Of a stretch of 33,876 bases of DNA, positions 1 to 33,876 are shown piece by piece. Each line of letters starts with the position of its first letter. The stretch's first letter is position 1. The position numbers and the translations under genes are program-made. Below the pieces are notes generated by a model, which saw only the letters and a list, made by a program, of their open reading frames with translations, was not told the origin of the DNA and searched no databases. The DNA comes from Massilimicrobiota sp. An134 (GTDB lineage Bacteria > Bacillota_I > Bacilli_A > Erysipelotrichales > Coprobacillaceae), in NCBI RefSeq assembly GCF_002160815.1, contig NZ_NFLH01000027.1, forward strand, positions 1-33,876, in the 5' to 3' direction.

Positions 1-81
1 TGTACCCATGCCGAACACAGAAGTTAAGCATCACAGCGGCGAAGATAGTAGGCAACTGCGAAAATAGCACGCTGCCAGTCC
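1..81 (+). rRNA. rrf: 5S ribosomal RNA, 3' part
   Basis: The first bases carry the conserved 5S core (CCATGCCGAACACAGAAGTTAAG) followed by the AGTAGG loop E region and the closing GCTGCCAGTC end. The 5' third lies outside the window. The 3' end near 81 is judged from the usual 5S length and is good to a few bases. No tRNA follows; a strong terminator begins within 5 bases, so this is the end of a ribosomal operon. Confidence 0.95.
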
Positions 82-85
82 ATGT

Positions 86-120
86 GAGGGAATAGTCATT
101 CTATTCCCTCCCTTTTTTTT
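86..120 (+). terminator. Terminator of the rRNA operon
   Basis: Perfect 10-bp stem GAGGGAATAG (86-95) with CTATTCCCTC (101-110), a 5-base loop, then CC and a run of eight T. It closes the 5S transcript. Confidence 0.95.
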
Positions 121-140
121 ATTCTCATTCTTTTTTTGGA

Positions 141-169
141 TGATTTTTTTTATTTTATTATGTTATAAT
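141..169 (+). promoter_or_regulatory. Extended -10 promoter for the ATP-grasp cassette
   Basis: TGTTATAAT at 161-169 is a perfect extended -10 (TGn plus TATAAT). The -35 position 17 bases upstream (TGATTT, 141-146) is weak, which is usual for extended -10 promoters. The start would be near 176, about 30 bases before the first gene. Confidence 0.65.
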
Positions 170-205
170 AGATAAAAGGATATAAAAAAGGGGGAATGTT
201 ATCTT

Positions 206-1387
206 ATGAATTTTGTATATATATCACCATCCTTTCCAAAAAATTTTTATCAATTTTGTAACCGTTTAAAAAATAATGGAGTCACAGTTTTAGCAATTGC
301 GGATACACCTTATGATAATTTAAGTGAAGAATTAAAGAATTCAATAGATGATTACTATCAAGTATATTCTATGGAAGACTATGATGAAATGGTAAAGGCG
401 ATGGGTTATTTTATTTTCCATTATGGACATATAGATTGGTTGGAATCTAATAATGAATATTGGCTTGAACAGGATGCCAAATTGCGTACGGATTTTAATA
501 TTACAACAGGTATTCATACAAACCATATTGAAGATATTAAATGTAAATCAAAGATGAAGAAGTTTTATGAAGAAGCAGGAGTCAAAACAGCACGTTATCA
601 TTTAGTCACTGATTTGGAATCAGGTTTAAAATTTGTTCATGATGTTGGCTATCCTGTTGTAGTCAAACCAGATAATGGGGTTGGGGCAGCAAAGACTTAT
701 AAAATTTCTAATCAGGAGGAGTTAGAACATTTTTATCAGGAAGAACATTTTACACAATATATAATGGAAGAATTTGTTAATGGATTAATTATTTCATATG
801 ATGGTATTGCTAATTTAAATAAAGAGATTTTATTTGAAACATCACATGTTTTTCCAAATCCCATTATGGATGTAGTGAATGATCAAAGTAGTATGTATTA
901 TTATTCTTTAAGAGAAATACCTTATGATTTGAAACAAGCTGGACAGGCATGTGTGAAAGCCTTTTATACAGCTGGAAGATGTTTCCATATGGAATTCTTT
1001 AGATTGTTAGAGGATAAACCTGGGTTAGGTCAAAAAGGAGAGATTGTTGGCTTAGAAGTTAATTTAAGAACACCAGGAGGTTATACTCCTGATATGATGA
1101 ATTATGCCAATAATATTGATGTTTACCAAATCTATGCAGATATGGTCACAAAAGGGTATAGTGACTATGATCATCAGCGTCCATATCATTGTGTGTATTG
1201 TGGAAGAAGAGATGGTATCTCATATTCTCATACACATGAAGACATTGTATCACGTTATCATTTTGATTTGGTTATGTGTGAAAGAATGCCAGATATTTTA
1301 AGTGGAGCTATGGGTAATTTTACATATACTGCTCGATTTGAGAATATGGAGCAAGTCAATGAATTCGTTGATTTTGTTTTAGGTTAG
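206..1387 (+). CDS. ATP-grasp ligase (first of two paralogues)
   Basis: A 393-residue protein with the ATP-grasp fold, the carboxylate-amine/thiol ligase superfamily that activates a carboxylate as acyl-phosphate and joins it to a nucleophile. The N-terminal 100 residues look like the pre-ATP-grasp Rossmann domain (FVYISPSFPKNFYQF). The nucleotide lysine and glycine loop are seen at 150-162 (YPVVVKPDNGVGA, K154), the hinge acidic pair at 188-189 (MEEF), and the magnesium residues at E263 (HMEFF) and E284/N286 (GLEVNLR), so the enzyme looks active. The GGGGG ribosome site 10 bases upstream supports this ATG. It is followed after 10 bases by an alpha/beta hydrolase and then a close paralogue, so the three probably make or modify one product. 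The substrate cannot be read from sequence; automatic names such as carbamoyl-phosphate synthase-like would be misleading. Confidence 0.85.
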   Translation: MNFVYISPSFPKNFYQFCNRLKNNGVTVLAIADTPYDNLSEELKNSIDDYYQVYSMEDYDEMVKAMGYFIFHYGHIDWLESNNEYWLEQDAKLRTDFNITTGIHTNHIEDIKCKSKMKKFYEEAGVKTARYHLVTDLESGLKFVHDVGYPVVVKPDNGVGAAKTYKISNQEELEHFYQEEHFTQYIMEEFVNGLIISYDGIANLNKEILFETSHVFPNPIMDVVNDQSSMYYYSLREIPYDLKQAGQACVKAFYTAGRCFHMEFFRLLEDKPGLGQKGEIVGLEVNLRTPGGYTPDMMNYANNIDVYQIYADMVTKGYSDYDHQRPYHCVYCGRRDGISYSHTHEDIVSRYHFDLVMCERMPDILSGAMGNFTYTARFENMEQVNEFVDFVLG

Positions 1388-1397
1388 GGGTGAGAAT

Positions 1398-2153
1398 ATG
1401 AAGACAGAATGGTTTAAGGAATATAGCGAATGTTTATTACGTGATATGGAATTTAAGGTTTATGGTCATTCAGGAACACCAATTTTGGTTTTTCCTGCAC
1501 AAAATGGAAGATTCTTTGACTTTGAAAATTTTGGTATGGTGCATACAGTAGAGCACCTGATTGATGCAGGACGAATTCAGCTATTTTGTTGTGATAGCAT
1601 TGATCAAGAATCTTGGTCAGCTGAAGGGATGGATAATGGACATAGAACATATATGATGGAACAGTGGTTCTATTATATCGTTAATGAATTGGTTCCAAGA
1701 ATTTTAGAAATTAATTCTTATGGTCGTGATGGTCAGTATGCAGATGGCATTTATACAACAGGTTGTTCAATGGGGGCAACTCATGCAGTGAATTTCATGT
1801 TCAGAAGACCGGATATTTTTAAAGGTACCATTGCTTTGAGTGGATATTATGATAGTGATTTGTTTTTTGGAGATTATCATGATGATATTCTTTATCGCAA
1901 TTCACCAATTCAATATCTTCATGGTATGAGTTATGACCATCCTTATGTTGAGATGTATCGTCATTGTCGTATTGTTTTATGTTGTGGGCAAGGAGCATGG
2001 GAAGATGATATGATTAGAAGTACATCGCGTATGAAAGAACTTTTAGAATATAAAGATATTCCAGCATGGATTGATTTTTGGGGTCACGATGTGAATCATG
2101 ATTGGGATTGGTGGCAAGTTCAATTCCCATATTTTGTAGAAAGGGTTATATAA
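1398..2153 (+). CDS. Esterase-family alpha/beta hydrolase (COG4947-like)
   Basis: A 251-residue cytoplasmic protein (no signal peptide) of the esterase D-like alpha/beta hydrolase group. The nucleophile elbow is GCSMG with S124; likely acid and base residues are E202/D203 (GAWEDD) and H230 or H234 (WGHDVNHDWDWW). Such enzymes cleave or transfer acyl esters or peptides. The ribosome site AGGGGTGAG lies just inside the end of the upstream ATP-grasp gene, and the downstream paralogue starts two bases after this stop, so the three genes form one translational unit. The placement between two ligases suggests editing, release or acyl transfer of the ligase product; that role is inference. Confidence 0.8.
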   Translation: MKTEWFKEYSECLLRDMEFKVYGHSGTPILVFPAQNGRFFDFENFGMVHTVEHLIDAGRIQLFCCDSIDQESWSAEGMDNGHRTYMMEQWFYYIVNELVPRILEINSYGRDGQYADGIYTTGCSMGATHAVNFMFRRPDIFKGTIALSGYYDSDLFFGDYHDDILYRNSPIQYLHGMSYDHPYVEMYRHCRIVLCCGQGAWEDDMIRSTSRMKELLEYKDIPAWIDFWGHDVNHDWDWWQVQFPYFVERVI

Positions 2154-2155
2154 TA

Positions 2156-3364
2156 ATGAATGTTATCTTTATATCACCACATTTTCCAGATTATTTTTAC
2201 AATTTCTGTGACCGATTAAAAGTCAGAGGAGTTCGTGTTTTGGGAATCGGTGATGCGAATTATGAAAACTTGCCATATCATACAAAACTTGCCTTAACAG
2301 AATATTATCGTGTAGATGATTTAGAAAATTATGAAAGTGTATATAGAGCCTGTGCTTATTTTACATGGCATTATGGAAAAATTGATTGGATAGAATCTCA
2401 AAATGAATATTGGTTAGAATTGGAAGCAACATTAAGAAATGAATTTAATGTCACAACAGGAACCAAAATACAAAATCTATCACCAATGAAATACAAATCA
2501 AAAATGAAAGAAGTCTATCAAAAGATTGGGATACCAACTGCCAGATATCGAAAAGTTGATGATTACCTTGCGACAAAAGCATTTGCGAACAAGGTAGGAT
2601 ATCCAGTTATTGTTAAACCTGATAATGGTGTGGGTGCTAGTTCAACATATAAATTGAAAAATGATGATGAATTAGATTATTTCTTTGCGACAAAGCCATC
2701 TTATATTCAATTTATTATTGAGGAACTTGTTCCTGGTCATGTTGAAACATTTGATGGAATTACCGATAAAGATAAAAATATTTTGATTTGTTCATCACAT
2801 GTCATGTTGAATTCTATAATGGATAATGTAAATGAATTAAGTGATACTGCTTTTTACTCACAACCAGTTGAAGGATTGGATTTATATGAAATCGGAAAAA
2901 AGGTTGTAGAAGCTTTTGATACAAGAAGTCGTTTTTATCATTTTGAATTCTTTAGATTAGATGAAGATAAAGAAGGATTAGGAAGAAAAGGAGATATTGT
3001 TGGATTAGAAGTTAACATGAGAGCACCTGGTGCTTATATGCCTGATATGATTGATTTTGCATATAATGTCGATGTTTATACAATATGGGCTGATATGATT
3101 AAATATAATCAGTGTTTCTATGATATTCATCGTGAATATTGGGTAGCATATACAGGTCGTAGAGAAGGAATATGGTATATGCATAACTATGATCAGATTA
3201 GAGAAACTTATGGACAGAATATAGCCTTAGAAACAGATGTTCCAGAATCATTAAGTGGAGCAATGGGTAATCATGTCTTTATTGTGAAATCTCAATCAAA
3301 AGAAGAACTCTTTGAAATGATTCGTTATATTTTAAAAAGAGAAGATGGAACAGATTGGTTTTAA
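2156..3364 (+). CDS. ATP-grasp ligase (second paralogue)
   Basis: A 402-residue protein clearly homologous over its whole length to the first gene of the cassette (MNVIFISPHF versus MNFVYISPSF; the KPDNGVGA loop at K154 in both). The metal-binding residues E264 (HFEFF) and E285/N287 (GLEVNMR) are intact. I chose the ATG at 2156: the open frame extends upstream to 2102, but those codons lie inside the hydrolase gene, the homology begins at 2156, and AGAAAGGG sits just before it. Two intact ligases point to two successive couplings or a heteromer rather than a decayed duplicate. Followed by a terminator, so the cassette has three genes. Confidence 0.85.
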   Translation: MNVIFISPHFPDYFYNFCDRLKVRGVRVLGIGDANYENLPYHTKLALTEYYRVDDLENYESVYRACAYFTWHYGKIDWIESQNEYWLELEATLRNEFNVTTGTKIQNLSPMKYKSKMKEVYQKIGIPTARYRKVDDYLATKAFANKVGYPVIVKPDNGVGASSTYKLKNDDELDYFFATKPSYIQFIIEELVPGHVETFDGITDKDKNILICSSHVMLNSIMDNVNELSDTAFYSQPVEGLDLYEIGKKVVEAFDTRSRFYHFEFFRLDEDKEGLGRKGDIVGLEVNMRAPGAYMPDMIDFAYNVDVYTIWADMIKYNQCFYDIHREYWVAYTGRREGIWYMHNYDQIRETYGQNIALETDVPESLSGAMGNHVFIVKSQSKEELFEMIRYILKREDGTDWF

Positions 3365-3370
3365 TAAAAG

Positions 3371-3413
3371 AAAGATTTGAATTGAAGGGAAACTTTCGAT
3401 TTAAATCTTTTTT
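3371..3413 (+). terminator. Terminator of the ATP-grasp cassette
   Basis: A 17-base A/T-rich stem (3371-3387 with 3394-3410, including some G-U pairs), 6-base loop GGAAAC, then a T run. It separates the cassette from the corA transcript. Confidence 0.85.
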
Positions 3414-3463
3414 ATAAAAAACAAAAAAATTACAAATGAAAGGCTTTTATATCAGACATTTTA

Positions 3464-3472
3464 TGTTATAAT
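3464..3472 (+). promoter_or_regulatory. Extended -10 promoter of the corA transcript
   Basis: TGTTATAAT is a perfect extended -10; no good -35 is visible. The start would lie near 3479, giving a leader of about 120 bases before corA that contains a short reading frame and a hairpin. Confidence 0.65.
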
Positions 3473-3499
3473 GGCAAAGGAAAGAAAGAAGGTGTTATT

Positions 3500-3583
3500 A
3501 TGTCTCCGGAGCCGGATGAAGATACGAAATTAACAATAAAACAAAGCATAACAGGAGACATAATTGATATTCTCCTGTTATAG
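3500..3583 (+). CDS. Putative 27-aa leader peptide upstream of corA
   Basis: ATG at 3500 with a good ribosome site (AGAAGG, 7-8 bases upstream) opens a 27-codon frame beginning MSPEPDEDTK and ending IIDILLL at a TAG 15 bases before corA. Residues 2-9 hold two prolines and five acidic residues. Such Pro/Asp/Glu-rich N-termini are known (MgtL, MEPDP, in Escherichia/Salmonella) to destabilise the translating ribosome at low magnesium and so switch on the mgtA transporter. Both proline codons are CCG, which stands out against the CCA/CCT-rich usage of neighbouring genes. The last codons lie in the hairpin 3548-3581. Translation and a regulatory role are inference; there is no sequence homology to MgtL beyond composition. 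Confidence 0.5.
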   Translation: MSPEPDEDTKLTIKQSITGDIIDILLL

Positions 3584-3592
3584 AAGAGGAGG
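3548..3592 (+). promoter_or_regulatory. Hairpin and competing anti-SD in the corA leader
   Basis: A perfect 11-bp stem joins ATAACAGGAGA (3548-3558) and TCTCCTGTTAT (3571-3581). It spans the last codons and stop of the leader frame. There is no T run, so it is not a terminator. The right arm's CTCCT (3572-3576) can alternatively pair with AGGAG (3587-3591) of the corA ribosome site GAGGAGG. A second anti-SD copy TCTCC sits at 3503-3507, in the first codons of the leader frame. The arrangement suits a translational switch whose state depends on where the leader ribosome is. Confidence 0.5.
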
Positions 3593-3598
3593 ATAAAA

Positions 3599-4546
3599 AT
3601 GATCGAATTTTACAAAACTTTTGGAACAGAAACAAAAAAAGTCGAAACATTAGAAACAGGATGCTGGATTAATGTTGTTTCACCAACAGAAGAAGAAAAA
3701 CAATTTTTAATTAATGATTTGGGAATTGTTCCTGAATTTGTGCAAGCTTCATTAGATGAAGAAGAAAGTTCACATATTGATTTTGATGATGATTACAATC
3801 AGACATTAGTCATTGTCGATTATCCAAGTGCAGAAGAAACTGAAGGAAAATACGATAAAATGACTCTACAATATACAACATTACCATTAGGTATTGTTTT
3901 AATGAAAGGATATATTATTACAATTTCATTATATGAGAATTTAAATATTGAAGATATGGCAACAGGTAAAGTCAAGGGTATTCATACAGAAATGAAGACG
4001 AGATTTTTATTAAAGCTTCTTTTAAGAATTTCTCAAAGATATTTGATTTATTTACGTCAAATTGATCGATTATCATCTTTGACAGAACAAAAACTTCATA
4101 AATCAATGCAAAATAAAGAACTTATTCAAATGCTTGGATTAGAAAAATCTTTAGTTTATTTTTCAACATCATTAAAAACTGATGAAATTACTTTGAATAA
4201 GATCATGCGTGGAAAATCTATTAAACTTTATGAAGATGATCAGGATTTATTAGAAGATGTTTTAGTAGAAATTAATCAGGCCATTGAAATGTGTAGTATT
4301 TATTCAAATATCTTATCTGGAACAATGGATGCTTATGCTTCTGTTATTTCAAATAACTTAAATATTGTTATGAAGGTTTTAACAGTTATCACTATTGTGA
4401 TGTCAATACCAAATATTATCTTTAGTTTTTATGGAATGAATGTTTCAGGTTTACCAGGACCAGTATGGTGGGTCCCAACTTTGATTGCCGTTATTGCATG
4501 TGTTATTGCTTCGTTTATATTTATGAAAAAAGATATGTTTCATTAA
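3599..4546 (+). CDS. corA: CorA-family magnesium channel
   Basis: A 315-residue membrane protein of the CorA family, a homopentameric Mg2+ (sometimes Co2+) channel. It has the family layout: a long acidic, helical cytoplasmic N-terminal part (1-255) and two C-terminal membrane helices (about 257-278 and 291-309). The signature YGMN at 278-281 ends the first helix at the outer mouth of the pore and a short basic tail (MKKDMFH) closes the protein. The ribosome site GAGGAGG is 6 bases upstream. It is transcribed alone from the extended -10 at 3464 and ends in its own terminator. The unusual leader (short acidic frame plus hairpin) suggests control by magnesium at translation; it is too short for an M-box riboswitch. 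Confidence 0.9.
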   Translation: MIEFYKTFGTETKKVETLETGCWINVVSPTEEEKQFLINDLGIVPEFVQASLDEEESSHIDFDDDYNQTLVIVDYPSAEETEGKYDKMTLQYTTLPLGIVLMKGYIITISLYENLNIEDMATGKVKGIHTEMKTRFLLKLLLRISQRYLIYLRQIDRLSSLTEQKLHKSMQNKELIQMLGLEKSLVYFSTSLKTDEITLNKIMRGKSIKLYEDDQDLLEDVLVEINQAIEMCSIYSNILSGTMDAYASVISNNLNIVMKVLTVITIVMSIPNIIFSFYGMNVSGLPGPVWWVPTLIAVIACVIASFIFMKKDMFH

Positions 4547-4573
4547 GTACATGGAACATATCTTTCTTTTTTT
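4530..4573 (+). terminator. Terminator of corA
   Basis: Stem AAGATATGTTT (4530-4540) with GAACATATCTT (4554-4564), then a T-rich tail. The left arm overlaps the last codons of corA. Confidence 0.8.
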
Positions 4574-4579
4574 GAAAAT

Positions 4580-4610
4580 TTGAACATTCAATATAAGAAA
4601 CATGTATAAT
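4580..4610 (+). promoter_or_regulatory. Promoter of the GH1 operon
   Basis: TTGAAC (4580-4585) and TATAAT (4605-4610) with 19-base spacing. The -35 lies in a small dyad TTGAA-CA-TTCAA (4580-4591) that could be an operator. No PRD antiterminator hairpin (RAT) is visible. Confidence 0.55.
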
Positions 4611-4616
4611 AAATGA

Positions 4617-6110
<1,494 letters not shown>

Positions 6111-6112
6111 AA

Positions 6113-6364
6113 ATGTTAGAATATAAATTTGATACACAGTTATTAATTGAAGGAAAAAACTTAAATGAAGACGAAATTAATGATTATATTACAGAACATT
6201 TTCAGGGAGATTGTTTATTAGCTGTTGGTGATGATGAACTCATTAAAATTCATTTTCATACCAATGAACCATGGCTTGTTTTACAATATGGGGCAACACT
6301 TGGAGAAATCTATGATATTGTTGTTGAAAATATGGAAAGACAGGCACATGGGCTAAAAGGATAG
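6113..6364 (+). CDS. Stand-alone FakA middle-domain-like protein
   Basis: An 83-residue protein resembling only the middle segment of the fatty-acid kinase subunit FakA (YloV/DAK family). It has the GDCLLAVGDDELIKIHFHTNEP block and the closing IVVENMERQ block of that segment. In FakA this segment binds zinc through one Cys and two His. Here the His pair is kept (H47 and H49 in HFHT) while the position of the YCTEF cysteine is Asp7 (FDTQLLI). The DhaL kinase domain and the C-terminal domain are absent. It starts two bases after the GH1 stop with AAGGAG upstream, so it is translated with that operon. A FakB-like DegV protein is encoded elsewhere in the window. The role is unknown; an accessory or decoy subunit for FakA is one possibility. 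Confidence 0.65.
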   Translation: MLEYKFDTQLLIEGKNLNEDEINDYITEHFQGDCLLAVGDDELIKIHFHTNEPWLVLQYGATLGEIYDIVVENMERQAHGLKG

Positions 6365-6367
6365 ATT

Positions 6368-7294
6368 GTGGATATCAAAGTTATTGTTTTACAGATGATA
6401 CAATTATTTCTGGTGATTGCTTTAGGGTATCTTTTATTAAAGATCAAGATACTGGATGTAGACTTTAATAAACGTTTAACAACACTTTTGTTGTCGGTCA
6501 CAACACCAGCATTGATTGTATCTTCTGTTTTATCTACAAAAATTGAAAAACAAATATCTGAAATTGTTTTTGTGTTTATTGTAGGAATTGTCATCTTTCT
6601 TGTTTTACCTATTTTGGGCTTTTTGATTGTCAAAGTTATGAGAGTTCCTCTCCAACAACAAGGTTTATATATTTTCATGACAATGTTTTCTAATATCGGT
6701 TTTATGGGCTTTCCTGTTATGAAATCTATTTTTGGAAATCAAGCCGTATTTTTAACTGCTATTTTTAATATGATTTTTAATTTGCTTGTGTTTACAGCAG
6801 GTATTCTTTTTATGAATTATCATTCTGTACAAAAAATAAAAATCAATTTGAAACAGCTTCTTTCACCAGGCGTGATTGCTTCACTTGTGGCTTTGTTTAT
6901 TTATTTTACAGGTTTACAGGTTCCCGATGTTTTGTCTTCAACGATAACCATGATTGGTGATATTACAACACCTATTGCCATGTTGCTTATTGGCTCAACA
7001 CTTGCTACGATTCCAGTTAAAGAAGTCTTTACTGAAGTCAGAATATATCCATATACGATTTTAAAACAGATTGTTATTCCAGTTATAGCTTATCCTATTT
7101 TAAATGCTTTTATTCGTGATCCTTTAATACTTGGCGTTTCTTTAATTATGCTTGCTATGCCAGTAGGAAATATTGCTGTATTATTTGCAACAGAATATCA
7201 AAAAGATGTTGCCTTGGCAGCTAAAGCTGTTTTTATGACAACATTACTTTCTATTGTTACGATTCCAGTGATTGTGGCTTTATTTTTGGCATAA
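6368..7294 (+). CDS. AEC-family permease (auxin efflux carrier-like)
   Basis: A 308-residue integral membrane protein of the AEC/BASS-like superfamily with two five-helix halves of hydrophobic segments and the typical opening LFLVIALGYLLLKIKILD. Bacterial members export or take up organic acids such as malate; the substrate here is unknown. I take the GTG start at 6368, three bases after the upstream stop, with AAAGG before it. It is the last gene of the GH1 operon, so it may move a product or co-substrate of beta-glucoside metabolism. Confidence 0.8.
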   Translation: MDIKVIVLQMIQLFLVIALGYLLLKIKILDVDFNKRLTTLLLSVTTPALIVSSVLSTKIEKQISEIVFVFIVGIVIFLVLPILGFLIVKVMRVPLQQQGLYIFMTMFSNIGFMGFPVMKSIFGNQAVFLTAIFNMIFNLLVFTAGILFMNYHSVQKIKINLKQLLSPGVIASLVALFIYFTGLQVPDVLSSTITMIGDITTPIAMLLIGSTLATIPVKEVFTEVRIYPYTILKQIVIPVIAYPILNAFIRDPLILGVSLIMLAMPVGNIAVLFATEYQKDVALAAKAVFMTTLLSIVTIPVIVALFLA

Positions 7295-7338
7295 AAAGTT
7301 TTATAAATTGATAACATATTTTTATTCTGCGTATTTTA

Positions 7339-7413
7339 TTGACAAGGATAAGTTTTTATGAATATAATAAATGAGGATTATTTAATAATGCCCCAGAAAT
7401 GAGGCGTTTTTTT
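7339..7413 (+). promoter_or_regulatory. Consensus promoter plus leader hairpin of the FAD oxidoreductase
   Basis: TTGACA (7339-7344), 18 bases, TATAAT (7363-7368): both hexamers are perfect. In the short leader, GCCCCA-GAAA-TGAGGC (7390-7405, one C-A mismatch) forms a small hairpin holding the SD (GAGG, 7401-7404), directly followed by GT7 and the ATG. It could act as a weak terminator or hide the ribosome site. Confidence 0.65.
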
Positions 7414-8826
7414 ATGCAAAAAAATTATGATGTCATTATTGTTGGGGCTGGACCAGCAGGAATTATGACAAGTTATGAATTGTATTTAAAAAATCCAGAA
7501 TTAAAAGTATTACTTATTGATAAAGGACATGATGTGATGTATAGACATTGTCCTATTAAAGATAAGAAAATTAAAAGTTGTCCACAAATTAAAGAAAATG
7601 AACCAGGATGTTTACCTGCTTGTTCAATTACTTCAGGATTTGGGGGAGCCGGTGCTTACTCTGATGGTAAATTCAATATTACCAGTGAATTTGGTGGTTG
7701 GCTAACAGATTATTTAGATAATCAGGAAGTTGAAGATGTAATTCATTATGTGGATGAATTGTATTTGAAACATGGTGCAACACGTGAAATTACTGATCCA
7801 ACGACTGATAAAGTGAAAGAAATTGAAAAACGTGGATATGCTGTTGGATTGAAATTATTACGTGCTAAAGTGCGTCATTTAGGAACTGAAGAAAATTTGA
7901 GAATTATGACAGAAATGTCTAATGAACTTAAACAGCATATTGATATGGCATTTAAAACAGCAGTTAAGGATATTCTTGTAGAAGATCATCATGTTAAAGG
8001 GATTGTTTTAGAAAATGGTGAAGAAATTTATGCTCCTCATGTTGTGTTAGCTCCTGGAAGAGATGGTTCAACATGGCTAGCCAAAGTGTTTAAACGTCAG
8101 GGATTAGAACTTTATAATAATCAGGTTGATATAGGTGTAAGAGTAGAAACAAGTAATATTGTTATGGATGAAATTAATTCTCATCTTTATGAAGGTAAAT
8201 TTGTATACAATACATCTGTGGGAACTAAAGTCAGAACTTTCTGTTCAAATCCAAGTGGTCATGTTGTTATTGAAAATCATTCAGGGACAATGTTAGCCAA
8301 TGGACATGCTTATCATGATCCAAAACTTGGAAGTCATAATACCAATTTTGCATTATTAGTTTCACATGTTTTTAGTGAACCATTTAATGAACCTAATGAA
8401 TTTGCTCATGAGGTTGCTAGACTTGCCAATATGCTATCACATGGAAGCATTATTGTACAACGCTATGGTGATATTAAAAGAGGACGTCGTACAACTGTGA
8501 AACGTTTAAAAGAAGGTTATACTGTTCCAACATTACCTGAAGCTGTACCAGGAGATTTAGGGCTTGTGTTACCATATAATACGATGAAATCTATTATTGA
8601 AATGATTGAAGCTTTAGATCATGTCACACCAGGAATTGCCAATGAACATACATTGCTTTATGGAGTAGAAGCTAAATTCTATTCAGCAAGACCTAAAGTA
8701 AGAGAAGGATTTGAAAGTGAGATTGATGGTCTGTATGTAGGTGGCGATGGTGCTGGACTAACACGTGGATTGGCTCAGGCAGGAGCTAATGGAATCTTAA
8801 TTGCGAGACATATTTTAAATAAATAA
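7414..8826 (+). CDS. NAD(P)/FAD-dependent oxidoreductase, COG2509 type
   Basis: A 470-residue flavoprotein with an N-terminal Rossmann FAD site (DVIIVGAGPAGI, residues 5-16) and the C-terminal FAD closing motif YVGGDGAGLTRGLAQAGANG. A cysteine-rich stretch (residues ~45-75: HCPIK, SCPQIK, PGCLPAC) followed by SGFGGAGAYSDGKFN is characteristic of this uncharacterised dehydrogenase family. I start at the ATG 7414, with GAGG nine bases upstream; the in-frame ATG at 7399 has no ribosome site and lies in the leader hairpin. It is a single-gene unit with its own promoter and terminator. The substrate is unknown. Confidence 0.85.
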   Translation: MQKNYDVIIVGAGPAGIMTSYELYLKNPELKVLLIDKGHDVMYRHCPIKDKKIKSCPQIKENEPGCLPACSITSGFGGAGAYSDGKFNITSEFGGWLTDYLDNQEVEDVIHYVDELYLKHGATREITDPTTDKVKEIEKRGYAVGLKLLRAKVRHLGTEENLRIMTEMSNELKQHIDMAFKTAVKDILVEDHHVKGIVLENGEEIYAPHVVLAPGRDGSTWLAKVFKRQGLELYNNQVDIGVRVETSNIVMDEINSHLYEGKFVYNTSVGTKVRTFCSNPSGHVVIENHSGTMLANGHAYHDPKLGSHNTNFALLVSHVFSEPFNEPNEFAHEVARLANMLSHGSIIVQRYGDIKRGRRTTVKRLKEGYTVPTLPEAVPGDLGLVLPYNTMKSIIEMIEALDHVTPGIANEHTLLYGVEAKFYSARPKVREGFESEIDGLYVGGDGAGLTRGLAQAGANGILIARHILNK

Positions 8827-8832
8827 AATGAT

Positions 8833-8872
8833 AACTACAATAAACTCTTTGTATTTATTGTAGTTTTTCTTT
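8833..8872 (+). terminator. Terminator after the FAD oxidoreductase
   Basis: Perfect 12-bp stem AACTACAATAAA (8833-8844) with TTTATTGTAGTT (8854-8865), then a T-rich tail. Confidence 0.9.
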
Positions 8873-8884
8873 TGGGGCTAAAAG

Positions 8885-8913
8885 TTTACAATTGGTATAT
8901 TTTCCATTATAAT
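8885..8913 (+). promoter_or_regulatory. Promoter of the folD operon
   Basis: TTTACA (8885-8890), 17 bases, TATAAT (8908-8913). It leads a five-gene run ending at the terminator near 11450. Confidence 0.75.
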
Positions 8914-8941
8914 AGAAACAATAATGAGGGGGTAATCATTT

Positions 8942-9802
8942 ATGAACATTGATGGAAAAAAGATTGCAGCAAAGCGAAAAGATGAACTCAAACAAAAGAT
9001 TGATTTATTAAAAGAAAATGGTCAAAGACTACCAAAATTAACAGTTGTATTAGTAGGTGAAAATCCTGCCAGTCAAACATATGTTCGCAATAAAGATAAA
9101 GCATGTGCCTATGTAGGGATGTTATCTGATATTGTGAAACTGGATGAACAGACAACAGAAGAAAAATTAATGGAAGTGATTCAAAAACTTAATCATGATG
9201 ATACTGTAGATGGCATCTTGGTACAGTTGCCATTACCACAACATATTCATGAAGACAAAATACTTCATTTAATTGATCCACAAAAAGATGTAGATGGATT
9301 TCATCCATCTAATGTAGCTAAACTTGTGTTAGGAGAAAAAGGACTGGTACCTTGTACTCCACAAGGTATGATGGTTTTATTAGATGAAATTCATTATGAC
9401 TTAACTGGAAAAGAAGTTGTTGTTGTTGGAAGAAGTAATATTGTTGGAAAACCAGTGGCTTTACTATGTTTGCATAAACATGCAACTGTGACAATTGCAC
9501 ATTCCCGTACAATGAATTTAGCCACGTTATGTCAAAGAGCTGATGTCTTAATAGCGGCAATTGGGCAACCTAAGTTTTTTAATAAAGATTATATTAAAAA
9601 AGGTGCTGTGGTGTTGGATGTTGGTATTAATCGTGATGAAAATCATAAATTATGTGGTGATGTTGATTATGAAGATGTCAAAGATCTTGTCTCTTATATT
9701 ACACCAGTGCCTGGAGGTGTAGGACCAATGACAATTGCGATGTTATTGGAAAATACTTATAAAGCTTATCAACAAAGAGAGGAGCACAAAAATGGAATAT
9801 AA
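8942..9802 (+). CDS. folD: Methylenetetrahydrofolate dehydrogenase/cyclohydrolase
   Basis: A 286-residue bifunctional enzyme that interconverts 5,10-methylene-, 5,10-methenyl- and 10-formyl-tetrahydrofolate for purine and formyl-Met synthesis. All family blocks are present in order: YVRNKDKACAYVGM with the catalytic Lys, QLPLPQH, KDVDGFHPSN, PCTPQGMM, the NAD(P)-binding VVVGRSNIVGKP, AHSRT, GAVVLDVGIN and ITPVPGGVGPMTIAML. The length is normal. GAGGGGG precedes the ATG. Its last 11 bases overlap the start of the DUF951 gene, so the two are translationally coupled. Confidence 0.97.
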   Translation: MNIDGKKIAAKRKDELKQKIDLLKENGQRLPKLTVVLVGENPASQTYVRNKDKACAYVGMLSDIVKLDEQTTEEKLMEVIQKLNHDDTVDGILVQLPLPQHIHEDKILHLIDPQKDVDGFHPSNVAKLVLGEKGLVPCTPQGMMVLLDEIHYDLTGKEVVVVGRSNIVGKPVALLCLHKHATVTIAHSRTMNLATLCQRADVLIAAIGQPKFFNKDYIKKGAVVLDVGINRDENHKLCGDVDYEDVKDLVSYITPVPGGVGPMTIAMLLENTYKAYQQREEHKNGI

Positions 9803-9992
9803 TTTAAACGATATTGTTGAAATGAAAAAACAACATCCTTGTAAAAAGTCTAATCAATGGCAAATTATACGTATGGGTGCAGATATCAAAATTAAATGTT
9901 TAGGGTGTGGAGCCATTGTTATGTTTTCTCGTCGTGATTTTGAAAAACGTTTAAAAAAGGTTATACCAGCTCATGAAAATACGTCTGATTGA
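9792..9992 (+). CDS. DUF951 small protein
   Basis: A 66-residue basic protein matching the DUF951 family, common in Gram-positive bacteria: MEYNLNDIVEMKKQHPC, NQWQIIRMGADIKIKCLGCG and RRDFEKRLKKV are its typical blocks. Cysteines in HPC and CLGCG could bind a metal or nucleic acid. I start at the ATG 9792 because of GGAG eight bases upstream and the family's usual N-terminus; the open frame extends further up inside folD. It overlaps both folD and the following GNAT gene. The function is unknown; family members are often located near ychF or ParB genes. Confidence 0.85.
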   Translation: MEYNLNDIVEMKKQHPCKKSNQWQIIRMGADIKIKCLGCGAIVMFSRRDFEKRLKKVIPAHENTSD

Positions 9993-10443
9993 AGAAAAAG
10001 ATAATAAAGAAGTCGAAAAACTGATTAGAGATTGTCTGATAGAATTTGGTGGTAATAAACCAGGTTGTGCCTGGGAAGATAAAGATTTAGGACAATTTTA
10101 TCAAGTTTATCAACCTGCTCATAAACAATATCTTGTGGTTGTTGAAAATGATCATGTTGTTGGTGGTTGTGGGATAGGACCAGTGGAAGGCAAAGAAGGT
10201 ATATGTGAATTGCAGAAAATGTATTGTTATAAGGCGATACGTGGTACAGGCATAGCACAAGAATTATTAAACCTGTCCTTAGATTTTGCAAAGACATACT
10301 ATCAGCAATGTTATTTGGAAACATTTTCCAATATGATAGCAGCCAATCGTTTCTACTTAAAAAATGGATTTATTCCGTTGGAACAACCCCTTATTCAAGG
10401 ACCACATTATGCTTGTGATAGATGGTATATAAAAGATTTATAG
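9973..10443 (+). CDS. GNAT-family N-acetyltransferase
   Basis: A 156-residue acetyl-CoA-dependent acyltransferase. The GNAT motif A appears as ELQKMYCYKAIRGTGIAQELL (about 81-101, pyrophosphate loop RGTGIA), and motif B as NRFYLKNGF (about 125-133). The ATG lies inside the last 20 bases of the DUF951 gene with only a distant AAAGG, so it probably depends on coupled translation. The substrate is unknown. Confidence 0.85.
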   Translation: MKIRLIEEKDNKEVEKLIRDCLIEFGGNKPGCAWEDKDLGQFYQVYQPAHKQYLVVVENDHVVGGCGIGPVEGKEGICELQKMYCYKAIRGTGIAQELLNLSLDFAKTYYQQCYLETFSNMIAANRFYLKNGFIPLEQPLIQGPHYACDRWYIKDL

Positions 10444-10455
10444 GAGTGATTGAGA

Positions 10456-10857
10456 ATGTTATTTGAACATCAATATCAATTTTCTAAACGTATGCAAATG
10501 CATGATATTACTGAAATCGTCAAACAGGATATTGATCACTGCCACATAGATGAAGGAATTGTTGTGGTATATACACCACATACAACGGCTGGAATCACTG
10601 TCAATGAAAATGCGGATCCTGATGTTGTTAGAGATATGATCAATGCTTTTGAACGTGCTTTTCCTACAGAACATTTGGATTATCATCATTTTGAGGGGAA
10701 TTCACATGCCCATATTAAGTCAACTCTTTTTGGCCCAAGTCAGACTTTTATCATTCATCGTGGTCAACTTTTATTAGGAATATGGCAAGGCATTTATCTA
10801 TGTGAATTTGATGGACCTAGGCAAAGAACTTTTTATGTTAAAATCATGGAGGGATAA
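10456..10857 (+). CDS. YjbQ-family protein (secondary thiamine-phosphate synthase enzyme)
   Basis: A 133-residue UPF0047/YjbQ protein. Family blocks are YTPHTTAGITVNENADPDV, FEGNSHAHIKSTLFGPS and LLLGIWQGIYLCEFDGPR, with conserved His and Asp residues. The family has weak thiamine-phosphate synthase activity in vitro; the real role is unsettled. I prefer the ATG at 10456 (TAGGAG nine bases upstream) over the TTG at 10450. It is the fourth gene of the folD operon. Confidence 0.88.
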   Translation: MLFEHQYQFSKRMQMHDITEIVKQDIDHCHIDEGIVVVYTPHTTAGITVNENADPDVVRDMINAFERAFPTEHLDYHHFEGNSHAHIKSTLFGPSQTFIIHRGQLLLGIWQGIYLCEFDGPRQRTFYVKIMEG

Positions 10858-10858
10858 G

Positions 10859-11440
10859 ATGAAAGACTTTTATGAAACTTCAAGACTGATTCTTAGACAT
10901 TTTCGTATGGGAGATGAACAGGCAATATATGAATTATTAAGTGATTCTGATGTTAATCGTTTTTTACCTATGTTTCCATTACAGAGTGTCGAGGAAGCAA
11001 AAGATTATTTGCAGACTCACTATTTAGATAAATATAAAAATCAAGATGGTTATTATTATGCAATCTGTTTAAAGGAAAATGATAGACCTATTGGATATAT
11101 TCAAATCAGTGGTGATGAGAGTCATGATTTTGGCTATGCTTTAAGAAAAGAGTTTTGGCATCAGGGAATAGTGAGTGAAGCAACTTTAAAAATGATTGAA
11201 GAATTCAAAACATCTGATTTGCCATACATTACTGCAACGCATGATGTTTGTAATCCTCACAGTGGAAATGTCATGAAAAAGATTGGTATGAAATATTGTT
11301 ATTCTTATAAGGAACAATGGATGCCTAAAAATATTTTAGTTACTTTTAGAATGTATCAGTATCATTTTAAAAAGGATGAGGATTTTATTTATTTAAAATA
11401 TTGGAATAAATATCCTCATCATATTGAAAAAGACATTTAA
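10859..11440 (+). CDS. GNAT acetyltransferase, RimJ/RimL type
   Basis: A 193-residue protein of the RimJ/RimL-like branch: the opening YETSRLILRHFRMGDEQAIYELL is typical, followed by a substrate strand (PIGYIQIS), the acetyl-CoA strand (DFGYALRKEFWHQGIVSEA) and the closing NVMKKIGMKY. The start at 10859 is set by GGAGGG just upstream; the open frame begins 57 bases earlier inside yjbQ but lacks a site there. The last gene of the folD operon, with the terminator overlapping its stop. Target unknown. Confidence 0.85.
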   Translation: MKDFYETSRLILRHFRMGDEQAIYELLSDSDVNRFLPMFPLQSVEEAKDYLQTHYLDKYKNQDGYYYAICLKENDRPIGYIQISGDESHDFGYALRKEFWHQGIVSEATLKMIEEFKTSDLPYITATHDVCNPHSGNVMKKIGMKYCYSYKEQWMPKNILVTFRMYQYHFKKDEDFIYLKYWNKYPHHIEKDI

Positions 11441-11452
11441 TGTCTTTTTTTT
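11427..11452 (+). terminator. Terminator of the folD operon
   Basis: Compact 10-bp stem AAAAAGACAT (11427-11436) with ATGTCTTTTT (11440-11449), 3-base loop, T run. The stop codon lies in the loop. Confidence 0.75.
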
Positions 11453-11457
11453 GTTTC

Positions 11458-11486
11458 TTGACAAAGAAGGACAATATGTCTAAACT
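11458..11486 (+). promoter_or_regulatory. Promoter of the MATE exporter
   Basis: TTGACA (11458-11463), 17 bases, TAAACT (11481-11486). The start near 11493 rules out the upstream in-frame ATGs at 11440 and 11476 and supports the GTG at 11512. Confidence 0.7.
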
Positions 11487-11511
11487 AAAAAACGTTAAGG
11501 GAGGGAAAATT

Positions 11512-12852
11512 GTGGATAAAGATAGAATGGGGTCACAAAAAGTTTTAACTTTATTGATTGAACTATCTATACCAGCTATGATTGGGATGATTGTCAATGC
11601 TATTTATAATATTGTAGATAGAATGTTTATTGGTAATGCTCCTGATTTAGGATCATTAGGTTTAGCAGGAATTACTGTGTCTTATCCAGTGACTTTAATT
11701 TTGATGGCGTTAAGCTTAATGGCAGGAGTTGGAGGAGCTACACGTTTTTCTATTGCTTTAGGTGCTAAGGAAGAGGAAGATGCTAAATATTATCAGGGCA
11801 ATGCTTTAATGATTACAGTTATCTTTGGTATTGTTTTTATGGTTTTAGGTAATATTTTTATGGATCCTATATTAACTATACTTGGAGCTAGTGAAAAGGT
11901 TTTACCTTATGCCAGTGATTACTTGAGTATTATTTTATATGGTGGTGTTTTTCAATGTGTAGCCATGTGTGGAAACAATTTCTCCCGTGCCCAAGGAAAT
12001 GCTAAAAACGCTATGGTTTCACAGCTGTTAGGAGCAGGTTTTAATATTGTTTTTGATTATATTTTAATTGTTCAATTTCATATGGGAATGGAAGGTGCTG
12101 CACTTGCGACAATTGGTGGACAATGTTTAAGTATGATATGGCAATTGTCTTTCTTATTTGGAAAAAGAGGAATCATTCCATGTCGTTTATCACATATGAA
12201 GTTGAAAAAACATTATACATATATGATTATGAAAACAGGTTTGCCAGCCTTTTTAATGCAATTATCAACAAGTGTGTTAAATATTGTTATTAATGGAACA
12301 TTAGGTTTATATGGTGGGGATTTGGCTATTTCAACAGTAGGAATTATTACAAGTGTTCAAACACTTATGTTGATGCCATTAACAGGTATGACACAAGGAC
12401 AACAACCTATTATTAGTTATAATTATGGTGCTAAGAATGATCATCGTGTTAAAGAAACATTAAAGTATACGATTATAGGTTCTAGTATTCTTTCTTGTTT
12501 AGGATTTTTAGTGATTCAATTATTCCCATCAATGATTATTTCTATATTTAATCAAGAGCCAGCAATTATTGAATTAGGAAATAGTGCTTTACGCATTTGG
12601 TTTATTTGTTTACCATTGGTTGGATGTCAAACAATGTGTGCTAATTTCTTTCAGGCAATTGGAATGGTTAAACAATCCAGCTTTCTTAATTTATTAAGAC
12701 AATGTTTATTATTGATACCATTGATTTTAATCCTTTCTTGGATTTTTGGATTATATGGTGTCTTTATTGCTGTACCAATTGCAGATTTCATAGCATTTAT
12801 CATTACAATGTATCTTATTCAAAAACGTTTAAAGACTTTTGTTGTTGCATAA
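11512..12852 (+). CDS. MATE-family multidrug/cation exporter
   Basis: A 446-residue membrane protein with twelve predicted helices in two related halves, of the NorM/DinF-like MATE family, which exports drugs or metabolites in exchange for Na+ or H+. Typical features are the opening LLIELSIPAMIGMIVNAIYNIVDRMFIG, a glycine-rich LMAGVGGATRFSIALG and the mid-protein GMTQGQQPIISYNYGA. I choose the GTG at 11512: GGGAGGG ends six bases before it and the promoter lies just upstream. It is transcribed alone. Substrate unknown. Confidence 0.88.
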   Translation: MDKDRMGSQKVLTLLIELSIPAMIGMIVNAIYNIVDRMFIGNAPDLGSLGLAGITVSYPVTLILMALSLMAGVGGATRFSIALGAKEEEDAKYYQGNALMITVIFGIVFMVLGNIFMDPILTILGASEKVLPYASDYLSIILYGGVFQCVAMCGNNFSRAQGNAKNAMVSQLLGAGFNIVFDYILIVQFHMGMEGAALATIGGQCLSMIWQLSFLFGKRGIIPCRLSHMKLKKHYTYMIMKTGLPAFLMQLSTSVLNIVINGTLGLYGGDLAISTVGIITSVQTLMLMPLTGMTQGQQPIISYNYGAKNDHRVKETLKYTIIGSSILSCLGFLVIQLFPSMIISIFNQEPAIIELGNSALRIWFICLPLVGCQTMCANFFQAIGMVKQSSFLNLLRQCLLLIPLILILSWIFGLYGVFIAVPIADFIAFIITMYLIQKRLKTFVVA

Positions 12853-12857
12853 AGAGA

Positions 12858-12886
12858 AAGTATGATTTTTATGATCATACTTTTTT
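12858..12886 (+). terminator. Terminator after the MATE gene
   Basis: Stem AAGTATGAT (12858-12866) with ATCATACTT (12874-12882), then T6. Serves the + strand. Confidence 0.8.
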
Positions 12887-12902
12887 GATTATATTCAATA
12901 TA

Positions 12903-12950
12903 ATAAAAAGTATTGATTATCATAGCTATCATCTATGACAATCAATACTT
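12903..12950 (-). terminator. Terminator after the degV gene (leftward)
   Basis: Stem AAGTATTGAT (12908-12917) with ATCAATACTT (12941-12950) and an inner TCATAG/CTATGA stem. Read on the - strand it is followed by a T-rich run, so it ends the leftward marR-degV transcript. Confidence 0.8.
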
Positions 12951-12959
12951 ATGGATGAT

Positions 12960-13802
12960 TTATTGTTTTTTTACGTAAGCAATTAAACGAGCCCCAGGAC
13001 CAGCATGTGTACCAATAACCGGTCCAACAATACCATGTAATGTTTCACCAAAATGTAAAGTTTCCCTTAATGTATTTTCAAACTTATCTAAACCATCGGA
13101 TGAGCCAGTATATCCGATACAGATAGGTTCATCTAAATCCATTTCACCATCTTGTTGAATTAAGTCAATAATTTTAGCAGTGGCTTTTTGAGTCCCTCTG
13201 GCTTTCGCAAATACATCTAATTTGCCTTCATCAAAACCAATAATAGGTTTAAATTTCAAAAGTGTTCCTGCTGTTGCAGCTGTTCTTGATAAACGTCCAC
13301 CTTTATATAAATATTCTAATGTATCTACAAAAGCAAATAAGCGAATACGATGTTTATATGCTTCTAAAAATGTATAGAGATCTTGAGCATTCATACCTTC
13401 ATTTCTTAATGCAACTGCTTTTAATACAAGTAATCTTTGCATCTGCGTTGTTCCTAAGCTATCAATCACATAAATATCATCATAATCAACTAAATCTTTT
13501 GCAAGATTAGCACTTTGATATGTTCCACTAATAACACTAGACAAAGTAATAACAATAACACTATCATTGTTGTTTTTTGCTGTTTCATACAAATCAACAA
13601 AGTCTTGAGGTGATGGTTGTGATGTAGATGGTAATGTCTGACTATTAACTAATAAATCATAAAATTCTTCTGGTTGTAAATCAATACGATCTTTATATTC
13701 TTTTCCATCAATAATGACTTTTAAAGGCACAACTTCAACATTGAGTTCCTGTGCATATTTTAAATCAATATCAGATGTAGAATCAGTAATTATTTTTATC
13801 AT
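12960..13802 (-). CDS. DegV-family fatty-acid-binding protein (FakB-like)
   Basis: A 280-residue DegV protein. The family binds a fatty acid and, as FakB, presents it to the kinase FakA to make acyl-phosphate for phospholipid synthesis. Signatures are the opening IITDSTSDI, STSQPSPQDF near residue 60 (carboxylate-binding loop), ITLSSVISGTYQSA, and the C-terminal GPVIGTHAGPGA. It overlaps the end of the upstream MarR gene by 20 bases and is coupled to it. A MarR-type repressor (FabT) controls fatty-acid genes in streptococci, so the pairing suggests lipid-responsive control; this is inference. Confidence 0.9.
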   Translation of the reverse strand: MIKIITDSTSDIDLKYAQELNVEVVPLKVIIDGKEYKDRIDLQPEEFYDLLVNSQTLPSTSQPSPQDFVDLYETAKNNNDSVIVITLSSVISGTYQSANLAKDLVDYDDIYVIDSLGTTQMQRLLVLKAVALRNEGMNAQDLYTFLEAYKHRIRLFAFVDTLEYLYKGGRLSRTAATAGTLLKFKPIIGFDEGKLDVFAKARGTQKATAKIIDLIQQDGEMDLDEPICIGYTGSSDGLDKFENTLRETLHFGETLHGIVGPVIGTHAGPGARLIAYVKKQ

Positions 13803-14223
13803 TTTTCTTTTCCTCCGTCATAGATATTCTAATTGTACGAAGCATTTTCTCTAAGGATTTCACTTCTTCTTTACTAAACAGTTTTTCAATTTCTTTAAGG
13901 GCTTTTTTAATATAATGATCATTTTCACGATAAAACTCCAAGAATTTACTTGTAACTTTTAAATGATAAGATCGTTTATCTTCTTGACTGACTGTTTTAT
14001 TTAAATATCCTTTTTCTACCAATTGATTGACTTTATATGTAGCATTAGGCTGTGAAATTCCCATATATTTAGCATATTCTAAAATAGTGGGTTCACCTAA
14101 CATATAAATAATATCTAAGCTAAACGCTTCTTGCATAGTGAGTTCTTTAGAAGTAGCACACATAGATGAATAAAAATTCATTTTGAATATATTATAAACA
14201 GCCTGAAATTCCTGACTTAGCAT
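13783..14223 (-). CDS. MarR-family transcriptional regulator
   Basis: A 146-residue winged-helix regulator. The recognition region is about residues 53-78 (PTILEYAKYMGISQPNATYKVNQLVEKGYL) and the wing carries QEDKRSYHLKVT, with dimer-forming helices at both ends. AGGAGG precedes the ATG. It overlaps degV by 20 bases. A perfect palindrome covers its own promoter, so it very likely represses itself and degV. The pairing with a FakB-like protein suggests a FabT-like ligand (acyl chain), but the palindrome does not look like the streptococcal FabT box, so the ligand is open. Confidence 0.88.
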   Translation of the reverse strand: MLSQEFQAVYNIFKMNFYSSMCATSKELTMQEAFSLDIIYMLGEPTILEYAKYMGISQPNATYKVNQLVEKGYLNKTVSQEDKRSYHLKVTSKFLEFYRENDHYIKKALKEIEKLFSKEEVKSLEKMLRTIRISMTEEKKNDKNNY

Positions 14224-14238
14224 ATAACCTCCTCATAA

Positions 14239-14288
14239 ATACTTAAAATATTTTAAGTATAGTATAAATTATTTTTAATGAAAGTCAA
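14239..14288 (-). promoter_or_regulatory. marR promoter with a perfect 22-bp palindromic operator
   Basis: On the - strand, TTGACT (14288-14283), 16 bases, TATACT (14266-14261). Immediately downstream lies a perfect 22-bp palindrome (14239-14260; half-site ATACTTAAAAT), covering the expected transcription start and ending about 12 bases before the AGGAGG. The -35 lies within the end of the PAP2 gene. Confidence 0.75.
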
Positions 14289-14757
14289 TTATAAAACACA
14301 GAATTGCAATGATAATTGCTACAAAAACATCACTTATATGATGAACCCCACTTAAAATACGTGTTAAACTGACAATCAATGCAATGATACATGCAAAAAC
14401 GCCAACATAAAAATGAGCATAAAAACATACAAAAGCAATAATACAGGCACTAACAGTATGACGACTTGGAAAAGATTCGCCATGTTTATGACCTCTTAAG
14501 GGTTGAATATCCATATGATCATAGGGACGGGGACGATTCACTATTTTTCTAAAAACCGTCACAATCACAAAAGCTATACATGGTCTTAGAATGGCATCTA
14601 TCAAATAAGGACTATGAATATACCATAAATAAATCAAGACACATGGATATAAGATAAACGTTACATAAGGACAATATTGTGTTAAAAAAATAATGATTTT
14701 TTCTAAACGAGGACGTTGTCTTATATACGCTAACATGGACTGATAAAAACATTCCAA
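14275..14757 (-). CDS. PAP2-family membrane phosphatase
   Basis: A 160-residue membrane phosphatase (undecaprenyl-diphosphate, phosphatidic acid or PGP phosphatase type). The three PAP2 motifs are present: RKIVNRPRP (70-78; first position Arg rather than the usual Lys), PSRH (97-100), and TRILSGVHHISD (132-143; R133, H139). About five hydrophobic helices. The open frame runs up to 14859, but a promoter -10 (14784-14779) lies inside that extension. I choose the TTG at 14757, eight bases after AGGG; GTG at 14766 is the alternative. Its end overlaps the marR promoter, so read-through into marR-degV is possible. Exact lipid substrate unknown. Confidence 0.75.
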   Translation of the reverse strand: MECFYQSMLAYIRQRPRLEKIIIFLTQYCPYVTFILYPCVLIYLWYIHSPYLIDAILRPCIAFVIVTVFRKIVNRPRPYDHMDIQPLRGHKHGESFPSRHTVSACIIAFVCFYAHFYVGVFACIIALIVSLTRILSGVHHISDVFVAIIIAILCFIIDFH

Positions 14758-14778
14758 AGCTCTCACCCTTTCTTTACC

Positions 14779-14807
14779 ATTATATCGAAAATATGCGATG
14801 AAAACAA
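14779..14807 (-). promoter_or_regulatory. Promoter of the PAP2 gene (leftward)
   Basis: On the - strand TTGTTT (14807-14802), 17 bases, TATAAT (14784-14779). The start would fall only about 15 bases before the proposed TTG codon. Confidence 0.5.
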
Positions 14808-14902
14808 ATAAAATAAAAATTTTAAAAGATAAGTGCAGTGATATTTGTAGATTATACAAAATGCACTGACGAATAAATAGAAAATGGTGTAGGACTGTGT
14901 CA

Positions 14903-14931
14903 TTGATGGGATTATTTGAAATTGATATAAT
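14903..14931 (+). promoter_or_regulatory. Promoter of the Imm74-like membrane protein gene
   Basis: TTGATG (14903-14908), 17 bases, TATAAT (14926-14931). It lies in the divergent spacer opposite the PAP2 gene. Confidence 0.6.
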
Positions 14932-14965
14932 GTGAATAGAGTATGATTGATGGAGATAAGATATA

Positions 14966-15652
14966 ATGAAAATAACAGGAACGAAAAGTTATATACAAAT
15001 TGAAGATGATAATGGCAATATAGCAAGATTTGATGGTGAAGTTTGTTTCAATGATTTTTATGCATGGGCTGATTCAATCTGTTGGATTAAACATCAAGGA
15101 GAAATAACGGATCAGGACAGAATTCATTTGATTTATCAGGCAACGCAATATGGTAAGGATCATGATATCAAGATATTGTTCTTTGATAATGATAATAAAG
15201 TTATGTTTGAAGCAGAGCTTGGACTGAAAACGGAAGTTTATTGGGCTAAAAACGATCTTATCTTTATAGCTGTTATTTTGTTGTCAATGATTTTTCCAAT
15301 ACTGTTTATTGCTATGTTAGATGTTGTGAGTTCAATGTTTTTATTTGCTTTGAGTGTGGGTGCCATCATTTTTGTAAGTCCCTTTATCTTGTGGGGAATT
15401 TCTATATGTAGATTCCAGATGATTGCTAAGGGAGATGATATAACGATGAGACCAGTCATAGGGACAAACTATACATTTCCTGTAACAGAAATAACAAGAG
15501 TTGAAAGAAAGGTAAAAAATGTCTATGGATGGCAAGAATGTGTTAAGATTGTGATTTATATAAAAAATAAAAAAATAACACTTCGTCGAAGTATGATAGG
15601 GTTTGATGACATGGATGCCTATCTTTTGCGACATGTTGATCATATTATATAA
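14966..15652 (+). CDS. Membrane protein with Imm74-like N-terminal domain
   Basis: A 228-residue protein in three parts. Residues 1-85 (MKITGTKSYIQIED, FDGEVCFNDFYAWADSICWI, a helix, then DIKILFFD) resemble the small Imm74 immunity-protein domain. Residues about 95-145 hold two hydrophobic membrane helices. Residues 150-228 are a basic, beta-rich cytoplasmic tail (YTFPVTEITRVERKVKN, CVKIVIYIKNKKITLRR) reminiscent of PH-like domains such as DUF6560. The ribosome site GGAG lies 10 bases before the ATG. The domain calls are from recalled motifs only, with moderate trust in the Imm74 likeness and low trust in the tail. No toxin gene adjoins it, so a role in immunity is not shown; it may be a general envelope protein. 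Single gene. Confidence 0.6.
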   Translation: MKITGTKSYIQIEDDNGNIARFDGEVCFNDFYAWADSICWIKHQGEITDQDRIHLIYQATQYGKDHDIKILFFDNDNKVMFEAELGLKTEVYWAKNDLIFIAVILLSMIFPILFIAMLDVVSSMFLFALSVGAIIFVSPFILWGISICRFQMIAKGDDITMRPVIGTNYTFPVTEITRVERKVKNVYGWQECVKIVIYIKNKKITLRRSMIGFDDMDAYLLRHVDHII

Positions 15653-15717
15653 AAATATATCTTTGATATGATTTGATAGAGTATGATAAGTGGCTGTTTA
15701 AAATTAAAAAAATGTTT

Positions 15718-15760
15718 TTAGCACTCTATACTTGACTCTGCTAAAATAGAGGACTATAAT
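15718..15760 (+). promoter_or_regulatory. Hsp20 promoter with half-degenerate CIRCE (HrcA) site
   Basis: TTGACT (15732-15737), 17 bases, TATAAT (15755-15760). Over the -35 lies TTAGCACTC (15718-15726), 9 bases, then CTCTGCTAA (15736-15744). The left half is a perfect CIRCE arm; the right half keeps only TGCTAA of GAGTGCTAA. The spacer length is canonical, so HrcA control is likely though perhaps weaker. The start near 15767 leaves a leader of about 100 bases with one modest hairpin (CATTGTT 15817-15823 with AACAATG 15832-15838). Confidence 0.7.
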
Positions 15761-15867
15761 ATAAATAGAAATAAGGAAAGAGAATAGAAAAGGCATTCCT
15801 TACTTCTCATATCAAACATTGTTCATTCTCTAACAATGCTTAGAATTATTCATAAGAGGTGATATAT

Positions 15868-16311
15868 ATGTTAATGCCTAGTATTTTTGGAGAAAGTTTA
15901 TTTGATGATTGGTTTGATGATTTTGACAAGGAATTCTTTGGAAAGAAAAATCCATTGTATGGAAAACATTCAAGAAATGTGATGAAGACAGATGTACGAG
16001 AAACAGAAGGAACATATGAATTAGATGTGGATCTTCCAGGCTTCAAGAAAGAAGATGTGGAATTGTCATTTGACAATGGATATTTGACAATCTCAGCTAA
16101 AAAGAGCTTAAATAAAGATGAGAAGAATAAAGAAGGACAATATATCCGACAGGAAAGATATGCAGGAAGCATGAGTCGAAGCTTCTATGTGGGAGAAAGT
16201 GTACCACAAAGCGATATCAAGGCTAAATTTGAAGATGGAGTCTTGAGAATATCAATACCAAAACAGGATATGAAAGTCATCGAAAACAACAATACAATTA
16301 CGATTGAATAA
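15868..16311 (+). CDS. Small heat-shock protein Hsp20/alpha-crystallin
   Basis: A 147-residue holdase chaperone that binds unfolding proteins without ATP. The alpha-crystallin domain covers about residues 35-140: DVRETEGTYELDVDLPGFKKEDV, LTISAKK, RSFYVGESV, KAKFEDGVLRISIPK with the I-x-I-like tail (ISI) and the conserved A-x-F/L-x-x-G-V-L pattern. The N-terminal arm (SLFDDWFDDFDKEFFG) is aromatic and acidic, as usual. I start at the ATG 15868, nine bases after AGAGG; the GTG at 15859 overlaps the ribosome site. Preceded by a CIRCE-like site, so heat regulated; transcribed alone. Confidence 0.93.
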   Translation: MLMPSIFGESLFDDWFDDFDKEFFGKKNPLYGKHSRNVMKTDVRETEGTYELDVDLPGFKKEDVELSFDNGYLTISAKKSLNKDEKNKEGQYIRQERYAGSMSRSFYVGESVPQSDIKAKFEDGVLRISIPKQDMKVIENNNTITIE

Positions 16312-16337
16312 GCAGGGTTAAAACAACCCTGCTTTAC
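16310..16337 (+). terminator. Terminator of the hsp20 gene
   Basis: Perfect 10-bp stem AAGCAGGGTT (16310-16319) with AACCCTGCTT (16325-16334). The T run is short (TTTACAT), so read-through is possible. Confidence 0.7.
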
Positions 16338-16404
16338 ATATTCTTAAACAAAATTTTATATAAAACGATAGTAAGCTCATGAAAAAGAGCATATATTAAG
16401 GACA

Positions 16405-16472
16405 GTTATCAGGTTTTCTCTCCACAATAACATTCTTTATACTGATAACCAAGTGGGTTAACCACTTTTTTT
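16405..16472 (+). terminator. Two-hairpin element ending in a + strand terminator (possible small RNA)
   Basis: An 8-bp stem GTTATCAG (16405-16412)/CTGATAAC (16442-16449) encloses a 29-base loop. It is followed one base later by AAGTGG (16451-16456)/CCACTT (16462-16467) and a T7 run. The terminator points rightward although the next gene here, ybjQ, is leftward and ends at 16471. It may be a second terminator for hsp20 read-through or the 3' end of a small RNA. The rest of the 16338-16404 spacer shows nothing firm apart from a weak TATATAA box near 16358. Confidence 0.45.
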
Positions 16473-16791
16473 ATTGTACAACAACCGCTGTGCCAGATAC
16501 AGTCACCATTAACATACCATTATCAGCACCTAAAACTTCATAATCAACATCAATTCCTACAATAGCATTTGCACCTTTTTGATAAGCACGTTCTTCTAAC
16601 TCTTTTAATGCATTTTCTCTAGCTTCTAACAATTCATTTTCATATGTGGCAGATCTTCCACCAAAAAAATTAGATAATCCTGCAGTAAAGTCTTTTATAA
16701 AGTTAATACCAGAAATAACCTCACCAAAAACAATACCTTTGTATTCAATAATTTCTTTTCCTTCAACAGAAGGTGTTGTTGTTAAAATCAT
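16471..16791 (-). CDS. YbjQ/UPF0145 family protein
   Basis: A 106-residue protein of the YbjQ family (often called heavy-metal-binding domain), expected to form a pentameric beta-alpha assembly. Typical blocks are [68 protein letters not shown] and GTAVVV. AGGAGG precedes the ATG. Single leftward gene between hsp20 and ychF. No metal-binding residues stand out; function unknown. Confidence 0.9.
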
Positions 16792-16860
16792 ATAATCGCC
16801 TCCTTACTTTTAAAATATCATATTTGTTTGGAAAAGATGTGTATTTTACAGTTAATAAGA

Positions 16861-16889
16861 TTGCCTTTTTGATTATTTTTCGCTAAAAT
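16861..16889 (+). promoter_or_regulatory. Promoter of ychF-srtB
   Basis: TTGCCT (16861-16866), 17 bases, TAAAAT (16884-16889). The start near 16896 favours the ATG at 16917 over the one at 16893. Confidence 0.6.
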
Positions 16890-16916
16890 GGAATGGAGTT
16901 AAGGAGTGATGAAAAA

Positions 16917-18017
16917 ATGGCATTAACAGCCGGTATTGTAGGACTTCCTAATGTAGGTAAGTCAACATTATTTAATGCAATTACAAATGCACAGGTCGAA
17001 GCTGCCAACTACCCATTTGCAACAATTGATCCAAATGTGGGAGTGGTAGAAGTCCCTGACTATCGATTAGATGAATTAACAAAGATTTTTAATCCTAAAA
17101 AAACAATTCCAACGACTTTTGAATTTACTGATATAGCAGGTCTTGTTAAAGGGGCAAGTCGTGGCGAAGGACTAGGAAACAAGTTTTTAGCAAATATTCG
17201 TGAAACAGATGCGATTTGTGAAGTTGTTCGTTGTTTTAGAGATAAAGACATTACACATGTTGATGGAGATGTTGATCCTGTAAGAGATGTTGAAACAATC
17301 AATTTAGAATTGATTTTTGCAGATTTAGAAACAGTTGAAAAACGTATTGGAAAAATTGAAAAGAAAGCGAAATCAGGTGATAAGGAAGCCAAAGCTGAAA
17401 TGGATGTTTTGACACCATTAAAAGAAACTTTAGAAGCAGGAAAACCAGCAAGAGTGATGACTTTTTCAAAAGAAGATATGGATATTGTCAAACAATACAC
17501 ATTATTAACAATGAAACCATTAATTTATGTGGCTAATCTTGGTGAAGAAGATTTAGAAAATCCTGAAAGTAATCCATATTATGTTGCCTTAAAGGATTAT
17601 GCAACCAAAGAAAATTGTGATGTTGTTCCTATCTGTGCCAAAATTGAAAGTGAACTTGTCGGACTTGATAAAGAAGAAAAACAAATGTTCTTAGATGATT
17701 TAGGTATTGATGAAAGTGGTTTAGATAAATTAATTAAAGAAGCTTATGCTTTATTAGGTTTAAATACTTTCTTTACTGTTGGAGCTGATGAAGTCAGAGC
17801 ATGGACATTTAAAAAAGGAATGTTAGCTCCAGAAATGGCAGGAATTATTCATACTGATTTCCAAAAAGGATTTATTAAAGCAGAAACATATAGCTATGAT
17901 GATTTAATGGAATATGGCAGTGAACATGCTTTAAGAGAAGCTGGAAAAATTCGTCAGGAAGGAAAACAATATGTAGGACATGATGGAGATATTATGTTCT
18001 TCAAATTTAATGTATAA
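16917..18017 (+). CDS. ychF: YchF/OLA1-family ribosome-associated ATPase
   Basis: A 366-residue Obg-related P-loop protein that hydrolyses ATP rather than GTP and binds ribosomes. The P-loop GLPNVGKS is at 9-16, the switch DIAGLVKGASRGEGLGN follows, and the G4 position reads NLGE, the variant that allows ATP. The C-terminal TGS domain (GLNTFFTVGADEVRAWTFKKG to FFKFNV) is complete. I begin at the ATG 16917 (MALTAGIVGLPN, the family start; AAGGAG ten bases upstream) rather than the frame's first ATG at 16893. Its stop codon overlaps the start of the sortase gene. Confidence 0.95.
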   Translation: MALTAGIVGLPNVGKSTLFNAITNAQVEAANYPFATIDPNVGVVEVPDYRLDELTKIFNPKKTIPTTFEFTDIAGLVKGASRGEGLGNKFLANIRETDAICEVVRCFRDKDITHVDGDVDPVRDVETINLELIFADLETVEKRIGKIEKKAKSGDKEAKAEMDVLTPLKETLEAGKPARVMTFSKEDMDIVKQYTLLTMKPLIYVANLGEEDLENPESNPYYVALKDYATKENCDVVPICAKIESELVGLDKEEKQMFLDDLGIDESGLDKLIKEAYALLGLNTFFTVGADEVRAWTFKKGMLAPEMAGIIHTDFQKGFIKAETYSYDDLMEYGSEHALREAGKIRQEGKQYVGHDGDIMFFKFNV

Positions 18018-18745
18018 TGAACAAAATAATCAGAAGAATATTGCTTTTTATATGTATTTGTGTTTTTCTATTTTCAGCTTTTCAATTAGGAAAAATCTTT
18101 TATAATTATTATACAATTGAAAAAGAAAGTGCAGAATTAGTGACTCAATATGTAGAAGAACCAGAAGAAGAAAAAGAAGATCCATTAAAACGTGTTGTTA
18201 ATTTTGAAGAACTACAAAATATTAATTCTGATGTGATTGGATGGTTATATATTCCTGATACAAAAATTGATGAACCTATATTAAAAGGTGAAAACAATGA
18301 TACTTATTTATATACAGATTTATATATGAAATCTAATACAGCAGGAAATGTATTTATTGATGAAATCAATTCTAGAGATTTTAGTGATGATAATACCATC
18401 ATATATGGTCATAATATGAAAAATGGTTCACGTTTTCATGATTTGAGATATTTTGTTGAAAAAGATTATTTTAATGAACATCAAGATATTTATATTTATT
18501 TGCCTGATGGAAGTGTTTATGTTTACCAGGCTGTAGCTTCTACAGTTATTGCCGCAACAAGTGATCTGTATCAAAAAGGTATAGATTATGATTCTTATAT
18601 GAATCAGGTTAAAAGTGAAGCTTCTGTTTATCAAAACGTAAGTGATGAACAAGTGAACATGATTATGTTAAGCACTTGTTATTCAGGGACTGAAAATAGA
18701 TATGTTGTTTATGGACAGTTAAGAGAAAAAGTAAAAAGTGAATAG
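18017..18745 (+). CDS. srtB: Class B sortase
   Basis: A 242-residue membrane-anchored transpeptidase that cuts a sorting signal (NPQTN-like for class B) and links proteins to the cell wall or pili. A single N-terminal membrane helix (about 7-27) is followed by an acidic linker (EEPEEEKED) and the sortase beta-barrel. Catalytic residues are H132 (YGHNM), C221 (MLSTC) and R228 (NRYVVYG). The ATG overlaps the ychF stop (TAATG) and has no strong ribosome site, so translation is coupled. No substrate protein with a sorting motif is encoded in the window. Confidence 0.9.
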   Translation: MNKIIRRILLFICICVFLFSAFQLGKIFYNYYTIEKESAELVTQYVEEPEEEKEDPLKRVVNFEELQNINSDVIGWLYIPDTKIDEPILKGENNDTYLYTDLYMKSNTAGNVFIDEINSRDFSDDNTIIYGHNMKNGSRFHDLRYFVEKDYFNEHQDIYIYLPDGSVYVYQAVASTVIAATSDLYQKGIDYDSYMNQVKSEASVYQNVSDEQVNMIMLSTCYSGTENRYVVYGQLREKVKSE

Positions 18746-18750
18746 TTATG

Positions 18751-18790
18751 AAGAATTATAATCAAGACAAATGGTTATAATTCTTTTTTT
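18751..18790 (+). terminator. Terminator of ychF-srtB
   Basis: Stem AGAATTATAA (18752-18761) with TTATAATTCT (18775-18784), then a T run. Confidence 0.85.
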
Positions 18791-18847
18791 ATAAAAGACA
18801 TCTATAAAAAGAGTCATTTTCATCACATGACAGTCATAGAAAGGGTA

Positions 18848-18933
18848 TGCATTATTTTTGGAAAATAATGCAAAATAATAAATTGATTAAATATAAAGAA
18901 AACGTTAATAATTTCAAATAGAGTTCATATGAT
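18848..18933 (+). promoter_or_regulatory. Inverted repeat and promoter region of the Clp ATPase gene
   Basis: An 11-bp perfect inverted repeat TGCATTATTTT (18848-18858)/AAAATAATGCA (18862-18872) has no following T run, so it looks like an operator or RNA hairpin rather than a terminator. Downstream is a plausible promoter TTAATA (18905-18910), 17 bases, TATGAT (18928-18933), about 20 bases before the start codon. No CtsR heptamer repeat is visible, which is unusual for a clpC-type gene. Confidence 0.45.
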
Positions 18934-18954
18934 AGAAAGGAAAAGAGGTGTAGT

Positions 18955-20955
18955 ATGCTTACACAATTTCATGAACAGGCACAAAAAGCAATTGTCATAG
19001 CTGAAAGTATTGCGTTTGATTTAGGACATAGTCATGTAGGAAGTGAACATCTTTTATTATCATTATTAAAGATGAAAGATATACTTATGACAAAGATGTT
19101 AAAATCTTACCATGTTGATGATGAAGTCATATATAAAGATATTGTAAGGTTGTTTGGTGAAAAGGATATTCAACCTTTTTATATGGAATATAGTGATATT
19201 GTCAAAAAGATATTAGAAGAAGCTATCAATATCACACGTGAAAGAAAAGAGTCAAAAGTCAGTTTAAATATATTGTGCTTAGCTTTACTTTCACAAAAGG
19301 AAAGTGTTGCTGTTGAATTATTAAATAAATATCATGTTTCTTTTGATCAGATTAAAGAAGAACTAAGTCAAACCAGATCATTACTCTATGAATTAGATAA
19401 AATTCATGAACTTGTTAATTTTAATGAATTAGTAAAAAAAGAAAATAGATTGATGATAGGGAGAGATCAGGAATTAGAACAACTTTTTTTAACATTATGT
19501 AAAAAAGAAAAAAATAATGTTTTATTGATTGGAAAAGCTGGTGTGGGTAAAACGGCGCTTGTTGAAAAATTAGCTTATAAAATCAATCACAAGGAAGTTC
19601 CAAAGCTTTTACAAAACAAAGTTATTTATGAACTCAGTTTGTCGAGTATTGTTGCAGGGACAAAATATAGAGGAGAATTTGAAGAAAAGTTTAAGAAGAT
19701 TATTGATAAAGTGATTCAAGCAAAAGATGCTATTTTATTTATTGATGAAATTCATAATTTAATTGGTGCAGGAGGAGCAGAAGGAGCTATTGATGCTTCT
19801 AATATTTTAAAGCCTTTTCTAGCTAGAAAAGATTTAACTCTGATTGGGGCAACAACCATCGAAGAATATTATAAATACTTTGAAAAAGATCAAGCTATGA
19901 ACAGACGTTTTTCCATACTCAAAATAAACGAGAATACAAAAGAAGAAACAAAAGATATTCTTTTAGGTTTAAAACAACAGTATGAAAATTATCATCATAT
20001 TGATATACTTGATGAACGTATTGACGAAATTATTAGTCTTTGTGATCAATATTTATTATCACGTGTTTTTCCTGATAAAGCTTTAGATGTTTTAGATTTA
20101 TCATGTGTCAAAGCAACTTTCCAACAAGATCAGACTTTACAGTCACAACATATTGAAAAGGTTATTGAAGAAATTTCAGGAGCAAGTCTTCAAAATCATT
20201 CTTATCAGGATATTGAGACTTCATTAAATCATCATATTATTGGACAACAGAGAGCTATACATCAACTTATTGAATCTTTAGAGTCCTTAGCACAGTTTCC
20301 CCATCCTCATAGACCAAAAGGTGTTTATCTGCTGACAGGGAGCAGTGGCATTGGAAAAACAGAAACAGCCAAATTTTTAGCAGAAACCATGCATAAACAT
20401 TTTATTAAATTAGATATGTCTGAATATAGTGATACAACGAGTGTCAATAAGATTATTGGTTCATCACCAGGATATGTTGGTTATGACCAGCAATCGACTT
20501 TATTTCATGATATGATTTTATATCCTGACAGTATTTTATTATTAGATGAAATAGAAAAAGCCAATCCACAAGTTATGCATTTATTTTTACAAGTCTTTGA
20601 TGAAGGTGTATTAAAAGATAATCATCATCATATCATTTCATTTAAAGATACCATTATTATCATGACTTCTAATGTCACAAAACAAAATCAATCTATTGTT
20701 GGTTTTAAAAAGAAACTTCCTTCATATCAACATTTAGAGTCTTATTTTTCAAAAGAATTCTTAAATCGTATTGATGAAATTATTGAATATCAAACATTAC
20801 AAAAACAACATCTACAACAAATTTTAAAAAATCAGACACCAATCCCACTTACCGAGAGTATGATGGAAGATATTTTAAAAGATTATGATGTCAATCAAGG
20901 AGCAAGAACATTATTAAAACAGATGAAAAAATATCTTGTTTCTAAAAATAGATAA
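18955..20955 (+). CDS. ClpA/ClpC-type AAA+ unfoldase, compact form
   Basis: A 666-residue class I Clp ATPase that unfolds proteins, probably for ClpP. An N-terminal Clp-N double repeat (1-140) is followed by AAA-1 (Walker A GKAGVGKT 193-200, Walker B ILFIDE 260-265, pore loop TKYRGEF near 236-242). AAA-2 has Walker A GSSGIGKT 462-469, Walker B ILLLDE 527-532, pore loop GYVG 506-509 and sensor-2 GAR 649-651. The tripeptide VGF at 582-584 sits where ClpC carries its ClpP-binding loop. The coiled M domain expected near 390-440 is missing and the C-terminal small domain is short, explaining 666 rather than about 810 residues. GAGGTG precedes the ATG. Single gene. It could instead be a ClpE/ClpL relative, but the Clp-N domain and VGF loop favour ClpA/ClpC. 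Confidence 0.88.
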   Translation: MLTQFHEQAQKAIVIAESIAFDLGHSHVGSEHLLLSLLKMKDILMTKMLKSYHVDDEVIYKDIVRLFGEKDIQPFYMEYSDIVKKILEEAINITRERKESKVSLNILCLALLSQKESVAVELLNKYHVSFDQIKEELSQTRSLLYELDKIHELVNFNELVKKENRLMIGRDQELEQLFLTLCKKEKNNVLLIGKAGVGKTALVEKLAYKINHKEVPKLLQNKVIYELSLSSIVAGTKYRGEFEEKFKKIIDKVIQAKDAILFIDEIHNLIGAGGAEGAIDASNILKPFLARKDLTLIGATTIEEYYKYFEKDQAMNRRFSILKINENTKEETKDILLGLKQQYENYHHIDILDERIDEIISLCDQYLLSRVFPDKALDVLDLSCVKATFQQDQTLQSQHIEKVIEEISGASLQNHSYQDIETSLNHHIIGQQRAIHQLIESLESLAQFPHPHRPKGVYLLTGSSGIGKTETAKFLAETMHKHFIKLDMSEYSDTTSVNKIIGSSPGYVGYDQQSTLFHDMILYPDSILLLDEIEKANPQVMHLFLQVFDEGVLKDNHHHIISFKDTIIIMTSNVTKQNQSIVGFKKKLPSYQHLESYFSKEFLNRIDEIIEYQTLQKQHLQQILKNQTPIPLTESMMEDILKDYDVNQGARTLLKQMKKYLVSKNR

Positions 20956-20967
20956 TGATAGATACTG

Positions 20968-20996
20968 AGTGCTATTGATAAAAATAGCACTTTTTT
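20968..20996 (+). terminator. Terminator of the Clp gene
   Basis: Perfect 9-bp stem AGTGCTATT (20968-20976) with AATAGCACT (20983-20991), then T6. Confidence 0.9.
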
Positions 20997-21079
20997 GTAG
21001 ATTCTTTTATTTTGATGAATGTTTTCATTTATCATTTGATGTGGTATGGTAATGATATGGAAAAGAAAAGAGGAAGATT

Positions 21080-21503
21080 ATGTTAGATAGAAAAGATAGT
21101 CAATCCATGCCAACACAGCAAGATATAAGTCAATATATCCATAATCCATTATGGGACTTGTTTTATCAATATACGATAGATCAATACCTTATCACACCAA
21201 AATATGAATTTAGTAAATGTAGCTGGGAGTATGGCTGGAATATCAAAATGAAAAAAAGGTCAAAAAACATTATGTACGATTTATCCTAGAGAGAATTATT
21301 TTACTGTTATGGTTGTTATTGGAAAGAAAGAGAAAGACAGTTTTGAACAAATATTACCAACATTACACAATAACATACAAAATATTTATGCAAATACACA
21401 AGAGGGAAATGGACAAAAATGGTTAATGATTGACTTAGAAGATGATAATAAACAATATGAAGATATCAAGACAATCATTAATATAAAAGCACGTAGAAAG
21501 TAA
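21080..21503 (+). pseudogene. DUF3788-family protein, interrupted by a frameshift
   Basis: Two adjacent frames together give one DUF3788 protein of about 140 residues. The first (21080-21289) ends GWNIKMKKRSKNIMYDLS; shifting by one base after the A7 run at 21251-21257 restores KKGQKTLCTIYPRENYFTVMVVIGKKE, which is in frame with the rest to 21503. The family's usual core (SKCxWxxGWNxKxKKxGKxLCTxYPxxxxFT) thus spans the break. One A too many in the run explains everything. It could be a true mutation, a reversible slippage site, or a sequencing error. AGAGGAAG precedes the ATG. DUF3788 proteins have no known function. Confidence 0.75.
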
Positions 21504-21518
21504 GAGGTATAAATAAAA

Positions 21519-21935
21519 ATGATATATGAAGAAAATACATTAAATATTGAAGATATTAAAAAGATAAGAGAAGGTGTACAATGGAGAATGTTGACTGATC
21601 ATCAATTACAACAGGCTTTAGATATGACAGTTTATAGTATTGTTGTTAAAGATCATGAACATTCTATTGCAATGGGAAGATTAATAGGTGACGGCATTTA
21701 TTATCTGATTTGTGATGTGGCAGTTCTCCCAGACTATCAGCATCAGGGAATAGGGACAAAAATTATTCAATGTATGATTCAATATGTCCAATCACATTTA
21801 CAAAAAGAAGAACGTTGTTCTCTTCAATTGATTGCCGCAAAAGGAAAAGAGAGTTTTTATGAAAGTTTAGGTTTTTCATTATTGCCTAATGATTTATCAG
21901 GACATGGCATGCAGATGTTTATAAAGAAAAAATAA
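21519..21935 (+). CDS. GNAT-family N-acetyltransferase
   Basis: A 138-residue acetyltransferase with the acetyl-CoA loop in VAVLPDYQHQGIGTKII (about 68-84, QHQGIG) and a closing ESLGFSLLP. It follows the DUF3788 gene by 15 bases and probably shares its transcript; AAGAGG is the ribosome site. Resembles the small YjdJ/aminoglycoside-like GNATs with an N-terminal strand IREGVQWRML. Substrate unknown. Confidence 0.85.
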   Translation: MIYEENTLNIEDIKKIREGVQWRMLTDHQLQQALDMTVYSIVVKDHEHSIAMGRLIGDGIYYLICDVAVLPDYQHQGIGTKIIQCMIQYVQSHLQKEERCSLQLIAAKGKESFYESLGFSLLPNDLSGHGMQMFIKKK

Positions 21936-21997
21936 TACATATTTAGAAATGGAAAAGAGACTATCTTTTATATAAAATGAATAGGAGGAGGGATAGT

Positions 21998-23260
21998 ATG
22001 AATAGAACAGAAATAATGCAAAAAGCTGATGATGTGATCAAAGATCAGAAATTAAGAGAAATGTTTAAAAAATGTTTTATGTCAACTTTAGAAACAAGTT
22101 TAAAAGTTGAAGGAGATAAGACTTATATTATTACGGGAGATATTAATGCTATGTGGTTACGTGATTCAAGTTGTCAGGTGAATCATTATTTAAAATTAAT
22201 GAAAGATGATCAGGATCTACAAAATAAAATCAAAGGATTAATTCGCTCACAAATAGAATATGTTTTATTGGATCCATATGCTAATGCTTTTTTAAATACG
22301 GAAGATGTTCCAAGAGAATATCATGATACAACAATTATGAAACCATATGTCTGGGAAAGAAAGTTTGAACTTGATTCATTATGTTATCCAGTCAAACTCG
22401 CTTATCAATATTACAAAGAAACAAATGATACGACTATTTTTGATAAACAGTATCTTTATTTTATTCATACGATTTTAGATGTTTTTGAAATTGAACAGTA
22501 TCATAGTCAGAAATCTTCTTATACTTTTGAAAGAGATATGGCGAAAGTATGGAATTTAAGAAAAACAGAAACATTACAAAATCATGGACATGGATTTGAT
22601 ACAAGATATACAGGAATGGTATGGAGTGCTTTTCGCCCTAGTGATGATGCCTGTGCTTTGAATTACAATATTCCAGGAAATATGTTTTGTAGTGTTATTT
22701 TATCTTATTTAGTAGAGATTGTACGCGATCTTTATCACGATGAACATCTTGTAGAACGTATTATTGATTTGAAGTTCCAGATTGATTATGGTATTGAATT
22801 ATTTGGAACATATCTTCATCCAAAATATGGCAAAATTTATGCCTATGAAACAGATGGATATGGAAATCATATTTTAATGGATGATGCTAATGTACCAAGC
22901 TTATTATCTTTACCATATTTAGAATATTGCCATGAAGATGACCCTATCTATCAAAATACAAGACGTTTTATTTTAAGTGAAGATAATCCATATTATTATG
23001 CAGGAAAAAAAGCCAAAGGCATTGGTTCTCCACATACATGGGAAAACTATATTTGGCCAATTGCATTGACAATGCAAGCTTTAACATCTACCAATCAACA
23101 AGAAATTCAGACACTTATTGATATGATTGTGAATAATACAGGTGATACAGGATATTGTCATGAAAGTTTTGATGTCAATGATGATAGTCAATATACAAGA
23201 CCATGGTTTTGTTGGGCTAATTCATTGTTTGCTGAACTGATTATGAAAGTCTATTTCTAA
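21998..23260 (+). CDS. Exo-alpha-1,6-mannosidase, glycoside hydrolase family 125
   Basis: A 420-residue GH125 enzyme (formerly DUF1237), an inverting, metal-independent exo-alpha-1,6-mannosidase acting on mannan and N-glycan fragments. Family blocks are ITGDINAMWLRDSSCQVNHYL (46-66), GFDTRYTGMVWSAFRPSDDAC with the likely acid Asp at 216/217, and GSPHTWENYIWPIAL with a candidate catalytic Glu. There is no signal peptide, so it acts in the cytoplasm on imported oligosaccharides. I start at the ATG 21998 because AGGAGGAG lies seven bases upstream; the frame's first ATG at 21977 precedes that site. First gene of the mannoside locus, ended by its own terminator. Confidence 0.9.
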   Translation: MNRTEIMQKADDVIKDQKLREMFKKCFMSTLETSLKVEGDKTYIITGDINAMWLRDSSCQVNHYLKLMKDDQDLQNKIKGLIRSQIEYVLLDPYANAFLNTEDVPREYHDTTIMKPYVWERKFELDSLCYPVKLAYQYYKETNDTTIFDKQYLYFIHTILDVFEIEQYHSQKSSYTFERDMAKVWNLRKTETLQNHGHGFDTRYTGMVWSAFRPSDDACALNYNIPGNMFCSVILSYLVEIVRDLYHDEHLVERIIDLKFQIDYGIELFGTYLHPKYGKIYAYETDGYGNHILMDDANVPSLLSLPYLEYCHEDDPIYQNTRRFILSEDNPYYYAGKKAKGIGSPHTWENYIWPIALTMQALTSTNQQEIQTLIDMIVNNTGDTGYCHESFDVNDDSQYTRPWFCWANSLFAELIMKVYF

Positions 23261-23284
23261 GAGGTAACAACCTCTTATTTTTTT
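23259..23284 (+). terminator. Terminator after the GH125 gene
   Basis: Stem AAGAGGT (23259-23265), loop AACA, ACCTCTT (23270-23276), then A and T7. The left arm begins in the stop codon. Confidence 0.85.
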
Positions 23285-23292
23285 GTGGAAAT

Positions 23293-23309
23293 CTGTAAAA
23301 ATATTACAG
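23293..23309 (+). promoter_or_regulatory. Small dyad upstream of the PTS gene
   Basis: CTGTAA (23293-23298), 5 bases, TTACAG (23304-23309). A candidate operator for a local regulator such as the RpiR protein encoded downstream; no direct evidence. Confidence 0.3.
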
Positions 23310-23326
23310 GTTTTGTAATTTCTATT

Positions 23327-23347
23327 TGAAAGTGCTTTCTGTATACT
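23327..23347 (+). promoter_or_regulatory. CcpA cre site at the PTS promoter
   Basis: TGAAAGTGCTTTCT (23327-23340) matches the symmetric catabolite site TGAAAGCGCTTTCA at 12 of 14 positions. It directly abuts a -10-like TATACT (23342-23347), so CcpA binding would block RNA polymerase. No good -35 is visible at the expected distance. Confidence 0.65.
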
Positions 23348-23371
23348 TATTGTTGTTGAGGAGGAAAAAAT

Positions 23372-24712
23372 ATGAAATTAATTATGTCATTTTTAGAGAA
23401 GTATCTTATGCCACTTTCTGATAAGGTCACTTCAAACAAGTTATTAAATGCGATTAAAGACGCATGTATCTTAACGAGTCCATTTACTGTTGTTGGATCT
23501 CTTGCAGGTTTAGTGAGTCAACAAGCTAATTATTGGTTTGGTGAATGGGGAATTCCTTTAGATGGAATCTTAGGAAGTATTATTAACGCTTTTACAAATA
23601 TTAATACAGTTGCTATGGGTATGACTGGTCTTGTTGTTGTATTAGCTTCTTCTTATAATTATTCTAATCAGTTAAGAGCAAATAAAACAGGAGATAAATG
23701 TGTTCCATTAGTTGCTTGTATTGTTTCACTTATTGCTTATATCGCAACAATTCCAAATGCTATTGATGTTGGTGATTCAACAATTACAGCATTTCAAATT
23801 AATTTCTTCAACTATGAAGGAATGTTTACAGGAATGATTATTGGTTTAGCTTCATCATTCTTATACTATCATTTAGTGAATTCTAAATATACAATTAAAT
23901 TACCAGGACAAGTTCCACCAATGGTATTAAATTCATTTTTATCAATTATTCCATTTTTTGTCATTATGGTTATTTTCTCAGTTATTAAAGAAGTTGTTGT
24001 ACTTTGTGGTTATGCTTCATTACAGGCATTAATGACTGAATTTATTATTTCACCATTAAATGGTATTGGTACAGGATTACCAGCCGTTATTTTAGTTATC
24101 ATTATTATGCAATTATTATGGTTCTTTGGTGTTCATGGATTCTCAATTATGTGGGGATTAATCTCAGTTTTATGGATGCCAATTTTCTATGAACACATTC
24201 AAATGTATGTGGAAACAGGATCTTTTGATGGTATTACACAAGTTGCTCCAAATACATTATGTAATGTTTATGCCATGATTGGAGGATCTGGTTCGACATT
24301 AGCACTTGTTGTTTTATTACTTATTTTAGGTAAAAAAGGTTCTGCTGAAAGATCTATTGGTAAAGTTGCAATTATTCCAGGATTATTTGGTATCAATGAA
24401 CCAGTTACTTTTGGTTTACCAATTGTATTAAACCCAATTATGTTCTTACCATTTGTTTTTGTTCCTGTTATTAATGCAATTATTGGTTATTTTGCGACTT
24501 CTTGGGGTTGGGTTAACCATTTAGTTGTCTTAAATTCAGGTGTAGAACCTATCTTTGTCAATGCATGGGTATTAGGTGCATTTACAATCAGTCCTGTTAT
24601 CTTATGTGTTGTATTGTTTATTATTGATTTAATCTTATATTATCCATTTGTTAAATTACAAATTAAACAAAATAGTATTGAAGCCCAGAATGAAGGTGTT
24701 GTTCTTGAGTAA
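23372..24712 (+). CDS. PTS permease IIC, lactose/cellobiose family
   Basis: A 446-residue membrane permease subunit (EIIC, CelB-like) of the phosphotransferase system, with about ten hydrophobic helices. Family features are FLEKYLMPLSDKVTSNKLLNAIKDACILTSPFTVVGSL at the start, WFFGVHGFSIMWG in the middle and GLFGINEPVTFGLPIVLNPIMFLPF, the loop carrying the catalytic INEP glutamate. AGGAGG precedes the ATG. No EIIA or EIIB gene is nearby, so it must borrow them or act without phosphorylation. It sits between two alpha-mannosidase genes and just overlaps the second, so its sugar is probably a mannoside or a mixed oligosaccharide rather than cellobiose. Regulated by the cre site. Confidence 0.88.
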   Translation: MKLIMSFLEKYLMPLSDKVTSNKLLNAIKDACILTSPFTVVGSLAGLVSQQANYWFGEWGIPLDGILGSIINAFTNINTVAMGMTGLVVVLASSYNYSNQLRANKTGDKCVPLVACIVSLIAYIATIPNAIDVGDSTITAFQINFFNYEGMFTGMIIGLASSFLYYHLVNSKYTIKLPGQVPPMVLNSFLSIIPFFVIMVIFSVIKEVVVLCGYASLQALMTEFIISPLNGIGTGLPAVILVIIIMQLLWFFGVHGFSIMWGLISVLWMPIFYEHIQMYVETGSFDGITQVAPNTLCNVYAMIGGSGSTLALVVLLLILGKKGSAERSIGKVAIIPGLFGINEPVTFGLPIVLNPIMFLPFVFVPVINAIIGYFATSWGWVNHLVVLNSGVEPIFVNAWVLGAFTISPVILCVVLFIIDLILYYPFVKLQIKQNSIEAQNEGVVLE

Positions 24713-27350
24713 TATTCATTTTATTCCTCATGTTCATTGGGATAGAGAATGGTTACGTTCAACAGATGCTTCACGTATTAAACTTTGTTATTTCTTTGAT
24801 CGTTTAATTGATATGTTAGAAAACGATCCACAAATGAAATATTTTACATTCGATGGACAAACTGCTGCTTTAGAAGATTATTTAAGTATTAAACCATTTC
24901 AAAAAGAGCGTATTGCAAGATTAGTCAAAGCTCGAAAATTATTTATAGGTCCATGGTATGTGCAACCAGATATGATTATTCCATCAGGAGAAGCATTACT
25001 TAGAAATTTAATTATAGGATCTCAATATGCGCAGTCATTTGGACATTGCCTCCAAGTCGGATGGGTTCCAGATGCATTTGGTCAAAATAAAATTACGCCT
25101 TATCTATTTAAACAAATTGGTATGAAAGGTGTTTATGCATGGCGTGGATTTGATTATGATTGTTTAGAAGATTCATTGTTTTTATGGGAAGGAAATGGCC
25201 ATACAGTTTTACCGGCTATTCATTTTGCTTTAGGATATGGACATTATCGTGGTTTCCCAGAAGATTATGAAGATGTTAAAAAGGATATGGAAAATTTTAT
25301 TCCAAAACTTAAAGAACGTTATCAGGATGGCGAAATATTATTTATGCTAGGAAGCGATTATGCTTTCCCTAGACGCCATTCTTCTCAAATGATCAATCGT
25401 TTACAAAAAGATGGATATCAATGTCAGATGACAAACCCTGAAGAATATCTTGAAAATATTTTAAAAGCTGCCAAGCAAAATCATCATGAATTAAAAGTCT
25501 ATAAAGGTGAAGCAAGAAGTGCAACTTTAGGACGTATTCATGCAGGCATTACGTCTACACGTATAGATATAAAAAATGCGATGCGTTATTATGAAACAAT
25601 CATGGCAAAAGTTGTAGAACCAATGGTCAGTATGACACGTTCACTTGGGGGTCACTGTGATCAGGAATTAATCAATTATTTCTGGAAGATTATCTTTAAA
25701 AATCAGTTCCATGATTCTATATATAGTTCTTCACCAGATAGTATTAATCATACAGTGGAAAATCGTTTATTAAATTTACGACATGGTTTGAATGAACTGA
25801 TTTGGATGAATTTTAGATTTTTAGCCGAAACAGTGGATTTAAGTGAATTAAATGATCAGGAAGATATTTTGGTATTATTTAATACTTTACCATATCAAAG
25901 ACAAGATTTTGCCTTTGTAAGCATGATTGTCAAAGATAAAGATTTTGTATTAAAACGTCATGATGGGACAATTGTTCCTTATCAATTCATGAATGAAACA
26001 AAAGAGACATGTCATGATATTGAATACTATAATGGTATGGAAAACTTCCATGACTCAGGAGAAGTATTAGAGGGTACGAAATTTAAAGTTCAATTCAAAA
26101 TTGACACTTCATTTTTACCACCAATGGGTTATGAAATCTTAAAAGTTTGCTTCAAAGAAAAAACATCTACATCTCTACAAGGAGATGTGAGTGTGATGAA
26201 TCATGGAGCACAAAATAAATATTTATCAGTAGTGATTGAAGAAGATGGCACTTTAACAGTCACAAATAAACTGACAGGTGAAACTTATCATCATCTTCAT
26301 ACATTACTTGAAAAAGGTGATGATGGTGATGAATATAATTATTCACCATGTATTGATGATCAAGAAATCAGAATTAATGATGTGAAACCAACTATAGAAT
26401 TGGTAGAATCATCATCCATTGAAGTCAAATATCGTATCACTTTTGATACAGCTGTGCCATCAAAAGTGGTGGACCATCATCGTAGTCAAGAAACAAAACC
26501 ATTACGTATTATCACTGATGTTTCTTTAAAGGCTCATAGTCAGACAGTTGATTTTGAAACAACTATTGAAAATCATTCTTGTGATCATATTGTCAGAGTT
26601 GCTTTTGATGATATCTATACTTCTAAACAAAACTGTAGTCAAGATCAACTTGGAACTATTATCAGAGATAATGTGATTACAAATCAAAAAGGAATAGAAA
26701 ATGGGGCAACAGAATATGTTTTACCTATCTATGCGATGCAACGCTTTGTGAAATTAAATCATCAAAATGCTATCATGTCATTATTAAGCCAAGGACCTCT
26801 TGAATATGAAGTAGAAAATGATCAAAGAATTTGTTTAACACTTTTAAGAAGCGTTGGAAAATTTGGAAAAGCTGATTTACTGATCAGACCAGGAAGATCA
26901 TCGGGATATCGTATGGATACGCCATCTTCACAATTGTTGGATAAAAAAGTAACGAGTCAATACTCACTTTTCTTTGGTGAAAGTCAACAAATGTCTGATT
27001 TGGTTCGTACAGCTGAAATATTAAATACACCAGTTCAAACACGTTATCTTAATGATATCAGCCGTCAAAAAAATAAAGGATTAAAATGGCAATATGAAGA
27101 TATAAAATTAGATACAAGAGTTGAACTGATGGCTTATAAGAAAGCTGAATGTGGTCAAGCGTCAGTCATCCGTATTCTTAATAATCGTGATGAAGATATT
27201 GAAAATGTTGTTTTATATATTCCAGCAGATAAAAAATGTTATCTTGGGGATGCATTAGAAGAAAAACAAGAAGAACTTGAAAATCAAGATGGAAAAATTT
27301 ATATCAAAAGCATGATGTCAAATACTTTTGTAACTGTTATAATAGAGTAG
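24705..27350 (+). CDS. Alpha-mannosidase, glycoside hydrolase family 38
   Basis: An 881-residue retaining, zinc-dependent GH38 enzyme of the bacterial MngB/YbgG-like branch. The zinc motif HVHWDREW is at residues 9-16, the nucleophile is D123 in GWVPDAFGQ, and later blocks include YAWRGFDYD, FHDSIYSSSPDS with a zinc His, and long beta-sandwich domains to the end. No signal peptide, so it acts in the cytoplasm. I choose the TTG at 24705, which has AAGGTG six bases upstream and gives the family N-terminus; the ATG at 24690 lacks a ribosome site. The start overlaps the IIC stop by 8 bases, so uptake and cleavage are coupled. Substrates may include mannosyl-glycerate, mannobiose or phosphorylated mannosides. 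Confidence 0.88.
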   Translation: MSNIHFIPHVHWDREWLRSTDASRIKLCYFFDRLIDMLENDPQMKYFTFDGQTAALEDYLSIKPFQKERIARLVKARKLFIGPWYVQPDMIIPSGEALLRNLIIGSQYAQSFGHCLQVGWVPDAFGQNKITPYLFKQIGMKGVYAWRGFDYDCLEDSLFLWEGNGHTVLPAIHFALGYGHYRGFPEDYEDVKKDMENFIPKLKERYQDGEILFMLGSDYAFPRRHSSQMINRLQKDGYQCQMTNPEEYLENILKAAKQNHHELKVYKGEARSATLGRIHAGITSTRIDIKNAMRYYETIMAKVVEPMVSMTRSLGGHCDQELINYFWKIIFKNQFHDSIYSSSPDSINHTVENRLLNLRHGLNELIWMNFRFLAETVDLSELNDQEDILVLFNTLPYQRQDFAFVSMIVKDKDFVLKRHDGTIVPYQFMNETKETCHDIEYYNGMENFHDSGEVLEGTKFKVQFKIDTSFLPPMGYEILKVCFKEKTSTSLQGDVSVMNHGAQNKYLSVVIEEDGTLTVTNKLTGETYHHLHTLLEKGDDGDEYNYSPCIDDQEIRINDVKPTIELVESSSIEVKYRITFDTAVPSKVVDHHRSQETKPLRIITDVSLKAHSQTVDFETTIENHSCDHIVRVAFDDIYTSKQNCSQDQLGTIIRDNVITNQKGIENGATEYVLPIYAMQRFVKLNHQNAIMSLLSQGPLEYEVENDQRICLTLLRSVGKFGKADLLIRPGRSSGYRMDTPSSQLLDKKVTSQYSLFFGESQQMSDLVRTAEILNTPVQTRYLNDISRQKNKGLKWQYEDIKLDTRVELMAYKKAECGQASVIRILNNRDEDIENVVLYIPADKKCYLGDALEEKQEELENQDGKIYIKSMMSNTFVTVIIE

Positions 27351-27369
27351 ATTTTCTACTCTATTTTCA
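27335..27369 (+). promoter_or_regulatory. Possible RpiR promoter overlapping a weak terminator
   Basis: TGTTATAAT (27335-27343) is a perfect extended -10 inside the last codons of the GH38 gene. Directly downstream is a 10-bp stem AATAGAGTAG (27341-27350)/CTACTCTATT (27356-27365) with a short T tail (TTTTCAT). It may partly end the mannosidase transcript while the regulator has its own start. Confidence 0.45.
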
Positions 27370-27389
27370 TATGAAAGGATTGATTGTTT

Positions 27390-28151
27390 ATGAGTCTCAT
27401 TAAAAATTTTCAAGAATATGGAAATCATTTAACTGAACTAGAAGTGGAATGTTTTCATAAACTTTTGAGTTTTCAGGATTTACAGCCAAATTTAACAATA
27501 TCTTCATTATCTGAGGCTTTAAATGTATCCACAACAACTATTTTTAGAATGGTGAAAAAATTAAATTATAAAACATTTATGGATTTTCGCTATGATCTTT
27601 TATACCATCGTAGAGATGAATATGAATATACATCTAGATGTGATAATGTTTGTGATACTATTGAAAAAGAAATCAAAGATACAATGTCTATGTTAAGACA
27701 TTTAGATATTGGAAAAGCTATTGAAAGTATAGTACAGGCTAAAAATGTTCTTGTTTGTTCCTCTGGGATGAATAAATATGTTGCGAAGATATTGGCAGTA
27801 AAACTGAGTTTATTTGGAATCAGAACAATATATCCAGATGATAATTGGTTTTTATATTTAGAAGCGAATCATTTAACTTCTGAAGATTTTGTCATTGTGA
27901 TTTCACGTGGTGGGGAAACAAAAGATATTATTGACGTTATGAAAACTGCTAAAATGAATGGATGTCAAATATTATTAATTTCAGAAAAAATAAATTCAAC
28001 GATGTCAAAACTATCTGATTATACTGTGAATGTATCAGTATCAAAAGATGAAGGATATGATATTGATTCACGTTTACATATGCATTTGGCTATTGAATAT
28101 TTACTTAGAGAATTAGTGAATCAACATTTATATAGTAAAAAATATTTATAA
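27390..28151 (+). CDS. RpiR/MurR-family sugar-responsive regulator
   Basis: A 253-residue regulator with an N-terminal helix-turn-helix (about 33-62: TISSLSEALNVSTTTIFRMVKKLNY) and a C-terminal SIS sugar-phosphate-binding domain (about 110-235: VLVCSSGMNKYVAKILAVKL, FVIVISRGGETKDIIDVMKTA). It likely senses a phosphorylated sugar from this locus. I start at the ATG 27390, ten bases after AAAGGA; the TTG at 27384 is too close. It lies between the GH38 and GH3 genes and probably controls the whole locus. The small dyad at 23293 is one candidate operator. Confidence 0.88.
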   Translation: MSLIKNFQEYGNHLTELEVECFHKLLSFQDLQPNLTISSLSEALNVSTTTIFRMVKKLNYKTFMDFRYDLLYHRRDEYEYTSRCDNVCDTIEKEIKDTMSMLRHLDIGKAIESIVQAKNVLVCSSGMNKYVAKILAVKLSLFGIRTIYPDDNWFLYLEANHLTSEDFVIVISRGGETKDIIDVMKTAKMNGCQILLISEKINSTMSKLSDYTVNVSVSKDEGYDIDSRLHMHLAIEYLLRELVNQHLYSKKYL

Positions 28152-28171
28152 ATAAAAAATGAGGAAAGAAA

Positions 28172-30379
28172 ATGGTAGAAAATATAATTAAACAAATGAC
28201 TTTAAAGGAAAAAGTTGGTCAATTAAACCAGCATTTATATGGTTGGCAATGTTATCAGAAAGTGGGAGACCATTATGAATTAACAGATTTATTTAAAAAA
28301 CACGTTAAAGAATATGGAGGCGTTGGTGCGATTTATGGAATTATGAGAGCTGATGCCTGGTCACAGATTGATGAACATAATGGGATTACACGCCAAGAAA
28401 GTTATCAGGTTATTCAAATGATTCAGGATTATATCAAGAAACATTCTCGTTTTCAAATACCCGCCTTGATTACAGAAGAATGTGTTCATGGTCATATGGC
28501 ATTACAAAGTCCTGTCTATCCTACACAATTAGCAATGGGGATGAGCTGGAATCCTTTGTTGATGGAAAAAATTGCACAGAATGTCAGTCAGGAATTAGCC
28601 GCCAAAGGTGGAAACCTTGCTTTATTTACTGGTTTTGATGTATTAAGAGATCCACGTTGGGGAAGAAGTGAAGAATGTTTTAGTGAAGATGCGTATCTGA
28701 CTTCACAAATGATTCAAAGTGCTGTGCAGGGATTTGAAAAAGATCAAAACGGAGTCAGCGTTGTTGTCAAACATTTATGTGCTCAAGGAGCCTGTGAAGG
28801 TGGACATAATTCGGATGCAGCTAAGATTGGTCCAAGAGAATTAAGAGATATTCATTTGCCACCAGTCAAGGCAGCAGTCAAAGCAGGTGCAAGAGCTGTT
28901 ATGGCAGCTTATAATGAAATAGATGGAATTCCTTGTCATATTCATAAAAATCTTCTTCATCATATTTTAAGAAAAGAGTATGGTTTTGATGGCATTGTCA
29001 TGGCTGATGGATGTGCTTTAGATAGACTGTTATTATTAAATGACAATCCTTTACAAATGGGAAGTCTGGCTTTAAAAGCAGGTGTTGACTTGAGTTTATG
29101 GGATCAGGTTTATACCAAACTTGATGAAGCTGTTAAACAAGGCTATGTCACTGAAGAAGAATTAGATATAGCGGTTGAAAGAATTTTAAGACTCAAAGAA
29201 AAGTTAGGTCTTTTTGAACCTTCACAAAATATACCATTGCCTCAATGTGATGAATTATTGTTGCAAAGTGCAAGAGAATGTCAAGTGTTATTAAAAAATG
29301 ATGATCATATTTTACCATTAAAGAAAACACAAAAAATTGCTGTGATTGGACCTAATGCTCATCACTATCTCCATCAATTGGGTGATTATACAGCTTATCA
29401 AAATCCGCAAGACATTGTGACTGTCTATCAGGGAATCTGTAAAAAAGCTTCACAAGTCAGCTATGCATTAGGATGTACTACAAGAAAGAAACAATTTGAA
29501 AATTTAGATGAAACATTAAAGATTGCAAAAGAGGCAGATGTTGTTGTGTTGGTTTTAGGTGGTAATAGTGCGCGTTTATATCAAAATGCTTTTGAAAATA
29601 ATGGTGCATTAAGAATTCAAGATGAAAATGAAATGAATTGTGGAGAAAATATTGATTTAGCAAGTCTTGAATTAGAAGGATATCAAAATCAATTATTAAA
29701 AGAGATTCATCGCGTGAATCCAAATATTGTCACAGTCTTGATTCAAGGAAGAGTTCATGTGATCAATGATGTCATGCGTTATTCTCAAGCGGTTGTGGCT
29801 AGTTTTTATCCTGGTTCAAGAGGTGGAGATGGAATCGCTGATGTGCTATTTGGAGATTACAATCCTAGTGGACATTTGAGTGTTTCTATTCCACGTCATG
29901 TAGGGGCATTACCATGTTATTATAATCATAAGCATAACGGAGCACAAAAAGATTATATAGATTTACCATCTGGTCCATTGCTTCCATTTGGTTATGGACT
30001 GAGTTATACAACATTTGAATATCAAAATATATCTTTACCTCAAAAGATTTCCATTCAGGAATTAAAAGAAAAAGGACTCACTATTACTTTAGATGTCCAT
30101 AATACAGGTCAAAGAGATGGACAAGATGTGGTTCAGATTTATATCAAGCATTTACAATCAAGCATTGTTTCTAGAGTGCTGGAATTAAAAGGATTCCATA
30201 AAGTACATGTTCCTCATCATGCTGTTCAGACAGTCAGTATCACATTGAGTTATGATGATCTGGCAATATGGAATATAGATATGGAACATATTGTAGAAAC
30301 AGGACGTTTGGCTGTTTGTGTCGGTCAAGATTCACAAAATTATAAGGAATATAGTGTCTGTATTGAAGAAAGCTGCTAA
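28172..30379 (+). CDS. Glycoside hydrolase family 3 beta-glycosidase
   Basis: A 735-residue GH3 enzyme: N-terminal (beta/alpha)8 barrel with the nucleophile D279 in GFDGIVMADG, the KHLCAQG loop (200-206; usually KHF), then the second sandwich domain (DDHILPLKKTQKIAVIGPNA onward) and a C-terminal fibronectin-III-like domain (RDGQDVVQIYIKHLQ, LKGFHKV). No signal peptide, so cytoplasmic. It could be a beta-glucosidase, xylosidase or, given the mannosidases around it, an enzyme removing beta-linked residues from mixed glycans; the specificity cannot be read here. GAGGAAAG precedes the ATG; 20 bases from the RpiR gene, so co-transcribed. Confidence 0.88.
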   Translation: MVENIIKQMTLKEKVGQLNQHLYGWQCYQKVGDHYELTDLFKKHVKEYGGVGAIYGIMRADAWSQIDEHNGITRQESYQVIQMIQDYIKKHSRFQIPALITEECVHGHMALQSPVYPTQLAMGMSWNPLLMEKIAQNVSQELAAKGGNLALFTGFDVLRDPRWGRSEECFSEDAYLTSQMIQSAVQGFEKDQNGVSVVVKHLCAQGACEGGHNSDAAKIGPRELRDIHLPPVKAAVKAGARAVMAAYNEIDGIPCHIHKNLLHHILRKEYGFDGIVMADGCALDRLLLLNDNPLQMGSLALKAGVDLSLWDQVYTKLDEAVKQGYVTEEELDIAVERILRLKEKLGLFEPSQNIPLPQCDELLLQSARECQVLLKNDDHILPLKKTQKIAVIGPNAHHYLHQLGDYTAYQNPQDIVTVYQGICKKASQVSYALGCTTRKKQFENLDETLKIAKEADVVVLVLGGNSARLYQNAFENNGALRIQDENEMNCGENIDLASLELEGYQNQLLKEIHRVNPNIVTVLIQGRVHVINDVMRYSQAVVASFYPGSRGGDGIADVLFGDYNPSGHLSVSIPRHVGALPCYYNHKHNGAQKDYIDLPSGPLLPFGYGLSYTTFEYQNISLPQKISIQELKEKGLTITLDVHNTGQRDGQDVVQIYIKHLQSSIVSRVLELKGFHKVHVPHHAVQTVSITLSYDDLAIWNIDMEHIVETGRLAVCVGQDSQNYKEYSVCIEESC

Positions 30380-30392
30380 GGTAGCTTTTTTT
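30369..30392 (+). terminator. Terminator of the glycoside locus
   Basis: Stem AAAGCTGC (30369-30376) with GGTAGCTTT (30380-30388), then a T run. The GH3 stop codon forms the loop. Confidence 0.75.
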
Positions 30393-30419
30393 GATAAATT
30401 AAGGTAAATATGGTATGAT
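30391..30419 (+). promoter_or_regulatory. Promoter of ispD
   Basis: TTGATA (30391-30396), 17 bases, TATGAT (30414-30419). It excludes the in-frame ATG at 30415. Confidence 0.7.
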
Positions 30420-30453
30420 AAATGCAGTTTATAGAGAGAAAAGAGGAAGAACA

Positions 30454-31089
30454 ATGTATAGTGTCATTATTTTATGTGCTGGACAGGGGAAAAGAACAGG
30501 ATTGAATTATAATAAAATGTTATATTCATTTCGTGGTAAGACAGTCTATGAAATGACTTTAGAAACTTTTATCAACGATACACGCTGTCAACAGATTATT
30601 GTTGTGACAAGACCTGAAGAAAGAAAAGAATTTCAACAATTATTAAGTGATGAACGCATAGAGTTTGTTGATGGGGGAAAAGAAAGACAGGATAGTGTAT
30701 TTGCAGGTTTACAACATGTGACATATGAAAATGTTTTGATTCATGATGGAGCCAGACCTTATTTAAAAAAACAACAGATTGATGATCTGTTAACATGTCT
30801 AGAAGAACATCCAGCCTGTTTATTAATGGTACCTTGTAAAGATACAATTAAAAGAGTGATTGATGGTGTTGTCGAAGAAACACTTAATCGACAAGAATTA
30901 ATGCAGGCACAGACACCACAGGCTTTTCACACCAAACTGATTTTAGATGCTTACACAAAAGCGATACAACAGCACTATTTGGCTACTGATGATGCTCAAA
31001 TGGTAGAACATTTTACTGATGAAAAAGTTTATTTTGTTTTAGGGGATTATGAAAATAAAAAAATTACAACAAAAGAGGATTTAAAATAA
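30454..31089 (+). CDS. ispD: 2-C-methyl-D-erythritol 4-phosphate cytidylyltransferase
   Basis: A 211-residue nucleotidyltransferase of the non-mevalonate isoprenoid pathway (MEP + CTP to CDP-ME). Family motifs are LCAGQGKRTGLNYNKM (nucleotide loop, with K21 the KQ-type lysine), GGKERQDSVFAGL, LIHDGARPYL, CKDTIKRV, QAQTPQAF and TDDAQMVEHF. The start at 30454 is set by AGAGGAAG and by the promoter. Slightly shorter than the usual 225-235 residues at the C-terminus (ends TTKEDLK). A TarI-type ribitol-phosphate cytidylyltransferase is the nearest alternative, but no teichoic acid genes are near. Confidence 0.85.
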   Translation: MYSVIILCAGQGKRTGLNYNKMLYSFRGKTVYEMTLETFINDTRCQQIIVVTRPEERKEFQQLLSDERIEFVDGGKERQDSVFAGLQHVTYENVLIHDGARPYLKKQQIDDLLTCLEEHPACLLMVPCKDTIKRVIDGVVEETLNRQELMQAQTPQAFHTKLILDAYTKAIQQHYLATDDAQMVEHFTDEKVYFVLGDYENKKITTKEDLK

Positions 31090-31120
31090 AACTTTTGAAT
31101 ATAATCAATGGGGTGGTCTT

Positions 31121-32248
31121 TTGAAAAAGAAAAAACACAGTTTACTTGTTATTATAATATTATTATGTATCTGTTTGACTATTTACTTCTTTATGCCACA
31201 TCCACCATGTTCATTATCTTCTTTTGACAAAAGAGCTGTCTGGTTTGCGTATGGAGATTTAGAACAGTTTTCTTATGAATCAAAGGAAAGCTTTGAAGAA
31301 GATTTTTCACAAGCTATTGAAAATATAAAAGATTATAAAATCAATACCGTTATTGTTCAGGTGCGTGCTTTTAATGATGCTTTATATGCGTCAGATTTGT
31401 TTCCTCTTTCAAGAGTGATTACACATCAGGAATCATTATCATTTGATCCATTAGAAGTGATGATTGACATTGCTCATCAACAAGGTATGTCCATTGAAGC
31501 ATGGATTAATCCCTATAGAGTCTCTTTAAATCAAGCAAGCTTTGAACAGTTTTTAAATCATTCACCGCACCGTGACTGGTTGGAAGATGCAACTCAAACA
31601 ATTGGTTATGCCACATATCAATATATTTTAAATCCTGCCAGTCAGTCAGTGAGAGATTATATTGTTGATGGAGTGAAAGAAGTTGTGGAAAACTATGATG
31701 TTGATGGTATACATTTTGATGATTATTTTTATGTATCAGGAACACATGATGGCACAACGGCCAATCAACGTATGGATTATGTTAATATGCTCATACAGGA
31801 TGTTTATCAGACAATTAAAGAGACTGATGAAAATGTTGTATTTGGCATCAGTCCTCAAGGCAATTATGAAAATTGTTTAAATGATGGGGCTGATATTGAT
31901 ACATGGTTAGGGGAAGAAGGCTATATTGATTATTTAATGCCTCAGATATATTGGAGTGATCAGTATGGTGAAGATAAAAAAACAACAATGTTTACTGATC
32001 GATGTGAGCAGTTTGCGAAAATACCAAGACATCAAGGTGTTATGTTATATGCTGGATTAGCGCTTTATCGTGCTGGTGGGGCTGTTGATGAGGATTATGG
32101 ATGGCAGGAAAACTCTCGTAATATTGCTTCACAAGTTCAAATTTTATATGAAAATGGATATAAAGGGTTTAGTTTATTTCGATATGATTCATTCCTGAAA
32201 GAATCATCAATACAGGAATTAAATGAATTATTAAGGCAACATGCATAA
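31121..32248 (+). CDS. YngK-like family 10 glycosyl hydrolase-like protein
   Basis: A 375-residue exported protein with an N-terminal hydrophobic segment (about 7-25, after MKKKKHS) acting as signal or anchor. It is followed by the GHL10/DUF187 barrel: DKRAVWFAYGDLEQF, INTVIVQVRAFNDALYASDLFPLS, EAWINPYRVSLNQ, VDGIHFDDYFY, DTWLGEEGYIDYLMPQIYW. Relatives are linked to cell-wall or exopolysaccharide breakdown, but specificity is unproven. The start is a TTG at 31121 with GGGGTGG upstream; no ATG suits. It begins 31 bases after ispD and probably shares its transcript. Confidence 0.82.
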   Translation: MKKKKHSLLVIIILLCICLTIYFFMPHPPCSLSSFDKRAVWFAYGDLEQFSYESKESFEEDFSQAIENIKDYKINTVIVQVRAFNDALYASDLFPLSRVITHQESLSFDPLEVMIDIAHQQGMSIEAWINPYRVSLNQASFEQFLNHSPHRDWLEDATQTIGYATYQYILNPASQSVRDYIVDGVKEVVENYDVDGIHFDDYFYVSGTHDGTTANQRMDYVNMLIQDVYQTIKETDENVVFGISPQGNYENCLNDGADIDTWLGEEGYIDYLMPQIYWSDQYGEDKKTTMFTDRCEQFAKIPRHQGVMLYAGLALYRAGGAVDEDYGWQENSRNIASQVQILYENGYKGFSLFRYDSFLKESSIQELNELLRQHA

Positions 32249-32300
32249 AAAAGGATGCGACCAATCGACTTATATAGTCTATTGGATGACATCCTTTTTT
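32247..32300. terminator. Two-way terminator between converging genes
   Basis: Outer stem AAAAAAGGATG (32247-32257) with CATCCTTTTTT (32290-32300) and inner stems CCAAT/ATTGG and GACT/AGTC. A/T runs at both ends let it work in both directions; it also covers the end of the leftward yjbR-like gene. Confidence 0.85.
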
Positions 32301-32980
32301 GTTTTTGTATGGATTGTTTGTGTCAATTGATAACTTTCATCTATATATTTGAAAATATCTTCATCAGATAATGTTTCATCTAAGATGATAGAAATCCATT
32401 TCTTTTTATTCATATGATAAGCTTTATAAAAACCATTTTCTTGAAGTAATTGTAAAATATGTTCTTCTTTTAATTTTAAATTGATGATTTCTACATCCCC
32501 GTTTTCAGAAGTGATTTTATTTTTATTGATGTTCATCATTAAAGCATACCATTTTTGATTGTTGTGATGTCTAAAAACGCCATAGTGAGGATCGCTCGTC
32601 CATGGAAAATCAGGATAATCATGATATGTTTTTATTATGTAATCAGCAATTCTATTGGCTTGAGGATATATAAAATATTGTGGTGTTGTACATTGGTCTT
32701 TGATATCATTTAAAATCTTTTCATATTCTTGACGTATTTTTGTGATAAATTCACCAGTTTGCGCTTTGATACGAAAATTGATATATTCTTCATGAAAAGC
32801 TAAATCAATCATTTTTCCATGAATATCTTCATCAGTATTGATAGTAATGACTACTTGAAAGCTATTATCTAAAATATTTTGAATATAAACATATTGATGA
32901 CATTCTTTTTGAAAGCCATAGGCTATCAGTTTATTAAAATCAATTTTTGTTCTTTGGAATATATCTTGTTCTAAACTCAA
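32279..32980 (-). CDS. MmcQ/YjbR-family protein
   Basis: A 233-residue protein. The C-terminal half (about 105-225) is a YjbR domain: YPDFPWTSDPHYGVFRHHNNQKWYALMM, EIINLKLKEEHILQLLQENGFYKAYHMNKKKWISIILDE, LSDEDIFKYIDESY. The N-terminal 100 residues form an extra alpha/beta domain seen in longer family members. The fold resembles a double-wing DNA-binding domain, but no function is established. The start is a TTG (32980) with GAGGTGA six bases before it. It follows the amidase gene by 14 bases as one leftward operon. Confidence 0.82.
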   Translation of the reverse strand: MSLEQDIFQRTKIDFNKLIAYGFQKECHQYVYIQNILDNSFQVVITINTDEDIHGKMIDLAFHEEYINFRIKAQTGEFITKIRQEYEKILNDIKDQCTTPQYFIYPQANRIADYIIKTYHDYPDFPWTSDPHYGVFRHHNNQKWYALMMNINKNKITSENGDVEIINLKLKEEHILQLLQENGFYKAYHMNKKKWISIILDETLSDEDIFKYIDESYQLTQTIHTKTKKDVIQ

Positions 32981-32994
32981 GATGAATCACCTCA

Positions 32995-33600
32995 TTATAG
33001 AGAATTTAAGAATTCTTGCCATTGATCTTCATGATCAACAAAATATTTCGGACAGATTTTACCAGTAATATCATAATGTCTAATCACATCTTGACTTTGT
33101 AAGTGATAGGAGTCCATTAAAGCACGCACGAGTTTTTGTAATGACTGGTAAGTTGCATCATTAAACTGTCCGCTTTCATCAGGATGGCAGCATTCAATAG
33201 AAATGGTATCTTTATTACGATTGTTAGAAGCATAAGCGACTTCATTCAAAGGAATACATTGAATGATTTCTCCTTCTAATCCAATGATAAAATGGCTAGA
33301 CACAGAAGTCGTTCTGGTTATTTTCAGATTTTCAAAATAATCTCTGTTATTTTGAGCAGTGGAACCAGGATTGGCAGTATAGTGAATCACAATACCATTA
33401 ACTCTTGGTAATGTTTTTCCACTTCGCGAATTGGGATTAACCGTTAAAAATTGATGTTGTATAGATAAGCCATCAACCTGATATTCTTCAATATCATTAT
33501 GATGACGTGAAGACAGATAAATTGTTCCTATGCCAATGATCAGTAAAATCACAAGCATATAAATCATAGGCTTTTTATTGATTCTTTTTTTCTTTGCCAT
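32995..33600 (-). CDS. N-acetylmuramoyl-L-alanine amidase (Amidase_2/PGRP type), membrane anchored
   Basis: A 201-residue zinc amidase that cleaves the sugar-peptide bond of peptidoglycan. A basic N-terminus and one membrane helix (about 11-29) anchor it outside the cell, then the Amidase_2 domain fills residues 65-200. Zinc ligands are H73 (IVIHYTA), H175 (VIRHYDITG) and C183 (KICPKYF); SSHFIIGLEGEIIQCIP and SIECCHP are typical. No separate wall-binding domain. AGGTGAT precedes the ATG. First gene of a leftward pair with the YjbR-like gene. Confidence 0.88.
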   Translation of the reverse strand: MAKKKRINKKPMIYMLVILLIIGIGTIYLSSRHHNDIEEYQVDGLSIQHQFLTVNPNSRSGKTLPRVNGIVIHYTANPGSTAQNNRDYFENLKITRTTSVSSHFIIGLEGEIIQCIPLNEVAYASNNRNKDTISIECCHPDESGQFNDATYQSLQKLVRALMDSYHLQSQDVIRHYDITGKICPKYFVDHEDQWQEFLNSL

Positions 33601-33619
33601 AAGATCACCTCGCTTTTAC

Positions 33620-33700
33620 ATTATGTCATGATAGCATTGAAAATGTATAAATAATTTCTTAATATTTTATAAATTGATGTGGATATCAACTATTATATCA
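33620..33700 (-). promoter_or_regulatory. Candidate promoters of the amidase operon (leftward)
   Basis: On the - strand two extended -10 elements are seen: TGATATAAT (33700-33692, perfect) and TGACATAAT (33628-33620). Neither has a clear -35. Apart from these, the 33601-33766 spacer shows nothing I can assign. Confidence 0.45.
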
Positions 33701-33766
33701 TGATTGTTGATTTGAGAATATCAAATGATTATTGTATTGTAAAAAGTATTGATTTTACGTAAATTG

Positions 33767-33808
33767 AAAAACTAAATTCCATCCCTAAATCAATTTATAT
33801 GGAATTTA
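33767..33808 (-). terminator. Terminator of a leftward gene beyond the right edge
   Basis: Perfect 10-bp stem TAAATTCCAT (33773-33782) with ATGGAATTTA (33799-33808); read on the - strand it is followed by G and five T. It implies a leftward gene ending just to the right. Confidence 0.55.
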
Positions 33809-33876
33809 ATTTTACAAATCCAATGATAGAATTTAATTCTGCAAACTTTTATAATAATAGTGGGTATTCCTTCTAC
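33790..33876 (-). other. Open frame entering from the right edge
   Basis: On the - strand one frame stays open for 28 codons from the edge (EGIPTIIIKVCRIKFYHW...) to a TGA at 33790, inside the terminator loop. It could be the C-terminus of a gene whose body lies outside, but the stretch is too short and too A/T-rich to recognise. Two similar segments (GAATTTAATTTTAC at 33802 and GAATTTAATTCTGC at 33830) repeat within it. Confidence 0.2.

Follow-up and report, generated by a model that had tools for sequence, protein, structure and literature searches.

The corA gene of Massilimicrobiota sp. An134 is preceded by a leader that is likely to be a translational attenuator run by a destabilizing leader peptide, in which low Mg2+ would lead to more CorA. 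The leader lies in a window of 33,876 nucleotides, the window being the whole stretch of DNA that was analysed (contig NZ_NFLH01000027.1 of assembly GCF_002160815.1). Its short upstream open reading frame (uORF) begins MSPEPDED, with both prolines encoded by CCG, and four segments of its RNA engage in competing pairings around the Shine-Dalgarno sequence (SD) of corA. Sensing of Mg2+ by a nascent chain that destabilizes the ribosome has been worked out in enterobacteria, with MgtL and MgtQ; the Firmicutes are known mainly for the M-box. If the reading proposed here is true, the fragility of the ribosome has been put to convergent use as a Mg2+ gauge outside the proteobacteria. The full-text literature yielded no description of such a corA leader in Firmicutes; an unnamed listing is possible, for example among candidate RNAs of the human microbiome (PMC8040213).

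Organization of the corA leader

The features of the locus are collected in Table 1. Leader and corA are preceded by an ATP-grasp gene that ends at 3364, and the terminator-like hairpin at the end of corA suggests that the two form one transcription unit. In the comparison of corA upstream regions, TATAAT is found at the equivalent place in most relatives; the -10 element of the window is absent from the list given by a scan for -35/-10 consensus sequences. Because the scan for intrinsic terminators lists none in the leader, the ordinary form of transcription attenuation is unlikely. A preliminary description of this DNA had proposed a corA leader of about 120 bases, a 27-codon frame with its own SD, an 11-bp hairpin built from the last codons of that frame (3548-3558/3571-3581), a CTCCT motif within it (3572-3576) and the SD of corA, and direct reading bears out each of them; it had counted five acidic residues among the first nine of the peptide, where the sequence gives four.

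Table 1. Features of the corA leader and transcription unit in the window
Feature	Position	Strand	Basis or remark
corA leader	3480-3598	+	5' of corA; Massilimicrobiota-type genome, Erysipelotrichales
Extended -10 element TGTTATAAT	3464-3472	+	sequence; predicted transcript start near 3479
uORF Shine-Dalgarno AAGGTG	3489-3494	+	sequence; GAAAGAAGGTG block kept in relatives
Leader uORF MSPEPDEDTKLTIKQSITGDIIDILLL, 27 codons	3500-3583	+	ATG 3500, stop TAG 3581-3583
Segment 1 ATTATGTCTCC	3497-3507	+	uORF spacer, start codon, codons 2-3; partner of segment 2
Segment 2 ATAACAGGAGACATAAT	3548-3564	+	left arm of ON hairpin 3548-3558; segment 1 partner 3554-3564
Segment 3 TATTCTCCTGTTAT	3568-3581	+	right arm of ON hairpin 3571-3581; anti-SD 3568-3576
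Segment 4 AGGAGGATA	3587-3595	+	corA SD and 3' flank; pairs with segment 3 when OFF (MFE)
corA Shine-Dalgarno AGGAGG	3587-3592	+	sequence
corA, 315 aa, CorA-family Mg2+ transporter, regulated gene	3599-4546	+	Pfam PF01544, E = 4e-47, 161 bits; orthologs in relatives
Intrinsic-terminator-like hairpin overlapping corA 3' end	4529-4565	+	scan: 1 found vs 0.2 expected

Elsewhere in the window, the region just before the corA unit (206-3364) encodes a putative esterase (1398-2153) with a paralogous ATP-grasp protein on either side. An open reading frame of 83 residues (6113-6364) corresponds to a FakA-like fatty acid kinase reduced to its middle domain; its neighbours are a glycoside hydrolase 1 gene on one side and a membrane-transport gene on the other. 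Positions 1-80 hold the end of a 5S rRNA gene cut off by the edge of the contig.

The leader in related genomes

The search for CorA orthologs gave Massilimicrobiota as the nearest named genomes. In relatives the orthologs are 60-97% identical, the named ones belonging to Thomasclavelia, Longicatena, Traorella, Amedibacillus, Merdibacter, Faecalicoccus, Faecalitalea and Holdemanella. A GAAAG(A/T)AGGTG block followed by the ATG of a uORF stands 5' of nearly every corA ortholog of the Erysipelotrichales, the uORF starting with MSPEPE, MSPEPD, MSPDPS, MTPEPEP, MAPEPEA, MSPVPER, MSPDPL, MSSDP or MSLD.D. A strict pattern of SD and uORF matched in 29 of 148 relatives, 26 times at corA with three stray matches, and the reversed pattern used as a control matched nowhere. 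With a covariance model, 42 of 315 genomes of the order have a strong match (E <= 3.4e-10), one per genome, and every one of the 30 strong loci inspected precedes corA; when the model was run against 392 genomes of the phylum, there were no strong matches outside the order. The recurrence of the leader is real, far above chance. An alignment of relatives had been suggested in the preliminary description as the way to check it, and frame, Pro/acidic N-terminus and competing pairings all turn out to be conserved.

Weaker matches of the model (L171-L175) were set aside: the DNA fetched for them is without the CorA motif (YGMN), and the stretches viewed are unrelated sequence. A uORF of the MSPEP type was not seen upstream of the corA genes of Collinsella, Catenibacillus/Scybalocola and Criibacterium. 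The most divergent Erysipelotrichales ortholog that was read (L031, in genome G108) has a uORF MKEDPYSHDFF in otherwise unrelated sequence, with a 1:2 plus 3:4 fold like that of the window. A different corA leader is present at L189 (genome G113, CorA about 40% identical), with the uORF MDSGPYHSSLKEHN, the start of which can pair with a downstream TCCATAC, and with the SD of corA under a hairpin; this is perhaps another version of the switch.

Selection on the leader peptide

Changes at the three codon positions were counted by parsimony on the CorA tree for 39 leaders. They amount to 3, 1 and 10 at positions 1, 2 and 3 of codon 3, to 2, 4 and 8 in codon 4 and to 2, 0 and 10 in codon 5, an asymmetry similar to that of CorA itself (3.1, 1.3 and 10.5 on average per site), which has become flat by codon 9. 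RNA structure does not account for it, given that the pairing core does not include codons 4-6. Residue 3 is Pro in 34 of the 39 leaders, residue 4 is Asp or Glu in 35 and residue 5 is Pro in 37; the exact P3-[D/E]4-P5 motif is present in 31, and all 39 have an acidic residue somewhere between positions 2 and 7. The exceptions include MSLDADG and MSLDSDG, without the pair of prolines, and MSPVPER and MSPLPED, without the acidic residue 4. This codon-level comparison gives good support to the view that residues 3-5 are selected as peptide, their codons varying synonymously at the third base while later residues drift.

Past codon 6 the residues vary freely, but the frame is constrained. Segment 2 falls in any of the three frames, yet the uORF stays open up to the hairpin: it extends to 9 nt or less from segment 2 in 25 of 26 non-redundant leaders and to within 10 nt in all 26, compared with 9 of 26 within 9 nt for each of the other frames and a mean of 11.8 (maximum 20) in shuffles. 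Its stop is always found between -10 and +32 nt relative to the left arm of the hairpin in these 26 leaders. The uORF seems to be needed so that ribosomes terminate on segment 2, and its translation is well supported by comparison.

Competing pairings of the leader RNA

Helix 1:2 joins ATTATGTCTCC (3497-3507) to GGAGACATAAT (3554-3564) by 11 perfect pairs and is present in the MFE structure. The preliminary description had noted a second TCTCC copy at the start of the uORF. The copy is indeed there, but it is really the core of a fourth pairing segment, and the helix 1:2 had been missed. In the form met in several relatives, the left arm of the hairpin, CAGGAGACAT, is the reverse complement of the uORF start, ATGTCTCCTG. 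Compensating changes relate ATGTCTTCGG to CGAAGACAT, with Pro3 replaced by Ser, ATGTCTTTA to AAAGACAT, with Pro3 replaced by Leu, and GTATATGGCTCC to GGAGGTATATGC.

Among 26 non-redundant leaders, two-sided changes number 29 for helix 1:2 against 12.2 in shuffles, and 37 for helix 2:3 against 12.8 (0/500 in both cases). The duplex energies of 1:2, 2:3 and 3:4 are also better than those of all 20,000 re-dealings of partners among loci, a test for which segment 2 was set by hand in eight loci (L007, L021, L023 and five more), and in which the control pairings 1:4 and 1:3 give no signal. The 5-bp core of 3:4 can pair in 26 of 26 leaders; its covariation in a fixed register gives no signal in these leaders because the SD of corA is invariant, and the re-dealing of energies was used instead. 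From these comparisons helices 1:2 and 2:3 appear well supported, 3:4 is probably the repressing helix, and corA is probably controlled at the level of translation.

A proposed ribosome-driven switch and its alternatives

The MFE structure of the window leader (-25.3) is exactly 1:2 plus 3:4, the OFF form. Since 1:2 forms perfectly, the ribosome-free default would be OFF, with the start codon of the uORF hidden too. In folding of the window leader, the probability that the corA SD is open is 0.03 in free RNA; a ribosome on codons 1-6 raises it to 0.74, and one over segment 2 brings it to 0.00. A scan of ribosome positions in the 26 leaders gives an opening of about 0.35 with codons 1-6 in the P site and 0.24 with codon 7; beyond that it is about 0.10, with no second rise until close to the stop. 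Shuffling the middle of the leader makes the profile nearly flat. The positions at which a ribosome opens the SD coincide with the conserved Pro/acidic codons. These calculations agree with the logic of the preliminary description, in which an early ribosome frees the corA site and reading on hides it.

We therefore picture the following sequence of events, as a proposal. In free RNA, 1:2 would hide the start of the uORF and 3:4 the SD of corA, keeping the gene OFF. A ribosome lingering or lost within codons 1-7, with the chain MSP(D/E)P(E/D), would cover segment 1 and leave segment 2 free to pair with segment 3, so that the corA SD would open (ON). A ribosome moving past these codons would uncover segment 1 and enter segment 2, and 3:4 would re-form (OFF). 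Low Mg2+ would weaken ribosomes carrying early Pro/acidic chains, as with MgtL of E. coli, and a low intracellular Mg2+ level would in this way raise CorA synthesis. The comparison of sequences shows the uORF, its motif, the frame kept open to the hairpin and helices 1:2 and 2:3; repression by 3:4, control at the translational level, loss or pausing of the ribosome, and Mg2+ as the signal are the steps that we infer.

The same RNA switch might respond to a signal other than Mg2+, such as slow decoding of proline (charged tRNA-Pro, EF-P) or stress in early elongation, which CorA would follow. Two Pro codons are conserved, the switch requires only that a ribosome be positioned on codons 1-7, mgtP of Salmonella senses charged tRNA-Pro (summarized in PMC8092293), and MgtL is a target of the ABC-F protein EttA as well (PMC11282234). 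We nevertheless regard this as unlikely. Conservation extends to the acidic residue that separates the prolines (35/39), and the Oscillospiraceae set described below has a fixed D4 and P5 but frequently a residue other than Pro at position 3; one proline by itself is not known to stall ribosomes (PMC8092293). The regulated gene is always a Mg2+ transporter. Plain translational coupling, with uORF ribosomes melting 3:4 or reinitiating at corA and no sensing by the peptide, would account for the many uORFs that stop 11-15 nt before corA. It would also fit the position scan, in which late ribosomes (codons 21-24, near the stop) expose the corA SD, so that ribosomes idling at termination could raise corA. 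However, the distance between uORF stop and corA varies in Erysipelotrichales between 11 and 46 nt, some Ruminococcus-type uORFs extend into corA itself, the first five residues appear to be selected as peptide, and helix 1:2, which coupling does not require, covaries. Coupling as the whole explanation is accordingly quite improbable.

That the RNA senses metal directly, as a riboswitch in which the uORF is incidental, we would hardly expect. Metal riboswitches are common on such genes, to be sure, and the corA motif of gammaproteobacteria was initially put forward as a riboswitch of this kind (PMC6429828). Yet an Rfam search of the window and of the leader, even when permissive, returned only the 5S rRNA fragment at the edge of the window and chance matches; conservation falls on the SDs, on codons of the uORF and on the segments that pair, without any conserved unpaired core, and the uORF displays its codon-position signal. 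To return to the attenuator run by a Mg2+-sensitive leader peptide, segment 1 is free again after a ribosome has dropped off, so that the ON state must rely on kinetic trapping or on frequent re-initiation. The overall interpretation of the preliminary description, an MgtL-like sensor acting on corA, is partly supported by this body of evidence.

A second set of corA leaders

CorA of the Oscillospiraceae/Ruminococcus type is about 50-57% identical to that of the window. Here too uORFs precede corA (loci L204-L296), beginning MNPDP, MSPDP, MSTDP, MNADP or MGADP. In a strict scan, D-P stands exactly at residues 4-5 of a uORF behind an SD in 44 of 70 corA upstream regions, while D-P elsewhere in residues 2-10 gives at most one, the reverse complement none and shuffles at most one. 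Five more, cut off or with a weaker SD, were recognized by eye, and two more came from a later pattern search. The pattern of an SD followed by M-[N/S/K]-P-D-P matches in 20 of 198 genomes, and comparison of coordinates places all 20 matches about 75-185 nt upstream of corA. In 41 non-redundant leaders of this set the 1:2 and 3:4 energies beat all 20,000 re-dealings, which the control does not; both pairings covary, and the hairpin in the middle of the leader has a mean z of -2.7, which marks it as stable. The position scan follows the same trend more weakly, with an opening of about 0.32 at codons 1-5, 0.14 at codons 11-17 and 0.17 in free RNA.

These leaders are probably the larger part of the class. 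On balance we lean towards the view that corA of both Bacillota groups is under a widespread, undescribed class of Mg2+ sensor, combining an M-x-(P)-D/E-P peptide with a four-segment SD switch in which ribosomes fall off or pause at low Mg2+, convergent with MgtL in the position of the motif and with MgtQ in RNA logic, without overall sequence relation. Confirmation would mean that two or more bacterial phyla use the ribosome itself to gauge Mg2+, and do so with P-D-P residues at identical positions. The leaders also provide over 60 natural variants for mapping the early residues that weaken a Gram-positive ribosome.

Other magnesium uptake systems

The M-box (RF00380) is a metal-binding RNA without a uORF that controls Mg2+ transporters in Firmicutes. 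This is also the role proposed for the leader described here; RF00380 matches neither the window nor any other part of the Massilimicrobiota genome. That genome also has no MgtE and no MgtA-type ATPase above the family cut-off. It has one distant second CorA (L002), located behind an acyl-carrier-protein-like gene and without a uORF of the corA-leader type. Among relatives, the M-box is present in 19 of 148. If confirmed, the proposed sensor would explain how CorA is adjusted in many gut Firmicutes that lack the M-box. An M-box co-occurs with the leader in G108 and a few other leader-bearing genomes (G036, G094, G101).

Comparison with known systems

In the erm/cat-type attenuators of Gram-positive bacteria, a ribosome stalled by a drug early on a leader ORF frees the SD of a resistance gene. 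The corA leader resembles them in that an early-held ribosome would switch competing hairpins and free the target SD; it differs in its sensor, in its target and in its unrelated peptide. MgtL, in the leader of E. coli and Salmonella mgtA, works within a larger leader, and its output is Rho-dependent termination of transcription, whereas here the conserved helices point to the hiding of an SD. MgtL of E. coli K-12 begins MEPDPTPLP in the K-12 record. The likeness lies in P-D/E-P at residues 3-5 (MEPDP as against MSPEP/MSPDP) in the leader of a Mg2+ transporter; residue 2 is Glu in MgtL and Ser here, the rest of the peptide is unrelated, and the corA leader is without an Rfam match. Ribosome loss at low Mg2+ has been reported for the EPDP of MgtL, with a toeprint corresponding to Pro3 in the P site when EttA is present (PMC11282234).

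Closest in RNA logic is MgtQ-mgtB of Salmonella, where 1:2/3:4 alternates with 2:3 over the SD of mgtB and mutation has established the need for the acidic codons (PMC8092293). Both systems have a short uORF with early acidic codons, a Mg2+ transporter downstream, control at translation (probable for corA), and four segments that form either 1:2 plus 3:4, hiding the target SD, or 2:3. By contrast, MgtQ lies between mgtC and mgtB of gammaproteobacteria, has a P-type ATPase as its target and consists of 8 codons with D2, P4 and E5, while the present leaders lie 5' of corA in Bacillota, have 12-31 codons with P3-D/E4-P5, and include the start codon in segment 1. The corA leader combines an MgtL-like motif with an MgtQ-like switch, and by descent, as far as tested, it is a member of neither.

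CorL of E. coli and Salmonella is likewise a uORF in a corA leader, its translation being inversely related to corA expression (PMC11552253), but the E. coli peptide (LDTPSRYW...) has one Pro and the system is Rho-dependent. The 'corA motif' RNA is gammaproteobacterial (PMC6429828), and the Rfam scan of the present leader gave no match to such a family. In E. coli K-12, the ORF annotated ysgD 5' of corA (L203:219-275) has a TTG start and reads LDTPSRYWLTILSSRINS, in agreement with what is described for CorL.
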